A DNA stretch of 64,000 nt, taken from the NCBI RefSeq assembly GCF_947648125.1, contig NZ_CANSMR010000006.1, positions 186,001 through 250,000 of the forward strand, written 5' to 3'. Below, in pieces: positions 1-64,000 of the stretch. A model generated the notes under the pieces. The model saw only the letters and a program-made list of their open reading frames with translations. It was not told the origin of the DNA and did not search any database. Source of the stretch: an uncultured Bradyrhizobium sp. GTDB taxonomy: Bacteria; Pseudomonadota; Alphaproteobacteria; Rhizobiales; Xanthobacteraceae. The first letter of the stretch is position 1. Every line of letters begins with the position of its first letter. Position numbers and translations under genes: made by a program.

Positions 1-3
1 TCG

Positions 4-201
4 ATGCCAAGCCACATCAAGCTCATGCTGTCGCTGGCGTGCCTCGCCACGGCGGCCTGCGGATATTTCTTCATGGTCTATCTGGGACAGCAGGGACCGA
101 GCTACGCGGTCGCCTTCCTCGGCGTATTCGCTACCGTCGCGATGTGGATCTTCCCCGAGGTCGTCAAGAAGGACCTCAAGATGCGTCCGCCGGGATCCTG
201 A
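4..201 (+). CDS. Small two-helix membrane protein, hypothetical
   Basis: Encodes 65 residues with two hydrophobic stretches (about residues 7-28 and 33-52) and a short basic tail, so a small inner-membrane protein is likely. I do not recognise the family. The ATG lies 4 bases from the window edge, so a start further upstream cannot be excluded. It ends 28 bp before the start preferred for the next gene, so the two may be co-transcribed. Confidence 0.5.
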   Translation: MPSHIKLMLSLACLATAACGYFFMVYLGQQGPSYAVAFLGVFATVAMWIFPEVVKKDLKMRPPGS

Positions 202-229
202 TATGATGCTGCAGCACAGGGAGACTCCG

Positions 230-538
230 ATGGCGAGCTATGCCGGGGACCGTACCATCGACGGCATTTCCGTGCTGGTCGACGGCGAGCCGCTGTCACC
301 GCATTACGACCAGCTTCGTCTCACCGAACACGGATTCGAATGGAGCTACGAGGGGCCGGAGCCGGCACAACTCGCCTTCGCGCTGCTCTATGATCATCTG
401 CACGACGCCACTTCTGCAAAGGCGCTGCACGAGAGCTTCATGCGGCGCATCGTCGCCAATTTCGGCAATGAATGGGAGCTCTCCTCGGCCGATCTCGACG
501 AGGCGGTCGCGGCGCTGCGGTCCGGACCAACGGCCTGA
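230..538 (+). CDS. DUF6166-like small protein
   Basis: About 102 residues beginning MASYAGDRTIDGI, resembling the DUF6166 family (a short YxGxRTIDG opening, a GFEWxYEG middle and a helical tail). The function of the family is unknown. I chose the ATG at 230, not the in-frame ATG at 203, because AGGGAG at 218-223 is well spaced from it. It lies 35 bp upstream of the alcohol dehydrogenase. Confidence 0.65.
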   Translation: MASYAGDRTIDGISVLVDGEPLSPHYDQLRLTEHGFEWSYEGPEPAQLAFALLYDHLHDATSAKALHESFMRRIVANFGNEWELSSADLDEAVAALRSGPTA

Positions 539-573
539 CCCCACGCTGATTTCCCGGCGAGAGAATTTTTGAG

Positions 574-1683
574 ATGACCCTGACCTGTCGCGCGGCGGTG
601 CTGCACCAGAGCGGAACGCCGCTCTCCATCGAGCGCGTTTCGCTTGCACCACCGATGCCGACCGACGTCGTGGTGAAGGTGCGTGCCGCCGGGCTCTGCC
701 ACACCGATCTGGAGGTGATCGACGGATCTCTGCGCTATCCCTTGCCGATGATCCTCGGGCACGAGGCCGCCGGCGTGGTCGAGGAGGTCGGCAGCGCGGT
801 GCGTGACGTGCGCGCCGGCGATCACGTGATCCTGTCCTGGAATCCGCATTGCGGGCATTGCTTTCACTGCGACCGCGGGCAGCCGATCCTGTGCGAGACC
901 TATCTCGCCAGGGGCGCGGAAGGCGTGCATTTCGACGGCGCCTCGAAGGCGCAGCTTATGGGCGGCGGCGGCCTGGCGCATCTGATGTTCCTCGGCGCGT
1001 TCTCGGAATATGTCGTGCTGCCGGCGCAGCAGGCGATTGTCGTGCCCAAGGAGATCCCCTTCGATCGCGCCTGCCTGATCGGCTGCGGCGTCATGACCGG
1101 CGTTGGCGCCGCGCTCAACGTCGCGGCCATCGGCTATGGCGATACCGTGATGGTCACCGGCTGCGGCGCGGTCGGGCTGGCAGCGGTGCAGGGCGCCCGG
1201 CTCGCCGGCGCCGGTGCTGTTATCGCGGTCGACCTCGATGATGCAAAGCTTGCGCTGGCGCGGCAGCTCGGCGCCACACACGCCGTCAACGCGACGCGCG
1301 AGGACCCGGTCCAGTTCGCAAGGGAGGCGACGCACGGGCGAGGGGCCGACGTCATCCTCGAGGCGGCGGGCCATCCCACGGCGTTCCGGCAGACCGCGGA
1401 GGCGGTGCGGCCGGGCGGCGAGGTGATCTGGCTCGGCAAGATCGACGTCGCGCAGGACGTGAGTTTCCGCTGGGGGGCGTTGATGGGCGAGAAGCGATTT
1501 CGCCGCTCGAGCTACGGCGGCGCGCGGCCACGGCGCGACTTCCCCTTGCTGGCGCAGGCCTATCTCGACGGCCGGCTCAAGCTCGACGAACTGATCACTG
1601 GCCGCTGCAGCCTCGACGGCATCAATGACGGCTTCGAGGCGTTGCGGCGCGGCCGCTCGATCCGCACGGTCGTCGAGTTCTGA
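574..1683 (+). CDS. Zinc-dependent alcohol dehydrogenase (MDR family)
   Basis: A 369-residue medium-chain dehydrogenase/reductase. Visible features are the catalytic zinc ligands Cys42 (GLCHTDLEV) and His63-Glu64 (GHEAAG), and the four structural-zinc cysteines Cys93, Cys96, Cys99 and Cys107. The Rossmann motif is GCGAVGLAAVQ (about residue 190). The structural-zinc lobe and length match class III-like or mycothiol/formaldehyde-type ADHs, which oxidise primary alcohols or aldehyde adducts with NAD. The substrate cannot be read from the sequence. A GntR regulator lies convergent just downstream and an MFS transporter beyond it, which suggests a small catabolic locus. Confidence 0.88.
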   Translation: MTLTCRAAVLHQSGTPLSIERVSLAPPMPTDVVVKVRAAGLCHTDLEVIDGSLRYPLPMILGHEAAGVVEEVGSAVRDVRAGDHVILSWNPHCGHCFHCDRGQPILCETYLARGAEGVHFDGASKAQLMGGGGLAHLMFLGAFSEYVVLPAQQAIVVPKEIPFDRACLIGCGVMTGVGAALNVAAIGYGDTVMVTGCGAVGLAAVQGARLAGAGAVIAVDLDDAKLALARQLGATHAVNATREDPVQFAREATHGRGADVILEAAGHPTAFRQTAEAVRPGGEVIWLGKIDVAQDVSFRWGALMGEKRFRRSSYGGARPRRDFPLLAQAYLDGRLKLDELITGRCSLDGINDGFEALRRGRSIRTVVEF

Positions 1684-1689
1684 AAGCTC

Positions 1690-2448
1690 TTAGAGCGTCG
1701 AACGCGCAAAACTCTCGATGTAGTCGATCAGGCTGTCGGAGGCTGCGCCGGCGGCATCGACGCGGCGCTCGGCGACGGCTTCGGCGACGTCGGCATGCAG
1801 CCGTGCTGCGAGCGGCAGATCGGCCGCTTCCTTGTAATGCTGGTACCAGAATCGGCGCGACAGCCCGTGCATCAGGCCCATGGCGCGGGAGGCGAACTCG
1901 TTGCGTGACGCCGCCGAGATCAGTGTGTTGAACTGGTGATCCAGCCGCATGAACAGCAGATCGTCGGATTTTTCCGACGCGCGCCGCATGCCGGCGGCGA
2001 TCTCGGAGAATTGCTTGCGTTGCTCGCTGGTGGCGCGCTCGGCGGCGCCGCGCGCCATCAGCCGTTCCAGCTCGCGCCGGACCTCGAGCAGGCGGAGCTG
2101 GGCCCGCAGGTCGATCTCGGACACCAGTACGCCGCGGCGGGCCAGGATGTTGACGAGGCCGTCGCGCGACAGCCGTTGCAACGCCTCGCGGATCGGGGTG
2201 CGGCCGATATCGAGCCGCTTGGCGAGCACGAGCTCGGAGAGCGCGGTGCCGGGCGGCAGTTGCAGCGTCACGATCAGCTCTTCCAGCTCGGCATAGGCGC
2301 GATCGGTGAGGGTGACGTCGGCTTGCGGGAGCGGGGCCTGCGCGGCAGTGCGCGGCTTGCCGGCAGCAGCGGACGATGGCCGCGCCGGCCGGCGGCTTCC
2401 TGCTGCGCGGGCGCGCACCGTGCTGGATCGTTTGCTCGAATCGGCCAT
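1690..2448 (-). CDS. GntR-family regulator, FadR-type (FCD domain)
   Basis: 252 residues. An Ala/Arg-rich tail of about 45 residues is followed by a winged helix typical of GntR proteins (PPGTALSELVLAKRLDIGRT then PIREALQRL). An all-helical FCD ligand domain follows, normally sensing a carboxylate metabolite. It is convergent with the alcohol dehydrogenase, and its promoter region contains a 14-bp palindrome (2463-2476). Likely controls the adjacent dehydrogenase and/or the MFS gene. The ligand is unknown. Confidence 0.88.
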   Translation of the reverse strand: MADSSKRSSTVRARAAGSRRPARPSSAAAGKPRTAAQAPLPQADVTLTDRAYAELEELIVTLQLPPGTALSELVLAKRLDIGRTPIREALQRLSRDGLVNILARRGVLVSEIDLRAQLRLLEVRRELERLMARGAAERATSEQRKQFSEIAAGMRRASEKSDDLLFMRLDHQFNTLISAASRNEFASRAMGLMHGLSRRFWYQHYKEAADLPLAARLHADVAEAVAERRVDAAGAASDSLIDYIESFARSTL

Positions 2449-2462
2449 CGGGATCTTGAGTG

Positions 2463-2476
2463 CTGCTGTACAGCAG
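2463..2476. promoter_or_regulatory. Palindromic candidate operator for the GntR regulator
   Basis: CTGCTGTACAGCAG is a perfect 14-bp palindrome starting 15 bp upstream of the GntR start codon. GntR-family dimers bind short palindromes in their own promoters, so autoregulation is plausible. Binding is inferred from position and symmetry only. Confidence 0.4.
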
Positions 2477-2564
2477 ATATCTCACACGCCCCGATGGCAC
2501 TGACAAGGCCGCTCGATCGGCGCCACACCGAATCCGGCCGCATGCAGCCAACAGCGGCGCATCA

Positions 2565-3977
2565 TCAGTGCGAAATGCTCTCCAGCGTGCGGCCACGGGT
2601 TTCCTCTCCGAGCACCAGCACCGCCAGCGCCGCCACCACGAACGCGCCGGCGCCCAGCGCGAACACGCCGCTCTGTCCCGCCGCAGGCAAGATCACGCCG
2701 ATCACATAGGGGCCGATCAGCGAACCGATTCGGCCGACCGCGGAGGCAAAACCGGTTCCAGTGGCGCGGACATGGGTCGGGTACAGTTCGGGCGTATAGG
2801 CGTAGAGCGCCGACCACATGCCGAACAGGAAGAACTGCATGCAGAGGCCGGCGATGATGAGCTGGGTCTGGTCCGCCGCCGAGCCGTAGAAGTGGCAGGC
2901 GATCGCGCCGCAGAGCAGGTTCATCACCAGCGTCGCCTTGCGGCCCCAGGATTCGACGAGCCAGGCGGAGACCAGGAAGCCGGGGATGCCCGCGAGCGAG
3001 ATCAGGATGGTGTAGAACACCGATTTGGTGATCGGGAATCCCTTGGCCTGCAGCAGTGCGCCGAGCCACGTGGTCAGCCCGTAGAAGCCGAGCAGGGCGA
3101 AGAACCACAAGGTCCACAACATCGTGGTCCGCTTGGCGTAGATGCCCGAAAACAGCGTCCTCAGGCCGGTCACTTCGGATGCAGGCGCCGCGGCCTGGCG
3201 CACAACAGGCGGCAGCTCCTTGCTGCCGAGACGATCGCGGACCCTGCTTTCGATGTCGCGCACGGTCGCTTCGGCCCGTTCGGAATAGCCGTGGGAAGCG
3301 AGCCAGCGCGGCGATTCCGGAACGTAGCGTCGTACCACAAGCACGAAGACGGCCGGGATCGCCTGCAGGATGAAGACCCAGCGCCAGTCGGCGGCCTGCA
3401 GCACGAAGTAGGTCAGCAGGCCCGACGCGATGAAGCCGAGCGGCCAGAACCCTTCGAGGAATGCGATGTAGCGGCCGCGGTTGCGGGCCGGCATGATCTC
3501 CGAAACCATCGACTGCGCGACCGGAAACTCCATGCCCATGCCGAAGCCGAGCAGCAGACGGGATGCGCCGAGCGCGGTCGCGGTCGTCGAGAGACCACAG
3601 AACAGGCTGCCCAAGCCCCAGAAGATCATGCTGACCTGGAAGACGCGGGCGCGGCCGAAACGGTCGGCCAGCAGGCCGGCGGACGCGGCGCCGACGAACA
3701 TGCCGAGGAAGCTCATGCTGGACAGCAGCCCGGTTTCCGCCGTCGACAGGCCGAAGGTCTGGCGGATCGAGCCGAGCACGAAAGTCAGCGCGGCCAGGTC
3801 CATGCTGTCGAAGAACCATGCGGTTGCGATGATCCCGAAGATCCATCGCTGATAGGAGGTCAGCGGCAGCCGTTCGAGCCGTGCCGCGATGTCGGCGACC
3901 TGCTGCGCCTGCGCGGTGCGCGCGACGGCGGCCGGAGCCCGGCTTCCGGCCGATGCGGTGACGTCGGAAACGGTCAT
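2565..3977 (-). CDS. MFS transporter (sugar/organic acid porter-like)
   Basis: 470 residues with about twelve hydrophobic segments and the MFS signature GLLADRFGRARVF between helices 2 and 3. A cytoplasmic loop in the middle follows RYVPESPRWL, a motif of the sugar-porter and NiaP-like branch. The ATG at 3977 has GGGGAGGAC just upstream, so I prefer it to the further-upstream in-frame start at 4058. Probably imports an organic acid or aromatic compound by proton symport, but the substrate is not readable. Confidence 0.85.
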   Translation of the reverse strand: MTVSDVTASAGSRAPAAVARTAQAQQVADIAARLERLPLTSYQRWIFGIIATAWFFDSMDLAALTFVLGSIRQTFGLSTAETGLLSSMSFLGMFVGAASAGLLADRFGRARVFQVSMIFWGLGSLFCGLSTTATALGASRLLLGFGMGMEFPVAQSMVSEIMPARNRGRYIAFLEGFWPLGFIASGLLTYFVLQAADWRWVFILQAIPAVFVLVVRRYVPESPRWLASHGYSERAEATVRDIESRVRDRLGSKELPPVVRQAAAPASEVTGLRTLFSGIYAKRTTMLWTLWFFALLGFYGLTTWLGALLQAKGFPITKSVFYTILISLAGIPGFLVSAWLVESWGRKATLVMNLLCGAIACHFYGSAADQTQLIIAGLCMQFFLFGMWSALYAYTPELYPTHVRATGTGFASAVGRIGSLIGPYVIGVILPAAGQSGVFALGAGAFVVAALAVLVLGEETRGRTLESISH

Positions 3978-4341
3978 GCTGTCCTCCCCAAGTGGACGTT
4001 GCCGGGCTCTTGTCGGCCCGTTCCATAAAATGTCACACGGATAGCAGTGATATGTCAATTGGTGATCACGCGCGAATTAGCGGCGTGAACCGACCTGCGG
4101 CGCCGGACAGGACCGGGGATGAATCGGCGCGGAGCGCGGGCCTTCTGTGGTCTGACCGACGTTCGATGCCGCTTCGGACATCTTCCGAAGCGGCATCAAA
4201 GCCCGGTTAACGACTTCCGAGAAATCGGGGCATGTCCGATAATCCGGCCTTAATGGGGGGCCGACTAAAAGTCTCGTGGTTGCAATGTGCCGGACGCCTG
4301 GGGGTATCCGGTGTTGCGTCCGGAGGAGGCGTTTCCCCATC
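3978..4341. other. Intergenic stretch without a recognised gene
   Basis: Separates the MFS gene from the small protein at 4342. Apart from the strong hairpin at 4165-4197 I see no convincing coding potential or RNA gene. Confidence 0.5.
4165..4197. repeat. Perfect 14-bp stem hairpin
   Basis: GATGCCGCTTCGGA and its exact complement flank a 5-base loop. No T-run follows, so it is better viewed as a REP-like hairpin than a canonical terminator. A related hairpin (core GCTTCGGACAT) forms the terminator at 5751. Confidence 0.5.
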
Positions 4342-4749
4342 ATGTCAGTTCAGGTCGATCCGGATTTTGCGAGCGACGATCGCGCAAGGGCGCAGATCGG
4401 CGCGGCGGTGAGCTATCTGCTCAGGGACGCGACCGGTGCGGCGCGTGAGCATGCGGTCGAGATGATTATCGAGATGGTCCGCGATGTCGCAAGCCGGCCG
4501 GCCGACCTCGAAGCGGCGTCCCTTCAGCCGCTCATGAGCGGCGTCACCTATCGGGATTTTGTGATCGATGCCTACCGGCGCGATGTCGATCGCTGGCGCG
4601 CGACGATCCGCCGGTCTAACGGCAAGAAGATCCGGATCGCTTCTCCGCCGTCGGTGCGCGACGAGGCGACGACGACAGCGGATGCGATCACCGCCGAGAA
4701 GGCCATCGAGTTCGCCAAGCGCGCGATCGATATGGGCGAGGTGCTCTGA
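4342..4749 (+). CDS. Hypothetical protein, helical
   Basis: 135 residues from the ATG at 4342, which is preceded by GGAGGAGGC. The protein is largely helical (AVSYLLRDATGAAREHAVEM, then ADAITAEKAIEFAKRAIDMG). No signal peptide or membrane segment is seen. I do not recognise the family. The longer in-frame start at 4276 would add a Cys/Arg-rich segment that looks non-coding. Confidence 0.55.
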   Translation: MSVQVDPDFASDDRARAQIGAAVSYLLRDATGAAREHAVEMIIEMVRDVASRPADLEAASLQPLMSGVTYRDFVIDAYRRDVDRWRATIRRSNGKKIRIASPPSVRDEATTTADAITAEKAIEFAKRAIDMGEVL

Positions 4750-4901
4750 CCACACTGCCCGAGGGTGCATTCGCCGCGAAAGTCCCGGCGATGCCACCGA
4801 CCCTATGCTTGGGACGCGCGATGTGCTCCGATGCGACGGCTGCGTCGGTTCCGGAGCCGTCAGCGGAATCTTGATCCATCGTACCCCAGCAGAGAGAAGC
4901 C

Positions 4902-5696
4902 ATGCCTTCCGAACTCCGTTCGCCCCGTCTGGCGGTCCTGATCGACGCCGACAACGCATCTGCCAGGATCGCCGATGGGCTGTTCGAGGAGATCGCCAAG
5001 ATCGGCGAGGCCAGCGTGCGCCGCATCTATGGCGACTTCTCCAATCCAAGGTCCAAGGGCTGGGCCGACATTCTGTCCAAGCACGCCATCATCCCGCAGC
5101 AGCAATTCGCCTATACGACCGGCAAGAATGCCTCCGACATCACCCTGGTGATCGACGCGATGGATCTGCTGCACAGCGGCCGGTTCGATGGATTCTGCCT
5201 GGTGTCGTCGGACAGCGATTTCACCCGGCTCGCCGCCCGCATCCGCGAGCACGGCATCGACGTGTTCGGGTTCGGCGAGCAGAAGACGCCGGAGAGCTTT
5301 CGGCAGGCCTGCCGCAGGTTCGTCTATACTGAGAATTTGCGCGGCGGCGTGACGAGCAATCAGGACGCAGCGGTGCGCGCCCAGCCATTGCAGCCGCCCG
5401 ACGCCGCCACGCCCATCCTCAAGAAGGTGATCGGCCAGATGGCCAGCGAAGACGGCTGGGTGACGCTTGGTGAGGTCGGACGGCAGCTGGCCAATCTGGC
5501 GTCGGATTTCGATCAAAGGACCTACGGCTTCCGCACCCTGAGCGAACTGGTGCGCAGGACAAATGCCTTCGAGATCGAGCAGCCCAAGGGCGGGACGACG
5601 CGAATCCGCATCAAGCCTTCAGTTGACACCCCTGCGAAAGCATCTCCAAGACGGCGAACGCCAAGACGGCGAGCCGATCAAAGACCGCCGGAATGA
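4902..5696 (+). CDS. NYN-domain (LabA/DUF88-like) protein with C-terminal LOTUS/OST-HTH
   Basis: 264 residues. The N-terminal NYN (PIN-like nuclease) domain shows its acidic residues in VLIDADNAS (about 10-18), ITLVIDAMD and SSDSDF (about 105), consistent with metal-dependent RNase-type chemistry. Residues of about 165-235 (ILKKVIGQMASEDGWVTLGE onward) look like an OST-HTH/LOTUS domain, which in this architecture binds RNA. The tail is very basic (RRRTPRRRADQ). Likely an RNA-processing or RNA-binding protein. An intrinsic terminator follows at 5751. Confidence 0.85.
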   Translation: MPSELRSPRLAVLIDADNASARIADGLFEEIAKIGEASVRRIYGDFSNPRSKGWADILSKHAIIPQQQFAYTTGKNASDITLVIDAMDLLHSGRFDGFCLVSSDSDFTRLAARIREHGIDVFGFGEQKTPESFRQACRRFVYTENLRGGVTSNQDAAVRAQPLQPPDAATPILKKVIGQMASEDGWVTLGEVGRQLANLASDFDQRTYGFRTLSELVRRTNAFEIEQPKGGTTRIRIKPSVDTPAKASPRRRTPRRRADQRPPE

Positions 5697-5750
5697 ACGG
5701 CGCGCAGCGCGCTTCTGCTCTGAACCATCTCCGAATCTGAACCAACGATG

Positions 5751-5790
5751 AATGCTGCTTCGGACATGATCCGGAGCAGCATTTTCGTTT
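5751..5790 (+). terminator. Rho-independent terminator after the NYN gene
   Basis: AATGCTGCTTCGG pairs with CCGGAGCAGCATT (one G-T pair) around a short loop, followed immediately by TTTTCGTTT. It sits 55 bp after the stop codon. Confidence 0.75.
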
Positions 5791-5913
5791 GTGCGGGAAC
5801 CGGAGCGAGTTGCTGCGGAACTGGAATTTGCGCGCAACTTGCCGCGTTGGAACTGGAACGTCTCGTTCCCTCCGATGTTGAAGGGGCGTCTCATAGCTCG
5901 GAGGAGGAGAATC

Positions 5914-6303
5914 ATGAACAAGCGTTTTGCTGTTTCCATTGTTGCTGCTGCGTCGCTGCTCGCGTCCGGCTCGGCCTTCGCACAGTCGACGACTGCGGCG
6001 GGCGCCGCGAACGGTGCACGGACCGGTGGCGAGATCGCAGGCCCGGTTGGTGAGATCGTCGGCGGCACGGTCGGTGCTGCGGTCGGTGCCGGCCTCGAGA
6101 TTCCGAATGCGGTGATCACGTCGATACCGCGCGACGAGCCGTCGGTCGTGGTGCGCGAGCGCGTCGTGGTCGGCGAGCCGCTGCCCGACACCGTCGTGCT
6201 GCGTCCGGTGCCGCGCTACACCGAATACCGCTACGCGATCGTCAATGATCGCCGCGTGATCGTGGAGCCGCGCACCCGCAGGATCGTCAAGATCATCGAC
6301 TGA
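5914..6303 (+). CDS. Exported DUF1236-like protein
   Basis: 129 residues with a clear signal peptide (MNKRFAVSIVAAASLLASGS, cleavage likely after AFA). A Gly/Ala-rich region follows, then a C-terminal domain with YRYAIVNDRRVIVEPRTRRI, typical of the DUF1236 proteins abundant in Bradyrhizobium. Probably periplasmic; function unknown. GGAGGAGG directly upstream fixes the start at 5914. Confidence 0.8.
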   Translation: MNKRFAVSIVAAASLLASGSAFAQSTTAAGAANGARTGGEIAGPVGEIVGGTVGAAVGAGLEIPNAVITSIPRDEPSVVVRERVVVGEPLPDTVVLRPVPRYTEYRYAIVNDRRVIVEPRTRRIVKIID

Positions 6304-6624
6304 TCGCGTTTATTTCCCCGTCATTGCGAGGAGCTCGCGACAAAATTGCAAAGCAATTTTGCGCTGAAGCGACGAAGCAATCCATTGCACCGCATATGCT
6401 GAAGCGTGGATTGCTTCGCTTCGCTCGCAATGACGGGCGTGGGAACATGTCATCCTCGCGGGCACATCACCCGTGGGGATTTTCGTGGTCTCATGAATAC
6501 CGGCATGGCACAGGCCCGCTTTTTTCATGAGGCGCCTGGTTGGCCTGACGGCCCGATCCCCTAGACTGGTCCGCAATAAGCGGACGCAGCCAGCGGCCGC
6601 CTGAGGCAAGAGCAGGGTGGAAAC
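6304..6624. other. Intergenic stretch with a palindromic repeat
   Basis: Holds the 6317-6437 repeat, then about 190 bp of non-coding sequence leading to the reductase gene. No other feature is evident. Confidence 0.5.
6317..6437. repeat. Dispersed palindromic repeat (family A, copy 1)
   Basis: Outer arms CCCGTCATTGCGAG and CTCGCAATGACGGG are perfect inverted copies. Inside lie GCGACGAAGCAATCCA and TGGATTGCTTCGC. The same element recurs at 35550-35633. This copy is longer because of an inserted internal hairpin (AAAATTGC/GCAATTTT) near 6350. Confidence 0.85.
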
Positions 6625-7686
6625 ATGGGTCGGAAGATCGCGATCGTCGGCGCGGGTGCGGTCGGCGGCTATGCCGGCGCGCATATGGTGCAGGCGGGTG
6701 AGGACGTCACCTTCATCGATCCCTGGCCCGAGCATGTCGAGCACATGCGCAAGCACGGATTGCGCGTCACCCACGCGATGGATGTTGCGGAATTCTCGGT
6801 GCCGGTGCGCGCGCTGCACGTCACCGATGCGCAGCAGCTGGCTAAGGAGAAGCCGGTCGACATCGCCTTCGTCTGCATGAAGTCCTACGACACCGCTTGG
6901 GCGACCATGCTGATCCGGCAATATCTGGCCGCCGACGGCTACGTCGTGTCGCTGCAGAACTGCATGAACGAGGAGACGATCGCCGGCATTGTCGGCTGGG
7001 GCAAGACGCTCGGCTGCATCGCGAGCAGCATCACCGTCAACCTGCCCGAGCCCGGCCATATCCATCGTGGCGCCGGCAAGGGCGGTGCTGATCACACCGT
7101 GTTCCGCGCCGGCGAGGTGCACGGCCGCATCACCGCGCGGGCGGAGGAAGTTTGCCGCCTGGTCGGCACTTCCGACAGTGCCAGGGTGACCTCCAATCTC
7201 TGGGGCGAGCGCTGGTCGAAGCTCGTCGCCAACGTGATGGGCAACGGGCTGTCGGCCTGCACCGGCTTGCCGGGCGGCGAGGTGCTGCAAAGCGAACCGC
7301 TGCGCCGCTTCTCGACGCGGCTTGGCAGCGAGGCGATCCGCGTCGGCCAGGCGCAGGGCTATCAGCTGGAGGAGATCCTGCATCTGCCGCCGGAGACGAT
7401 CGCGCGTGCCGGCGAGGGCGACGAGGCCGCGACGCGCGCCTGCGACGAGCAGCGCTTCAAGGATGCCAAGCGCACCTCATCGGCGCAGCGCCCCTCGATG
7501 GGCCAGGACATGCAGAAGGGCCGCCGCACCGAGATCGAGTTTCTCAACGGCTTCGTGGTGCGCGAGGGCGAGAAGCTTGGCCTGGCATGCAATGCCAACG
7601 CCGCGCTGACCGACATCGTCAAGCGCGTCGAGCGCGGCGAACTCACGCCCGATCCGCGGCATATCACGGAGTTGAGGCTGAATTGA
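6625..7686 (+). CDS. Ketopantoate reductase-family oxidoreductase (ApbA/PanE-like)
   Basis: 353 residues. The N-terminal Rossmann motif is KIAIVGAGAVGGYAGAHM, a central region includes SLQNCMNEETI, and a helical C-terminal domain contains QKGRRTEIEFLNG as in ApbA/PanE proteins. The family reduces 2-dehydropantoate or related 2-keto acids with NADPH. At about 350 residues it is longer than housekeeping PanE, so it is probably a paralogue acting on another 2-keto acid in a catabolic setting. Convergent with the downstream GST. Confidence 0.85.
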   Translation: MGRKIAIVGAGAVGGYAGAHMVQAGEDVTFIDPWPEHVEHMRKHGLRVTHAMDVAEFSVPVRALHVTDAQQLAKEKPVDIAFVCMKSYDTAWATMLIRQYLAADGYVVSLQNCMNEETIAGIVGWGKTLGCIASSITVNLPEPGHIHRGAGKGGADHTVFRAGEVHGRITARAEEVCRLVGTSDSARVTSNLWGERWSKLVANVMGNGLSACTGLPGGEVLQSEPLRRFSTRLGSEAIRVGQAQGYQLEEILHLPPETIARAGEGDEAATRACDEQRFKDAKRTSSAQRPSMGQDMQKGRRTEIEFLNGFVVREGEKLGLACNANAALTDIVKRVERGELTPDPRHITELRLN

Positions 7687-7692
7687 GCGATC

Positions 7693-8343
7693 TCACGATG
7701 TCTGGCTCCGGCGCGGCGGGCCCGCGGGAGGCAACGTGCGCTGGAAGCTCGGCCGCGCAGCGTGCTGCTCGTAGTAGCGGGTCAGATGCGGCGCAGCGGC
7801 AAGCACGCTGGCGCCTTCAGGCGCCTGCCGTACCCGATGCAGGATCGGCAGCAGATTGAGGTCGGCGAATGTGAGATCGCTGCCGACGAGGTAGCCGCGC
7901 GGCGCGACCGCCTTGTCGAGAACCTCGATCTGCGCCTGCAGCGCCGGCATGATTGCGTCGATCGTTGCACGATCGGGGCCGCCATCGGCGGTGTTCGGCG
8001 CGATATAGGCGAACAGGTACGTGCGGATCAGGGTGTGGTCCATCAGGGTGTTGACGAGCGAGATCCACTGCTCAGTCAGCGCGGCCAGCCGCAGGTCGTC
8101 CGGAAACAGATACGGCGCTGGGAAGCTGCGGTCGAGATAGCCGGCAATCGCCTTGGACTCGAACAACTCGAAATCGCCGTGGCGCAGCACCGGCATCTTT
8201 CCGAACGGATGGATCGCATAGAGCTCCGGCGCGCGCAGCGGGCATTCGGTCAACTTGTAGTCGATACGCTTTTCCTCGCACACCAGCCGGATAGCGTGCG
8301 TGTAGGTCGAGCGAGTCGAGCCGATGATTTCCGGAGTGGTCAT
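7693..8343 (-). CDS. Glutathione S-transferase family protein
   Basis: 216 residues. The thioredoxin-like N-terminal half shows STRSTYTHAIRLVCEEKRIDY, the cis-Pro motif GKMPVLRHGDFELFESKAI and the Glu-Ser glutathione contact. The helical C-terminal half follows. The start at 8343 has GGGAGAT upstream. It may detoxify electrophiles or act in aromatic ring metabolism. It lies 17 bp from the SRPBCC gene on the same strand and probably shares its operon. Confidence 0.88.
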   Translation of the reverse strand: MTTPEIIGSTRSTYTHAIRLVCEEKRIDYKLTECPLRAPELYAIHPFGKMPVLRHGDFELFESKAIAGYLDRSFPAPYLFPDDLRLAALTEQWISLVNTLMDHTLIRTYLFAYIAPNTADGGPDRATIDAIMPALQAQIEVLDKAVAPRGYLVGSDLTFADLNLLPILHRVRQAPEGASVLAAAPHLTRYYEQHAARPSFQRTLPPAGPPRRSQTS

Positions 8344-8360
8344 GGAGATCTCCCGTACCG

Positions 8361-8801
8361 TCAGTGCGCGATCGCAGCGATGCGGTCGAGCGCGGATGAC
8401 CAGCCGATCACGTGGCGGTCGCCAATATCCTTGTTCTCGAAGCGCGCCTGCAGCAGCACGAGCCGCGTGCCGCCGGGGGCGGCTTCAAAGCTCACCGCGA
8501 CCTCGCTTTCGTGGCCGCGCGCGCCGTTCTCGTCTTCCCAGGCCCAGGTGAAGGAAAGACGGTGCGGCGGCTCGACGATGCGATAGACACCGCTGGTTGC
8601 GACCACGCCGCCGTCGGGCCGCCGCATCGTGGTGCGCCAGCGGCCGCCAGTCTTCACGTCGAGCAGGTCGACCGACGGCACGTGGCCGTCCGGCGCCCAC
8701 CATCGCAGCAACTGCGCAGGCTCGATCCAGAGCGCGAACAGCACATCCGGCGGGGCGGCGATCAGCCGTTCGATGCGCAACGTCGTGTCGGTGTCGCTCA
8801 T
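8361..8801 (-). CDS. SRPBCC/AHSA1-family protein
   Basis: 146 residues with the AHSA1-like START fold pattern: RLIAAPPDVLFALWIEPAQL, WWAPDGH, and a C-terminal GGTRLVLLQARFENK segment. Its start overlaps the stop of the upstream ArsR gene (ATGA at 8798-8801), so translation is coupled. ArsR-AHSA1 pairs are common in proteobacteria. The function is usually unassigned, possibly binding a hydrophobic ligand. Confidence 0.88.
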   Translation of the reverse strand: MSDTDTTLRIERLIAAPPDVLFALWIEPAQLLRWWAPDGHVPSVDLLDVKTGGRWRTTMRRPDGGVVATSGVYRIVEPPHRLSFTWAWEDENGARGHESEVAVSFEAAPGGTRLVLLQARFENKDIGDRHVIGWSSALDRIAAIAH

Positions 8802-9148
8802 GACTTCCTCCGCTTCGGCGTTTGCGCGGCGGCCAGCGCTTCGAGGCGATCGAGCGCTGCCGACCAGTGCTGCCGGTGGCGCGACAGCCAGCTCTCCATC
8901 GGCGCCAGCGCATCGGCGCGCAAGCGCACGAAACGCCATTGCCGCTCGATCCGGCGCTCGATCAGCCCGGCCGCCTCCAGCACCTGCAGGTGCCGCGTGA
9001 TCGCAGGCGTGCTGATGGCAAACGGCTCCGCGACCTCACCGACGTTCAGCTCGCCGCGGGTCAGCAGCCGATCGAGGATCGCACGCCGGGTCGGATCGGC
9101 GAGCGCCGCGAATAGATCGTCGAGCTGAGGCCGAGCTGCGGCCGGCAT
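8798..9148 (-). CDS. ArsR-family winged-helix regulator
   Basis: About 116 residues from the ATG at 9148. The winged helix is obvious (LFAALADPTRRAILDRLL, then ISTPAITRHLQVLEAAGLIE). No metal-binding Cys pair is present, so it is not a classical metal sensor. Upstream in-frame starts exist (ATG 9190, TTG 9208), but they run through AT-rich repeats that look like an operator. It heads an ArsR-SRPBCC-GST unit. Confidence 0.85.
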   Translation of the reverse strand: MPAAARPQLDDLFAALADPTRRAILDRLLTRGELNVGEVAEPFAISTPAITRHLQVLEAAGLIERRIERQWRFVRLRADALAPMESWLSRHRQHWSAALDRLEALAAAQTPKRRKS

Positions 9149-9179
9149 GGGAAAGTCTCGAAGTTGATTAACGAGTTCA

Positions 9180-9218
9180 TTAAATAACATAGTTGTTAAA
9201 TAATGCAATCGTTAAATA
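9180..9218. promoter_or_regulatory. Three AT-rich direct repeats upstream of arsR
   Basis: TTAAATA occurs at 9180, 9196 and 9212, a period of 16 bp, in otherwise GC-rich DNA, just before the ArsR start. It may be a multi-site operator for the ArsR protein, combined with promoter elements. Confidence 0.4.
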
Positions 9219-9314
9219 GCAGCGTCGATCGAGTTGCTCCGTCGTCCGTGCGAGGAGTGACGCGGCCAAGCAATCCACCGATCGGCAGATGCGGATCAAC
9301 CTAATCTCACCGCG

Positions 9315-9929
9315 CTACAGCAACTGCCTCACCCCCATCCCATGCATGAAGCGCTCGCGGATCTGCACGGGGTCGCGGCGGGTGGTGCCGGTGCCGGGCT
9401 TGTCGTCGATGCGGACGCCGATCAGGGTCGGGCCGGAGGCCTGTTTCGACTGCGCGATCAGCCGCTCGAAATCGTCCTCGTCGGCGGCCCAGGAGCTGCT
9501 CGCAATCCCGCTGGCAAGCGCGACCGCGACGATGTCGGTATGGCCCGCCGCAGGCGTCGGCTGGCTGCCCGTGATCTGGTAGATGCCGTTGTCCATCACC
9601 ACCATGGTGAGATTCTTCGGCGCCAGCGTAGCGATGGTCGAGAGGCAGCCGAGCTGCATCAACAGCGAGCCGTCGCCTTCGAGTGCGAACACGCGCCGCT
9701 TGGGCTGCGCAAGTGCGACGCCGAGCGCGATCGGAAACGCCAGCCCCATGCTGCCCAGCATGTAGAAATTCTCAGGACGATGGCCGGCGGCCCAAAGATC
9801 AAAGTTGGTGTTGCCGATGCCGCCGATCACGGCCTCGTCCTTCAGCCCGGCGACAAGGCGCTGGGTGAGCTCGAAGCGGTTCATCACCTTGGTGTTGCGC
9901 GCGTGGGTGCTGGTCATGGCCGATCTCAC
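9315..9929 (-). CDS. TPP-dependent decarboxylase, beta (TPP-binding) subunit
   Basis: 204 residues corresponding to the C-terminal thiamine-pyrophosphate domain. The TPP/Mg motif runs from ALEGDGSLLMQLG to the VVMDNGIY Asn, and SMGLAFPIALGVAL precedes it. It resembles subunit beta of sulfopyruvate/phosphonopyruvate decarboxylases (ComE-like). The GTG at 9929 overlaps the alpha-subunit stop (GTGA); an ATG at 9917 is the alternative. With the neighbouring alpha gene it should form an active decarboxylase of a small 2-keto acid. Confidence 0.82.
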   Translation of the reverse strand: MRSAMTSTHARNTKVMNRFELTQRLVAGLKDEAVIGGIGNTNFDLWAAGHRPENFYMLGSMGLAFPIALGVALAQPKRRVFALEGDGSLLMQLGCLSTIATLAPKNLTMVVMDNGIYQITGSQPTPAAGHTDIVAVALASGIASSSWAADEDDFERLIAQSKQASGPTLIGVRIDDKPGTGTTRRDPVQIRERFMHGMGVRQLL

Positions 9930-10486
9930 TTGTCGAAGGTCTTGCCGCCGGTCAACAGCGGCGAGAGGATCAGCGCCACCGGCGCCTGGGTGGTGACGGC
10001 CTGCTTGATCGAGCGGTCGGCAATGAATTCGAGCTCGTCGAGCCGGGTGATGGTGTGATGTTCCATCGCCAGCGAATCCAGCACCGGGCGCATGGTGCGG
10101 CAGACCAGTGCCTGGCCGTAATTGAACTCGCCGAGCGTGCCGCGCTCGGAGATGAACATGATCAGCGGGATCTGGTAGGGCACCGCGAGAGAGGCCAGCA
10201 CGTTGGCAAGCGTGGCAAAGCCCGAGGTCTGCATCAGCACCGCGCCGCGCGTCCCGGCCATCCAGGCGCCGGAGACGATGCCGACGGCTTCTTCCTCGCG
10301 CGCGGTCGGAAACGTCGTGAAATAGGGATCGGCGTGCAGGTCCTTGATCAGCGTGGTCAGCACCCGGTCGGGCACATAGGGCACCAGCTTGATCTCGTTC
10401 CGCTTCAGCGTCTGCAGCACGATGCCGTGCCAGGTGGTCGCTGACTGGGCTTTATCTTTGGACGAGGCTTGTTCCGCGGCCGCCAT
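9926..10486 (-). CDS. TPP-dependent decarboxylase, alpha (PYR-domain) subunit
   Basis: 186 residues matching the N-terminal pyrimidine-binding domain of TPP enzymes: FPTAREEEAVGIVSGAWMAG with the catalytic Glu, then LMQTSGFATLANVLASLAVP. It resembles the alpha subunit of sulfopyruvate decarboxylase (ComD-like). Subunits are split and translationally coupled. The substrate is not proven. The neighbouring divergent dehydrogenase and lactonase genes suggest a 2-keto/2-hydroxy acid pathway. Confidence 0.82.
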   Translation of the reverse strand: MAAAEQASSKDKAQSATTWHGIVLQTLKRNEIKLVPYVPDRVLTTLIKDLHADPYFTTFPTAREEEAVGIVSGAWMAGTRGAVLMQTSGFATLANVLASLAVPYQIPLIMFISERGTLGEFNYGQALVCRTMRPVLDSLAMEHHTITRLDELEFIADRSIKQAVTTQAPVALILSPLLTGGKTFDK

Positions 10487-10672
10487 CCGGTTCTCCCTCT
10501 CGCGCGGCGCTGATGGCCGCTTGCCGCTCGAAACTTGACGCTGACCATGCGATTGTCAACATGCCCCGGCCGCATCGCGATCTGCGGAATTCGGTCATCG
10601 CAGCGCCGAACCGCCGTGCGATACAGGCGGTAACGACAAAGAGACGGAACGATCACGGGACGGGAGGCGTCG

Positions 10673-11638
10673 ATGGCCGGATGGGTCTGGCGGACCGCCA
10701 TTGCGGCAGCGGCCATGGTGATGGCCGGCCTTGCGTCCGCGCAGCCATACCCGGCAAAGGCCGTTCACATTCTCGTCCCATACCCGCCCGGCGGCGGCGT
10801 CGACGTTCTGACGCGGACGCTCGCCGAGGTGGTGTCGAAGACCTGGACGCAGTCGATCGTGGTGGAGAACCGGCCCGGCGCCGGCGGGGTGATCGCCTCG
10901 CAGGCGATCGCGAGCGCCGCGCCCGACGGCTATAACCTGATCATGGTGGCGAGCGGCCACGCCACCAATCCGTTCCTTTATCCGAAGCTGCCTTACGACA
11001 CGTTCAGGGATTTTTCGCCGATCTCGCTGCTCGCGTCGTCGCCGAACGTGCTGCTGGTGCGCGCGGACTCGCCGTTCAAGTCGGTCAGTGACGTCATCGC
11101 CGCGGCGAAGGCCAAGCCGGGCAGCCTGTCGTTCGCCGATGCCGGCAACGGCACCTCGACCCATCTGGCCGGCGAGTTGCTCAACAGTCTTGCCAAGATC
11201 GATCTCAACGCGATCCCCTACAAGGGCGGTGCACCCGCGATCAACGATCTGCTCGGCGGACAAATTCCGATGTCGTTCAACAACGGGCCGGAATCGGTCG
11301 GGCAGTTGCAGGCCGGCACGGTCCGCGCGCTGGCGGTGACGACGGGCTCGCGCGCGCCGTTCTTGCCCGATGTGCCCAGCATGTCGGAGACCGTGCCGGG
11401 CTACGACACCGAGGTGTGGTGGGGGCTGCTCGGACCCGGCAACATGCCCGCCGATCTCGTCGCGAAGATCTCGCATGATTTCGTCGCGGCCGTAAACACC
11501 GATGCCGTGAAGGAGCGTCTCGGCAAGCTCGGCGCGATCTCGATCGGCTCGACGCCGGAGCAATTCGCGGCCAAGATCAAAGCCGACTACGACAAATGGG
11601 GCCCGATCATCAAGGCCGCCGGCATGAAGGCGGAGTAA
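10673..11638 (+). CDS. TctC/Bug-family tripartite tricarboxylate transporter binding protein
   Basis: 321 residues. A signal peptide (residues 1-23, ending GLASA) is followed by the Bug-family opening YPAKAVHILVPYPPGGGVD and the motif VVENRPGAGGVIAS. Binds a small carboxylate in the periplasm. No TctA/TctB membrane subunits are present in the window, as usual for this very expanded family. First gene of a likely three-gene operon, with GGGAGG upstream of the ATG. Confidence 0.9.
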   Translation: MAGWVWRTAIAAAAMVMAGLASAQPYPAKAVHILVPYPPGGGVDVLTRTLAEVVSKTWTQSIVVENRPGAGGVIASQAIASAAPDGYNLIMVASGHATNPFLYPKLPYDTFRDFSPISLLASSPNVLLVRADSPFKSVSDVIAAAKAKPGSLSFADAGNGTSTHLAGELLNSLAKIDLNAIPYKGGAPAINDLLGGQIPMSFNNGPESVGQLQAGTVRALAVTTGSRAPFLPDVPSMSETVPGYDTEVWWGLLGPGNMPADLVAKISHDFVAAVNTDAVKERLGKLGAISIGSTPEQFAAKIKADYDKWGPIIKAAGMKAE

Positions 11639-11642
11639 GAAG

Positions 11643-12539
11643 ATGGTTGCGCCCGAGATTCCCGCCTGCCTGCCGCCGCGTCCAGTGACGCCGCCGAGAG
11701 AGAAGTTGCCGCCAAAGGCCTGCGATACGCATGCGCATGTATTCGGCCCGGCGGACCGCTTCCCCTATGCCGCCGATCGCAGCTACACACCGCCGGACGC
11801 GCCGCTCGCGAGCTATCTCGGCATGCTCGATGCGCTCGGTTTCACCCGCGGCGTGCTGGTGCAGGGCAGCGCGCACGGCCACGACAATTCGGCGATGCTG
11901 GACGCGCTGCAGCGCGAGCCGGCGCGGCTGCGCGGCGTCGCGGTGGCCGATGCCGACGTGGCGGCGGGCACGCTGCGGCAATGGCATGTGCTCGGCGTGC
12001 GCGGCTTGCGCTTCAACCATTTCTTCCGCGGCGGGCAGTTGCACTATCGCGGCGGCATCCCCCTCGATGTTGCCGAGACGCACGCGCCCGTGATGGCCGA
12101 GCTCGGCTGGCATTTGCAGCTCTGGATCGATGTAAAGGATCTGCCCGACACGGTCCCGACGCTGAAGGCGCTGGGCCTGCCGGTCGTGGTCGATCACATG
12201 GGCCGCACAGATGCTGCCGCCGGCACCAATACTGCGGGCTTTCAGAGCCTGCTGCGCGCGGTCGGCGAGGGCTGGTGCTGGGCCAAGCTCTCAGGTGCGC
12301 ATCGCCTGAGCCAGCGGGCGCCGGATTATCCGGATGCGCGGCCGTTCCACGAGGCGCTGGTGTCAGCCAACTCCGAACAGCTGGTGTGGGGCGGCGACTG
12401 GCCGCATCCGCGCGTCGAGGGCGACATGCCCGACGCCGGCCACCTGCTGACGCTGTTCCAGGCGTGGACGCCGGATGTGGCGACCCGGCACCGCATCCTC
12501 GTCGACAATCCCGCACGACTCTATGGCTTCCCAAACTGA
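11643..12539 (+). CDS. Amidohydrolase-family protein, LigI-like (2-pyrone-4,6-dicarboxylate lactonase-type)
   Basis: 298 residues with the TIM-barrel hydrolase signature: CDTHAHVFGP near residue 28, VVVDHMGR in the middle and WGGDWPHPRV near the C-terminus. This pattern matches the LigI-type lactonases and related metal-independent hydrolases. It starts 4 bp after the TctC gene and precedes the hydroxyacid dehydrogenase. It probably opens a lactone or cyclic ester imported or produced by this pathway. Confidence 0.82.
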   Translation: MVAPEIPACLPPRPVTPPREKLPPKACDTHAHVFGPADRFPYAADRSYTPPDAPLASYLGMLDALGFTRGVLVQGSAHGHDNSAMLDALQREPARLRGVAVADADVAAGTLRQWHVLGVRGLRFNHFFRGGQLHYRGGIPLDVAETHAPVMAELGWHLQLWIDVKDLPDTVPTLKALGLPVVVDHMGRTDAAAGTNTAGFQSLLRAVGEGWCWAKLSGAHRLSQRAPDYPDARPFHEALVSANSEQLVWGGDWPHPRVEGDMPDAGHLLTLFQAWTPDVATRHRILVDNPARLYGFPN

Positions 12540-12554
12540 AAGCTGCCCGAAGAC

Positions 12555-13604
12555 ATGACCGTCAACAACAAGCGCGTGTTCTACGTCAAATACCTCGCCC
12601 ACGAGATCTACGTCGACATCCTGAAGAAACGGCCGGATGTCCGGCTCGACCGTCTCGAGAACGAGACGCCGGAAGCGGCGTTCGCACCTGTCCTCGCCGA
12701 CGCGCATGCCTACCAGATCGGCGCGGCGCGCGACGAGCTGGCGCCGCATTTCCATGCCCATGCCGAGCTGCTGAAGCGCGCGCCGAACCTGTTGATCGTG
12801 TCGTCGAACGGCGCCGGCTTCGATCCCGTCGATGTCGATGCCTGCACGAAGGCCGGCGTGCTTGTGGTCAACCAGTCCGGCGGCAACGCCAATTCGGTTG
12901 CCGAGCACGCGCTGGGCATGATGCTGACGCTGTCGAAGCGCATCATCCAGTCCGACCGCCGGCTGCGGCGCGAGGCCAACGTCAACCGCAACGATCTGAT
13001 CGGCAACGAGCTGAACGAGAAGACCGTCGGCATCGTCGGCCTCGGCAACGTCGGCCGCCGCATCGCCGAGCTGTGCAAGGGCCTGCTGCATATGAAGGTG
13101 ATCGCTTACGATCCGTACCTGACGGCCGAGGAGATGGCGAAGCGGGGCGGGGAGAAGGTCGAGCTCGACGATCTCTTGCGCCGGGCCGATTTCGTCTCGA
13201 TCTCCTGTCCGCTGGACAACAAGAGCCGAGGCATGATCGGCGCGCGCGAATTCGCGCTGATGCAGCCGCCCGCCTATTTCGTTACCACCGCGCGCGGCTT
13301 CATCCATGACGAGAAAGCATTGGAAGAGGCATTGCGAGAGAAGCGCATCGCCGGCGCAGGCCTCGACGTCTGGGCCAAGGAGCCGCCGCCGCCGGATCAT
13401 CCGCTGTTGCAGTTCGACAATGTGCTGGCAAGCCCGCACACCGCCGGCGTCACCCGCGAGGCGCGCATCAACATGGGCCGGATCGCGGCCGAGCAGATCC
13501 TCGACGCCCTCGACGGCAAGCGCCCGCCGCGCATCATCAATCCCGAGGTCTGGCCGGTTTATGCCAGAAGGTTCGAGAAGGCGTTCGGGTTCATGCCGGG
13601 GTAG
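12555..13604 (+). CDS. D-2-hydroxyacid dehydrogenase (PGDH-like)
   Basis: 349 residues. The NAD-binding motif is VGIVGLGNVGRRIA. The catalytic trio of this family is visible as the Arg in VVNQSGGNANSVAEHALG to RGFIHDEKAL, the Glu in the following helix, and the His in ASPHTAGVT. Converts a 2-keto acid to a D-2-hydroxyacid or the reverse. It lies 15 bp after the lactonase gene, last in this operon. No terminator is obvious. Confidence 0.88.
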   Translation: MTVNNKRVFYVKYLAHEIYVDILKKRPDVRLDRLENETPEAAFAPVLADAHAYQIGAARDELAPHFHAHAELLKRAPNLLIVSSNGAGFDPVDVDACTKAGVLVVNQSGGNANSVAEHALGMMLTLSKRIIQSDRRLRREANVNRNDLIGNELNEKTVGIVGLGNVGRRIAELCKGLLHMKVIAYDPYLTAEEMAKRGGEKVELDDLLRRADFVSISCPLDNKSRGMIGAREFALMQPPAYFVTTARGFIHDEKALEEALREKRIAGAGLDVWAKEPPPPDHPLLQFDNVLASPHTAGVTREARINMGRIAAEQILDALDGKRPPRIINPEVWPVYARRFEKAFGFMPG

Positions 13605-14095
13605 GTCGACGGTCATTGCTGTCAACGATGAAGTCAGCCAGCTGAGGTGAGCACGCTGGTCAGGCCTCCGTCTTGCGGGGCCGCGGCTGCGCGCGGCCAA
13701 AATATCGAAAACAACCCCATGCAAAGAAGCTGACGGCTGCCGGCGGTTCGACCGGGTAGCTTGACGCGTCGGGCAACTCAGGGGTAGATTTCCAATATTC
13801 AGAAATCGTCGAAGCGCCCGGCCTTGCGGGACGAGAGACCGCAAGGGCGGAGGGAACTGTCCCGCCAGTGCGTGCCTCACACAAATGATCAATCGTACGA
13901 GTGTTGTTGCAGGCGCAAAAAAACACCGGAGAAAATCTCCTTCGTGGTAGCCTCGATCGAGGCAATAAACCCACTGCCAAAGCACCGCCCCACAACGCGT
14001 CCGTTGTTATTTTCCCTGAGATATCGACGGCTTAGCCCGATATCGCCATCTTCCCTTTGTGCTCGCCCGTTCGAGGCACGGAAGGAAGAAGTGTC
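13605..14095. other. Long intergenic region
   Basis: About 490 bp with no convincing gene on either strand. It holds a probable dispersed repeat (13697-13800) and, further on, AT-richer sequence leading to the small ORF at 14096. Confidence 0.45.
13697..13800. repeat. Possible dispersed Bradyrhizobium intergenic repeat
   Basis: The stretch beginning CCAAAATATCGAAAACAACC, followed by a Gly/Thr-rich segment with GACGCGTCGGGCAACTC, looks to me like a sequence found many times in Bradyrhizobium intergenic DNA. It is present only once in this window, so this rests on memory. Confidence 0.35.
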
Positions 14096-14203
14096 ATGCG
14101 ACAGGTCCAGTCATTGCTCCGCAACGCGCACGCCAGGATCGGCCGCCGTCTTGCGCAGATCGTCGCGATCGCTGCCGCCAGCCTGCCCCAGGCCGGCGCG
14201 TAG
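14096..14203 (+). CDS. Possible 35-residue small protein
   Basis: A short ORF beginning MRQVQSLLRNAHARIGRRLA and ending in a hydrophobic Ala-rich stretch. GGAAGGAAGAA lies a few bases upstream, a good ribosome site. The sequence is amphipathic and basic. Weak evidence; could be chance. Confidence 0.25.
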   Translation: MRQVQSLLRNAHARIGRRLAQIVAIAAASLPQAGA

Positions 14204-14261
14204 TTTCCACCGCTGCGCAGCGCCGCATCCGCGCGCGCCGAATTAACTCACCACCATTTCG

Positions 14262-14275
14262 CGTTAGTGCTAACG
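14262..14275. promoter_or_regulatory. CGTTAG inverted repeat upstream of the 14317 gene
   Basis: CGTTAG-TG-CTAACG, with perfect 6-bp arms, 41 bp upstream of the next start codon. May be an operator or a 5'-UTR hairpin. Confidence 0.3.
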
Positions 14276-14316
14276 TGGTACCCCCGGGCTCTGCCGGCGC
14301 AGCAGGGAGGGTTTCC

Positions 14317-14532
14317 ATGTCGCGTTTCGTCGTTCAATTCATGAAGGACGTGCTCGGCGGCAACGGCCGCGAGCGCGAAGTTTGCCAGGGTGAACTCGAG
14401 GTCGACGCCTCGAGCGAAGGCCAGGCCACCGAGATGGCCAAGCTCAAATTCTGTCAGGAACAGGCGCTCTGCGACTGGTCATTGCATGCCGACCGCATCC
14501 GGATCGAAGCGGCCGACTTGCGAGTGACCTGA
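14317..14532 (+). CDS. Small hypothetical protein
   Basis: 71 residues beginning MSRFVVQFMKDVLGGNGRER, with two cysteines (EVCQGELEVD and KFCQEQALCDW region). AGGGAGG lies 6 bases before the ATG at 14317. No membrane segment. It looks like a conserved small cytoplasmic protein of Rhizobiales, function unknown. A strong terminator follows immediately. Confidence 0.7.
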   Translation: MSRFVVQFMKDVLGGNGREREVCQGELEVDASSEGQATEMAKLKFCQEQALCDWSLHADRIRIEAADLRVT

Positions 14533-14537
14533 TGCGT

Positions 14538-14585
14538 CCAGAGCCCCGTTCCGATTGAATCGAAACGGGGCTCTGGATTTTCGTT
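14538..14585. terminator. Strong bidirectional terminator
   Basis: A 13-bp perfect stem (CCAGAGCCCCGTT with its complement), extended by CGAT/ATCG and a TGA loop, followed by ATTTTCGTTT. It lies between the convergent small gene and ilvD and could serve both. Confidence 0.85.
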
Positions 14586-14589
14586 TGAC

Positions 14590-14635
14590 GCGTTTTCTTG
14601 ACGCGAACCGGTATCCACCTCGCACTTGAAAACGC
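14590..14635. repeat. Short dispersed repeat (family B, copy 1)
   Basis: GCGTTTTC and GAAAACGC arms enclose ACGCGAACCGGTATCCAC. A second copy with ACGCGAACCGGTGTCCAC lies at 36126-36169. Typical of Rhizobiales intergenic repeats. Confidence 0.8.
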
Positions 14636-14644
14636 TTAGGCCGA

Positions 14645-16489
14645 TTACTCCGGCAGGATGCGCACTGCACCCTTCGCCGCGCTGCTTGCGAACGCCGCGT
14701 AGGCCTTCAGCGCGGTCGAGACGGCGCGCTTGCGCGGCGCGGCCGGCTTCCACGCCGCATTGCCCTTGGCTTCCATCGCCGTGCGGCGGCGCTTCAGTTC
14801 GGCATCGTCGACCTTGAGGTTGACCTTGCGGTTCGGGATGTCGAACTCGATGATATCGCCTTCCTCGACGAGGCCGATCAGGCCGCCTTCGGCGGCTTCC
14901 GGTGAGACGTGCCCGATCGACAGGCCGGACGATCCGCCGGAGAAGCGGCCGTCGGTGATCAGCGCGCAGGCCTTTCCGAGGCCCTTCGACTTCAGATAGC
15001 TGGTCGGATAGAGCATCTCCTGCATGCCCGGGCCGCCGCGCGGACCTTCATAACGGATCAGCACGACATCGCCGGCCTTGACCTTGTTGGTCAGGATGGC
15101 GTCGACCGAGGCGTCCTGGCTCTCGAAGATGCGGGCTGGACCCGAGAATTTCAGAATGCTCTGATCGACGCCGGCGGTCTTCACGATGCAGCCGTCCTCG
15201 GCGAGGTTGCCGAACAGCACGGCGAGACCGCCGTCCTTGGAATAAGCGTGCTCGGCGTTGCGGATGACGCCCTCGGCGCGATCGATATCGACGTCGTCGA
15301 AGCGGCGGTCCTGGCTGAAGGCTTCCTGGGTCGGCACGCCGCCCGGCGCGGCGCGGTAGAAGTTGCGCACCCTGTCGCTCGTGGTCCGCACCACATCCCA
15401 GCGGTTCAGCGCGTCGTCCAGCGTCGCCGCATGCACGGTCGGTCCGTCGGTCGTGAGCAGTTTGGCGCGGTCGAGCTCGCCGAGGATCGCCATGATGCCG
15501 CCAGCGTGATGCACGTCCTCCATGTGGACGTCCTGCACCGACGGCGCGACCTTGCACAGCACCGGCACCTTGCGCGACAGCCGGTCGATATCGGCCATCG
15601 TGAACGGCACTTCGCCCTCGCGCGCGGCGGCGAGCAGATGCAGCACGGTGTTGGTGGAGCCGCCCATCGCGATGTCGAGCGTCATCGCGTTCTCGAACGA
15701 CTTGAAGTTCGCGATGTTGCGCGGCAGCACCTTGGCATCGTCCTGCTCGTAGTAGCGGCGGGCGAGATCGACGATCAGATGGCCAGCCTCGACGAACAGG
15801 CTCTTGCGGTCGGCATGCGTCGCCAGCACCGAGCCGTTGCCGGGCAGCGCGAGGCCAAGCGCCTCGGTCAGGCAGTTCATCGAATTCGCGGTGAACATGC
15901 CGGAGCAGGAGCCGCAGGTCGGGCAGGCCGAGCGCTCGATCACCTCGACCTCTTCGTCCGACACGTTGGAGTCGGCGGCCGCGACCATCGCATCGATCAG
16001 GTCGACCGCGCGCTTCTTGCCCTTGAGCAGGACCTTGCCGGATTCCATCGGACCGCCCGAGACGAACACGGTCGGGATGTTCAGGCGCAGCGTCGCCATC
16101 AGCATGCCGGGGGTGATCTTGTCGCAGTTGGAGATGCAGACCATCGCGTCGGCGCAATGCGCGTTGACCATGTATTCGACGCTGTCGGCGATCAGTTCGC
16201 GCGAGGGCAGGCTGTAGAGCATGCCGTCATGGCCCATCGCAATGCCGTCATCCACCGCAATGGTATTGAATTCCTTGGCGACGCCGCCGGCCTTCTCGAT
16301 TTCCCGCGCCACCAGCTGGCCGAGGTTCTGCAAATGCACATGGCCGGGCACGAACTGGGTGAAGGAGTTGACCACCGCGATGATCGGCTTGCCGAAATCC
16401 TCGTTCTTCATGCCGGTGGCGCGCCACAGGCCGCGGGCACCCGCCATGTTGCGGCCATGGGTGGTTGTGCGGGAGCGATAGGCGGGCAT
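14645..16489 (-). CDS. ilvD: Dihydroxy-acid dehydratase
   Basis: 614 residues from the ATG at 16489 ([20 protein letters not shown]), essentially the length and opening of E. coli IlvD. AAGGA precedes the ATG; the in-frame start at 16513 is less likely. The Fe-S cysteines are seen in [11 protein letters not shown] and [11 protein letters not shown], and the C-terminal [19 protein letters not shown] is diagnostic. Converts dihydroxy-isovalerate and -methylvalerate to the 2-keto acids of valine and isoleucine synthesis. Could instead belong to a sugar-acid dehydratase, but the N-terminus favours IlvD. Confidence 0.93.
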
Positions 16490-16678
16490 CGTAAATCCTT
16501 GGGCTATGGCCATTTTTTAGGGAGATGGCAGCCCTTATGCCCGCCCGTGGATGCGGATTCAAGCGCGGAACCGCATGGCTGAACCCCGCTATCTGACTTC
16601 GATCCCGGCCCTCGTGGCGACGGCAGGCGCCAGACCGGCCGCGGCTCGTTTTCGCGGCGCCCTTTCGATCCGATTGTC

Positions 16679-17572
16679 TCAATCCTCGAACCTGAATCGG
16701 AAGGCCTCGCCATGCCGGACCACGCGGCCCGCGGTCGGGGCGGGGAAGTGCCCGGTCAAGAGATAGCTCGGCGTATCCGCCAATTCCTCCAGCAGCGTCA
16801 TGCGGGTGGCGAGCGCCGCCGCGGGATCGACATCCGCGGCATTCGACAGCCACGGCTCCGCGCACTGGATCGGATGATGGATCACGTCGCCCGACATCAC
16901 GGCATGATCGCTGCCGCCGTTGAGATGAATCTGCATGTTGCCGGCGGTGTGGCCCGGCGCCGGCGCAAAGCGCAGGCCGGCGTCGCGGTCGTCGAACAGC
17001 AGGTGATCGGTCTCGACGAATTCGGCCTGGCCGGCCGCGACGACAGGCAGCACCGAATCCTCGAACGCGCCGTGATTGACCGGTGTGGGCGGAGTTGCCC
17101 GGTGCGCGGCCTCCCAGTGCCGGAATTCGGCGCGCCCCATCAGATAGCGCGCCTTCGGAAAGGTCGGCACCCAGCGCGCGTTGATCAGCCGCGTGTTCCA
17201 GCCGACATGGTCGACATGCAGATGCGTGCACATCACGAAGTCGACCTGTTCGGGCCGCACGTCGAGCGCGGCCATGTTCTCCAGATAGGGCTGGTTGAGA
17301 TTGTTCCAGGCCGGCACGCGCGGGCGCGGCTTGTGATTGCCGCAGCAGGTGTCGACGACGGCGGTCCAGCGCGGCGTCCGCACCAGATAGGAGTGGTGGC
17401 TCAGGATGAAGCGGCCGGTCTCCGGCTCGATATAGCGGTGATCGAGCCAGCTTCGGTTCGCGGCGATCACCTCGTCGGTGACATTGGCGAACAGCCATGT
17501 CTTGTCGAAGGCAAGCGAGGGGATTTCGACCAGGCGGTCGATGCGCATGCTGCCGATGGTGATCTGGCGCAT
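16679..17572 (-). CDS. MBL-fold metallo-hydrolase
   Basis: 297 residues. The metal-binding motif CTHLHVDHVGWN (residues about 112-123) is clear, and later His/Asp ligands sit in APGHTAGNMQ and SGDVIHHP. The fold resembles lactonase-type MBL enzymes. It lies 7 bp downstream of the ABC binding protein, in the same operon. The operon is divergent from a TetR regulator, suggesting uptake and hydrolysis of a lactone or ester. Confidence 0.88.
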   Translation of the reverse strand: MRQITIGSMRIDRLVEIPSLAFDKTWLFANVTDEVIAANRSWLDHRYIEPETGRFILSHHSYLVRTPRWTAVVDTCCGNHKPRPRVPAWNNLNQPYLENMAALDVRPEQVDFVMCTHLHVDHVGWNTRLINARWVPTFPKARYLMGRAEFRHWEAAHRATPPTPVNHGAFEDSVLPVVAAGQAEFVETDHLLFDDRDAGLRFAPAPGHTAGNMQIHLNGGSDHAVMSGDVIHHPIQCAEPWLSNAADVDPAAALATRMTLLEELADTPSYLLTGHFPAPTAGRVVRHGEAFRFRFED

Positions 17573-17579
17573 GCGGTGC

Positions 17580-18791
17580 TCAGTTCTTGATGAGGTCGCC
17601 GAACGGCACCCAGCGCGTGCCGTCGTAGCGGATCAGTTGCAAGCTGGTCATCGGCGTATACCGCTGCGGCGAATTGCTGACCGCGGTGCCGTTGATCAGC
17701 ATCGGTAGATGCAGATCCCTGATGCTGGTCGCCTGTTTCATCACATTGGCGCGGGTGAGGTCGTTGCCGGCGGCCTTCAGCACCGCGACCAGCGTCTGTG
17801 CGATGGTGTAGCCATAGACATTGAGCCAGTCGCTCTTGTTGGCGTCGGGCAGATATTTGTCCATGAAGGCGACCCATTCCTTGTAGCCGGCGTCGTCCTT
17901 CAGCGCCGGGTCGGTCGAGTCCTTCAGATACTGGCTCGAGATCACGCCGGTGGAATTGTCCTTTCCGGCGGGTTCGAGCACGCCGCTGATCGAGGCCGAG
18001 ACGTTGGAGATGATGGTGGTGGGCTTCCACCCGATCTCGCCGATCTTGCGGATCGCTTGCGCCGCGAATTTCGGCGTTGCCGCGACCAGCACGACGTCGG
18101 CGCCGCTGCTCCTGAGCAGCAGGATCTGCGTATCGACGGTGGGGGCGGTGGTCTCGTAGGCCGCGCGAGCCGCGATCGCCTCGGTGCTGCCGAGGCCTTC
18201 CTCCAGCGCCTTCAGATAGTCATTGCCGAGGTCGTCATTCTGATAGAGCACACCGACCCTGGCGTTCGGGTGGCTCGCCTTGATGTATTTGGCGTAGGCG
18301 ATCGCCTCGTCGCGATAGGTCGGCTGCCAGCCGACGGTCCACGGAAAGTTCTTCGGGTCGTCCCACTTCGCCGCGCCCGAGCCGAGGAAGAGCTGCGGCA
18401 CCTTCCTGTCGTTGAGATATTTGTGCACGGCGCTGTTGGTCGGCGTGCCGACGCCGCCGAAGATCAACAGCACCTCGTCGCTCTCGACCAGGCGACGGGT
18501 CTGTTCCACCGTTTTCGGCGGGCTGTAGGCGTCGTCGGCGATCATCATCTGGATACGCCGGCCGTTGATGCCGCCCTCGTCATTCACCTTGCGGAAATAG
18601 GCATCCGCCGATTTCGCGATTTGCGCGAATGCCGAGACGGGGCCGGACAGCGGCGCGGTGGTACCGATCTTGATCGTCCTGTCGTCGGCGCCAGAGTCAT
18701 ATTTCGCGCTCTCGGCCCGCACGGCGCCGGCGGCGATCAGCGGCAGCAGCAAAAAGGCCGCGCGCAAATGAGAGCGGACGAGGCGCGCCAT
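17580..18791 (-). CDS. ABC transporter substrate-binding protein, branched-chain/amide type
   Basis: 403 residues. A signal peptide (AAFLLLPLIAAGAVRA) is followed by the Peripla_BP_6 opening TIKIGTTAPLSGPVSAFAQI and GGINGRRIQMM. Close relative of the protein at 62230 (shared KYLN..KVP and GWQP stretches). In other bacteria such orphan binding proteins serve aromatic or hydrophobic ligands. No permease or ATPase of this class is present. First gene of the MBL operon. Confidence 0.88.
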   Translation of the reverse strand: MARLVRSHLRAAFLLLPLIAAGAVRAESAKYDSGADDRTIKIGTTAPLSGPVSAFAQIAKSADAYFRKVNDEGGINGRRIQMMIADDAYSPPKTVEQTRRLVESDEVLLIFGGVGTPTNSAVHKYLNDRKVPQLFLGSGAAKWDDPKNFPWTVGWQPTYRDEAIAYAKYIKASHPNARVGVLYQNDDLGNDYLKALEEGLGSTEAIAARAAYETTAPTVDTQILLLRSSGADVVLVAATPKFAAQAIRKIGEIGWKPTTIISNVSASISGVLEPAGKDNSTGVISSQYLKDSTDPALKDDAGYKEWVAFMDKYLPDANKSDWLNVYGYTIAQTLVAVLKAAGNDLTRANVMKQATSIRDLHLPMLINGTAVSNSPQRYTPMTSLQLIRYDGTRWVPFGDLIKN

Positions 18792-18896
18792 GACGGAATC
18801 TCCCCAGATTGCTCTCCGCCTCTTCGGGCGGAGTTGAAACGCGAATACTTCGCCCGCCGCCTGCGCGGCTTTCGGGCTACAACCGCCGCCGTACAG

Positions 18897-18912
18897 ACGA
18901 ACGATCGTTCGT
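18897..18912. promoter_or_regulatory. TetR-type operator 1
   Basis: ACGAACGATCGTTCGT is a perfect 16-bp palindrome in the divergent region between the ABC binding protein and the TetR gene. Paired with the site at 18925. Typical TetR operator symmetry. Confidence 0.7.
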
Positions 18913-18924
18913 ACGGTTGACTAG

Positions 18925-18938
18925 CGAACGATCGTTCG
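18925..18938. promoter_or_regulatory. TetR-type operator 2
   Basis: CGAACGATCGTTCG is a perfect 14-bp palindrome sharing its core with operator 1. It lies 14 bp before the TetR start codon. The outer bases CTA/TAG extend the symmetry with one mismatch. Confidence 0.7.
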
Positions 18939-18952
18939 TTAGTCAAGGCGCC

Positions 18953-19654
18953 ATGGCGGCTTCCACATCCAGCGCGGCCGAGGCGGTCGTGACCTCCACC
19001 CGCGAGCGCATCCTCAGCGAGGCGCTCAGCCTGTTCGCGCAAAGCGGCTATAGCGGCGCGTCGATGCGCGAGCTCGCGCGCCGCGTCGGCATCCGCGAGA
19101 GCAGCCTCTACAATCATTTTCCGGGCAAGGCCGCGATCCTCGAGGCGATCGTCAGCGAGCACGGTCCGGCGAGTTCGGCCGATCGGCTCGAGGCGCCGCG
19201 CTACCGGCAGCTCGTGCAGCAGCCGAGCGCTTTCTGCCGCCAGTTCGCGCTCGACCTCGTCGAACAATGGTCGGATCCGCGCGAGCATCAGTTCCAGAAG
19301 GTCATCACCGCCGAGCGCAACCGTGTGCCCGGTATCCGCGCCAAGTTCGCCGACCATTTCTATGCGCGCGAACAAAGCCTTATGACGGACTACTTCCGCG
19401 GCTTCGCGCTCGCCGGACTGATCTCGACCACAGACCCGCGCGAGGCGGCGCGGTTGTTCGCGGCCGGCCTGATCTATGTCAGGCTCGAACATTATGTGAT
19501 GGGCGCGCAGGCCTCGCCGCGGCCGAAGGTGATCGAGGCGATTGACCGCTATCTCGCGTTCTTCCTGTCGCTGATTGCGGCAAAGGACGCAGACATTTCG
19601 GATAAGAAGCAACGAAAAAAGGGAGAGACGCATGGCAAGGCTGCCCCTGATTGA
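18953..19654 (+). CDS. TetR-family repressor
   Basis: 233 residues from the ATG at 18953. The N-terminal HTH is explicit (RERILSEALSLFAQSGYSGA, then SMRELARRVGIRESSLYNHF). The ligand domain is about 180 residues. The stop overlaps the start of the CMD-family gene by 23 bp, so the two are co-transcribed. Two palindromes just upstream make autoregulation and control of the divergent ABC-MBL operon likely. A start further upstream (18809) would read through the operators and is rejected. Confidence 0.9.
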   Translation: MAASTSSAAEAVVTSTRERILSEALSLFAQSGYSGASMRELARRVGIRESSLYNHFPGKAAILEAIVSEHGPASSADRLEAPRYRQLVQQPSAFCRQFALDLVEQWSDPREHQFQKVITAERNRVPGIRAKFADHFYAREQSLMTDYFRGFALAGLISTTDPREAARLFAAGLIYVRLEHYVMGAQASPRPKVIEAIDRYLAFFLSLIAAKDADISDKKQRKKGETHGKAAPD

Positions 19655-20189
19655 TCCGGAGACGACCAGCGGCGACATCCGCACGGTGTTCGATCGCATG
19701 CCGGTCAAGCTGAACATCTTCCGCATGATGGCCCATGCCGAGGCCAATGCGATGCCGCTGATGCGGCTCGCCAATTCGATCCTGCACAAGCAGAAGCTCT
19801 CGGCGGTCAACCGCGAGCTGCTGATCCTGCAGGCCGCGCAGCTCGAGGGCGGTGCCTACGAATGGCGCCAGCATGTACCGATCGCGCTCGGCGTCGGCGT
19901 GACGCAAGCGCAGATCGATGCCGTCGAGCACGGCAACTACGATGCCGCCGCGCTCAATGCGGCCGAGCGTGCGCTGCTCGGCTTCGGCCGCGAAGTGGTC
20001 GAGAAGGTGCGCGTTAGTGACGCGGCCTTTGCCGCGGTACGCGGGCATTTCAGCGATCAGGAGATCGTCGAGGCGATCGTCGCGCTCGGCTTCTACATGA
20101 TGATGGCGCGGCTGACGGAGGCGACCGAGACCGATCTCGATCCGGCCGCCGGCATGGCCATCTATGAGAGCGGCAAGAAGCGGGGTTGA
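19632..20189 (+). CDS. Carboxymuconolactone decarboxylase (CMD)-family protein
   Basis: 185 residues beginning MARLPLIDPETTSGDIRTVF. The helical core LSAVNRELLILQAAQLEGGA then YEWRQHVPIALGVG is typical of the CMD/AhpD fold. No CxxC pair is seen, so it is not a peroxidase like AhpD and is more likely a hydrolase or decarboxylase-like partner. Its start lies inside the TetR gene, a coupled operon, and an SDR follows 4 bp later. Confidence 0.85.
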   Translation: MARLPLIDPETTSGDIRTVFDRMPVKLNIFRMMAHAEANAMPLMRLANSILHKQKLSAVNRELLILQAAQLEGGAYEWRQHVPIALGVGVTQAQIDAVEHGNYDAAALNAAERALLGFGREVVEKVRVSDAAFAAVRGHFSDQEIVEAIVALGFYMMMARLTEATETDLDPAAGMAIYESGKKRG

Positions 20190-20193
20190 TGGG

Positions 20194-21069
20194 ATGTCGG
20201 AGACTTCGCAAGAGGCCAAGCAAGGGGCCTCACAAGACACGAAGCCGGAGCGCCATGTCCGTCCGCTGAGCGCGGAGTCGTCAGGCACCGCGCCGGGCAG
20301 GGGCCGTCTCAACGGCCGCCGCATCCTGGTGGTCGGCGGCGGCCAGCGTGTGTTTGAAGCAGCGACCGATCCGATCGGCAACGGCCGCGCCATGAGCCTG
20401 CTGTTCGCGCGCGAGGGCGCCCATGTCGCGGTCGCCGACCTCAACCGCGCCTCTGCGGACGACACGGTCGCGCGCATCGCGGCTGACGGCGGCCGCGCCT
20501 TCGCGATCGCCGCCGACGTCACCAAGGAGGCCGACGTCATCAGGATGATCGCCGAGGCGCACCACACGATGGGCGGGCTCGACGGCATGGTGCTGAACAT
20601 CGGCACCTTCGGCAAGACCGGGCTCGACAATGTCAGCGCCGAGGAATGGAACAGGATCTACGACGTCAATGTGCGCGGCCCGATGCTGTGCTGCCGCGCC
20701 GCCTTGCCGAAGTTCGCCGACGGCGGCTCTATCGTCTTCATCTCCTCGATCGCGGCGCTGAAGGCGGGATCGCAGATGGCGGTCTATGATTCCTCCAAGG
20801 CGGCGCTCGGCGGCCTGATGCGCAACATCGCCCATACCGGCGCGCGGCGCGGCATCCGCGCCAACCTGGTCTATCCCGGGCTGGTCGACACGCCGAACGG
20901 CCGCGAGGCCGGCGCGGGACGACCGTCGCGCGGCAAGAGCCAGGTTCCGTTCGGCCGCCAGGCGACGGCGTGGGAGATCGCCTACGCGGTGCTGTTCTTC
21001 ATGTCGGATGAAAGCGTCTACGTCACCGCGCAGACGCTCGCGGTCGACAGCGGCCTGAGCGGAATGTGA
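20194..21069 (+). CDS. SDR-family oxidoreductase with an atypical cofactor loop
   Basis: 291 residues. The Rossmann segment reads RRILVVGGGQRVFEAATDPI followed by GNGRAMS, an inserted loop in place of the usual TGxxxGIG. The catalytic Ser (FISSIAALKAG) and the YxxxK motif (YDSSKAALGG) are intact, and a C-terminal AVDSGLSGM closes a typical SDR. A Gln/Glu/Pro-rich tail of about 45 residues precedes the Rossmann domain. Probably a dehydrogenase acting with the CMD protein in the TetR-controlled unit. Confidence 0.85.
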   Translation: MSETSQEAKQGASQDTKPERHVRPLSAESSGTAPGRGRLNGRRILVVGGGQRVFEAATDPIGNGRAMSLLFAREGAHVAVADLNRASADDTVARIAADGGRAFAIAADVTKEADVIRMIAEAHHTMGGLDGMVLNIGTFGKTGLDNVSAEEWNRIYDVNVRGPMLCCRAALPKFADGGSIVFISSIAALKAGSQMAVYDSSKAALGGLMRNIAHTGARRGIRANLVYPGLVDTPNGREAGAGRPSRGKSQVPFGRQATAWEIAYAVLFFMSDESVYVTAQTLAVDSGLSGM

Positions 21070-21085
21070 GCGGCGCGGCGCGCCG

Positions 21086-22081
21086 CTATTCGGCGGCGAT
21101 GCTGGTCGGGATCGGGATTGTCACCTTGGGGCCTGTCTTGGCCACGCGGCGGTTCTTCTTGCTGAAACGGCTGCCGGCGAGCAGCGCCGCAGCGGCGCGC
21201 AGCTGCTCGCGCAGCCATTGATTGGTGGTGTCGCCCTCGGCAGTGGCATGCCAATAGAGATAATTGACGTGCGGGCTGATCGGGAACGGGCAGGGGAAGC
21301 ACTGCAACAGCCCGGGATCTTCCAGCACGGAGGCGGCGCTCTCCGACGCCGTCAGCAGCATGTTGCTGCGGCTCACGACATGGCAGGCGGTCGCGAAGTT
21401 CTGGCAGGTCAGGCGCACGGTACGCGTCAGGCCGAGGCGCTGGAACTGGAAGTCCTCGAACGACAGGCCGCTGCGCCGCGACGTCACGCAGACGTGTTCC
21501 AGGCGCAGGTAAGCCTTCTTGTCGAGCCGCGTGCCGAGCTCGGGATGGCCGCGCCGGGCGAACACCGCGATATGCTCGGTCAGGATCTGCTCGCGCCGCA
21601 CCTCGGTCGAGAGCGGCAGCAGCGTGTCGATCGCGACATCCAACGTGCCGGCGGCAAGCTCTCGCTCCAGATTGTTGCGCTCGCTGCGCACGGTCGCGAT
21701 CTCGACCAGCGGCGCGACGGCGCTGATTCGGTTGATCAGCGCGCTCAGCATTGGCGCCTCGAGATTGTTGCGCAGGCCGATCACGAACCGCTTCGGCGTC
21801 TTGGCCGGATCGAAGCGGTTGGTGTGGGTCAGCGTCGTCTCCAGGCCGTTGAGCGCCTGGCGCACCGTGGTGATGATCTGGCGCGCCAGCGGCGTCGGCG
21901 TCATCACGTGATGGCGGCGCACGAACAGCGGATCGTTGAACATCGCGCGCAGCCGGCTCAGCGCATGGCTCACCGCGGGCTGCGTCAGATTGAGGCGGAA
22001 GCAGGCGCGGCTGACGCCGCCCTCGGTGTAAATCGCGTCGAACACGACGAACAGGTTCAGATCGATATCGCGTACATGCAT
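21086..22081 (-). CDS. LysR-family regulator, NodD/NahR-like
   Basis: 331 residues from the ATG at 22081 (MHVRDIDLNLFVVFDAIYTE). The HTH NLTQPAVSHALSRLR and the RRHHVMTPTPLA region are typical of the NodD/NahR branch, which often senses aromatic compounds. Divergent from the sugar-type ABC operon, with a 24-bp dyad between them at 22099-22122, so it is the probable activator of that operon. The ligand is unknown. Confidence 0.88.
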   Translation of the reverse strand: MHVRDIDLNLFVVFDAIYTEGGVSRACFRLNLTQPAVSHALSRLRAMFNDPLFVRRHHVMTPTPLARQIITTVRQALNGLETTLTHTNRFDPAKTPKRFVIGLRNNLEAPMLSALINRISAVAPLVEIATVRSERNNLERELAAGTLDVAIDTLLPLSTEVRREQILTEHIAVFARRGHPELGTRLDKKAYLRLEHVCVTSRRSGLSFEDFQFQRLGLTRTVRLTCQNFATACHVVSRSNMLLTASESAASVLEDPGLLQCFPCPFPISPHVNYLYWHATAEGDTTNQWLREQLRAAAALLAGSRFSKKNRRVAKTGPKVTIPIPTSIAAE

Positions 22082-22098
22082 GGAAATAATCAATCCGT

Positions 22099-22122
22099 AT
22101 CCGTCGAATGCATTTGACGAAT
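22099..22122. promoter_or_regulatory. LysR dyad operator
   Basis: ATCCGTCGAAT and ATTTGACGAAT-like arms form a 24-bp imperfect palindrome: 20 of 24 positions symmetrical, with the core AATGCATT perfect. It lies between LysR and the ABC operon, 51 bp before the first operon gene. Confidence 0.6.
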
Positions 22123-22172
22123 ATGAGTTGGCACTCTTAAAGTCTCAAGCAAAATAATACCTGGAGGAAACG

Positions 22173-23198
22173 ATGAGCGTGCAATCGCCATCGCGCGGCG
22201 TTGCTGTCCCTGCGGCATCATCTCGCTCGGGCTCAATGTTCGCAAAGCCGAGCCAGGAGCAGATCGTGCTCCTGATCACGATCGCGCTTCTTGTTGTGTT
22301 TGGCCTGACCCTGAACGGTTTCGCCACCGTCTCCAATCTGCTGAATCTGCTGCGCAGTATTTCCATCCTCGGCGTGCTCGGCCTCGGCATGGGGCTGATC
22401 GTGATCAGCCGCGGCATCGACCTCTCCGAGGTCGCGATCATGGCGGGTTCCTGGGCGATCGCCCTGATCTACATGCAGAACGGCATGCCCGTTTTCACGG
22501 CAGTGCTGCTGGCGCTGGCCATTGCGGTGCTGATCGGCGTCGCCAACGGCGTCATGGTCGCCTTTGTCGAGGCGCCGGCGCTGTTCGTGACGCTGGCCGC
22601 CGGCTTCGTGATCTATGGCCTCGCGTTCTGGATCGCACCGGCCTGGGTGGTCTACGCGCCGAAGGACGCGCCGGGCCTGATGTATCTCGGCGCCGGACGG
22701 CTGTTCGGCATTCCGGTTCCGATCCTGGTGTTCGCGGTCTGCGCGATCGCGATGCACCTGTTCCTGTCGCGCACCTCGATCGGTCGCTTCATCTATTCGC
22801 AGGGCGACAATCCGGAGGCTGCCCGGCTGACCGGCATTCCGCTGCGTCCGCTGATCGTGCTGGAGCACGTCTTGGTTGCACTGCTCGCCTGGATTGCAGG
22901 CTTGGTCTGGGTTGGCACCACGGGCAGCATGCAGATGGCGATCACCCAGGGCACCATGATCTTCGACGTCGTGCTGGTCGTCGTGATCGGCGGCATCAGC
23001 CTGATCGGCGGCCGCGGCAGCGTATTCAGCGTCGTGGTCGGCTGCGTCCTGATCGGCACGCTGCTTAACGCCTTCACCATCATGGACGTCAACAGCGAGG
23101 TGCAGAACATCATCAAGGGCGTGGTGTTGCTGGCCGCGATCGTGCTCGACAACTGGCTGCATCCCCGCGACGAGGAGACCGCGCGGCAGGGCGACTAA
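22173..23198 (+). CDS. Sugar-type ABC transporter permease 1 (RbsC-like)
   Basis: 341 residues with about ten hydrophobic segments. The RbsC family hallmarks are GLGMGLIVISRGIDLSEVAI and the C-terminal VVIGGISLIGGRGSVFSVVV. First gene of a five-gene operon carrying a second permease, a binding protein and one ATPase. The ATG has CTGGAGGAAACG upstream. Imports a monosaccharide or sugar-like compound; identity unknown. Confidence 0.9.
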   Translation: MSVQSPSRGVAVPAASSRSGSMFAKPSQEQIVLLITIALLVVFGLTLNGFATVSNLLNLLRSISILGVLGLGMGLIVISRGIDLSEVAIMAGSWAIALIYMQNGMPVFTAVLLALAIAVLIGVANGVMVAFVEAPALFVTLAAGFVIYGLAFWIAPAWVVYAPKDAPGLMYLGAGRLFGIPVPILVFAVCAIAMHLFLSRTSIGRFIYSQGDNPEAARLTGIPLRPLIVLEHVLVALLAWIAGLVWVGTTGSMQMAITQGTMIFDVVLVVVIGGISLIGGRGSVFSVVVGCVLIGTLLNAFTIMDVNSEVQNIIKGVVLLAAIVLDNWLHPRDEETARQGD

Positions 23199-23275
23199 GA
23201 GCGTCCAAGCAGCCAGATCTCTGGCCGATCAAAAGAATCCAAATCAATCAAAAGAATTTTGTGTGGAGGAGACGA

Positions 23276-24301
23276 ATGAAGACGACCAAGTTCTGGACGA
23301 TCCTGCTCGCCGGCGTGACGCTCGCCGCGATGCCGTTCGCGGCATCGGCGCAGGAGGAAGGTACCAAGGCCGGGCGCGAGCTGCGCGCTGCCTACGACAA
23401 GTCGCTGCAGGGTAAGACCGTCGCCTATCTGCCGATCGCGCTCGGCGTGCCGCTGTCCGACGAATGGGGCCGCGTGGTGCAGGAAGAGGCCGAGTGGCGC
23501 GGCATGAAGTACATCGTGCGCGATCCCAACAACAATCCATCCGCGATGCAGCAGGCGCTGACCGCGCTGGTCGACCAGAAGCCCGACGTCCTGATCGTGC
23601 AGAATCCGAGCGTGACGTTGCTGATGAAGGACCTGAAGCGCGCCGAGGCCCAGGGCACGCATGTGATCCAGGTCAACATGGCCTCCAACTACAAGTCCGG
23701 TGCCTTTGTCGGCGTCGACTGGCGCGAGATCGGCAGGATGCTCGCGAACGAAGCCGTCAAGGCCTGCGGCACCGGCTCCGGCAAATCGGGCAAGGTGCAG
23801 ATCGTGCAGGGCGAATTGACCGCAGCCGCCAGTGTCGATCAGGTCGGCGCCATCATGGAGGTCCTGAACAAGGATCCCAACATCAAGGTGGTGTCGAACC
23901 AGGCGGCGAACTGGGACGCCAACACCGCGCTCAACATCACCGCCACCGTGATCCAGCAGCATCCCGATCTCTGCGCCTCCATCGGCTTCTGGGGCATCAT
24001 GGAATCGGGCGCCGCACAGGCGATCCGCAATGCCGGCAAGATCGACGATGTGAAGGTGTTCGCCTCGGGCGAGGGCTCGCAGCTCGATTGCGACCAGGTC
24101 ACGTCAGGTAATTTCAGCAAGTTCCTCAGCTACAAGGCGACCGAGCAGGGCCACGACCTGATGTTTGCCGCTGAAACCCTGCTGATGTCCGGCGACAAGC
24201 CCGGCACGAAAAACCTGTCCTATTACACGCGGCCGATCTGGATCGACAAGTCGAACGCCTCGCTCGGCGGCACCTGCTTCGCGCTACCCAAGAAAAACTA
24301 A
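23276..24301 (+). CDS. Sugar-type ABC transporter substrate-binding protein (RbsB-like)
   Basis: 341 residues from the ATG at 23276 (GGAGGAGACGA upstream). A signal peptide (MKTTKFWTILLAGVTLAAM, cleavage after ASA) is followed by a Peripla_BP_4-type domain (TVAYLPIALGVPLSDEWG, then VDQKPDVLIVQNPSVTL). Lies in the operon between the two permeases. The ligand is not obvious; residues differ from RbsB. A strong hairpin follows the gene at 24313. Confidence 0.85.
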   Translation: MKTTKFWTILLAGVTLAAMPFAASAQEEGTKAGRELRAAYDKSLQGKTVAYLPIALGVPLSDEWGRVVQEEAEWRGMKYIVRDPNNNPSAMQQALTALVDQKPDVLIVQNPSVTLLMKDLKRAEAQGTHVIQVNMASNYKSGAFVGVDWREIGRMLANEAVKACGTGSGKSGKVQIVQGELTAAASVDQVGAIMEVLNKDPNIKVVSNQAANWDANTALNITATVIQQHPDLCASIGFWGIMESGAAQAIRNAGKIDDVKVFASGEGSQLDCDQVTSGNFSKFLSYKATEQGHDLMFAAETLLMSGDKPGTKNLSYYTRPIWIDKSNASLGGTCFALPKKN

Positions 24302-24312
24302 CAAGGCGCGAG

Positions 24313-24347
24313 ACAGCCGGCGCGGGGGGCATTCCCGCGCCGGCTGT
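24313..24347 (+). promoter_or_regulatory. Perfect 14-bp hairpin between binding protein and permease 2
   Basis: ACAGCCGGCGCGGG and its complement enclose a 7-base loop. It has no U-tract. In ABC operons such hairpins usually stabilise the binding-protein mRNA or attenuate the downstream genes. Position supports that role. Confidence 0.6.
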
Positions 24348-24399
24348 ATCACGGGTCAGAATCCGGAAACGTTGAAACCGGATCAGGAGTGCTTTGGCG

Positions 24400-26538
24400 A
24401 TGTCGATGGCAGTTGATTCCTTTTCCGCATCGGTGCGGCGGTTCTCACCCCGGCTCCTGCTCTCGGAGCTGTTGCTGAAACAGTGGTTCGAGCCGGTCGT
24501 CCCCTTCACCGTGATGATCGGGCTGTGGGCCTATTTCGCGCTCACCATTCCCGACTACGCTTCGGTGCAGAACTCGGTGTCGCTGCTGCGGCTGTTCGCT
24601 GAATTCGGCTTCGTCGCGCTGGCGATGGGCTTCTGCCTCGTCACCGGCGGCATCGACCTTTCGGTCGGCGCGATCTTCGCGCTGTGCAATTTCGCAGCGC
24701 TTTATTTCCTCCTGGTGCGCGAATGGCCGGTCGGCCTCGCCGTGCCGGCGACGCTTCTGGTCGGCGCGCTGCTCGGCAGCATCAACGGCTTTTTGATCGG
24801 CTTCCTGAAGACGCGGCCGTTCCTGACCACGCTGGTGACGCTGATCATCCTGCGCGCCTCGGTCAACCTACTCAACACCAGCTACGCCCAGGTGTTCGCG
24901 ACCAACTCGGTCGAGAGCGACGCCTGGGATTTCATCGGCGGCGGCAGCGTGCTCGGCATTCCCGTCAATGCGGCGACACTGTTCGTGGTGCTTTTGATCT
25001 GCCACATCTTCCTGTCGCGCTCGCGCTATGGCTGGCATCTTACCGCGATCGGCGCCAGCCGCAAGGCGGCGCGCCATGCCGGCATCCGCGTCAGGCTGAT
25101 GCTGTTCATGACCTATGTGCTGTCGGGCACGCTGTGCGCGGCGAGCGGCATCTTCTATGCGGCACGGCAGGCGTCGACGGACTCCACCACCGGCGTGGGC
25201 TGGGAATTCCAGGCACTGACCGCCGTGGTGCTCGGCGGCGTGTCGCTGGCCGGCGGCAAGGGCACGGTGTGGCGGGCGATGATCGGCGCGCTGATCATCT
25301 TCCTCTTGATCAACGGCCTCGTGCGCATGGGCATCCCGGGCTACGTCACTTCGGCGGTAACCGGCATGATCCTGCTCGCCGCGGTCGGCATTGACGTCAA
25401 ATGGTCCAAGAACCGCGGCAAGGCGATCCAGAAGATCTATGTCAATCCGGCGTTCGTGCCGCTCGCCTCGGCGCCTGCGGTGCAGCCCGGCGCGGCATCG
25501 CCCTACGCGCAGAACGACCGGCTGATCAAGGCGCAGGCGATCGGCGTCGACCAGGTCGAGGGGCCCGAGGACGTCATCCTCGATCGCCAGGGCCGGCTCT
25601 ACGGCTCGACCCGCGACGGCAATGTGATCCGCTTCTCCGGGCCTGACTTCAAGACCCGCGAGGTGTTCGCCCATATCGGCGGGCGGCCGCTCGGCATGCA
25701 GTTCGATCGCGACGAGAATCTGATCGTCGCGGTCGCCGGCATGGGCGTCTACGGCATCGCGCCCGACGGCCGCATCTTCAAGGTTACCGACGAGACCAAC
25801 CGCACCTGGTACAAGCTCAACGACGATTCCCGGCTGCGCATGGCCGACGATCTCGACATCGCGCCCGACGGCAAGATCTACTTCAGCGACTGCACCACGC
25901 GCTACGAGATGACCACCAACACGCTCGACATCCTCGAGGGCCGGCCGAACGGCCGCGTGGTCTGCTACGATCCGGCGACCAAGACCACGCGCACGGTGAT
26001 CAACCACTTCTATTTCCCGAACGGGATCTGCGTCTCCCATGACGGCAAGTCGATCCTGATCGCGTCGACCTCGCTGTGCAAGGTGTTCCGCCACTGGATC
26101 GACGGGCCGAACAAGGGCAAGACCGAAGTGCTGATGGACGAGCTGCCGGGCAACCCCGACAACATCAACCGCGCTTCCGACGGCACCTACTGGCTGGCGC
26201 TGGTCGGCATTCGCACGCCCACATTCGACCTTGCCGCGCGAAAACCAGGATTCCGCCTGCGCATGGTCAAGCAGGTGCCGACCGACGAGTGGCTGGCGCC
26301 CGCGCTCAACCATGGCTGCGTGCTGAAGTTCAACGAGCAGGGCGAGGCGCTGGAGTCGTGGTGGGATCCGACCGGCATCTCGCACTCGACCCTGACCTCG
26401 ATGCGCGAGCATCAGGGCTATCTCTATCTCGGCGGGCTGGAGAACAACCGCATCGGCCGCATCAAGCTCGAGGGCGTCGACGACAGCTGGACCGGCTACG
26501 ATGCCTATTGGGGCGCAAAGAGCAGGGTGACGAAATAA
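24400..26538 (+). CDS. ABC permease (RbsC-like) fused to an SMP-30/strictosidine-synthase-like beta-propeller
   Basis: 712 residues from the ATG at 24400 (ATCAGGAGT upstream). Residues of about 1-340 are an RbsC-type permease: many hydrophobic segments, FCLVTGGIDLSVGAIFALC, and VVLGGVSLAGGKGTV near the end. After a linker (about 340-385, with AVQPGAASPYAQ) residues of about 390-712 form a six-bladed propeller of the SMP-30/gluconolactonase/strictosidine-synthase type: LDRQGRLYGSTRDGNVIRF, RMADDLDIAPDGKIYFSD, YFPNGICVSHDGKSIL. The fold suggests a lactonase or sugar-acid enzyme tied to transport. No frameshift is visible. TAATG overlaps the next gene. Confidence 0.88.
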   Translation: MSMAVDSFSASVRRFSPRLLLSELLLKQWFEPVVPFTVMIGLWAYFALTIPDYASVQNSVSLLRLFAEFGFVALAMGFCLVTGGIDLSVGAIFALCNFAALYFLLVREWPVGLAVPATLLVGALLGSINGFLIGFLKTRPFLTTLVTLIILRASVNLLNTSYAQVFATNSVESDAWDFIGGGSVLGIPVNAATLFVVLLICHIFLSRSRYGWHLTAIGASRKAARHAGIRVRLMLFMTYVLSGTLCAASGIFYAARQASTDSTTGVGWEFQALTAVVLGGVSLAGGKGTVWRAMIGALIIFLLINGLVRMGIPGYVTSAVTGMILLAAVGIDVKWSKNRGKAIQKIYVNPAFVPLASAPAVQPGAASPYAQNDRLIKAQAIGVDQVEGPEDVILDRQGRLYGSTRDGNVIRFSGPDFKTREVFAHIGGRPLGMQFDRDENLIVAVAGMGVYGIAPDGRIFKVTDETNRTWYKLNDDSRLRMADDLDIAPDGKIYFSDCTTRYEMTTNTLDILEGRPNGRVVCYDPATKTTRTVINHFYFPNGICVSHDGKSILIASTSLCKVFRHWIDGPNKGKTEVLMDELPGNPDNINRASDGTYWLALVGIRTPTFDLAARKPGFRLRMVKQVPTDEWLAPALNHGCVLKFNEQGEALESWWDPTGISHSTLTSMREHQGYLYLGGLENNRIGRIKLEGVDDSWTGYDAYWGAKSRVTK

Positions 26539-27659
26539 TGGGCTTTTTCGATCATCTGCTGCGTGACATCCGCAGCGTCATCGACCGCGACGGCGGTCAG
26601 AACGCGATCCCGCCGCTCGACGGCGCGCTGAGCCCGAACGACCGGCTCGACACCGCCGTGCCGATCGGCGAGCCGCTGCCCGGCGTCGACGACGTCATCG
26701 CCGCCGGCGACGGCGCGATCTATGCCTCCGCCGGCCGCCAGGTGCTGAAGCTCAGCGGTGCGGATTTTTCGACCCGCGCTGTTATCGCCGAGTTCGAGGA
26801 TGATGCCGGTGGACTCGCGCTGCATCCGGACGGCCGCCTGCTGGTCTGCATCGCAGGCAGGGGCCTTGCCGCGATCGATCCGGCAAAACCCGCGCCGCGC
26901 TGGCTGGAGACCGCCGGCGGCAGCGCGCTCGCCGGGCTGTTGTCGGTCACGGCGGCGCCCGATGGCCGCATTTATGCGGTCGAGGGCAGCGCCGGCCGCC
27001 GCCCAGGCGAGTGGCGGCACGATCTGATGGAGAAGCGTGCCGGCGGCCGCCTGATCAGTTGCGGCGCAGGCCTCGACAACCCGCAGGTGCTGCTGCGCGA
27101 TCTGCCATATCCCTATGGCGTGATGGCTTCGGCCGATGGCAGCAGCCTGTGGCTCACCGAGAGCTGGGCGCATCGCCTCAGCCGGTTCGCGATCGCTGGC
27201 AACGGGCTTGGTCCGCGCGAGACCGTCGCCGCCAACATGCCGGGCTATCCGGCGCGGGTGCATCCGGACGGCCATGGCGGGGTGCTGCTCGCCGTGTTCG
27301 CACGCCGCACCCATCTGATCGAATTCGTGCTCAAGGAAGACGATTTCCGCGAAGAGATGATGGCGACGATGCCGCCCGATTACTGGGTGGCGCCGGCGCT
27401 GGTCGGCGGCAGCGATTGCCTGGAACCGATGCAGATCGGCAGCGTCAAGGCGCTCGGCATCCAGAAGCCATGGGCGCCGCCGCGCTCCTATGGCCTGCTC
27501 GTGCATCTCGATGCCGAGGGCGAGGCGAGCGACAGCCTGCACAGCCGCGCCGGCGGTCGCTTCCACGGCATCACCGCCGCCTGCGCGACGCCTTCGGGCG
27601 TCGTGATCGCGGCGCGCGGCGCCGGACGGCTGCTGCGCTATACCGGAGAGCTGCGATGA
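26538..27659 (+). CDS. SMP-30/strictosidine-synthase-like propeller protein (stand-alone)
   Basis: 373 residues, starting at the overlapping TAATG of the fused gene. It repeats the propeller features of the preceding C-terminal domain (LALHPDGRLLVC, AAPDGRIYAVEG, MASADGSSLWLTESWAHRLS). No signal peptide is clear, so it is probably cytoplasmic. Its partner gene, the ATPase, overlaps by ATGA. A paralogue of the fused propeller in the same operon. Confidence 0.82.
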   Translation: MGFFDHLLRDIRSVIDRDGGQNAIPPLDGALSPNDRLDTAVPIGEPLPGVDDVIAAGDGAIYASAGRQVLKLSGADFSTRAVIAEFEDDAGGLALHPDGRLLVCIAGRGLAAIDPAKPAPRWLETAGGSALAGLLSVTAAPDGRIYAVEGSAGRRPGEWRHDLMEKRAGGRLISCGAGLDNPQVLLRDLPYPYGVMASADGSSLWLTESWAHRLSRFAIAGNGLGPRETVAANMPGYPARVHPDGHGGVLLAVFARRTHLIEFVLKEDDFREEMMATMPPDYWVAPALVGGSDCLEPMQIGSVKALGIQKPWAPPRSYGLLVHLDAEGEASDSLHSRAGGRFHGITAACATPSGVVIAARGAGRLLRYTGELR

Positions 27660-29194
27660 ACGACGGCGTGATGCAGGCGGCACCCGCGACCCAATCTGCA
27701 ACCCGCGAGCCGGTGCTGCAGATCAGCAACGGCTCCAAGATATACGGCGGTGTCCACGCCATCGAGGGCGTCAATTTCGATCTCTATCCCGGCGAGGTGC
27801 ATGCGCTGGTCGGCGAGAACGGCGCCGGCAAGTCGACGCTGTGCAAGGCGATCGCGGGCGCGATCAATCTCACCTCCGGCGACTATCTGCTGGACGGCAA
27901 GCCCGCCAATTTCGAGCAGCCGCGCGACGCGCTCGATGCCGGCATCTGCATGGTCTATCAGGAGACCAGCCTGGTGCCGACCATGACCGCGGCGCAGAAC
28001 ATCGAGCTCGGCAATGAAAAGCTGCTGACGCGCTTCCGCACGCTGAACATCCAGGCCCAGCAGCTGTTGCAGTCGCTCAATTTCCACGTCGATCCGGCAA
28101 CGCCGGTGGCGCTGCTCGGCACCGCCAAGAAGCAAATGGTGGAGATCGCGCGCGCGATCTACAACAAAGCGCGCATCATCATCTTCGACGAGCCGACCGC
28201 ATCGCTGACGCCGGAGGAGATCGTCCACTTCTTCCACTTGGTGCGCGATCTGCGTGCTCGCGGCGTCTCGATCATCTACATCTCGCATGCGCTGGAGGAA
28301 TCGCTGCAGATCGCCGACCGCATCACCGTGCTGCGCGACGGCAAGCTGGTGATCACGGCGCCCGCCAAGCAACTCACGCGTGATGCGCTGGTGCAGCACA
28401 TGGTCGGGCGCGAGGTGGCGCAGGCGGTGTATGGCGGCAGAGCGAAGACCCACCAGCGCCGCGAGAAGGTGCTGACCGTCGAGAACGTCACCATGGGCAT
28501 GGCGGTCAAGAACATGTCGTTCTCGGTCTATGCCGGCGAGGTGGTCGGCATCGCCGGCCTGATCGGCTCCGGCCGCACCGAGATTGCCAAAATCGTCTAC
28601 GGCGCGCTGAAGCGAAACCTGGTCAATGGCGGCACCATCCGGCTGCGCGGCAAACCGATCCGCTATCGCGTGCCGCGGCAGGCGATCAATGACGGCATCG
28701 CCTACATCACCGAGGACCGCAAGGCCAACGGCTTCTTCGAGACCATGGTGGTCGACGACAACGTCTATATCGGCAATCTCGCCACAAGGAAGGGCTGGAG
28801 CTTCCTGCTGTCGCGCGCAAGGCGCGGCAAGCTCGCCAGTTACTGGGTCGACCGGCTCAAGATCAGTGCATTGCAGCGCAAGGCGCGGATCATCGAGCTG
28901 TCCGGCGGCAACCAGCAGAAAGTGGTGCTGGCCAAGACGCTGGTGCAGGAGCCGTCGATCATCTTCTTCGATGAGCCGACGCGCGGCGTCGATGTCGGCA
29001 CCATCCCGCATATCCACGGCGAAATCCGCCGGCTCGCCGACGAGGGCAAGGCGGTGGTGGTCATCTCGTCCTATCTGCCGGAGATCCTCGCCGTCTCCGA
29101 CCGCATCCTGGTCGCCCGCACCGGCCGCATCGTCGCCGAGTTCGACGCGGCGGACGCGACGCAGGACAAGATCCTGTACGCAGCGGTGCATTGA
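27656..29194 (+). CDS. Sugar-type ABC transporter ATPase (two-domain, RbsA-like)
   Basis: 512 residues with two ABC domains. The first Walker A is GENGAGKST (residues 53-61). The ABC signature LSGGNQQK lies near residue 415 in the second domain, with the Walker-B-like IIFFDEPTRGVDVG following. The second Walker A (GLIGSGRTEIAK) is degenerate, as in all sugar importers of this class. Drives uptake through the two permeases of this operon. ATGA overlap with the preceding propeller gene. Confidence 0.92.
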   Translation: MNDGVMQAAPATQSATREPVLQISNGSKIYGGVHAIEGVNFDLYPGEVHALVGENGAGKSTLCKAIAGAINLTSGDYLLDGKPANFEQPRDALDAGICMVYQETSLVPTMTAAQNIELGNEKLLTRFRTLNIQAQQLLQSLNFHVDPATPVALLGTAKKQMVEIARAIYNKARIIIFDEPTASLTPEEIVHFFHLVRDLRARGVSIIYISHALEESLQIADRITVLRDGKLVITAPAKQLTRDALVQHMVGREVAQAVYGGRAKTHQRREKVLTVENVTMGMAVKNMSFSVYAGEVVGIAGLIGSGRTEIAKIVYGALKRNLVNGGTIRLRGKPIRYRVPRQAINDGIAYITEDRKANGFFETMVVDDNVYIGNLATRKGWSFLLSRARRGKLASYWVDRLKISALQRKARIIELSGGNQQKVVLAKTLVQEPSIIFFDEPTRGVDVGTIPHIHGEIRRLADEGKAVVVISSYLPEILAVSDRILVARTGRIVAEFDAADATQDKILYAAVH

Positions 29195-29220
29195 GGGCAC
29201 GGGCGCGACGTCTCTCCGCT

Positions 29221-29331
29221 GTCATTCCGGGGCTCGCGAAGCGAGAGCCCGGAATCCATTCCGCCGCACATGATGTGGCCTGATGGATTCCGGGCTCGAC
29301 GCTCCGCGTCGCCCGCCGGTGCGCGAATGAC
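29221..29331. repeat. Dispersed palindromic repeat (family C)
   Basis: GTCATTC at the left and GAATGAC at the right, with internal GGCTCGCGAAGCGAGAGCC and the pair GGAATCCAT/ATGGATTCC. A mosaic of nested palindromes, present once in this window. Confidence 0.7.
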
Positions 29332-29346
29332 AGCCGTATCCTGCTC

Positions 29347-29450
29347 TGTCATCGCCCGCGAAAGCGGGCGATCCAGTACGCCGCGGCCTATCGGTGTAAT
29401 CACAGCCGTCTCTGGAATACTGGATCGCCCGGTCAAGCCGGGCGATGACA
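29347..29450. repeat. Dispersed palindromic repeat (family D)
   Basis: TGTCATCGCCCG and CGGGCGATGACA arms with internal CGGGCGATCCAGTA and TACTGGATCGCCCG. Lies next to family C and can fold into a long branched hairpin. Confidence 0.7.
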
Positions 29451-29475
29451 GGGCGGATGGGTGCTGAACCCACCC

Positions 29476-29505
29476 TTGACAATTATTTTAAGTATAAAAT
29501 AATAT
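29476..29505 (+). promoter_or_regulatory. Promoter with MarR-type operator for the aromatic operon
   Basis: TTGACA at 29476-29481 is a consensus -35 element and TAATAT at 29500-29505 a fitting -10 (18-bp spacer). The spacer holds a perfect 22-bp inverted repeat at 29482-29503: ATTATTTTA, AGTA spacer, TAAAATAAT. A repressor bound here would block polymerase. The same operator is found upstream of the CoA ligase at 39001. Confidence 0.8.
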
Positions 29506-29546
29506 GCCGTATCGGCTGGCGGGGAAACCGACCCCGGCCGAAGCCA

Positions 29547-29597
29547 GAGCATGATCCGGAAGAGTGGCACCCGGTTTTCCGACGCGATCATGCTCAA
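29547..29597. repeat. Short dispersed repeat (family E)
   Basis: GAGCATGATC and GATCATGCTC form perfect 10-bp inverted arms around a CCGGTTTTCC centre. A familiar repeat of Rhizobiales intergenic DNA. It lies between the promoter and the start codon of the fused monooxygenase. Confidence 0.8.
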
Positions 29598-29616
29598 ACG
29601 GAAAGGCGAGAACGCC

Positions 29617-31932
29617 ATGCGCATCGTTTGCATTGGAGGCGGGCCGGCCGGGCTCTACTTCGGCATCCTGATGAAGATGCTGGATCCCGCGCACCGGATC
29701 TCCGTGGTCGAGCGCAACCGGCCCTACGACACCTTCGGTTTTGGCGTGGTGTTCTCCGATGCGACCATGGACAACATGCGCAAATGGGACCCGGTCACCG
29801 CTGATACGATCGAGCAGGCCTTCAACCATTGGGACGACATCGAGGTCCTGATCAAGGGCCGCCGCATGCGCACCACCGGCCACGGCTTCGTCGGCATCGG
29901 CCGCAAGCGGCTGCTCAACATCCTGCAGGCGCGGGCCGAGGAGCTCGGTGTCGAATTGATCTTCGAGCGCGAGGTCAATTCCGACCTCGAGTTTCCCGAC
30001 GCCGATCTGATCGTGGCGTGCGACGGGGTGAACTCGAAGGTTCGCGCCAAGTATGCCGAGACCTTCCAGCCCGACATGCTGATGCGGCCGAACCGCTATA
30101 TCTGGCTTGGCACCAACCGGCCGTTCGATGCTTTCACCTTCGACTTCCGCAAGACCGAGCATGGCTGGTTCCAGTCGCACATCTACAAGTTCGAGGAGGG
30201 CGCGGCGACCTTCATCGTCGAGACCACCGAGGAGGCGTATCTTGCCCACGGCCTCGACAAGATGGATCAGGGAGAATCCATCGCGTTCTGCGAGAACGTC
30301 TTCGCTGAAATCCTCGAGGGGCATCATCTGGTCTCCAACGCGCGGCATCTGCGCGGCTCGGCCTGGCTGTCGTTTCCGCGGCTGATCTGCGGCAAGTGGA
30401 CCGCGTTCAACGGCAACAGCCATGTCGTGCTGATGGGCGATGCCGCCCATACCGCGCATTTCGCAATCGGCTCGGGCACCAAGCTCGCGCTGGAAGATGC
30501 GATCGAGCTCACCAACCAGTTCAAGATCCATGGCGCGGCCAGGGACAGCATTCCCACCGTGCTGAAGGCTTACGAGGAGCTGCGCCGGGTCGATGTGGCG
30601 CGGATCCAGAATGCCGCGCGCAACGCGATGGAATGGTTCGAGGTGGTCGGCTCGCGTTATGCCGACACGCTGGAGCCCGAGCAGTTCATGTATTCGCTGC
30701 TGACCCGCTCGCAGCGCATCAGCCACGAGAATCTGCGGCTGCGCGACAAGACATGGCTCGAAGGCTACGAGCGCTGGTTCGCCGAGCGCAGCGGCGTGCC
30801 CGCGACCAACGACCGCGTCACGCCGCCGATGCTGACGCCGTTCCAGATCCGCGGCCTGTCGCTGCACAACCGGATCATCGTCTCGCCGATGGCGATGTAT
30901 TCGGCGGAGGAGGGCGTGCCGAACGACTTTCACCTGGTGCATTTCGGCTCCCGCGCGCTCGGCGGCGCCGGCCTCTTGTTCACCGAGATGACCTGCGTCT
31001 CGCCGGAGGCGCGGATCACGCCCGGCTGCTGCGGCCTGTGGAACGACGCGCAGGCGGTGGCCTACAAGCGGATCGTCGAGTTCGTGCACCGCAATTCGCA
31101 AGCCCGGATCGGCATCCAGCTCGGCCATGCCGGCCGGAAGGGTTCGACGCGGGTCGCCTGGGAAGGCATGGACGAACCGCTGCCGGACCATAACTGGCCG
31201 CTGGTGTCGGCCTCACCGGTGCCGTACCTGTCCGACGGCCAGATCCCGGAGCCGATGAGCCGCGCCGAAATGGACGAGGTGTGCGACCAGTTCGTTGCCG
31301 CCGCCAGGCGTGGTGCCGCCGCGGGCTTCGATATTCTGGAGCTGCATTGCGCCCACGGCTATCTGCTGTCGAGCTTCCTGTCGCCGCTGACCAACCGCCG
31401 CACCGACGCCTATGGCGGATCGATCGAGAACCGCGCGCGTTATCCGCTGGAAGTGTTCCGCGCGATCCGTGCGGTGTGGCCGGAGGACAAGCCGATGTCG
31501 GTCCGCCTGTCCTGTCACGACTGGGCCGAGGGCGGCAACACGCCCGAGGAGGCGCTGGCCTTCGCAAAACTGTTCAAGGCGGCCGGCGCCGACCTGATCG
31601 ATTGTTCCTCGGGCCAGGTCTGGGCCGACGATCATCCGATCTATGGCCGGCTCTACCAGACGCCGTTCGCCGACAAGATCCGCAACGAGGTCGGCATCGC
31701 CACCATCGCGGTCGGCGCGATCTCGGAGGCGGACCACGCGAACTCGATCATCGCCGCCGGCCGGGCCGATCTCTGCGCTATCGCGCGGCCGCATCTGGCC
31801 GATCCAGCCTGGACGCTGCATGAGGCCGCGAAGATCGGCGTCAAGCAGATCGCCTGGCCGAAGCAGTATCTGTCGGGCAAGTCGCAATACGAGGCCAATC
31901 TCGAACGGTTAGCCGCGGGAGGGAAGGCATGA
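29617..31932 (+). CDS. Bifunctional flavin monooxygenase/Old Yellow Enzyme, 2-aminobenzoyl-CoA monooxygenase/reductase or salicylyl-CoA 5-hydroxylase type
   Basis: 771 residues. Residues 1-390 are a class A flavoprotein monooxygenase with [10 protein letters not shown] at the N-terminus and the second FAD motif [15 protein letters not shown]. From about residue 405 ([20 protein letters not shown]) comes an Old-Yellow-Enzyme domain with LGHAGRKGS and the active-site region [20 protein letters not shown]. This architecture is known for 2-aminobenzoyl-CoA monooxygenase/reductase of Azoarcus and for proteins named salicylyl-CoA 5-hydroxylase/oxidoreductase. The CoA ligase, RidA and formamidase-like neighbours make the 2-aminobenzoyl-CoA role the better inference. 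The stop overlaps the SDR start (ATGA). Confidence 0.87.
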
Positions 31933-32708
31933 CACGCTTCTGGCCCAACGCACATGCGCTCGTCACCGGTGCGGGTTCCGGTATCGGCGCCGCGACGGCG
32001 ATCGCACTCGCAAAGGCCGGGGTGCGCGTCAGCATTGCCGGACGTCGGATCGATGCGCTGAAGGCAACGGCGGCGTTGCTCGGTGAGCACGCGGGCGTCG
32101 CTGTTTCGATCGACGCGACCGATGAAGCGGCGGTGACCAAGGGCGTCGCGCAGATCGAGGCCGAGGCCGGCCCGATAGACATCCTCGTCAACAACGCCGG
32201 GAAGGCTGCGAGCGCGCCGTTCGACAAGACGAGCGCGGCGCTATGGGCGGACATGCTGGCGAGCAATCTCTCCAGCGTGTTTCTGGTGACGCATGCGGTG
32301 TTGCCAGGGATGGCGCAGCGCGGCCGCGGGCGGGTGATCAACGTTGCCTCGACCGCCGGTCTCACCGGATACGCCTATGTCTCGGCCTATGTCGCCGCCA
32401 AGCACGGCGTCGTCGGTCTGACGCGCTCGCTGGCGCTAGAATACGCGCGGCGCGGCATCACCGTGAATGCGGTCTGCCCCGGCTACACCGACACGCCGCT
32501 GGTCGCGGATGCCGCAGCGAACATCGTCGCCAAGACCGGCCGCAGCGAGCAGGAGGCGCGGGCTGCGCTCGCCAAGGTCAATCCAATGCAGCGGCTGGTC
32601 ACGCCGGAGGAGGTCGCCGACACCATCCTCTGGCTCGCGTCCGAGGGCGCATCATCAATCAACGGACAAGCCGTCGCGGTTGCCGGCGGTGAAGTCTTTA
32701 CCGGGTGA
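31929..32708 (+). CDS. SDR-family dehydrogenase (3-hydroxyacyl-CoA type possible)
   Basis: 259 residues. Classic SDR: cofactor motif [19 protein letters not shown], catalytic Ser in [10 protein letters not shown], and YVAAK. The length is typical. In the operon between the fused monooxygenase and the enoyl-CoA hydratase it probably oxidises a ring-derived hydroxyacyl-CoA or alcohol. Confidence 0.9.
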
Positions 32709-32719
32709 AGGAACACGTC

Positions 32720-33559
32720 ATGTCCGAGATGAAAGCAAAGCTCCGTCCGTTCAAGGATTATCCCGCAAAGCATTTCCGCTGGCAGGTCGATGCGAACGGG
32801 CGCGTCGCGACCATCACGCTGAACCGGCCGGACAAGAAGAACCCGCTGACCTTCGAGTCCTACGAGGAGCTGCGCGATCTCTTCACCAACCTCAAATACG
32901 CCTCCGATGTCCGCGCCATCGTGCTGACCGGCGCCGAGGGCAATTTCTGCTCCGGCGGCGACGTGTTCGAGATCATCGAGCCGTTGACGCGGATGGCGAT
33001 GCCGGACCTGCTCGCCTTCACCCGGATGACCGGCGAAGTGGTGCGGGCGATGCGCAAATGCCCGCAGATCATCGTGGCCGCGATCGACGGCATCTGCGCC
33101 GGGGCCGGTGCGATGCTGGCGCTGGCGTCCGACCTGCGGCTGGCGACGCCGCAAGCCAAGACCGCATTCCTGTTCACCCGCGTTGGCCTCGCCGGCGCCG
33201 ACATGGGCGCGTGCGGGCTGCTGCCGCGCGTGATCGGGCAGGGCCATGCTGCCGATCTGCTCTACACCGGCCGCGCGATGAGCGCCAACGAAGGTTTTGC
33301 GTGGGGCTTTCACAACCGCCTGGTGCCGCCGGCGGAGCTTGCCGCCGCCGCGCAGGAACTGGCGCGCTCGCTTGCGGATGGACCGTGGTTCGCGCATGGC
33401 GTGACGAAGACGATGTTCAATCAGGAATGGGCGATGGGCGTCGACGAGATGATCGAGTCCGAAGCGCAGGCGCAGGCGATCTGCATGGTGACCGGTGATT
33501 TCCGCCGCGCCTTCGAGGCCTTTGCCGCCAAGCAGAAACCCGCCTTCGAGGGCAATTGA
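32720..33559 (+). CDS. Enoyl-CoA hydratase/isomerase family protein
   Basis: 279 residues from the ATG at 32720 (GAAGGAAC upstream); the GTG at 32705 overlaps the SDR stop as an alternative. The crotonase fold is clear: [35 protein letters not shown] and the oxyanion-hole stretch [20 protein letters not shown]. Probably hydrates or opens the ring-derived acyl-CoA in the aromatic pathway. Confidence 0.88.
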
Positions 33560-33560
33560 G

Positions 33561-33956
33561 ATGATCGAGATCCTGCAACCGGAAGGATGGGCCAAGCCGA
33601 TCGGCTACGCCAACGGCATGGCCGCGCGCGGCAAACAGATCTTCATCGCCGGCCAGATCGGCTGGAACGGGCAATGCGTGTTCGAGACTGATGATCTCGT
33701 CGCGCAGATCGGCCAGACCCTGCGCAACATCGTCGCGGTCGCCGCCGCCGGCGGGGCCGGGCCCGAGCACATCGTGTCGATGACCTGGTTCTTGCTCGAC
33801 CGCAAGGAATATTCCGCGCGGCTGAAGGAGATCGGCGCGGTCTATCGCGACGTGATCGGCCGGCGGTTTCCGGCGATGACCGCGATCCAGGTTGCCGGAC
33901 TGATCGAGGATCGCGCCAAGGTGGAAATCCAGGCCATCGCGGTGGTGCCGGATTAA
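33561..33956 (+). CDS. RidA-family protein
   Basis: 131 residues of the YjgF/RidA fold: [20 protein letters not shown], then [20 protein letters not shown]. RidA proteins hydrolyse reactive enamine/imine intermediates. The start lies 1 bp after the enoyl-CoA hydratase stop, so it is the last gene of that operon. The RidA partner fits a pathway with an amino-substituted ring intermediate. Confidence 0.9.
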
Positions 33957-34266
33957 CGACGATGCTGGATTGTCAAACCCGTCATCCCCGCGCAAAGGCT
34001 CCGCCTTTGTCTCTGGAGGAGCCGCGAAGCGGCGTCTCGAAGGATGCACGGCCCGGCTGGTGGCCGTCGACCCTTCGAGACCCGCGTTCCGCGCTCCTCA
34101 GGGTGACGGGGATGGATGGGAGTGCGCTGAGCGACTGTTAATCCTAAGGCGAAACAGCGCGGATCGGCCAAGACCGGCGGCGACAAAGCAGCTTGCGGCC
34201 GGGCGAGGGGGGTGCGACCCTAGGCGAAAGTGTAAAAGCGTCCTGTTGTGAGTGGAGTAAGGGACG
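33957..34266. other. Intergenic stretch with a palindromic repeat
   Basis: Mostly occupied by the 33978-34110 repeat. The remainder leading to 34267 carries no recognised gene or operator. Confidence 0.5.
33978..34110. repeat. Dispersed palindromic repeat (family F)
   Basis: CCCGTCATCCC at the left and GGGTGACGGG at the right are inverted. Inside are GGAGGAGCCGCGAAGCGGCG and the pair GTCTCGAAGG/CCTTCGAGAC. Confidence 0.7.
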
Positions 34267-35508
34267 ATGAAGGCGATTATCGTCGGAGGCGGAATCGGAG
34301 GCCTCACCACTGCGCTGATGCTGCGCTCGCGCGGTATCAGTTGCGAGCTGTACGAGCAATCGGAGACGATTCGCGAGCTCGGCGTCGGCATCAACACATT
34401 GCCGCATGCGATCCGCGAGCTGGCGGGGCTTGGCTTGCTCGACAAGCTCGACGAGGTCGCGATCCGCACCTATGAGCTGTTCTATCTGACGCGGCACGGC
34501 CAGCAGGTCTGGCACGAGAAGCGCGGGCTCGATGCCGGCCACGACGTGCCGCAATTCTCTGTTCATCGCGGCCGCCTGCAGGGCGTGATCCATCAGGCCG
34601 TGATCGACCGGCTTGGCGCCGATGCAATCCGCACCGGCTGCCGGCTCGGCTCCTTCACGCAGGACGAGGGCGGCGTCTCCGCGTATTTCTTCGATCGCAG
34701 CGGCAGCCATGTGCACACCGCGCGCGGCGATATCCTGATCGGCGCCGACGGCATTCACTCCAAGGTGCGGCAGACGTTGTTTCCGGATGAGGGCGGGCCG
34801 TGCTGGAACGGGCTGATGCTGTGGCGCGGCGCCACCGACTGGCCGGCCTTCCTGACCGGACGTTCGATGATCATCGCCGGCGGGTTGAACGCCAAGGCCG
34901 TGATCTATCCGATCGCGCCGGGATCGAGCCCGGCGAGCCGCCTCACCAATTGGGCGGTACTGGTGCGGATCGGCGACGGCTCCGCGCCGCCGCCGCGCCG
35001 CGAGGGCTGGTCCAATCTCGGCCGGCGCGACGAGATGATGCCCTACGTCACCAGCTTCACGATCCCGCAGGTCGACTTCGCCGGCCTGATCAACGCGACG
35101 CCGGAGTTCTGGGAGTATCCGTGCTGTGATCGCGATCCGCTGCCCTATTGGTCGAGTGGCCGCGTCACGCTGCTCGGCGACGCCGCGCATCCGATGTATC
35201 CAGTCGGCTCGAACGGCGCGTCGCAGGCCATTCTCGATGCGCGCTGCCTCGCCGACATGCTGGCGCGATCGGAGCATCCGCGCCAGGCGCTGGCCGGCTA
35301 TGAGCGGCAGCGGCTGCCGATGACCGCCGACATCGTCGCCTCCAACCGCCGCGGCGGGCCGGAGGGCGTGATCGACGCCGTCGAGCAGCTCGCGCCGCAG
35401 GGCTTTACCGACGTCGACACGATCCTCAACTACGAGGCGCGCGAGGCGATCGTGCGTGGTTATGCCGCCAAGGCCGGCTTCGCCGCGCGCGTGGTGGCGC
35501 GGCAGTAA
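34267..35508 (+). CDS. FAD-dependent aromatic monooxygenase (PhzS-like)
   Basis: 413 residues. The N-terminal FAD motif is VGGGIGGLTTALMLRSRG, followed by RELGVGINTLPHAIREL. DG-type motif DILIGADGIHSKVR and GDAAHPMYPVGSNGASQAIL complete a class A hydroxylase. The split substrate region suits hydroxylation of a carboxylated aromatic ring. It has its own start after repeat F and no obvious copy of the MarR operator, so it may be a separate unit. Confidence 0.88.
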   Translation: MKAIIVGGGIGGLTTALMLRSRGISCELYEQSETIRELGVGINTLPHAIRELAGLGLLDKLDEVAIRTYELFYLTRHGQQVWHEKRGLDAGHDVPQFSVHRGRLQGVIHQAVIDRLGADAIRTGCRLGSFTQDEGGVSAYFFDRSGSHVHTARGDILIGADGIHSKVRQTLFPDEGGPCWNGLMLWRGATDWPAFLTGRSMIIAGGLNAKAVIYPIAPGSSPASRLTNWAVLVRIGDGSAPPPRREGWSNLGRRDEMMPYVTSFTIPQVDFAGLINATPEFWEYPCCDRDPLPYWSSGRVTLLGDAAHPMYPVGSNGASQAILDARCLADMLARSEHPRQALAGYERQRLPMTADIVASNRRGGPEGVIDAVEQLAPQGFTDVDTILNYEAREAIVRGYAAKAGFAARVVARQ

Positions 35509-35549
35509 GTCCTTGAAGAAGGAGACGCCCGGCCGGCCATCTCCACATT

Positions 35550-35633
35550 GTCATTGCGAGGAGCGAAGCGACGAAGCAATCCATCGTTCCGCGATCGCTG
35601 AACCATGGATTGCTTCGCTTCGCTCGCAATGAC
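35550..35633. repeat. Dispersed palindromic repeat (family A, copy 2)
   Basis: GTCATTGCGAG and CTCGCAATGAC arms with GCGACGAAGCAATCCA and TGGATTGCTTCGC inside. Same family as 6317-6437 but without the internal insertion. Confidence 0.85.
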
Positions 35634-35642
35634 GGAGGAATC

Positions 35643-36095
35643 CTACGCCGGGGGCGGCGGCAGGAAGTGGATGTTGTGCTCGGCGGCGAGCCGCACCACG
35701 TCGTCCGGGTTCTGCTCCTTCATGTTGTGGATCGCCCAGAACAGGTCATACAGCCTGCGCGTCGGCGACACCCAGAACAGCGTCTTGGCCAACTGCTGCG
35801 ACTTGTTGAAGATGCCGTGCGGCTTGCCGGCCGGCAGGCGCACCAGATCGCCTGGCGTGGCGGATTCATCGGCGCCGTCGAGCATGAAGTCGAGCTTGCC
35901 CTCGAGGATGTAGAGATACTCGTCCTGATCGGGATGGATGTGCGGCGGAACGAAAGTACCCGGCGGGAAGGTGGCGTGCCAGGAGAAGGAGTGCTCGGTG
36001 CGGCTCTTCGGCACATAGGTCTGGCCGAGGATGCTCCAGGAAATGCCCTGGATGCCCTCATTGGCGCGGGTGATGCCGGCGATCTCGTCTTTCAT
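35643..36095 (-). CDS. Cupin-domain protein
   Basis: 150 residues from the ATG at 36095. Cupin motif 1 lies in PPHIHPDQDEYLYILEGKLD and motif 2 in GDLVRLPAGKPHGIFN, giving a single-domain metal-binding cupin. Possibly a dioxygenase, isomerase or sensory protein of the aromatic region. Convergent with the FAD monooxygenase. The longer upstream start is disfavoured because it lies away from GAGGAAC. Confidence 0.85.
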   Translation of the reverse strand: MKDEIAGITRANEGIQGISWSILGQTYVPKSRTEHSFSWHATFPPGTFVPPHIHPDQDEYLYILEGKLDFMLDGADESATPGDLVRLPAGKPHGIFNKSQQLAKTLFWVSPTRRLYDLFWAIHNMKEQNPDDVVRLAAEHNIHFLPPPPA

Positions 36096-36125
36096 GTTTG
36101 TAGTTCCTCGATGTTTCAATTTTGC

Positions 36126-36169
36126 GCGTTTTCTTCACGCGAACCGGTGTCCACTTCGCTTGAAAACGC
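36126..36169. repeat. Short dispersed repeat (family B, copy 2)
   Basis: GCGTTTTC and GAAAACGC arms with ACGCGAACCGGTGTCCAC between them; see 14590-14635 for copy 1. Confidence 0.8.
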
Positions 36170-36177
36170 TTTGTGAG

Positions 36178-37344
36178 CTACTTGGCCGCGCAGTCCTTGG
36201 CGTAGCGATCGCCATAATTCGAAAAGACCTTTTCGACGATCTCGGTCTGGAATTTGCCGTCCGGCCGCTTCGCGACCTTGGTGAGGTAGAAATCCTGGAT
36301 CGGATAGCCGTTGTTGTTGAACTTGAAGTTACCGCGCAGCGAGGTGAAGTCGGCCTTCCTCAGCGCCGCCGCGACGGCGTCCTTGTTGGAGAGATCGCCC
36401 TTCACGGCCTTGACCGCGCTGTCGATCAACAGCGCTGCGTCATAGGCCTGCATGGCGTAGGTGCCGGGCACGCCCTTGTAGGCCGCCTCATAGGCCGCGA
36501 CGAACTTCTTGCTCTGGGGATTGTCGAGATCAGGCGCCCAGTTCGCACCGCCGAACATGCCGACCGCTGCGTCCTGCTGTGCGGGCAGGGTGGATTCGTC
36601 GACGGTGAAGGCGGAGAGCACCGGCACGGTCGCGCCGGCCTGCTTGTACTGCTTCACGAGGTTGACGCCCATGCCGCCGGGCATGAAGGTGAACAGCGCG
36701 TCCGGCTTCAGCGAGGCGATCTTGGAGAGCTCGGGCTGGAAATCGAGCGTGTTCAGCGGCGTGTAGGATTCCTCGACGATCTCGCCTTTGTAGTCGAGCT
36801 TGAAACCGGCGACGGAATCGCGGCCGGCCTGATAGTTCGGCACCAGCAAATAGACCCGCTTGTAGCCGCGGTCCTGCGCCACCTTGCCGAGAACCTCGTG
36901 CACCTGGTCGTTCTGGTACGACGTCACGTAGAAGAACGGGTTGCACTCCTTGCCGGCGTAGCTGGAGGGGCCGGCATTCGGGCTGATCAGGAAGGTCTTG
37001 CTGTCGGTGACCGGGCGGTGGATCGCCTGCAGGATGTTGGAGAAGATCGGGCCGACCACGAAGTCGACCTTGTCGCGCTCGAGCAGGCCGCGCACCTTGA
37101 CCACAGCACCGTCGGGCTTGAGTTCGTCGTCGGCGTTGACGATCTCGACCTCGCGACCGGCCATCTTGCCGCCGAGGTCCTTGATCGCGAGCGCAAAGCC
37201 GTCGCGGACCTGCTGGCCGAGCGCCGCAGCCGGGCCGGAGGTCGTCACCAGCACGCCGATCTTGATCTTCTCCTGTGCGCTCGCCGGTGTCACCGCGATA
37301 CCCAGCAGCGCCGCCAACCCCATGAGCTTCGTCACTTGTTTCAT
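36178..37344 (-). CDS. ABC transporter substrate-binding protein, branched-chain/aromatic type
   Basis: 388 residues. Signal peptide MKQVTKLMGLAALLGIAVT (cleavage after ASA), then Peripla_BP_6 opening KIKIGVLVTTSGPAAALGQQ and the characteristic KVDFVVGPIFSNIL. Distinct from the two related proteins at 17580 and 62230. Divergent from the MarR gene with two MarR-like sites in between, so it is probably the binding protein for the aromatic substrate or a related acid. No permease/ATPase in the window. Confidence 0.88.
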   Translation of the reverse strand: MKQVTKLMGLAALLGIAVTPASAQEKIKIGVLVTTSGPAAALGQQVRDGFALAIKDLGGKMAGREVEIVNADDELKPDGAVVKVRGLLERDKVDFVVGPIFSNILQAIHRPVTDSKTFLISPNAGPSSYAGKECNPFFYVTSYQNDQVHEVLGKVAQDRGYKRVYLLVPNYQAGRDSVAGFKLDYKGEIVEESYTPLNTLDFQPELSKIASLKPDALFTFMPGGMGVNLVKQYKQAGATVPVLSAFTVDESTLPAQQDAAVGMFGGANWAPDLDNPQSKKFVAAYEAAYKGVPGTYAMQAYDAALLIDSAVKAVKGDLSNKDAVAAALRKADFTSLRGNFKFNNNGYPIQDFYLTKVAKRPDGKFQTEIVEKVFSNYGDRYAKDCAAK

Positions 37345-37494
37345 GTCTCTCCCTCAACCACAGGCTTGATGTTTCGGCTTCAGCCCGTTTGGCCTCAGCT
37401 TAGTCCGACGCGCGCGACCGCTGCAAGCGATGTGGCATTTGCGTGAGGGCAAACGCCGCGCATCATACAGGTGCTGCACATGCAAGCGCCGCGC

Positions 37495-37520
37495 CAATTG
37501 CTTGAAGTTTAAAGAAATTG
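37495..37520. promoter_or_regulatory. MarR-type site 1
   Basis: CAATTGCTTG...AAGAAATTG arms around AAGTTTAAA give a 26-bp imperfect palindrome between the ABC binding protein and the MarR gene. It shares the core AAGTxTAAA with the operators at 29482 and 39001. Confidence 0.6.
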
Positions 37521-37577
37521 CAGGATCGGCCGGGCATGTCGGGCAGGATTCGCAATTGTCCTTGCGGCGCAGCGCGA

Positions 37578-37599
37578 ATTGCTTGAAGCTCAAAGCAAT
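37578..37599. promoter_or_regulatory. MarR-type site 2
   Basis: ATTGCTT and AAGCAAT form perfect 7-bp arms around GAAGCTCA. It lies 39 bp before the MarR start codon and resembles site 1. Candidate for MarR autoregulation. Confidence 0.6.
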
Positions 37600-37638
37600 C
37601 GGTCCGACCGAAACCCGGCGCGGAGGCACGATCGCCGC

Positions 37639-38133
37639 ATGAACCTCGATTCCGAAACCAAAGCCGTCGAACTGCCCGACGATCATGGCACCGAGCTCAG
37701 GCTGTGGCTGCGTCTCTTGACCTGCACCACGCTGATCGAAGGCGAGGTGCGCAGCCAGCTGCGTGAGAAGTTCGACGTCACCCTGCCGCGCTTCGACCTG
37801 ATGGCCCAGCTCGACAAGGTGTCCGACGGCATGACGCTGTCGGACCTGTCGAAGCGGATGATGGTGTCGAACGGCAACGTCACCGGGCTGGTCGAGCGGC
37901 TGGTCGAGTCCGGCCATCTCGATCGCCGCACCTCGGAGACCGACCGCCGCGTACAGTTCATCCGGCTGACCAAGCTCGGCCGCGCCGAGTTCCGCAAGAT
38001 GGCGGCCGAGCACGAGAAATGGATCGCCGATATCTTCGGTGACCTGTCGCCGAAGGATATCCGCGAACTGATGCGGCTGCTCGCCAAGGCCAAGGGTTCG
38101 GCCCAGCGCTCCGCCAAGGCGAGGACCGCTTGA
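37639..38133 (+). CDS. MarR-family regulator
   Basis: 164 residues with the winged helix LSDLSKRMMVSNGNVTGLVE, then RLVESGHLDRRTSETDRR. Typical ligands of this branch are aromatic acids or their CoA esters, which release the dimer from DNA. The palindromes at 37495, 37578, 29482 and 39001 are its proposed sites. The stop is 3 bp before the GTG start of the next gene. Confidence 0.88.
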   Translation: MNLDSETKAVELPDDHGTELRLWLRLLTCTTLIEGEVRSQLREKFDVTLPRFDLMAQLDKVSDGMTLSDLSKRMMVSNGNVTGLVERLVESGHLDRRTSETDRRVQFIRLTKLGRAEFRKMAAEHEKWIADIFGDLSPKDIRELMRLLAKAKGSAQRSAKARTA

Positions 38134-38136
38134 GCC

Positions 38137-38952
38137 GTGAGCGAGATAGATTACGAGGTCGAATACAACAACCGGGCACGGGTGCCGGAAAACCCGGCGC
38201 TGATGGCCGGCTGGGCGAGGGATTCCGCGGCCTATCGCGAGCAGCATCCGCCGCGTCGCCTGATCTATGGACCGGGCAGCCGCAACGTCATCGATCTCTT
38301 TGAGGGTAACAGCGACGGGCCGCTCGTTGTCTTCATCCATGGCGGCTATTGGCAGGCGCTCGACGGCTCGTCGTCGAGCCACTGTGCGCGGGGCCTCAAC
38401 GGCCACGGCATCAGCGTCGCGGTGCCGAGCTACGACCTCTGCCCCAACGTCACGGTCGGCGACATCATCGTCGAAATGCGCGCGGCGTCACGCGAACTGG
38501 CGAAGCTCGGCCGGCCGCTGGTCATGTCGGGACACTCCGCAGGCGGGCATCTTGCCGCATGCATGCTCGCGACCGATTGGCCGGCCTACGATGCGTCGCT
38601 GCCGACGAATCTGGTCAGGGCTGCTTACGCGATCTCAGGCCTGTTCGAGCTCGAGCCGTTGGTCGGCACCTCCATCAACAAGGCGCTTGGCCTTGACCGC
38701 GACGCAGCAAGGGCGGCGAGCCCGCTGCTCTGGAAAGCGCCCGCAGGCGCGACGCTCGATGCGGTGGTCGGCGGCAATGAAAGCGCCGAATATCACCGGC
38801 AGAGCCGGACCATCGCCGATGTCTGGGGCAAAGCGGGCGTGGCGACGCGGTTCGGCACCGTGCCCAATGCCAATCATTTCACCGCGATCGCACCGCTTGC
38901 CGACCCGGACTCGGCGATGGTCGCGCGGCTGAAGCAGCTCACGCAGATCTGA
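38137..38952 (+). CDS. Alpha/beta hydrolase, kynurenine formamidase-like
   Basis: 271 residues from a GTG at 38137. The motif VFIHGGYWQALDGSSS, and the nucleophile elbow MSGHSAGGHLAAC, match the alpha/beta-type arylformamidase family, which hydrolyses N-formylkynurenine or related amides. The acid/His region near HFTAIAPL is visible. Co-transcribed with MarR. The kynurenine branch would supply 2-aminobenzoate to the ligase below. It may instead be another amidase/esterase. Confidence 0.8.
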   Translation: MSEIDYEVEYNNRARVPENPALMAGWARDSAAYREQHPPRRLIYGPGSRNVIDLFEGNSDGPLVVFIHGGYWQALDGSSSSHCARGLNGHGISVAVPSYDLCPNVTVGDIIVEMRAASRELAKLGRPLVMSGHSAGGHLAACMLATDWPAYDASLPTNLVRAAYAISGLFELEPLVGTSINKALGLDRDAARAASPLLWKAPAGATLDAVVGGNESAEYHRQSRTIADVWGKAGVATRFGTVPNANHFTAIAPLADPDSAMVARLKQLTQI

Positions 38953-38991
38953 GGTTTGCAGGACCGCGCCATTTCCACGCGATTTCCACCC

Positions 38992-39022
38992 TTGCGCCAA
39001 ATTATTTTAAGTATAAAATGAT
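38992..39022 (+). promoter_or_regulatory. Second MarR-type operator, upstream of the CoA ligase
   Basis: The 22 bp at 39001-39022 repeat the 29482 operator with one mismatch: ATTATTTTA, AGTA, TAAAATGAT. TTGCGC at 38992 can act as -35. Located 90 bp before the ligase start. Confidence 0.75.
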
Positions 39023-39111
39023 TGGCGATTGGAACGCTGCCGGGCGTCCTCGATACTGGTCTTCTCGATGTTGATCTTGGCCTTTCTGGATGGAAAGCGA
39101 GGGGCAATCGA

Positions 39112-40755
39112 ATGTCAGGTGAACTTCCCGGGCTCGGCCCATCCGGGCATGTCGACGATTTCGCGCGGCGCAACCTGCCGCCGTTGGCGCAGTGGCCGCA
39201 GCTGCTGCTCGACCGGCCCGAATTCAGCTATCCCGATTATCTCAACGCCGCGGTCGAACTGACCGACCGCATCGTCGAGCAGGGCATGGGCGATCGCATC
39301 GCGCTGATCGGGAACGGCCGCCAGCGCACCTACAAGGAGTTGACCGACTGGTCGAACCGCCTGGCGCATGCGCTGGTGGAGAATTACGGTGTCAAGCCCG
39401 GCAATCGGGTCCTGATCCGCTCGGGCAACAATCCGGCGCTGGTCGCGGCCTGGCTCGCGGCGACCAAGGCCGGCGCTGTCGTCGTCAACACCATGCCGAT
39501 GCTGCGCGCCGGCGAGCTGGCCAAGATCGTCGACAAGGCCGAGATTGCGCTGGCGCTGACCGACAGCCGTATCGCGGATGAGCTGGTGGCCTGCGCCAAG
39601 ACCAGCAAATTCCTCAAGCAGGTGGTCAATTTCGACGGCACGCAAAACCACGATGCCGAGCTCGACCGGATCGCGCTGAACAAGCCGGTCAAGTTCGATG
39701 CGGTGAAGACCGGCCGCGACGACGTTGCGCTGCTCGGCTTCACGTCGGGCACGACAGGCGAACCCAAGGCGACGATGCACTTTCACCGCGACCTCCTGAT
39801 CGTGGCGGACGGCTATGCCAGGGAGGTGCTCAAGGTGACGCCGGACGACGTGTTCGTCGGCTCGCCGCCGCTCGCGTTTACATTCGGCCTTGGCGGGCTC
39901 GCGATCTTCCCGCTGCGCTTCGGCGCCACCGCGACGTTGCTTGAGAATGCGGCGCCGAGCGAGATGATCCGGATCATCGAGACCTACAGGGCGACGATCT
40001 GCTTCACGGCGCCGACCGCCTATCGGGCGATGATGGCCGCGATGGACAACGGCGCCGATCTGTCGTCGCTGCGGCTCGCGGTCTCGGCCGGCGAGACGCT
40101 GCCGGCGCCGGTGTTCGAGAGCTGGACGAAGAGGACCGGTAAGCCGATCCTCGACGGCATCGGCAGCACCGAGCTGCTGCACATCTTCATCACGAACCGC
40201 ACCGGCAGCGCCGTCGCCGGAACTACGGGCACGCCCGTCACCGGCTACGAGGCGAAGATCGTCGACGAAGACATGAACGAATTGCCGCCGGGCCAGGTCG
40301 GCAAGCTGGCGGTTCGCGGCCCAACCGGCTGCCGTTATCTCGCCGACTCCCGGCAGACCAAATATGTCCGCGACGGCTGGAACATCACGGGCGATGCCTT
40401 CGTCAGCGATGAGAATGGCCGGCTGTCATTCGTGGCGCGCGCCGACGACATGATCATTTCCGCGGGCTACAACATCGCCGGTCCCGAGGTCGAGGCGGCG
40501 CTGCTCGGGCATCCCGATGTCGCGGAATGCGCGGTGATCGGCGCACCCGACGAGGAGCGGGGGCAGATCGTCTCGGCCTTCATCGTGCTGAAGCAGGGCG
40601 CGCGCAACGACGATGGCGAGGTCAAGGCGTTGCAGGATCACGTCAAGGCGACGATCGCGCCGTACAAATACCCCCGCGCGATCGCTTTTGTCGAAGCGCT
40701 GCCGAAGACCCAGACCGGGAAGATCCAGCGCTTCAAGCTGCGCGAGGCAAGTTAG
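39112..40755 (+). CDS. Benzoate/2-aminobenzoate-CoA ligase-family enzyme
   Basis: 547 residues of the AMP-forming ANL family. The AMP motif is GFTSGTTGEPKATMHF, followed by DGWNITGDAF and, at the C-terminus, KTQTGKIQRFK with the catalytic Lys. The opening matches the benzoate-CoA and 2-aminobenzoate-CoA ligase branch. Makes the acyl-CoA ester used by the fused monooxygenase at 29617. The start at 39112 is preceded by GAGGGG. A GC-rich hairpin follows at 40760. Confidence 0.87.
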   Translation: MSGELPGLGPSGHVDDFARRNLPPLAQWPQLLLDRPEFSYPDYLNAAVELTDRIVEQGMGDRIALIGNGRQRTYKELTDWSNRLAHALVENYGVKPGNRVLIRSGNNPALVAAWLAATKAGAVVVNTMPMLRAGELAKIVDKAEIALALTDSRIADELVACAKTSKFLKQVVNFDGTQNHDAELDRIALNKPVKFDAVKTGRDDVALLGFTSGTTGEPKATMHFHRDLLIVADGYAREVLKVTPDDVFVGSPPLAFTFGLGGLAIFPLRFGATATLLENAAPSEMIRIIETYRATICFTAPTAYRAMMAAMDNGADLSSLRLAVSAGETLPAPVFESWTKRTGKPILDGIGSTELLHIFITNRTGSAVAGTTGTPVTGYEAKIVDEDMNELPPGQVGKLAVRGPTGCRYLADSRQTKYVRDGWNITGDAFVSDENGRLSFVARADDMIISAGYNIAGPEVEAALLGHPDVAECAVIGAPDEERGQIVSAFIVLKQGARNDDGEVKALQDHVKATIAPYKYPRAIAFVEALPKTQTGKIQRFKLREAS

Positions 40756-40759
40756 GGGA

Positions 40760-40784
40760 GGGCGACGGCCTGCGGCCGCCGCCC
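40760..40784. terminator. GC-rich hairpin between convergent genes
   Basis: GGGCGACGGCC and GGCCGCCGCCC pair with one mismatch around TGC. It lies 4 bp after the ligase stop and 6 bp before the MFS stop. No U-run is present, so it is a weak terminator candidate. Confidence 0.45.
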
Positions 40785-40790
40785 GAGAGA

Positions 40791-42404
40791 TCAATGCGCT
40801 GCGCCGCCGCCGGCGACATTCTTCGGCTTGCCGGTCAGCACGATCGCGATCGCGGCAAGCACCAGCACCACGCCGATCACCGCGAAAGCATCACTGAAGC
40901 CGAGCACCAGCGCCTGGCGCTTCACAATGTTGCCGATCGCCACGATCGCCTGGTTGTGTGCGGTTGCGGGGTCCGAGATGCCGTGGCTGAGGAAGTAGTT
41001 GGTGACCTCGGCGATCCGGGTACGCACTTCCTCGCGGCCCAGATGCACGGACTGGCCGATGATGTTGGAGTGGAACTGCTCGCGCTTGGTGACGATGGTG
41101 CTGAGCAACGCGGTGCCGATCGCGCCGCCGAGGTTACGCATCATGTTGGAGATGCCGGAGGCCGCCGGCGCATCCTGCGGCGCAACGCTGCCGAGGCTGA
41201 CGGCTGACAGCGGTGCCAGCATGATCGCCTGGCCGACCGCACGGACGATATTCGGGACGAAGAACTGGTCGCCGGAGTAATCGAGCGACATCTGTATGTT
41301 CATGAAGGATGAGACCGCGAACAGGATCATGCCGGTGAAGGCGATGAAGCGCGCGTCGAAGCGCTGCATCAGCTTCGGTACCAGCGGGATCAGGATCAGC
41401 TGCGGCAGGCCGGTCCAGGCCAGCACCTGGCCGATCTGCTCGGCATTGTAGCGCTGCACCTGGCCGAGATAGGCCGGCAGCAGGTAGACCGAACCGAACA
41501 GCGCGAAGCCGACGAACACCGCCGAGATGGTGCCGAAGCCGAAGCTCCGTTGGGTCAGGAGGCGCAGCCGGAGCAACGGTTTCTCGACCACGAGCTCGAT
41601 CCAGACGAACAGGGTCAGGCTGACGACGGCGATCACCGCAAGCTTGACGATGAAGGGCGAGCCGAACCAGTCGTCCTTGTTGCCCTCCTCGAGCACAGCC
41701 TGCAGCGACGCGAGGCCAATCGCCATCGTGATGATGCCGAGCCAGTCGCCCTCGCGCAGCAGATGCAGCTGCATCGGCTGACGTTCCAGCGTGAGATAGA
41801 GGGTGACGACCATGACGGCGGTCGGAACCACGTTGACGAAGAAGATGGTCTGCCAGCCGTAATTCTCGGTCAGGTAGCCGCCGATGGTCGGGCCGATCGC
41901 CGGGGCAAACGTCACGGCGAGCGCGAACATCGCAAGGCCGATCGGCTGTTGCACCTTCGGCAGCTTGGTGAAGACAAGCGTGAAGGCCATCGGGATCAGC
42001 ACGCCGCCGAAGAAGCCCTGCAGGCCGCGCATCGCGATCATCGAGGGCAGGTCGTGGGTGAAGGCACAGGCGACCGAGAAGATCGCAAACAGGGTGGCGA
42101 AGCCAATGATGATCTTGCGGAACGAGAACACCCGGCTGAGAAAGTCGGTCAGCGGGATCACCACGATCTCGCCGATCAGGTAGGACGTCGAGATCCAGGA
42201 GCCGTTGTCGACGCCGGTGCCGATGCCGCCCTCGATGTTGAGCAGCGAGGCGTTGGTGATCTGGATGTTGAGGATCGCCATGAAGGCGCCGATCATCGCG
42301 GCGACGATGGAGATCCAGACGGCCATGCTGGCGCGGTTGGGGTCGACTGCTGCGGCTACCGCGCGGGGCGCAGCAGCCGGGGAAGAGAGCGCGAGGTCGG
42401 ACAT
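40791..42404 (-). CDS. DHA2-family MFS drug efflux pump (EmrB-like)
   Basis: 537 residues with about fourteen hydrophobic segments. DHA2 signatures include WISTSYLIGEIVVIPLTDFL and RGLQGFFGGVLIPMAFTLVF. Together with the downstream-coded EmrA-like adaptor (8 bp gap, same operon, adaptor first) it forms a tripartite-type pump exporting hydrophobic drugs or toxins through an outer-membrane channel encoded elsewhere. Confidence 0.92.
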   Translation of the reverse strand: MSDLALSSPAAAPRAVAAAVDPNRASMAVWISIVAAMIGAFMAILNIQITNASLLNIEGGIGTGVDNGSWISTSYLIGEIVVIPLTDFLSRVFSFRKIIIGFATLFAIFSVACAFTHDLPSMIAMRGLQGFFGGVLIPMAFTLVFTKLPKVQQPIGLAMFALAVTFAPAIGPTIGGYLTENYGWQTIFFVNVVPTAVMVVTLYLTLERQPMQLHLLREGDWLGIITMAIGLASLQAVLEEGNKDDWFGSPFIVKLAVIAVVSLTLFVWIELVVEKPLLRLRLLTQRSFGFGTISAVFVGFALFGSVYLLPAYLGQVQRYNAEQIGQVLAWTGLPQLILIPLVPKLMQRFDARFIAFTGMILFAVSSFMNIQMSLDYSGDQFFVPNIVRAVGQAIMLAPLSAVSLGSVAPQDAPAASGISNMMRNLGGAIGTALLSTIVTKREQFHSNIIGQSVHLGREEVRTRIAEVTNYFLSHGISDPATAHNQAIVAIGNIVKRQALVLGFSDAFAVIGVVLVLAAIAIVLTGKPKNVAGGGAAH

Positions 42405-42412
42405 GACATCAC

Positions 42413-43600
42413 CTATTTGAAAGAGGCGACAGCGAGCTTGGGAGAGGCGCTGGAGCGCGGAGTTTCCTCGGCGGGATGCGACAGCGTCGCGATGGACGGG
42501 ATCACCGACATGCCCGGCCGCAGGTCGACATTGGTTGCGTCGAGCACGATCTTCACCGGGATGCGCTGCACCACTTTGGTGAAGTTGCCGGTGGCGTTGT
42601 CCGGCGGCAGCAGCGCGAACTCCTGGCCGCTGGCGGGCGCGAGGCTGTCGACATGGCCGCGCACGACCTGACCGGGGAACATGTCGACTTCGATCTCGAC
42701 CGGCTGGCCCTTCCGGACATTGGTGAGCTGCGTCTCCTTGTAATTCGCGATCACGTAGGCGCCGGTGGCCGGCACCAGCGACATCAGTTGCGTGCCGGCC
42801 TGGACGAACTGGCCGGTGCGCAGGGTGCGGTTGCCGACGACGCCGTCGATCGGCGCGGTGATGGTGGTGTAGCCGAGATTGAGTTCGGCTTGATTTTGCA
42901 GGGCGGTAGCCCGTCCCAACGCCGCAACCGCCTGGGCGATCTCGGCCTTGAGCAGTTCGACCTGGCGTTCTGCAGAGGCGAGGTTTGCGGTGTCGCGGGC
43001 GATGGCGGCCTGCGCGCTGGCGTAGCGCGACTGCGCCTGCTGCGCATTCTGCACGCTGCCGTAGCCGGTGCCAGCGAGGTCGGTGTAGCGCTTGTTCTCC
43101 TGCTCGGCGAAGGTCTGCGTCGCGGTATCCACCGCAAGCGTCGCGCGCGCCGCCTCGATCACCGAGTGCTGCACGTCGAGCTGGGCGCGTTTGCTGGTGA
43201 TCGCAGCTTCAGCGGCAGCGACGTCAGCCTTCGACTGATCAAGCGCGACCTTGAAATCGCGCTCGTCGATCCGCGCCAGGATCTGGCCGGCGCGTACATG
43301 TTCATTGTCGCCGACCAGCACCGCGCTGAGATAGCCTGACACTTTCGGTGCGATCGTGGTGTTGTCGGCCTTCACATAGGCGTCGTCGGTCGAGACCTGA
43401 AAGCGGCCGACCGTCCAGTAATCCCAGCCATACCAGGCGCCGCCCGCGAGCAGGGCGAGGGCTGCGCCGGTCATGAGCAGGCGGCGAAGCTTGCCCTTGG
43501 CTGCGGGCGGCTTGGCCGCCTCCGGATTTGCGATCAACTGCTTGGCGGTCTCGGCCGGAACCTGGCTCTCGGCCTTGAAGGACGTTTCGTGCTGGCTCAT
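42413..43600 (-). CDS. HlyD/EmrA-type membrane fusion protein
   Basis: 395 residues from the ATG at 43600. A single N-terminal membrane helix (LLMTGAALALLAGGAWYGW) is followed by the lipoyl-like segment VSTDDAYVKADNTTIAPKVS and long helical hairpins rich in Ala/Gln, then GYTTITAPIDGVVGNRTL. Partner of the DHA2 pump, first in the operon. The longer ORF upstream to 44350 is an overlap artefact. Regulated by the divergent TetR. Confidence 0.92.
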   Translation of the reverse strand: MSQHETSFKAESQVPAETAKQLIANPEAAKPPAAKGKLRRLLMTGAALALLAGGAWYGWDYWTVGRFQVSTDDAYVKADNTTIAPKVSGYLSAVLVGDNEHVRAGQILARIDERDFKVALDQSKADVAAAEAAITSKRAQLDVQHSVIEAARATLAVDTATQTFAEQENKRYTDLAGTGYGSVQNAQQAQSRYASAQAAIARDTANLASAERQVELLKAEIAQAVAALGRATALQNQAELNLGYTTITAPIDGVVGNRTLRTGQFVQAGTQLMSLVPATGAYVIANYKETQLTNVRKGQPVEIEVDMFPGQVVRGHVDSLAPASGQEFALLPPDNATGNFTKVVQRIPVKIVLDATNVDLRPGMSVIPSIATLSHPAEETPRSSASPKLAVASFK

Positions 43601-43710
43601 GGCAGGTGCTCCTGATCGTTCTATCCCTCTGGGAAACCGTACGAATTCGGATTTCGGCGACCCGGGATAATTAGGAAACTTGATGTTTTCCAAAATAGAG
43701 CCCATATTGG

Positions 43711-43732
43711 GACTGTCAATAGAATGACAGTC
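43711..43732. promoter_or_regulatory. TetR-type operator for the efflux operon
   Basis: GACTGTCA and TGACAGTC form perfect 8-bp arms with a 6-base spacer (ATAGAA). It lies between the divergent EmrA-like and TetR genes, 24 bp before the TetR ATG. Confidence 0.7.
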
Positions 43733-43756
43733 ATCATCTAAAAGCATGGCTCGCGG

Positions 43757-44467
43757 ATGAACCGGAATGGCAAAGACCAGACAGAGCAGACCGCGCCGGC
43801 GCCGGAACGGCGCGGGCGCGGGCGGCCGCAGCTTCGTTCCGACGACGAGACGCGTGCGCTCATCTATGAGGCGGCGCGGCGTGAGTTCTCGGAGCGCGGC
43901 TTCGCCGCGGCCAGCATCGCCGACGTCGCCTGCCGCGCCGGCGTTTCCACCAAGACGCTCTATCGTTTGATCCCGACCAAGCTGGCGCTGTTCGAAGGCA
44001 TGGTGACCGACCGGGTGGACCGGTTCGTGTCCATCGTGAATCTCGGCGCCTGCGATGGCCGCAACGTTGCGGCGGCCCTGGAGGCCGCGCTGCTGACCTG
44101 CGCCGAGCTCATTCTCGATGCCGAGGTCATCGCGCTGCAGCGGATCATCCTGGCCGAGAGCGACAAATTCCCTGACATCGCCGAGACGTTCTATGAAAAG
44201 GCCATGCAGCGCTCGATCGCCGCGCTGGCGAATTGGCTGGGCGTACAGCAGCGGCGAGGGCGGATCGTGCTCGATGACACCGAAGCCGCAGCCGGCATGC
44301 TGCTCGGCATGTTCGTGTTCAAGCCGCAGCGTGACGTCATGTTCGGCCACAAGCCGGTGCCGGCGCGCAGCGAGATCGAAGCGCGCGCCAAGGCCTGTGC
44401 TGCGCTTTTCCTGTCCGGATGCGCCGTGCCGGCCGACCAGACCAACAAGCAGAGCGGAGGCGCGTGA
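43757..44467 (+). CDS. TetR/AcrR-family regulator
   Basis: 236 residues. A basic, Pro-rich tail precedes the HTH (ALIYEAARREFSERGFAAAS, then IADVACRAGVSTKTLYRLIP). Divergent from the efflux operon, so the likely repressor of it. The stop overlaps the start of the next gene (TGATG), so the two are co-transcribed. Confidence 0.9.
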   Translation: MNRNGKDQTEQTAPAPERRGRGRPQLRSDDETRALIYEAARREFSERGFAAASIADVACRAGVSTKTLYRLIPTKLALFEGMVTDRVDRFVSIVNLGACDGRNVAAALEAALLTCAELILDAEVIALQRIILAESDKFPDIAETFYEKAMQRSIAALANWLGVQQRRGRIVLDDTEAAAGMLLGMFVFKPQRDVMFGHKPVPARSEIEARAKACAALFLSGCAVPADQTNKQSGGA

Positions 44468-44883
44468 TGCCGGAGCCGGCCGCGACCGTCGAAGCGCAGA
44501 TCGCGCGCGACGACCAGGCCAAATGCGAGGATGTGCTGACGTGCTGGATGGCGGCGCTCAATCGCTATGATGCGTCCGCGATGGACGCACTGATGCACTT
44601 CCCGCATGTGCGGATCGCCGGCGGCGTGGTCACCGTCTATCAGCAGCCCGGCAACAATCCGATGGACTTGTTCGAGCGGCTGCGCAAGCAGGACGGCTGG
44701 CATCACAGCGCCTGGAACGAGACCAAGCTCGTGCAGTCCTCACCGGCCAAGGCGCATTACGCCGTCCGCTATGCGCGCTACCGCGAGGACGGATCGCTGA
44801 TCGGGGTCTACGATTCCCTCTATGTGCTGAGCCTGCTCGGCGGCGCCTGGAAGATCCAGAGCCGCTCGAGCTTCGGTCCCTGA
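44467..44883 (+). CDS. NTF2/SnoaL-like protein
   Basis: 138 residues, read from TGATG overlapping the TetR stop. The helix-rich opening and the segments MDALMHFPHVRIAGGVVTVY and LSLLGGAWKIQSRSSF suggest a small NTF2-like cone fold. No catalytic residue can be assigned. It may bind or convert a pump substrate. Confidence 0.7.
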   Translation: MPEPAATVEAQIARDDQAKCEDVLTCWMAALNRYDASAMDALMHFPHVRIAGGVVTVYQQPGNNPMDLFERLRKQDGWHHSAWNETKLVQSSPAKAHYAVRYARYREDGSLIGVYDSLYVLSLLGGAWKIQSRSSFGP

Positions 44884-44905
44884 GCAAGCCGCGCTACAAG
44901 TCGCG

Positions 44906-46603
44906 CTACTTGGCCGCCACCGCCGATGCGGGAGGCTGGGTCAGCACCTGCCGGATCATCCGGGCGAGATCGGCCTTGCGATAAGGCTTGGGCAATAGCG
45001 TCACGTCCGGGTCGAGACGGCCGTGATGGATGATCGCGTCCTCGGTATAGCCCGAGGTGAAGAGCACGCGCACCGAGGGCAGCTTGGCGATCACAGCGTC
45101 GGCCACCTGCCGGCCGTTCATGCCGCCGGACATGATGACGTCGGTGAACAGCACGTCGCAGACGAAGCCCTTCTCGACCGCAGCCAATGCTTCCGGACCG
45201 TTGGCGGTAACCATCGTGTGGTAGCCGAGCTGCTCCAACTGGGCGGCGACGTAATTGCGGACCAGCGGATCGTCCTCGACGACCAGGATGGATTCGTGGC
45301 CGCCACGCGTGTCGACCGGTGCGGGCGGCTCGACGTCGACCATGTCGCCCATGCTGCGCGGCAGATAGAGCTTGATCGACGTGCCGTGGCCTTCTTCGGA
45401 ATAAATCTTGAGGTGCCCGTTGGACTGCTTGATGAAGCCGTACACCATGCTGAGCCCGAGGCCGGTACCTTTACCGGTATCCTTGGTGGTGAAGAATGGT
45501 TCGAACACCTTGTCGCGGATTGCCGCGGGGATGCCGCCGCCGGTGTCGCTGACCGCGACCATTACATATTCGCCGGCCCGCACATCGGGGTTGGCCGCGG
45601 CATAAACCTCGTCGAGGATGACGTTGCTGGTCTCCAGCATCAGCTTGCCACCATCGGGCATCGCATCGCGGGCATTGACGGCGAGATTGAGCAGCGCGGT
45701 CGCCATGTGGTTGGGGTCGATGAAGGCGGGCCAGGCGTCGGCCTCGAGCGCGGTATCGATTTCGAATTGCTCGCCGAGCGACGGGCGCAGCAGCCGCGCG
45801 GTGTCCTGCACCAGCGTGTTGAGGTTGGCTTCACGCGGTTGCAGCGGCTGCTGGCGCGAGAAGGCCAGCAGATGCTTGGTCACCTCGGCGCCGCGGAAGG
45901 CGGCATCGCTGATCATCTTGGTGACGGACGACAGCGCGGCGTCGTGCTCGACGGCTTCGGCGAGGATGTCGATCAGGCCGGTGATGACGGTCAGGATGTT
46001 GTTGAAGTCGTGCGCGATGCCGCCGGTGAGATGCCCGACGGCCTCCATCTTCTGCACCTGGCGCAGCTTCTGCTCGGCCTCGAGCTGCTCCCGCGCGGCC
46101 TCGACCTCGCGGGCGCGCATGAAGATTTCGGCTTCCATCTGCTCGGTGCGCTCGCGCAGCCGGTCGGTCAGCTTGTCCTGCTCGGCGCCGCGCTGCTTCA
46201 GCTGAATGAAGCTGGTGACGTCTTCCACCCGATGGATGATGTAGCTGAACTGTCCGCTCGGCCCGAACACCGGCGTATTGCGCGGGCTCCAGTAGCGCTC
46301 CTCGAATCCGCCGCCTTCTGACTCCGGCTTGCGGATATCGTATTTCTGTACCGACATCGTGTCGGGGCGACGGAACTGGACCACACGTTCCAGCGAGGCG
46401 CGCAGGTTGCGCACCCCGTCGGCGGCCGGATCGTCCGGATTATCCGGAAATACGTCGAACAGCCCGCGCCCAAGGATCGCGGCGCGCTCGGTCTTGGTGG
46501 CGCGCAGATAGGCGTCGGTTACTGCCACGATGCGGAAGTCAGGCTGCGTCAGCACCAGATAGAGGCCGGGCGCCGCCTCGAATAACGCCTTGAAGTCAGG
46601 CAT
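44906..46603 (-). CDS. Hybrid sensor histidine kinase (PAS-HisKA-HATPase-REC)
   Basis: 565 residues from the ATG at 46603. A PAS domain occupies about residues 1-145 (FKALFEAAPGLYLVLTQPDF), followed by a coiled-coil-like stretch rich in Glu/Arg, the H-box GGIAHDFNNILTV with His198, the N-box NLAVNARDAMPDGG, and the G-boxes DTGGGIP and GTGLGLSMVYG. A C-terminal receiver domain has ILVVEDDPLVRNYV and the phospho-Asp in LFTDVIMSGG. The upstream TTG at 46699 has little support. Ligand and partner unknown. Confidence 0.88.
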   Translation of the reverse strand: MPDFKALFEAAPGLYLVLTQPDFRIVAVTDAYLRATKTERAAILGRGLFDVFPDNPDDPAADGVRNLRASLERVVQFRRPDTMSVQKYDIRKPESEGGGFEERYWSPRNTPVFGPSGQFSYIIHRVEDVTSFIQLKQRGAEQDKLTDRLRERTEQMEAEIFMRAREVEAAREQLEAEQKLRQVQKMEAVGHLTGGIAHDFNNILTVITGLIDILAEAVEHDAALSSVTKMISDAAFRGAEVTKHLLAFSRQQPLQPREANLNTLVQDTARLLRPSLGEQFEIDTALEADAWPAFIDPNHMATALLNLAVNARDAMPDGGKLMLETSNVILDEVYAAANPDVRAGEYVMVAVSDTGGGIPAAIRDKVFEPFFTTKDTGKGTGLGLSMVYGFIKQSNGHLKIYSEEGHGTSIKLYLPRSMGDMVDVEPPAPVDTRGGHESILVVEDDPLVRNYVAAQLEQLGYHTMVTANGPEALAAVEKGFVCDVLFTDVIMSGGMNGRQVADAVIAKLPSVRVLFTSGYTEDAIIHHGRLDPDVTLLPKPYRKADLARMIRQVLTQPPASAVAAK

Positions 46604-46760
46604 CGGCGGGGACTGGTTCTGCAGTTCATCCTCCCTCGCAGGGATACGGTCCGCACGTGACCGCAACCAAGATGTGGCACGCGTTCGTGGGAACTTCAAT
46701 GCTTAACATACGGCGTTAACTCGATTTTCTCGATCGAACGGGCCTTCCGGCGGCGCGCGG

Positions 46761-47687
46761 CTAGCGCGAATTCGGCAGATAGCGCCAGCCCTCCTTGCCC
46801 AGGAAGTCCAGCATGGCCTGCGCGGGCGGCAGCAGGATCTTGTCGGTGCGCCTGATTGCGTGCCATTGCCGGACGATCGGCAGGCCCTTCACCTTGAGCA
46901 CCACCAGCCGGCCATCCTCCAGCTCATGGAACACCGTGTGCTGGGAAATGAAGGCGATGCCGAGCCCGGCCATCACAGCCTGCTTGATGGTCTCGTTGCT
47001 GTCCATCGCCATGCCGAGCTTCGGCTCCAGTCCGACCCGCTCGAAATATTGCTGCATCAGCATCCGCGTGCCTGATCCCTGCTCGCGGGTGATGAAGGTT
47101 TCATTGGCGAGCTCCGATGTCGCGACGTGCCGCCGCCGCGCCAGCCGATGATCGGGCGCGGCGATGATGAAGTGCGGATGCCGGCCGAGCGGCTTCATCT
47201 CGACCTCGACATCGGCCGGCGGCCGGCCCATCACGGCGATATCGAGATCGTAGCCGCGCAGCGCGTCGCGGATCTCCTCGCGGTTGCCGATCCTGAGCGT
47301 GACCTCGATCTTGGGAAAGCGCCGCGAGAACGCCGCGATCGCGAATGGCACGAAGTATTTCGCGGTCGAGACTGCGCCCATCGCGACGCGGCCGCCGCTG
47401 CGGCCCGCGATCATGTCGAGCGACTGCTCGCAGTCCTTCAGCGCTGCCTCGATCCGCTCGATGAGCGCCAGAACATGCGCGCCGGCATCGGTCAGCGCCA
47501 TGCCGTCGCCGGTGCGCTGGATCAGCGGCAATCCCGCGAGCGCCTGCAGGTTGCGGAGCTGCAGCGTCACCGCCGGCTGCGTCAGGTTCAGCTGGTTGGC
47601 CGCCGACGTGATCGATCCGGCTCCGTGCACGGCCGACAGCGCGCGCAGCTGGCGGATGGTGAGGTCCCGCGAGAAGTTCCCGGCCAT
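46761..47687 (-). CDS. cbbR: LysR-type activator of the cbb operon
   Basis: 308 residues from the ATG at 47687 (GGAG at a good distance); the in-frame ATG at 47699 is the alternative. The HTH SITSAANQLNLTQPAVTLQL is typical. The order (divergent from cbbF, followed by the whole cbb operon) identifies it as CbbR, which activates CO2 fixation genes and responds to metabolites such as RuBP, PEP or NADPH. Confidence 0.9.
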   Translation of the reverse strand: MAGNFSRDLTIRQLRALSAVHGAGSITSAANQLNLTQPAVTLQLRNLQALAGLPLIQRTGDGMALTDAGAHVLALIERIEAALKDCEQSLDMIAGRSGGRVAMGAVSTAKYFVPFAIAAFSRRFPKIEVTLRIGNREEIRDALRGYDLDIAVMGRPPADVEVEMKPLGRHPHFIIAAPDHRLARRRHVATSELANETFITREQGSGTRMLMQQYFERVGLEPKLGMAMDSNETIKQAVMAGLGIAFISQHTVFHELEDGRLVVLKVKGLPIVRQWHAIRRTDKILLPPAQAMLDFLGKEGWRYLPNSR

Positions 47688-47724
47688 CACAAGCTCCATA
47701 AGAAATACTTTGCCCAGACCAAAG

Positions 47725-47746
47725 ATAATAAAATTTCCCTAATTAT
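47725..47746. promoter_or_regulatory. Candidate CbbR site
   Basis: ATAAT and ATTAT in inverted orientation 12 bp apart, in the AT-rich cbbR-cbbF intergenic region. CTTTG/CAAAG at 47708-47724 gives another short dyad. CbbR usually binds such AT-rich LysR-type dyads (T-N11-A). Confidence 0.4.
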
Positions 47747-47836
47747 GCAATTCGCGCGTTGATACGGCGAAGGCGACTCCCCTGAGGTCGCCTCTCGACA
47801 CCTCGGGACAGAGGGCGCGATCAAAGGGAGAGGCCG

Positions 47837-48874
47837 GTGGAGATTCGTCCTGCATTGCATGCCCATCTGGAGTGGCCGACGCAGCACAACCCGTTGCGCG
47901 CCGCGACCGTTGCGGTGATCGAAGCCCTTGCCGGCGCCGCGATCGAGCTCTCGCGCATCATCGCCGCCGGCCCGCTCGCCGGCATCGGCGGCGAGAGCGG
48001 TGGAATCAATCCCGACGGCGATCGTCAGAAGACCATCGACATCGTCGCCGATAGCCTGATGCGCGAGGCGTTGCGCACCGCGCCGGTCGCCGCGGTGCTC
48101 TCGGAGGAGGTCGAGCTGCCAGAGACGCTCGATCCCGATGCGCCGCTCTGTGTCGCGATCGATCCGCTCGACGGATCGGCCAATCTCGAGAACAACATCT
48201 CGATCGGCACGATCTTCTCGATCCGGCCGAAGGGCAACGACATCCTCTCGACCTTCTTCGAGCCCGGCACGGCGCAATGTGCCGCAGGCTGCTTCATCTA
48301 CGGTCCGCAGACCGTGCTGGTGCTGGCGCTCGACCAGTGCGTCGACTGCTTCACGCTCGACCCGCGAACCGGCGAATTCGTCCTGACCGCGCGCGACCTG
48401 CGGGTGCCGCAGGATGCGTCGGAGTTCGCCATCAACGCCTCGAACCGGCGGCACTGGAGCGGCCCGGTGCGCAACTACATCGACGACTGCCTTGCCGGCG
48501 TGAACGGCGAGCGCGGCCAGGACTTCAACATGCGCTGGATCGGCTCGCTGGTGGCCGAGGCCTACCGCATCCTGATGCGCGGCGGCGTGTTCCTGTATCC
48601 GGCAGATGCGCGCCAGGGCTACCGTGAAGGCCGGCTGCGCCTGCTGTATGAGGCGCATCCGATCGCACTGATCATGGAATGGGCTGGCGGCGCCGCCTCG
48701 AGCGGCCGGTCACGCATCCTCGAACTTTCGGCACGTACGCCGCATCAGCGCGTGCCGCTGATCATGGGATCGGCCCGCGCCGTGCGCGACGTCGATGCGA
48801 TCCACCTGACCGTCGAGCCGTTGTTCGAGAGCAGCGATGCCCCGCTGTTCGCGCGGCGCGGCCTGTTCCGCTGA
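47837..48874 (+). CDS. cbbF: Fructose-1,6-bisphosphatase class I
   Basis: 345 residues from a GTG at 47837 (AGGGAGAGG upstream). The metal and active-site region reads ESGGINPDGDRQKTIDIVAD, VLSEEVEL and CVAIDPLDGSANLENNISIG. In the Calvin cycle it dephosphorylates FBP (and often SBP). First gene of the cbb operon, divergent from cbbR, 12 bp before cbbP. Confidence 0.95.
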   Translation: MEIRPALHAHLEWPTQHNPLRAATVAVIEALAGAAIELSRIIAAGPLAGIGGESGGINPDGDRQKTIDIVADSLMREALRTAPVAAVLSEEVELPETLDPDAPLCVAIDPLDGSANLENNISIGTIFSIRPKGNDILSTFFEPGTAQCAAGCFIYGPQTVLVLALDQCVDCFTLDPRTGEFVLTARDLRVPQDASEFAINASNRRHWSGPVRNYIDDCLAGVNGERGQDFNMRWIGSLVAEAYRILMRGGVFLYPADARQGYREGRLRLLYEAHPIALIMEWAGGAASSGRSRILELSARTPHQRVPLIMGSARAVRDVDAIHLTVEPLFESSDAPLFARRGLFR

Positions 48875-48886
48875 AGGGGGGAGCGC

Positions 48887-49758
48887 ATGTCTCGTCGACA
48901 TCCCATCATCTCGATCACAGGCTCGTCGGGCGCCGGCACCACTTCGGTGAAGAAGACCTTCGAGAACATCTTCCGCCGCGAGAATGTGGTCGCGGCCTAT
49001 ATCGAGGGCGACGCCTTCCACCGCTACGACCGCGCCGAGATGCGCAGCCAGATGCTGGATAGGGCCGAGCGCGGCGACAAGCATTTCAGCCATTTCAGCC
49101 CCGAGACCAATCTCTTCGAGGAGCTGGAGAAGCTGTTCAGCGACTATGCCGAGACCGGCACCGGCACGACACGGCACTATGTGCACGACGAGGAGGAATC
49201 GCGGCTCTACGGCGCCAAGCCCGGCACCTTCACCGCGTGGGAAGCGTTGCCGGAGAATTCCGACCTCTTGTTCTACGAGGGCCTGCACGGCGCCGTGGTC
49301 ACCGACAAGGTGAACGTCGCGCAACACTCCGACCTCAAGATCGGGGTCGTGCCTGTCATCAACCTCGAATGGATCCAGAAGCTGCATCGCGATCGCAGCC
49401 ATCGCGGTTACTCCACCGAGGCGGTGACCGACACCATCCTGCGCCGCATGCCCGACTACGTGAACTACATCTGCCCGCAATTCAGCGAGACCGACATCAA
49501 CTTCCAGCGCGTGCCGACGGTCGACACGTCGAACCCGTTCATCGCGCGCTGGATCCCGACGCCGGACGAATCGATGGTCGTGATCCGGTTGAAGAACCCG
49601 CGCGGCATCGATTTTCCCTACCTGCTCTCGATGATCCCGAACAGCTTCATGTCGCGCGCCAATTCGATCGTGATTCATGGCGCCAAGCTCGACCTCGCGA
49701 TGCAGCTCATCCTGACCCCGCTGATCCTGCAACTGATCGAACGAAAGAGGCGAACGAT

Positions 49759-49762
<4 letters not shown>
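48887..49762 (+). CDS. cbbP: Phosphoribulokinase
   Basis: 291 residues. The P-loop [14 protein letters not shown] (residues 12-25) is intact and [11 protein letters not shown] is characteristic of the bacterial enzyme. Produces ribulose-1,5-bisphosphate from Ru5P and ATP. ATGA overlap with cbbT. Confidence 0.96.
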
Positions 49763-51780
<2,018 letters not shown>

Positions 51781-51795
51781 AAGGAGGACGCCACC

Positions 51796-52878
51796 ATGGC
51801 GCGGATAACACTGAGGCAATTGCTGGACCACGCCGCCGAACGCGGCTACGGCGTGCCGGCCTTCAACATCAACAACATGGAGCAGGGCCTCGCCATCATG
51901 GAGGCGGCGGCGGCCTGCGATGCGCCGGTCATCATCCAGGCTTCGCGCGGCGCGCGTTCCTATGCCAACGACATCATGCTGGCGAAGATGATCGACGCGC
52001 TGGAGGAGATGTATCCGCAGATCCCGCTCTGCCTGCATCTCGATCACGGCAACGAAGAGGCCACCTGCGCCACCGCGATCCGCTACGGCTTCACCTCGGT
52101 CATGATGGACGGCTCGCTCAAGGCCGACGCCAAGACCGCGGCCGATTACGACTACAACGTCGATATCACCCGCCGGGTCGTCGACATGGCGCACTGGGTC
52201 GGCGCGTCGGTCGAAGGCGAGCTCGGCGTGCTTGGTTCGCTCGAGCACGGCGGCGGCGAGCAGGAGGACGGTCACGGCGTCGAAGGCAAGCTGAGCCATG
52301 ATCAGCTGCTCACCGACCCGGACCAGGCGGTCGATTTCGTTCGCGCCACCAAGGTCGATGCGCTCGCGATCGCGATGGGCACCTCGCACGGCGCCTACAA
52401 GTTCACGCGCCGCCCCGACGGCGAGATCCTGGCGATGCGCGTGGTCGAGGAGATCCATACGCGGCTGCCGAACACGCATCTGGTCATGCACGGCTCGTCC
52501 TCGGTGCCGCAGCCGTTGCAGGACATGTTCAACCAGTTCGGCGGCGAGATGCCACAGACCTGGGGCGTGCCGGTCGAGGAGATCGTCCGCGGCATCAAGC
52601 ACGGCGTGCGCAAGGTCAACATCGACACCGATTGCCGCCTCGCGATGGCCGCCGCCTTCCGCAAGGTCGCCGTGCAGTCGAAGAGCGAGTTCGATCCGCG
52701 CAAATTCCTCAAGCCTGCGATGGATGCGCTGCGCGAACTCTGCCGTGACCGCTTCGAGCAATTCGGCACGGCCGGCAATGCCGCCCGGATCAAGGTGGTT
52801 GCGCTGCCGGAGATGGCCCGACGCTATCGCGCCGGCGCGCTCGATCCGCAGATTGGAAAGATCACCCAGGCCGCCTGA
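51796..52878 (+). CDS. cbbA: Class II fructose-bisphosphate aldolase
   Basis: 360 residues. Metal-binding motif [10 protein letters not shown], catalytic segment [20 protein letters not shown] and [10 protein letters not shown] are visible. Condenses DHAP with G3P or E4P in the cycle. AAGGAGG precedes the ATG at 51796. Lies between cbbT and cbbL. Confidence 0.95.
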
Positions 52879-54372
<1,494 letters not shown>

Positions 54373-54384
54373 CAGGAGTTTCTC

Positions 54385-54810
54385 ATGCGCGTGACCCAAG
54401 GTTGCTTCTCTTTCCTGCCCGATCTCACCGATGAGCAGATCGCCGCACAGGTGCAATACTGCCTCGACAAGGGCTGGGCAGTGAACATCGAGTTCACCGA
54501 CGATCCGCACCCCCGCAACACCTATTGGGACATGTGGGGCCTGCCGATGTTCGACTTGCGCGATGCGGCGGGCATCATGAAGGAGCTCGCCGATTGTCGG
54601 CAGGTCTATGGCGACCGCTACATCAGGATCTCCGGTTTCGATTCCAGTCCCGGCTGGGAGTCGGTTCGCATCTCCTTCATCGTCAACCGGCCGCCCGAGG
54701 AGCCGGGCTTCCGGCTCGATCGCCAGGAGGCTGCCGGACGCAACCTCCGTTACGCGACCCATTCCTATGCGGCGACGCGCCCCGAGGGCGAACGCTACAC
54801 CGATCGTTGA
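54385..54810 (+). CDS. cbbS: RuBisCO small subunit, form IC
   Basis: 141 residues. The start [20 protein letters not shown] and the red-type C-terminal extension (ending [14 protein letters not shown]) identify the form IC small subunit. A CAGGAG lies just upstream. Caps the large-subunit octamer. Followed by a strong hairpin. Confidence 0.96.
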
Positions 54811-54870
54811 CCGCGTCCGGCTGGCAAGCCAGGCGGGTTGCTCCCTCGACCGTCTGGTCCGGATGCACTT

Positions 54871-54905
54871 CTCCGTCGTCGCCGCAGCGGCGACGGAGCT
54901 TTTCT
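54871..54905 (+). terminator. Hairpin between cbbS and cbbX
   Basis: CTCCGTCG and CGACGGAG pair around a CGCC/GGCG inner stem, followed by CTTTTCTCG. Can act as partial terminator or mRNA stabiliser, giving more cbbLS than cbbX. Confidence 0.6.
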
Positions 54906-54917
54906 CGAAGCGAGAGG

Positions 54918-55850
54918 ATGATGACCCAAGCGCAAGAACAGATCCGCGAGACGCCGCCCGAGACCATCGACCTCCGGCATGAATTCGCTGACCTCGGCAT
55001 CGGTGACGTGCTTGACCAGCTCGATTCCGAATTGATCGGCCTCAAGCCGGTGAAGACCCGCATCCGGGAGATCGCATCGCTGTTGCTGGTCGAACGCATC
55101 AGGCAGAAAATGGCGCTGGCGACGACATTCCCGACCCTGCACATGTCGTTCACCGGCAATCCCGGCACCGGCAAGACCACGGTCGCACTCAGGATGGCCG
55201 GCATCCTGCACAAGCTCGGCTTCGTCCGCCGCGGTCACGTCATCAGCGTCACGCGCGATGACCTTGTCGGGCAATATATCGGCCACACCGCGCCGAAGAC
55301 CAAAGAGATATTGAAGAAGGCGATGGGCGGCGTGCTGTTCATCGACGAGGCGTATTACCTGTACCGCCCCGAGAACGAGCGCGACTATGGACAGGAGGCG
55401 ATCGAGATCCTGCTGCAGATCATGGAGCAGCAGCGCGAGGATCTGGTCGTGATCCTGGCTGGCTACGGCGACCGCATGGAGAAGTTCTTCCAGAGCAATC
55501 CGGGGTTCCGCTCGCGCATCGCGCATCACATCGACTTCCCGGACTATTCGGACGGCGAGCTGCTCTGGATCGCCGAACTGATGTTGCAGCAGCAGAATTA
55601 TCGTTTTTCCCCGGAAGCACGCGAGGCCTTTACCCGGTACATCGGCATTCGCAAGGAACAGCCGCTGTTCTCCAATGCGCGCTCGATCCGCAACGCGCTC
55701 GACCGCATCCGGCTGCGCCAGGCCAACCGGATCGTGGCCAAGCTCGACCGCACGCTCACGGCTGACGACGTGATGTCGATCGAGGCCGGCGACGTGCTTG
55801 CCAGCCGCGTGTTCGCGAAAGGGGCGGGTGCGGCGGGCGAGGGACGATGA
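54918..55850 (+). CDS. cbbX: RuBisCO activase of the red type (AAA+)
   Basis: 310 residues. Walker A is GNPGTGKTT (residues 80-88) and Walker B is [24 protein letters not shown] follows. CbbX releases inhibitory sugar phosphates from red-type RuBisCO using ATP, and RuBP is its activator. Two adjacent ATGs (54918, 54921) are possible starts. ATGA overlap with cbbY. Confidence 0.95.
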
Positions 55851-56563
55851 ACCAGGCGCTCGCAGCGATCCGGGCCGCCGGGATGCGCGATATCATTGCG
55901 GGGGCGCGCGCCTTGATCTTCGATGTCGACGGCACGCTCGCCGAAACCGAGGAAGTGCATCGCCGTGCCTTCAATGAGGCGTTCGCCGAGGCCGGCCTCG
56001 ATTGGTTCTGGGACCAGGTCACCTACGCGCGGCTGCTCCGGGTCGCCGGAGGCAAGGAGCGCATCCGGGCGTTCGACCAGCGCAACGCGGTTCCGTCGCT
56101 GACATTCGCCGACATCGCCGACCTGCACGGCATCAAGACTGCGCGCTACGCCGCGTTGATTGCGGCGGGCGGCTGCCCGTTGCGGCCGGGCGTGAGGGCC
56201 TGGCTCGCCGGCGCGCGCAGCCGCGGCCAGCGCCTGGCGATCGCCACGACGACATCGCATGGCAATATCGATGCCCTGCTGTCGGTCGCGTTGGGGCTGG
56301 ACTGGGCCGATCTGTTCGAGGCGATCGTTGCCGGCGACGACGTGCCGCGGAAGAAGCCGGCACCCGATGTTTACATCGAGGTGCTGGCTCGGCTCGGGCT
56401 CGGACCTTCGGGTTGCATCGCGGTGGAGGATTCCGGTAACGGCCTCGCCGCCGCGGCGCAGGCCGGCGTCCCCGTGGTCATTACCCGCAGCACCTATTTC
56501 AGCGACGACGATTTCACCGGCGCGTTGCTGGTTGTTGACGATCTCTCTGACATCGACGCCTGA
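55847..56563 (+). CDS. cbbY: HAD-family sugar phosphatase CbbY
   Basis: 238 residues. HAD motifs: [20 protein letters not shown] (I), [10 protein letters not shown] (II), KKPAPDVY (III) and VEDSGNG (IV). CbbY removes xylulose-1,5-bisphosphate, an inhibitory by-product of RuBisCO, and complements CbbX. Last gene of the cbb operon. The family includes other phosphatases, but the context supports this assignment. Confidence 0.92.
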
Positions 56564-56595
56564 AGGCCGCTGCCACCGCCGCGCGGCAGTTCGAT

Positions 56596-56754
56596 TAATT
56601 TATTCGTACAGTGAAATAAATGGTACTTGCGTCCATCGCATGGTAGAGGCACAATCTCACCAAAGGTTGCGAGAATCCATGCCGCCCTCCAGCGGACTGA
56701 GGGATTTGCCAACAATTTCGGGAGACAACGCCCTATGATCCTCCGCTCTCCGGT
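56596..56754. repeat. Tandem duplicated unit 1, with palindromic operator
   Basis: Starts with ATTTATT...AATAAAT (56598-56621, 10-bp spacer). Common blocks with unit 2 are AGGTTGC (56664), TTGCCAACAAT (56706) and ATGATCCTCC (56735). A GGT-GAG/CTC-ACC hairpin at 56642-56661 and CCCTC/GAGGG at 56685-56703 are possible. Confidence 0.65.
56598..56621. promoter_or_regulatory. ATTTATT inverted repeat 1
   Basis: ATTTATT (56598-56604) and AATAAAT (56615-56621), 10-bp spacer. Occurs again at the equivalent place in unit 2. Candidate operator or RNA-polymerase site upstream of chvE. Confidence 0.55.
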
Positions 56755-56921
56755 CAATTTATTCGTGTGCTTAAATAAATGACCGGTCGGTGCTTGCATC
56801 GATATGGTGGGGACAACGTCCACCAGAGGTTGCCAGAAAAGAGTGCCACACCGCCAGAAGTTCTGGCGGACGCTGGCGCTTGCCAACAATCCCGGAAGAC
56901 AGGCGCGTCATGATCCTCCAC
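56755..56921. repeat. Tandem duplicated unit 2, with palindromic operator
   Basis: Homologous to unit 1 but with an insertion making a longer hairpin (CCGCCAGAA/TTCTGGCGG at 56851-56869). Common blocks are AGGTTGC (56827), TTGCCAACAAT (56880) and ATGATCCTCC (56910). On the minus strand an ATG at 56911 has GGAGG upstream and opens a 46-residue ORF ending at 56771. Confidence 0.65.
56757..56780. promoter_or_regulatory. ATTTATT inverted repeat 2
   Basis: ATTTATT (56757-56763) and AATAAAT (56774-56780) with the same 10-bp spacing as repeat 1. Confidence 0.55.
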
Positions 56922-57166
56922 GTCATTCCTGCGCCTCGTTCGTCCCACGACATGACTCGCGGGTGAACTCGGCATTGCAGGATCGTGCGGAGTGAGCATT
57001 GGCGCTGTTGACGGGTTCAATCGACATTCTGCAATTTCGGCTCGTGACGGCCCCGGCGCCGATCCGACATCGCCGTAGATCTGCGGCCAGCCCACGAACG
57101 ATAGCCGTCGATTGATGCTGTCCACGGGAGTGGTACCCCAACTCAAAAAAACCAAGGGAGTGAAGC

Positions 57167-58240
57167 ATGTTCAAATTGAAGACCACCTTGTTCGCGCTCG
57201 CGCTGGCCGGCCTTGCCGCGACGGTGTCCGATCGCGACGCGATGGCCCAGGCCAAGCCGACCGTCGGGATCGCGATGCCGACCAAATCCTCGGCGCGCTG
57301 GATCGATGACGGCAACAACATCGTCAAGGTACTGAAGGAACGCGGCTACGGCACCGACCTGCAATATGCCGACGACGACATCCCGAACCAGCTCTCCCAG
57401 GTCGAAAACATGGTGACCAAGGGCGCCAAGGTCCTGGTCATCGCGGCGATCGACGGCACCACGCTGTCCGACGCGCTGAAGCAGGCCAAGGCGCAGGGCA
57501 TCACCGTGATCGCCTATGACCGCCTGATCCGGGATACGCCGAACGTCGACTATTACGCGACCTTCGACAATTTCCAGGTTGGCGTGCTGCAGGCGCAATC
57601 GATCGAGAAGGCGCTCGGACTGAAGGACGGCAAGGGTCCCTTCAACATCGAGCTGTTCGGCGGCTCGCCCGACGACAACAATGCCTATTTCTTCTACGAC
57701 GGCGCGATGTCGGTGCTGAAGCCCTATATCGACGGCGGCAAGCTTGTCGTCGCCAGCGGCCAGATGGGCATGGGCAAGGTCGCGACCCTGCGCTGGGACG
57801 GCGCCACCGCGCAGGCACGGATGGACAATCTGCTCAGCGCCTTCTACGGCAAGAAGCGCGTCGACGCGGTGCTGTCGCCATATGACGGCCTGTCGATCGG
57901 CATCATCTCCTCGCTCAAGGGCGTCGGCTACGGCAGCAAGGACCAGCCAATGCCGTTCATGAGCGGCCAGGACGCCGAGGTGCCCTCGATCAAGGCGATG
58001 CTGCGCGGCGAGCAATACTCGACCATCTTCAAGGACACCCGCGATCTCGCCAAGGTCACGGCCGACATGGTCGATGCCGTGCTGAGCAAGAAGGAGGTCA
58101 CCGTCAACGACACCAAGACCTACAACAACGGGGTCAAGGTGGTTCCGTCCTATCTGCTCAAGCCGGTCGTGGTGGATAAGACCAATTGGGAGAAAGTCCT
58201 GATTGACAGCGGCTACTACAAGCGCTCGCAATTCGACTAA
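57167..58240 (+). CDS. chvE: Sugar-binding protein ChvE
   Basis: 357 residues. After a signal peptide (ending DAMA-QAK) the sequence follows Agrobacterium ChvE closely: [57 protein letters not shown]. Binds aldoses such as glucose, galactose, arabinose and xylose for uptake and, in Agrobacterium, for sugar sensing with VirA. Followed by the ATPase and permease. Confidence 0.93.
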
Positions 58241-58297
58241 GGCGGGCGAGCGGGGCTGGTAGCGCCGAGGCCGAGTGACGTTGCGGGATGTGATCCG

Positions 58298-59878
58298 ATG
58301 ACGGCGATGCTTGAGATGCGTAACGTCAGCAAGAGCTTTGCCGGCGTGCAGGCATTGCGCGACGTCAATTTCACCGTGGAAGCCGGGCAGATCCATGCGC
58401 TGGTCGGCGAGAACGGTGCGGGCAAGTCGACCCTGATGAAGGTGCTGAGCGGGGTCTATCCCGCCGGCAGCTATGAAGGGTCGATCCTGTTCGACGGCGA
58501 GGAGCGCCGGTTCCGCGACATCAACGACTCCGAGGCGCTGGGGATCATCATCATCCACCAGGAGCTGGCGCTGATCCCGCTGATGTCGATCGCCGAGAAC
58601 ATCTTTCTGTCGCGGGCGCCGTCGCGGTTCGGGGTGGTCGACCGCAACGCGGTGTACCGGCGGACGGCGGAGCTGCTGGCACAGGTCGGCCTGCGGGAAT
58701 CGCCGGATACCCTCGTCACCGATCTTGGCGTCGGCAAGCAGCAGCTGGTCGAGATCGCCAAGGCGCTGTCGAAGAAGGTGCGCCTCCTGATCCTGGACGA
58801 GCCGACCGCGAGCCTCAACGAGGCCGATAGTGCCGCGCTGCTGGACCGGCTGCTGGCCTTCCGCGAGCAGGGCATCGCCTCGATCCTGATCTCGCACAAG
58901 CTGAACGAGGTCGCGCGCGTCGCCGACCGGATCACGGTGCTGCGCGACGGCCGCACCGTCGACAGCCTCGATTGCCGAACCGAGCAGGTCGACGAGGACC
59001 GCATCATCCGCAGCATGGTCAACCGTGATCTCGCGCATCGCTTCCCGGAGCGACAGGTTGCGATCGGCGATCCCGTGATGACGGTGGAGAACTGGTCGGT
59101 GTATCACCCGCTGCACACCGCCCGGCAGGTGATCAAGAATGTCGATTTCAGGGTGCGCCGCGGCGAGGTGGTCGGCATCGCCGGCCTGATGGGCGCCGGC
59201 CGCACCGAGTTCGCCATGAGCCTGTTCGGCAGGGCCTGGGGCTACAATATCTCCGGCAGGATCAGCCTTGACGGACGCGAGGCGGACCTGGCCAGCGTGC
59301 CGGCTGCGATCCAAGCCGGCCTCGCCTATGTCACCGAGGACCGCAAGCAGCTCGGCTTGATCCTCGCCGACGACGTCCGCAAGAACGTGACGCTGGCGAG
59401 CCTGCGCCAGGTGTCGGATCGCGGCGTGATCGACGATGTCGTCGAGCTGAAGGCCGCGAGCGATTACCGCAACCGGATGCGGATTCGCTGTTCCGACGTC
59501 TATCAGGAGGCCGGGCAGCTCTCGGGCGGCAACCAGCAGAAGGTGGTGCTGTCGAAATGGCTGATGACCGATCCGCAGGTGCTGCTGCTGGACGAGCCGA
59601 CCCGCGGCATCGACGTCGGGGCAAAATACGAGATCTATTGTATCATCAACGAGCTCGCGGAGGCCGGCAAGGGCGTCGTGGTGATCTCGTCGGAAATGCC
59701 GGAATTGCTCGGCATCTGCGACCGGATTTGCGTGATGAATGACGGCGCTTTCGTCGGCGAGTTCACCAAGGGCGACGCGACGCAGGAGAAGATCATGCGC
59801 GCCATCATGCGCAATGTCAGGATGTCCGGAAGCGGGGCCGGTGGCAGCGCGGTGCGGGCGGGAGGCGGAGCACAATGA
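58298..59878 (+). CDS. gguA: Multiple-sugar ABC transporter ATPase
   Basis: 526 residues with two ABC domains. Walker A is GENGAGKST (residues 37-45); the ABC signature LSGGNQQK occurs in the second domain. The order after chvE and before the permease matches gguA of Agrobacterium (mmsA in related databases). ATGA overlap with the permease. Confidence 0.92.
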   Translation: MTAMLEMRNVSKSFAGVQALRDVNFTVEAGQIHALVGENGAGKSTLMKVLSGVYPAGSYEGSILFDGEERRFRDINDSEALGIIIIHQELALIPLMSIAENIFLSRAPSRFGVVDRNAVYRRTAELLAQVGLRESPDTLVTDLGVGKQQLVEIAKALSKKVRLLILDEPTASLNEADSAALLDRLLAFREQGIASILISHKLNEVARVADRITVLRDGRTVDSLDCRTEQVDEDRIIRSMVNRDLAHRFPERQVAIGDPVMTVENWSVYHPLHTARQVIKNVDFRVRRGEVVGIAGLMGAGRTEFAMSLFGRAWGYNISGRISLDGREADLASVPAAIQAGLAYVTEDRKQLGLILADDVRKNVTLASLRQVSDRGVIDDVVELKAASDYRNRMRIRCSDVYQEAGQLSGGNQQKVVLSKWLMTDPQVLLLDEPTRGIDVGAKYEIYCIINELAEAGKGVVVISSEMPELLGICDRICVMNDGAFVGEFTKGDATQEKIMRAIMRNVRMSGSGAGGSAVRAGGGAQ

Positions 59879-61065
59879 CCGACAAGACGGTGTCACTTCC
59901 CGAGACCCCCAAGCATTCCGGCTTCATCAAAAACAATCTGCGCAACTACGGCATGCTGCTGTCGCTGCTCGCGATCATGCTGTTCTTCGAGATCGTGACC
60001 GACGGCACGCTGCTGCAGCCGGTCAACCTCACCAATCTCGTGCTGCAGAACAGCTACATCGTGATCATGGCGCTCGGCATGCTGCTCGTGATCGTCACCG
60101 GGCATATCGACTTGTCGGTCGGGTCAGTTGCGGGCTTCGTCGGCGCGGTCGCCGCGGTGCTGATGGTGAGCTACCATGTCGACTACCCGACCGCCTTCAT
60201 CGTCTGTCTCTTGGTCGGTGCGGCGATCGGCGCGGCGCAGGGCTACTGGGTTGCCTATTTCAAGATTCCGTCCTTCATCGTGACGCTGGCCGGCATGCTG
60301 GTGTTCAAGGGCCTTGCGCTCGCGGTGCTGCAGGGCCGGTCGGTCGGGCCGTTTCCGCCGACCTTCCAGAAGCTGTCGTCGGGCTTCATCCCCGAGCTGT
60401 TTCCGAGTGCCGGCACGCTCTATCCGACCTCGCTCTTGATCGGCGTCGTGCTGGCGTTCGCGCTGGTGCTGGCGAGTGCCAAGAGCCGGGCGCGCGAGCA
60501 GTCGCACGGCATCGAGGTCGAGCCCTATGCGTTCTTCATCGCCAAGAGCGTCGCGCTGGCGGGCGCGGTGCTCTACTTCACCTATCTTATCGCCTCGCAT
60601 CGCGGCCTGCCAAACGTGCTCGTCATCATGACGGTGCTGATCGCGCTCTACGGTTTTGTCACGCGGCGGACCGTGATCGGCCGGCAGATCTATGCGGTCG
60701 GCGGCAACGCCAAGGCCGCGAAGCTCTCGGGCGTCAAGACCGAGCGGCTGACCTTCTTCACCTTCGTCAACATGGGCGTGCTGGCGGCGCTCGCCGGGCT
60801 GGTGTTTGCCGCCCGCCTCAACACCGCGACGCCGAAGGCGGGCCTCGGCTTCGAGCTCGACGTGATCGCCGCCTGCTTCATCGGTGGCGCCTCGGCCTAT
60901 GGCGGCGTCGGCCGGGTCGGCGGCGCGGTGGTCGGTGCCATGATCATGGGCGTGATGAACAACGGCATGTCGATCCTCGGCATCGGCATCGATTATCAGC
61001 AAGTGATCAAGGGCCTCGTCCTGCTGGGCGCCGTCTGCATCGACGTCTACAACCAGCGCCGGTGA
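59875..61065 (+). CDS. gguB: Multiple-sugar ABC transporter permease
   Basis: 396 residues with about ten hydrophobic segments. ALGMLLVIVTGHIDLSVGSV is the RbsC-family motif, and FIGGASAYGGVGRVGGAVVG the C-terminal one. Longer than RbsC because of an internal segment (about residues 195-235), as in GguB-like proteins. Partner of GguA and ChvE. Confidence 0.92.
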   Translation: MTDKTVSLPETPKHSGFIKNNLRNYGMLLSLLAIMLFFEIVTDGTLLQPVNLTNLVLQNSYIVIMALGMLLVIVTGHIDLSVGSVAGFVGAVAAVLMVSYHVDYPTAFIVCLLVGAAIGAAQGYWVAYFKIPSFIVTLAGMLVFKGLALAVLQGRSVGPFPPTFQKLSSGFIPELFPSAGTLYPTSLLIGVVLAFALVLASAKSRAREQSHGIEVEPYAFFIAKSVALAGAVLYFTYLIASHRGLPNVLVIMTVLIALYGFVTRRTVIGRQIYAVGGNAKAAKLSGVKTERLTFFTFVNMGVLAALAGLVFAARLNTATPKAGLGFELDVIAACFIGGASAYGGVGRVGGAVVGAMIMGVMNNGMSILGIGIDYQQVIKGLVLLGAVCIDVYNQRR

Positions 61066-61122
61066 TTGCCGCGCAGTCATGATCCTGCGATAGGATGGCG
61101 GCGCAACGCAGGAGAATGCCGC

Positions 61123-61956
61123 GTGAAACTGTCCCATGCCGATGCGCTGAACATCGGAAACATCCTCGCCGAAGTCGGCCGCACCGAGATCATGCCGCGG
61201 TTCCGCCGCGTCCGGGAGATCGAGGTCCGTACCAAGACCTCGGCATTCGACGTGGTCACTGAGGCCGACGAACTCGCCGAGCAGGCGATCTCGGCCGCGC
61301 TGCTCCGGGCATTTCCGAACGCGGTCGTGATCGGCGAGGAGGGCACGGCACGCGATCCGGCCGCGCTCGATCGGGTCGGAACCGCGGAGCTCGCCTTCAT
61401 CATCGATCCGATCGACGGCACGCGGAATTTCACCTCGAGCCTGCCGCTGTTCGGCACTATGGTGGCCGCCACGATGCGCGGCGAGATCGCGTTCGGCGCG
61501 ATCCATGATCCCGTCAGTAACGACACCGCGTTCGCGCTGCGCGGCGAGGGCGCGTGGCTCGAGATGCCGGATGGCAGGCGGCATGACCTGAATGTGGCCC
61601 CGGCGGGGCCGGTCCAGCAGATGGACGCGGTAGTCGGCGTCAACTTCCTGCCGGAGCCGTTGCGCGCGACTGTCGCCGGCAATCTGTCCAAGCTTGGGGC
61701 CAGCGCCTGGCTCAGATGCGCCGCGCATGAGTATCGCATGGCGGCGTCCGGTCATTGCCATCTCTTGTTCTACAACAAGCTGATGCCGTGGGATCATGCC
61801 GCGGGCTGGCTGTTGCATCGCGAGGCCGGCGGCTACAGCGCGCATTTCGACGGATCGCCCTACAAGCCGGTCAACCTGACCGGCGGCTTGCTCTGCGCGC
61901 CCGACGAGGAGAGCTGGCACGCGGCACAGCAGGCGATCCTGACGCCGGCCGGGTAG
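61123..61956 (+). CDS. Inositol-monophosphatase family protein
   Basis: 277 residues from a GTG at 61123 (AGGAG upstream). IMPase motifs: VVTEADELAEQAI, EEGTARDP and IDPIDGTRNFTSSLPLFGTM with the metal-binding Asp residues, then WDHAAGWLLHREAGG. Could dephosphorylate inositol phosphates, histidinol phosphate or a sugar phosphate. 57 bp after gguB, possibly in the same operon. Confidence 0.9.
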   Translation: MKLSHADALNIGNILAEVGRTEIMPRFRRVREIEVRTKTSAFDVVTEADELAEQAISAALLRAFPNAVVIGEEGTARDPAALDRVGTAELAFIIDPIDGTRNFTSSLPLFGTMVAATMRGEIAFGAIHDPVSNDTAFALRGEGAWLEMPDGRRHDLNVAPAGPVQQMDAVVGVNFLPEPLRATVAGNLSKLGASAWLRCAAHEYRMAASGHCHLLFYNKLMPWDHAAGWLLHREAGGYSAHFDGSPYKPVNLTGGLLCAPDEESWHAAQQAILTPAG

Positions 61957-61997
61957 GGGGATGTGCGAGTTCTGATCCAATTGTCAAACAGCTTCGG

Positions 61998-62122
61998 TGT
62001 CGTCCCTGCGAAAGCAGGGACCCATAACCACAGGACCATGTTGTTGAAATGGGCTGTGGCTCCAGCTCTGCAAGCCAATTCGCATTCGTGGTTATGGGTC
62101 CCGGCTCAAGGCCGGGACGACA
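61998..62122. repeat. Dispersed palindromic repeat (family G)
   Basis: TGTCGTCCC and GGGACGACA arms. Inside are GGACCCATAACCAC and GTGGTTATGGGTCC, a 14-bp perfect inverted pair. Typical of the intergenic repeats in this window. Confidence 0.75.
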
Positions 62123-62229
62123 TCGAATTTGTTGCACGGTCTGTGAGTCATACGCGCGCTGTCGCGACGCGAATTGCCTCAGCTTTGCGTCTCGTCCCAC
62201 CCTCTCATTGAACAGAGCGCGCAGGGGGC

Positions 62230-63456
62230 CTATTCGCTGCCGACCTCGCCGGTGATGATGTTGCCGAACAGCTTCCAGCTCTCGCCTTCGAATCGCATCA
62301 GCTGCGACTGTTCGATCGGACGGAAGTCAGTCGCGCTGGTATTGATCCTGATCCCGGGCAGGATCATCTTCGGCGCAAAGTCCTTCAGGCCGACGGCCTG
62401 CTTCATCACGTTCTCGCGCGTGAGATCGTCGCCGCACTGCTTGAGCACCTGCGCGAGCGTTTGTGCGGCAGCGTAGCCATAGACGTGATTGCCGTTGGTC
62501 TTGTCGCCGTCGGGCATGTACTTGTCCATGAACGCCCGCCATTCCCTGGTTTCGGCATCATCATTCCAGATCGTGTCGGTCGGATCCTTGAGGTAAGCGA
62601 CCGAGATGATGCCCTGCGAATGCTCGATGCCGGCGGCGCGCATGACAGAGGCGACCGACGTCGCGGTCGAGGTCAGGAAGAAGGTCGGCTTCCAGCCGAG
62701 CTCGGCGACCTTCTTGATGGTCTGCGCCGCGCCCTTCGGCGCCGCCCAGGTGAACAGGATGTCGGCGCCGGAGGCGCGCAGCGCCACGATCTGCGAATCC
62801 AACGTCGGATCGGTCAGCTCGTAGGATTTGTCGGCGACGATCATGCTGCTCGCCTTGTCGCCGAGGCCGTCGCGCAGCCCCTTGAGCGCATCCTTGCCGG
62901 CATCGTCGTTCTGCCAGAGCACCGCGATCTTGCCGTTCGGGAATTTGTCGAGGATGTATCTGGCGTAGATCCGCCCTTCGCTCTGATAGTTCGGCTGCCA
63001 GCCCATCGTCCAGGGAAAGCCTTGGGGATCGCCGAAGCGCGTCGCGCCTGATGCGATGAAGAGGTGAGGGACCTTCTTGCCGTTGAGATATTTCTGGATC
63101 GCGACATTGGGCGCGGTGCCGAGCGGCTGGAACACCAGCAGCACTTCGTCGCCCTCGACCAGCTTGCGCGCCTGCTCGACCGATTTCGGCGGCGAGAAGC
63201 CGTCGTCGTAGCTGACGAAGTTGATCTTGCGGCCGTTGATACCGCCTTGATCGTTGATCATCCTGAAATAAGCCGCCTCGGTCCGGCCGATCGCGCCATA
63301 GGCCGAAGCAGGGCCGCTATAGGGCATGATGTTGCCGATCTTGATCTCGGTATTCGAGACCCCCGGGCCGTAGTTCTTCTGCGCGAGCGCCGGCGACAGC
63401 GCGCCGATCGTCACTGCAGCCGCCAGGCACGCACGAAGCCAAAATCCGTCCAACAT
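62230..63456 (-). CDS. ABC transporter substrate-binding protein, branched-chain/amide type
   Basis: 408 residues. Signal peptide (residues 1-25, ending ALA), then EIKIGNIMPYSGPASAYGAI and GGINGRKINFVSYDDGFSPP, and PWTMGWQPNYQSEGRIYARY. Clearly a paralogue of the protein at 17580. Divergent from the flavin monooxygenase, so it may serve ketone or cyclic-ketone catabolism. Permease and ATPase are not in the window. Confidence 0.9.
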   Translation of the reverse strand: MLDGFWLRACLAAAVTIGALSPALAQKNYGPGVSNTEIKIGNIMPYSGPASAYGAIGRTEAAYFRMINDQGGINGRKINFVSYDDGFSPPKSVEQARKLVEGDEVLLVFQPLGTAPNVAIQKYLNGKKVPHLFIASGATRFGDPQGFPWTMGWQPNYQSEGRIYARYILDKFPNGKIAVLWQNDDAGKDALKGLRDGLGDKASSMIVADKSYELTDPTLDSQIVALRASGADILFTWAAPKGAAQTIKKVAELGWKPTFFLTSTATSVASVMRAAGIEHSQGIISVAYLKDPTDTIWNDDAETREWRAFMDKYMPDGDKTNGNHVYGYAAAQTLAQVLKQCGDDLTRENVMKQAVGLKDFAPKMILPGIRINTSATDFRPIEQSQLMRFEGESWKLFGNIITGEVGSE

Positions 63457-63556
63457 CCCTCAGTCACTCCCTGATGTGATCGCCTTGTGACGTATCGGCG
63501 GCTCCCCTTCGGGGCCGGCGCGTTGACGCCCGGCGACAATTATCGTATGCGCTTCC

Positions 63557-63578
63557 AGTCTGGAAACGTTTCCAGACT
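63557..63578. promoter_or_regulatory. Perfect 22-bp palindrome, TetR-type
   Basis: AGTCTGGAAAC and GTTTCCAGACT are exact complements with no spacer. It lies between the ABC binding-protein gene and the flavin monooxygenase gene. The repressor is likely encoded just outside the window. Confidence 0.7.
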
Positions 63579-63627
63579 AGCGCGCGTTCCCACCGATGGC
63601 AATATTCCTGCGGCCGGAGAGATGTGA

Positions 63628-64000
<373 letters not shown>

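Follow-up and report, generated by a model that had tools for sequence, protein, structure and literature searches.

The window analysed here is a stretch of 64,000 nucleotides from an uncultured Bradyrhizobium sp., a soil and root-nodule bacterium. Its central part encodes a cluster of enzymes, a MarR-family regulator and a divergent substrate-binding protein, and carries four related palindromes (Table 1). The first enzyme is an FAD monooxygenase fused to an old-yellow-enzyme (OYE)-type reductase, the architecture of 2-aminobenzoyl-CoA monooxygenase/reductase that the initial annotation had recognized, and it is the sole full-length copy in its own genome. Azoarcus evansii has a 2-aminobenzoyl-CoA pathway. 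The NCBI name of the fused enzyme, which passes the NF006101 cut-off, is bifunctional salicylyl-CoA 5-hydroxylase/oxidoreductase. The ligase is probably an anthranilate-CoA ligase; its PDB ranking places anthranilate-CoA ligase 4wv3 first (290 bits), followed by benzoate-CoA ligase (269 bits). For the alpha/beta hydrolase, esterase 2pbl (135 bits) and lipase 9n8r (100 bits) rank ahead of kynurenine formamidase 4e11, third at 82.5 bits. This hydrolase scores 208 bits with NF058665, below the cut-off of 320, and is 41% identical to an R. pomeroyi hydrolase that adjoins tryptophan dioxygenase. At one related locus (L084), the FAD-dependent monooxygenase-like gene is preceded by a site and neighbours the genes for the cupin and the binding protein.

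Table 1. Features of the cluster, with positions counted from the first nucleotide of the window
Feature	Position	Strand	Evidence or remark
-35 hexamer TTGACA, fused-enzyme promoter	29476..29481	+	immediately abuts S1
Putative operator S1, ATTATTTTAAGTATAAAATAAT	29482..29503	.	covers spacer and -10 of fused-enzyme promoter
Fused FAD monooxygenase / old-yellow-enzyme-type oxidoreductase, 2-aminobenzoyl-CoA monooxygenase/reductase type	29617..31932	+	NF006101 1353 bits, cut-off 1078
SDR dehydrogenase	31929..32708	+	no NCBIfam model above its cut-off
Enoyl-CoA hydratase family protein	32720..33559	+	NF006107 475 bits, cut-off 330
Rid-family protein	33561..33956	+	PF01042 67 bits, cut-off 27
FAD-dependent monooxygenase-like protein, regulon membership unsure	34267..35508	+	NF005720 566 bits, cut-off 400, 'hypothetical protein'
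Small cupin protein	35643..36095	-	PF07883
Periplasmic substrate-binding protein, branched-chain-amino-acid type	36178..37344	-	divergent from marR; no model above cut-off
Putative operator S3, ATTGCTTGAAGTTTAAAGAAAT	37497..37518	.	between binding-protein gene and marR
Putative operator S4, ATTGCTTGAAGCTCAAAGCAAT	37578..37599	.	39 bp before marR ATG
MarR-family regulator MarR1, here named AbmR	37639..38133	+	best solved relative 3boq, E 2.2e-21
Alpha/beta hydrolase with HGGYW, possible kynurenine formamidase	38137..38952	+	PDB 2pbl 135 bits
Putative operator S2, ATTATTTTAAGTATAAAATGAT	39001..39022	.	upstream of ligase gene
Aryl-CoA ligase, start codon unsure	39112..40755	+	TIGR02262 376.4 bits, cut-off 375.25

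Near-identical 22-bp palindromes had been noticed before the fused monooxygenase operon and the CoA ligase gene, and both are present as S1 and S2. The two share 21/22 bases, whereas their 20-bp flanks agree at only 4 and 5 of 20 positions. Searching the whole window with the palindrome pattern at up to three mismatches returned these two places alone (four rows, both strands), and 100 shuffles gave 0.00 matches. At the S1 promoter, TTGACA is followed after 16 bp by AATAAT, with 11/12 consensus matches; the -35 of the S2 promoter is weaker (TTGCGC at 38992), with TAAAAT 16 bp on. The description of an operator filling the space between -35 and -10 stands in part: TTGACA does abut S1, but a 22-bp site exceeds a 16-18 bp spacer and thus covers the spacer plus the -10. 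Similarly, the related dyads reported around marR exist as S3 and S4 but do not flank the gene, as both lie between marR and the divergently transcribed binding-protein gene.

All four sites, along with the binding-protein gene, are kept in 14/14 Bradyrhizobium loci with the same gene cluster (L024-L037). Around S1 the flanks have diverged, yet 14/15 aligned sequences keep TTGACA directly next to the site; in L034 it is 2 bp away. S2, S3 and S4 have partly conserved flanks among the cluster-sharing loci, and these sites are therefore weaker as footprints. Using a search motif trained solely on the window's four sites, with a threshold of 18 bits, we found a match upstream of the fused flavoenzyme gene in 71/80 named loci, compared with 0.70% of random 200-bp stretches, which may themselves include further true sites, and 0.25% of shuffled upstreams. 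Since the window itself supplied the training sites, near relatives do not provide independent support; excluding the 14 closest loci leaves 57/66. No 18-bit site was found before the fused gene in 9/80 of the named loci, four of which (L038, L040, L041 and L073) lack even a 10-bit site, and no 14-bit site precedes the fused gene of R. pomeroyi (L106) or Azospirillum (L156). At the level of the genus, the pattern with at most one mismatch occurs in 211/265 genomes, with 0-4 matches each, while its backward control gives one match in total (G011). In genomes G001-G124, the operator precedes the fused gene by 31-119 bp for 21/21, 18/21 and 22/36 genes of identity classes A, B and C of the enzyme, the 36 class C genes being those listed; 14/36 listed class C genes have no match to the strict pattern. 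The class names are labels of the present analysis, as are IadA/B, 'est' and 'GCDH-like'.

These observations bear on the possibility that the palindromes are AT-rich promoter sequence, symmetrical by chance, a thought invited by the overlap of S1 with the -35/-10 region, where AT-richness is expected. The shuffles lead one to expect none, the 22 bp of S1 are conserved amid diverging flanks, and the pattern is rare across the genus with its backward control nearly silent. We consider chance symmetry negligible and reject it on the shuffles, the rarity across genomes and the frequency of upstream motif matches. From the sites, their conservation, their neighbours and the relatedness of the MarRs, all at the level of sequence, we assign the palindromes as putative operators.

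MarR1 matches MarR NCBIfam models and PDB entries, with no NCBIfam equivalog above cut-off. Inverted repeats stand at its own promoter as well as at the target promoters, as would be predicted for an autoregulated MarR repressor. We infer that MarR1 binds S1-S4 and that it does so as a repressor. A MarR1 homologue is encoded within the examined flanks of 41/80 loci. The own-genome proteins nearest to MarR1 are MarR2 and MarR3, both encoded in an auxin-degradation (iad) locus, one of them behind the same operator: marR2, whose product is 45% identical to MarR1, is preceded by a site of that sequence type. In the tree, MarR1-type MarRs form one group (support 95/93), and MarR1 clusters with iad-locus second MarRs, namely MarR2, MarR3 and R. 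pomeroyi SPO_RS20370. The last of these is 3boq, whose gene adjoins an IadR-type MarR. In this tree, built without Variovorax MarR_50 and B. japonicum MarR_Bj2, MarR1 lies with MarR3 and 3boq, apart from IadR. The MarR1-type MarRs have a common recognition-helix type that is absent from IadR types; IadR proper (7kym) differs from MarR1 in its recognition helix, VTEQST, and a different box is predicted for it. An unrelated long-branch MarR of the same genome (L116) also falls inside the MarR group of the tree. The site before marR2 and the similarity of the two proteins could mean that the palindromes are bound mainly by another protein, such as MarR2, and that MarR1 targets something else. This is improbable in our judgement, as two of the four sites lie within MarR1's own upstream region and all four persist alongside MarR1 in every one of the 14 cluster-sharing loci.

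The operator is also found elsewhere. In the own genome (8.57 Mb), the S1/S2-type pattern with at most two mismatches gives five forward and five reverse matches (backward control: 0 and 2), and the S3/S4-type pattern with at most three mismatches gives 5 and 3, versus 0 and 1. In this check for sites at unrelated genes, the best additional matches (one and two mismatches) share a single further location, the iad locus of contig C33; the rest have two to three mismatches. This locus encodes IadR (7kym, 318 bits), Rieske subunits (Ring_hydroxyl_A/B) and isatin hydrolase (5nnb, E 1e-94), its IadA/B being assigned by similarity to annotated plasmid genes. Among relatives, 24 operator matches were otherwise unassigned, and we read 20 of them (G016, G040, G053 and G108 were left out): eight head hydrolase-tryptophan dioxygenase-kynureninase operons, seven precede ligases beside MarR1, three belong to acyl-CoA dehydrogenases, one to an iad MarR, and one is unexplained. 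The fused gene itself sits within the iad block in L086, L090 and L101, and also on an Azospirillum plasmid. Isatin hydrolase is encoded in 60/74 genomes with a class A or B enzyme versus 51/191 others (Fisher p 3.9e-15, with genomes treated as unrelated) and is missing from 12/38 class A genomes. The own-genome tryptophan dioxygenase (contig C31) has no operator within 9 kb. A search of the own genome with TIGR01814 found no kynureninase, and at E 1e-15 no NCBIfam model hit the gene neighbouring the dioxygenase. On a Variovorax plasmid, whose annotation was read for the placing of IadR2, the IadA gene stands alone among insertion elements, with no MarR or fused gene annotated. Of what was first proposed, a single MarR regulon of the fused monooxygenase operon, CoA ligase, MarR and binding protein is supported by the conserved sites; we reject its purely local character, since operator and MarR type recur at the own-genome auxin locus and at relatives' anthranilate-related operons.

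The published iad auxin pathway of root bacteria ends at anthranilic acid, and in the available part of that account no ligand or DNA site is reported for the second iad MarR (PMC9613470). The auxin and tryptophan routes behind the operator meet at anthranilate, which favours 2-aminobenzoyl-CoA over salicylyl-CoA. The anthranilate reading of the initial annotation has gained from the operators at isatin-hydrolase/iad loci and at tryptophan dioxygenase-kynureninase operons. We favour 2-aminobenzoyl-CoA as the predicted substrate of the fused enzyme, and the switch most likely turns on anthranilate breakdown. Taken at its word, the NCBI family name would instead have the pathway serve salicylate via salicylyl-CoA and gentisyl-CoA. 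The NF006101 score well over its cut-off agrees with that, as do FAH and cupin genes near the fused gene on some plasmids (L109), a possible fit to a gentisate route. Place and operator, however, tie the cluster to iad, isatin hydrolase and kynureninase operons, a Rid protein is encoded in 78/80 loci, and there is a precedent: Arthrobacter Rue61a, whose pAL1 enzyme bears the salicylyl-CoA name too, grows, in the accessible portion of its description, on anthranilate, not salicylate, and has a ligase assayed with anthranilate (PMC3534580). A salicylate pathway thus seems highly improbable, and the name salicylyl-CoA 5-hydroxylase would be misleading for the family, which the anthranilate reading would correct. 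The pathways of Azoarcus evansii, also cited there, and of Arthrobacter Rue61a resemble the cluster in having a fused monooxygenase/reductase, an aryl-CoA ligase, and Rid and cupin genes nearby. The pAL1 enzyme is 50% identical to that of the window, and the pAL1 regulator is PaaX-type, not MarR.

We propose, with a probability of about 0.77, that the adjacent autoregulated MarR repressor AbmR uses the four palindromes as its operators and that the system works as one genome-wide anthranilate regulon. Paralogues of AbmR whose recognition helix is related to its own, together with one operator of this sequence type, belong to the iad locus, suggesting a single anthranilate regulon spread over the genome. 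Without inducer, an AbmR dimer would cover the -35/-10 region at both the fused-enzyme operon and the ligase gene, and AbmR would also occupy the two sites in the marR/binding-protein gap. Anthranilate would arrive by uptake, from auxin via the iad locus and, in relatives, from tryptophan via kynureninase. Basal ligase would turn it into anthraniloyl-CoA, which most likely releases AbmR from its sites, and the ligase, fused 2-aminobenzoyl-CoA monooxygenase/reductase, SDR, hydratase, Rid protein and binding protein would then be made. MarR repressors of aryl-CoA pathways include HcaR, BadR and FerC. CouR of Rhodococcus jostii is likewise a MarR repressor whose inverted repeats cover promoter elements at several operons, its own gene among them, that serve a single CoA-dependent aromatic pathway, as far as the available text goes (PMC4737184). 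It differs in its box, cATTGA-N5-TCAATg (PMC4737184, in part), compared with ATTATTTTAAGTATAAAATAAT here, and in its pathway; the ligand of AbmR is predicted by analogy. None of MarR1's 45 PDB matches carries the name CouR.

Free aromatic acids are ligands of many MarR proteins. The same regulon could thus respond to free anthranilate or an upstream metabolite in place of the CoA thioester, and IadR, in the portion of its report at hand, binds IAA itself (PMC9613470). By analogy with CouR, whose ligand is a CoA thioester and not the free acid (available part of PMC4737184), and with control over the ligase itself being natural for a CoA-ester sensor, we consider a free-acid inducer a serious but unlikely contender. 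Induction by anthraniloyl-CoA is the reading that we carry forward. The operator offers a concrete DNA site and a short list of candidate ligands for the second iad MarR, and the regulon would tie the destruction of auxin to the recovery of nitrogen and carbon from anthranilate. Our literature search on anthranilate or 2-aminobenzoyl-CoA with MarR, which covered few subscription journals, returned no paper on this regulon.

The Rid protein complicates the RidA-type enamine/imine hydrolysis that had been attributed to the cluster. It scores 54 bits with TIGR00004, below the cut-off of 106, and PDB alignments place a Met where RidA has its catalytic Arg (Arg105), as in 85/85 aligned sequences. 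RidA activity depends on this arginine, according to the part of the literature available, so the protein does not qualify as a RidA imine deaminase and the original attribution is weakened. A Met in place of the carboxylate-holding Arg would suit a substrate with its carboxylate bound in a thioester, which would make the protein a candidate enamine hydrolase. Tentatively, and at somewhat less than even odds for its two parts taken together, we suggest that AbmR, MarR2, MarR3 and the orphan IadR2 form one anthraniloyl-CoA sensor family, with one operator joining auxin, tryptophan and free anthranilate supply, and that the Rid protein may be the missing enamine hydrolase for 2-amino-5-oxocyclohex-1-ene-carboxyl-CoA. 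IadR2 would then gain its missing ligand and DNA site. This would also point out a Rid subgroup with a testable activity, of a type thought to have no deaminase activity.

The predicted operators S1 to S4, four related 22-bp palindromes assigned to MarR1 (AbmR, the marR product of the window), are, as judged from sequence, part of a real and widely conserved regulon. Regulons in which a MarR protein governs a CoA-dependent aromatic pathway are already known; what is new is the scope of this one. MarR1 binding to the sites, its ligand, the direction of control and the enzyme's substrate are all putative. As the initial annotation had claimed, near-identical palindromes precede the CoA ligase and the operon of the fused enzyme, an FAD monooxygenase/OYE-type oxidoreductase: S1 and S2 share 21 of 22 bases within unrelated 20-bp flanks. 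The related dyads said to flank marR do lie near it, but S3 and S4 are both inside the intergenic gap between the binding-protein gene and marR. Likewise, S1 directly adjoins the -35 TTGACA and covers the spacer, but rather than sitting between -35 and -10 it spans the -10 as well. All four sites occur in 14/14 cluster-sharing Bradyrhizobium loci. TTGACA abuts S1 in 14 of 15 aligned sequences, in which the remaining S1 flanks diverge and those of S2, S3 and S4 are partly conserved. S1 lies 135 bp from the ATG of the fused gene in the window and in L024, one of these loci; in 10 of the 14 the spacing is 78-95 bp. The extra stretch after S1 in the window contains a palindrome-like sequence.

The window spans C6:186001-250000 of an 8.57-Mb genome. 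The best named matches of its fused enzyme are from Bradyrhizobium (identity up to 97%), and on that ground we take the genome to be Bradyrhizobium. With a weight matrix trained on S1 to S4 alone, we scanned 80 named loci of fused-gene homologues, mostly from Rhizobiales. The best score within 200 bp upstream was at least 18 bits in 71 of the 80 (57/66 once the 14 nearest loci were removed), a level reached in 0.70% of random 200-bp stretches and 0.25% of shuffled upstreams. At least 10 bits was reached in 76 loci, and the upstream site fell below 10 bits in L038, L040, L041 and L073. No motif site at 14 bits preceded the fused gene of R. pomeroyi (L106) or Azospirillum (L156). Across the genus, the pattern TATTTTAAGNATAAARTRW, with at most one mismatch, was present in 211 of 265 genomes (0-4 matches per genome), and its backward control matched once among the 265, in G011. 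The fused enzyme was found in 255 of these genomes and falls into three identity classes. Among genomes G001-G124, a site lay less than 250 bp upstream of 21/21 class A genes (at 58-119 bp), 18/21 class B genes (39-72 bp) and 22 of the 36 class C genes listed (31-40 bp). The same operator type at three diverged classes therefore argues that it was kept through divergence or exchange of the enzyme sequence, and suggests that enzymes were swapped under a retained switch.

Coordinates and classes of features discussed in the text
Feature	Location	Detail
S1	window 29482-29503	
Stretch after S1	window 29504-29616	CATGATCCGGAA...GATCATG
Fused enzyme	window 29617-31932 +	
Rid protein	window 33561-33956	
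S2	window 39001-39022	
Site before MarR2, contig C33	L009:9963-9984	TTTATTTTAAGTATAAAGTATC
Own tryptophan dioxygenase with its adjoining gene	G000 C31:3111-5359	
Operator-type sites before acyl-CoA dehydrogenase genes, off the main cluster	L137:1958-1979, L144:2025-2043, L147:2009-2027	three genus genomes
Candidate IadR box	L104:7594-7615	CTTACTTTACATGTAAACGTAT
Candidate IadR box	L157:14951-14972	CTTACTTTACATATAAAATTAT
Fused enzyme, class A		at least 85% identity, 38 genomes
Fused enzyme, class B		68-75% identity, 37 genomes
Fused enzyme, class C		about 53% identity

The regulon had been described as local, a view that does not hold: the operator also precedes tryptophan dioxygenase-kynureninase operons, the MarR1 paralogue MarR2 and acyl-CoA dehydrogenases elsewhere. 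Of 110 operator matches in genomes where the fused gene had been located, 61 stood before that gene, 17 at the ligase position, 8 near an isatin hydrolase and 24 elsewhere. Twenty of these 24 were read for downstream genes. Eight preceded a hydrolase gene, after which come a tryptophan dioxygenase, sharing 86-100% identity with its L132 counterpart, and the beginning of a kynureninase; in G014 both enzymes exceed their NCBIfam cut-offs. Seven preceded a ligase adjoining MarR1, one MarR2, and two an acyl-CoA dehydrogenase 59-64% identical to that in the fused-gene operons of R. pomeroyi, Comamonas and Limnohabitans. The operator in L137 precedes a different acyl-CoA dehydrogenase, and the L140 match had no pathway gene downstream: it is preceded by the amidase-like gene that L144 also has and followed by an integrase. 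In the window's own genome, no operator was present at the tryptophan dioxygenase (contig C31) and no kynureninase was found with TIGR01814. The gene adjoining that dioxygenase gave no NCBIfam match at E 1e-15; it may be a kynureninase of unusual type.

Anthranilate is the shared end point of the pathways behind the operator. The fused enzyme exceeds the cut-off of NF006101, named salicylyl-CoA 5-hydroxylase/oxidoreductase, and the pAL1 enzyme of Arthrobacter Rue61a bears the same salicylyl-CoA name. Rue61a is reported to use anthranilate, but not salicylate, for growth, and E. coli carrying its ligase genes showed anthranilate-CoA ligase activity (PMC3534580); from gene order, we infer that ARUE_RS22905/22910 are 113p00220/00230 of that report. 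The NF006101 name is also given to enzymes in clear anthranilate contexts. The window's ligase fits anthranilate-CoA ligase (290 bits) and benzoate-CoA ligase (269 bits) about equally.

A RidA-type hydrolase had also been placed in the pathway. A Rid protein is indeed linked in 78 of 80 loci, but Met replaces the RidA catalytic Arg in the window protein and in 85/85 aligned linked Rid proteins, Arthrobacter pAL1 included. This Arg is reported to hold the substrate carboxylate and to be required for RidA activity, and Rid4-7 proteins without it to lack deaminase activity (PMC4433059, PMC8113886). The enamine expected in the pathway, as a CoA thioester, has no free carboxylate, so a Rid protein that lacks the Arg would not necessarily be inactive on it.

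The two own-genome proteins closest to MarR1, MarR2 (about 47%) and MarR3 (36%), are encoded on contig C33; the next reaches 26%. C33 carries an isatin hydrolase (E 1e-94 to PDB 5nnb), ring-hydroxylating oxygenase subunits, indolepyruvate-oxidoreductase-like genes and a MarR matching PDB 7kym (318 bits), the B. japonicum IadR structure (PMC11630574), and we therefore identify it as an auxin-degradation (iad) locus; the pathway of such loci is published as ending at anthranilic acid (PMC9613470, PMC12633357). Besides the site before MarR2, the interval from a racemase-like gene to another binding-protein gene, the second one, holds two further related sites. The same block in B. cajani, Bradyrhizobium sp. 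OK095 and B. liaoningense is 86-94% identical to C33, with a fused gene directly opposite MarR2 across the site. Since no second full-length fused gene was found in the own genome, the C33 operator looks like one left behind after its fused gene was lost. An isatin hydrolase occurs in 26/38 class A, 34/37 class B and 51/191 other genomes, and the fused gene lies within 15 kb of it in 29/37 class B, 0/38 class A and 0/37 listed class C cases. An Azospirillum plasmid holds iad genes and the fused-gene operon in one co-directional array. On an Alloyangia plasmid, both MarR types cluster with the fused gene, an indole monooxygenase and an isatin-hydrolase-type cyclase; motif sites precede the fused gene and TRAP transporter genes. 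In R. pomeroyi, tryptophan 2,3-dioxygenase adjoins the fused-gene operon.

In a tree, the fused-gene-linked MarRs, MarR1, MarR2, MarR3 and the R. pomeroyi and Comamonas MarRs cluster as a single group (95/93), separate from the IadR type; a long-branch genomic MarR, L116, falls inside it, and several nodes carry a long-branch flag. Most of the group has the recognition helix MV[ST]xGN[VIL]T, with departures such as KVSGGNVSG in MarR3; the IadR-type helix is VTEQST. The nearest solved structure to MarR1, 3boq, is R. pomeroyi SPO_RS20370, which adjoins an IadR-type MarR in that organism's iad locus. For IadR2, the second MarR published from iad loci, PMC9613470 reports neither a ligand nor a DNA site. 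We predict that the published IadR2 proteins belong to the MarR1/MarR2/MarR3 group, and the predicted operator makes the IadR2 question directly testable. In two iad loci, a candidate IadR box with a core unlike that of the MarR1 operator lies immediately upstream of the gene for the indolepyruvate-oxidoreductase alpha subunit.
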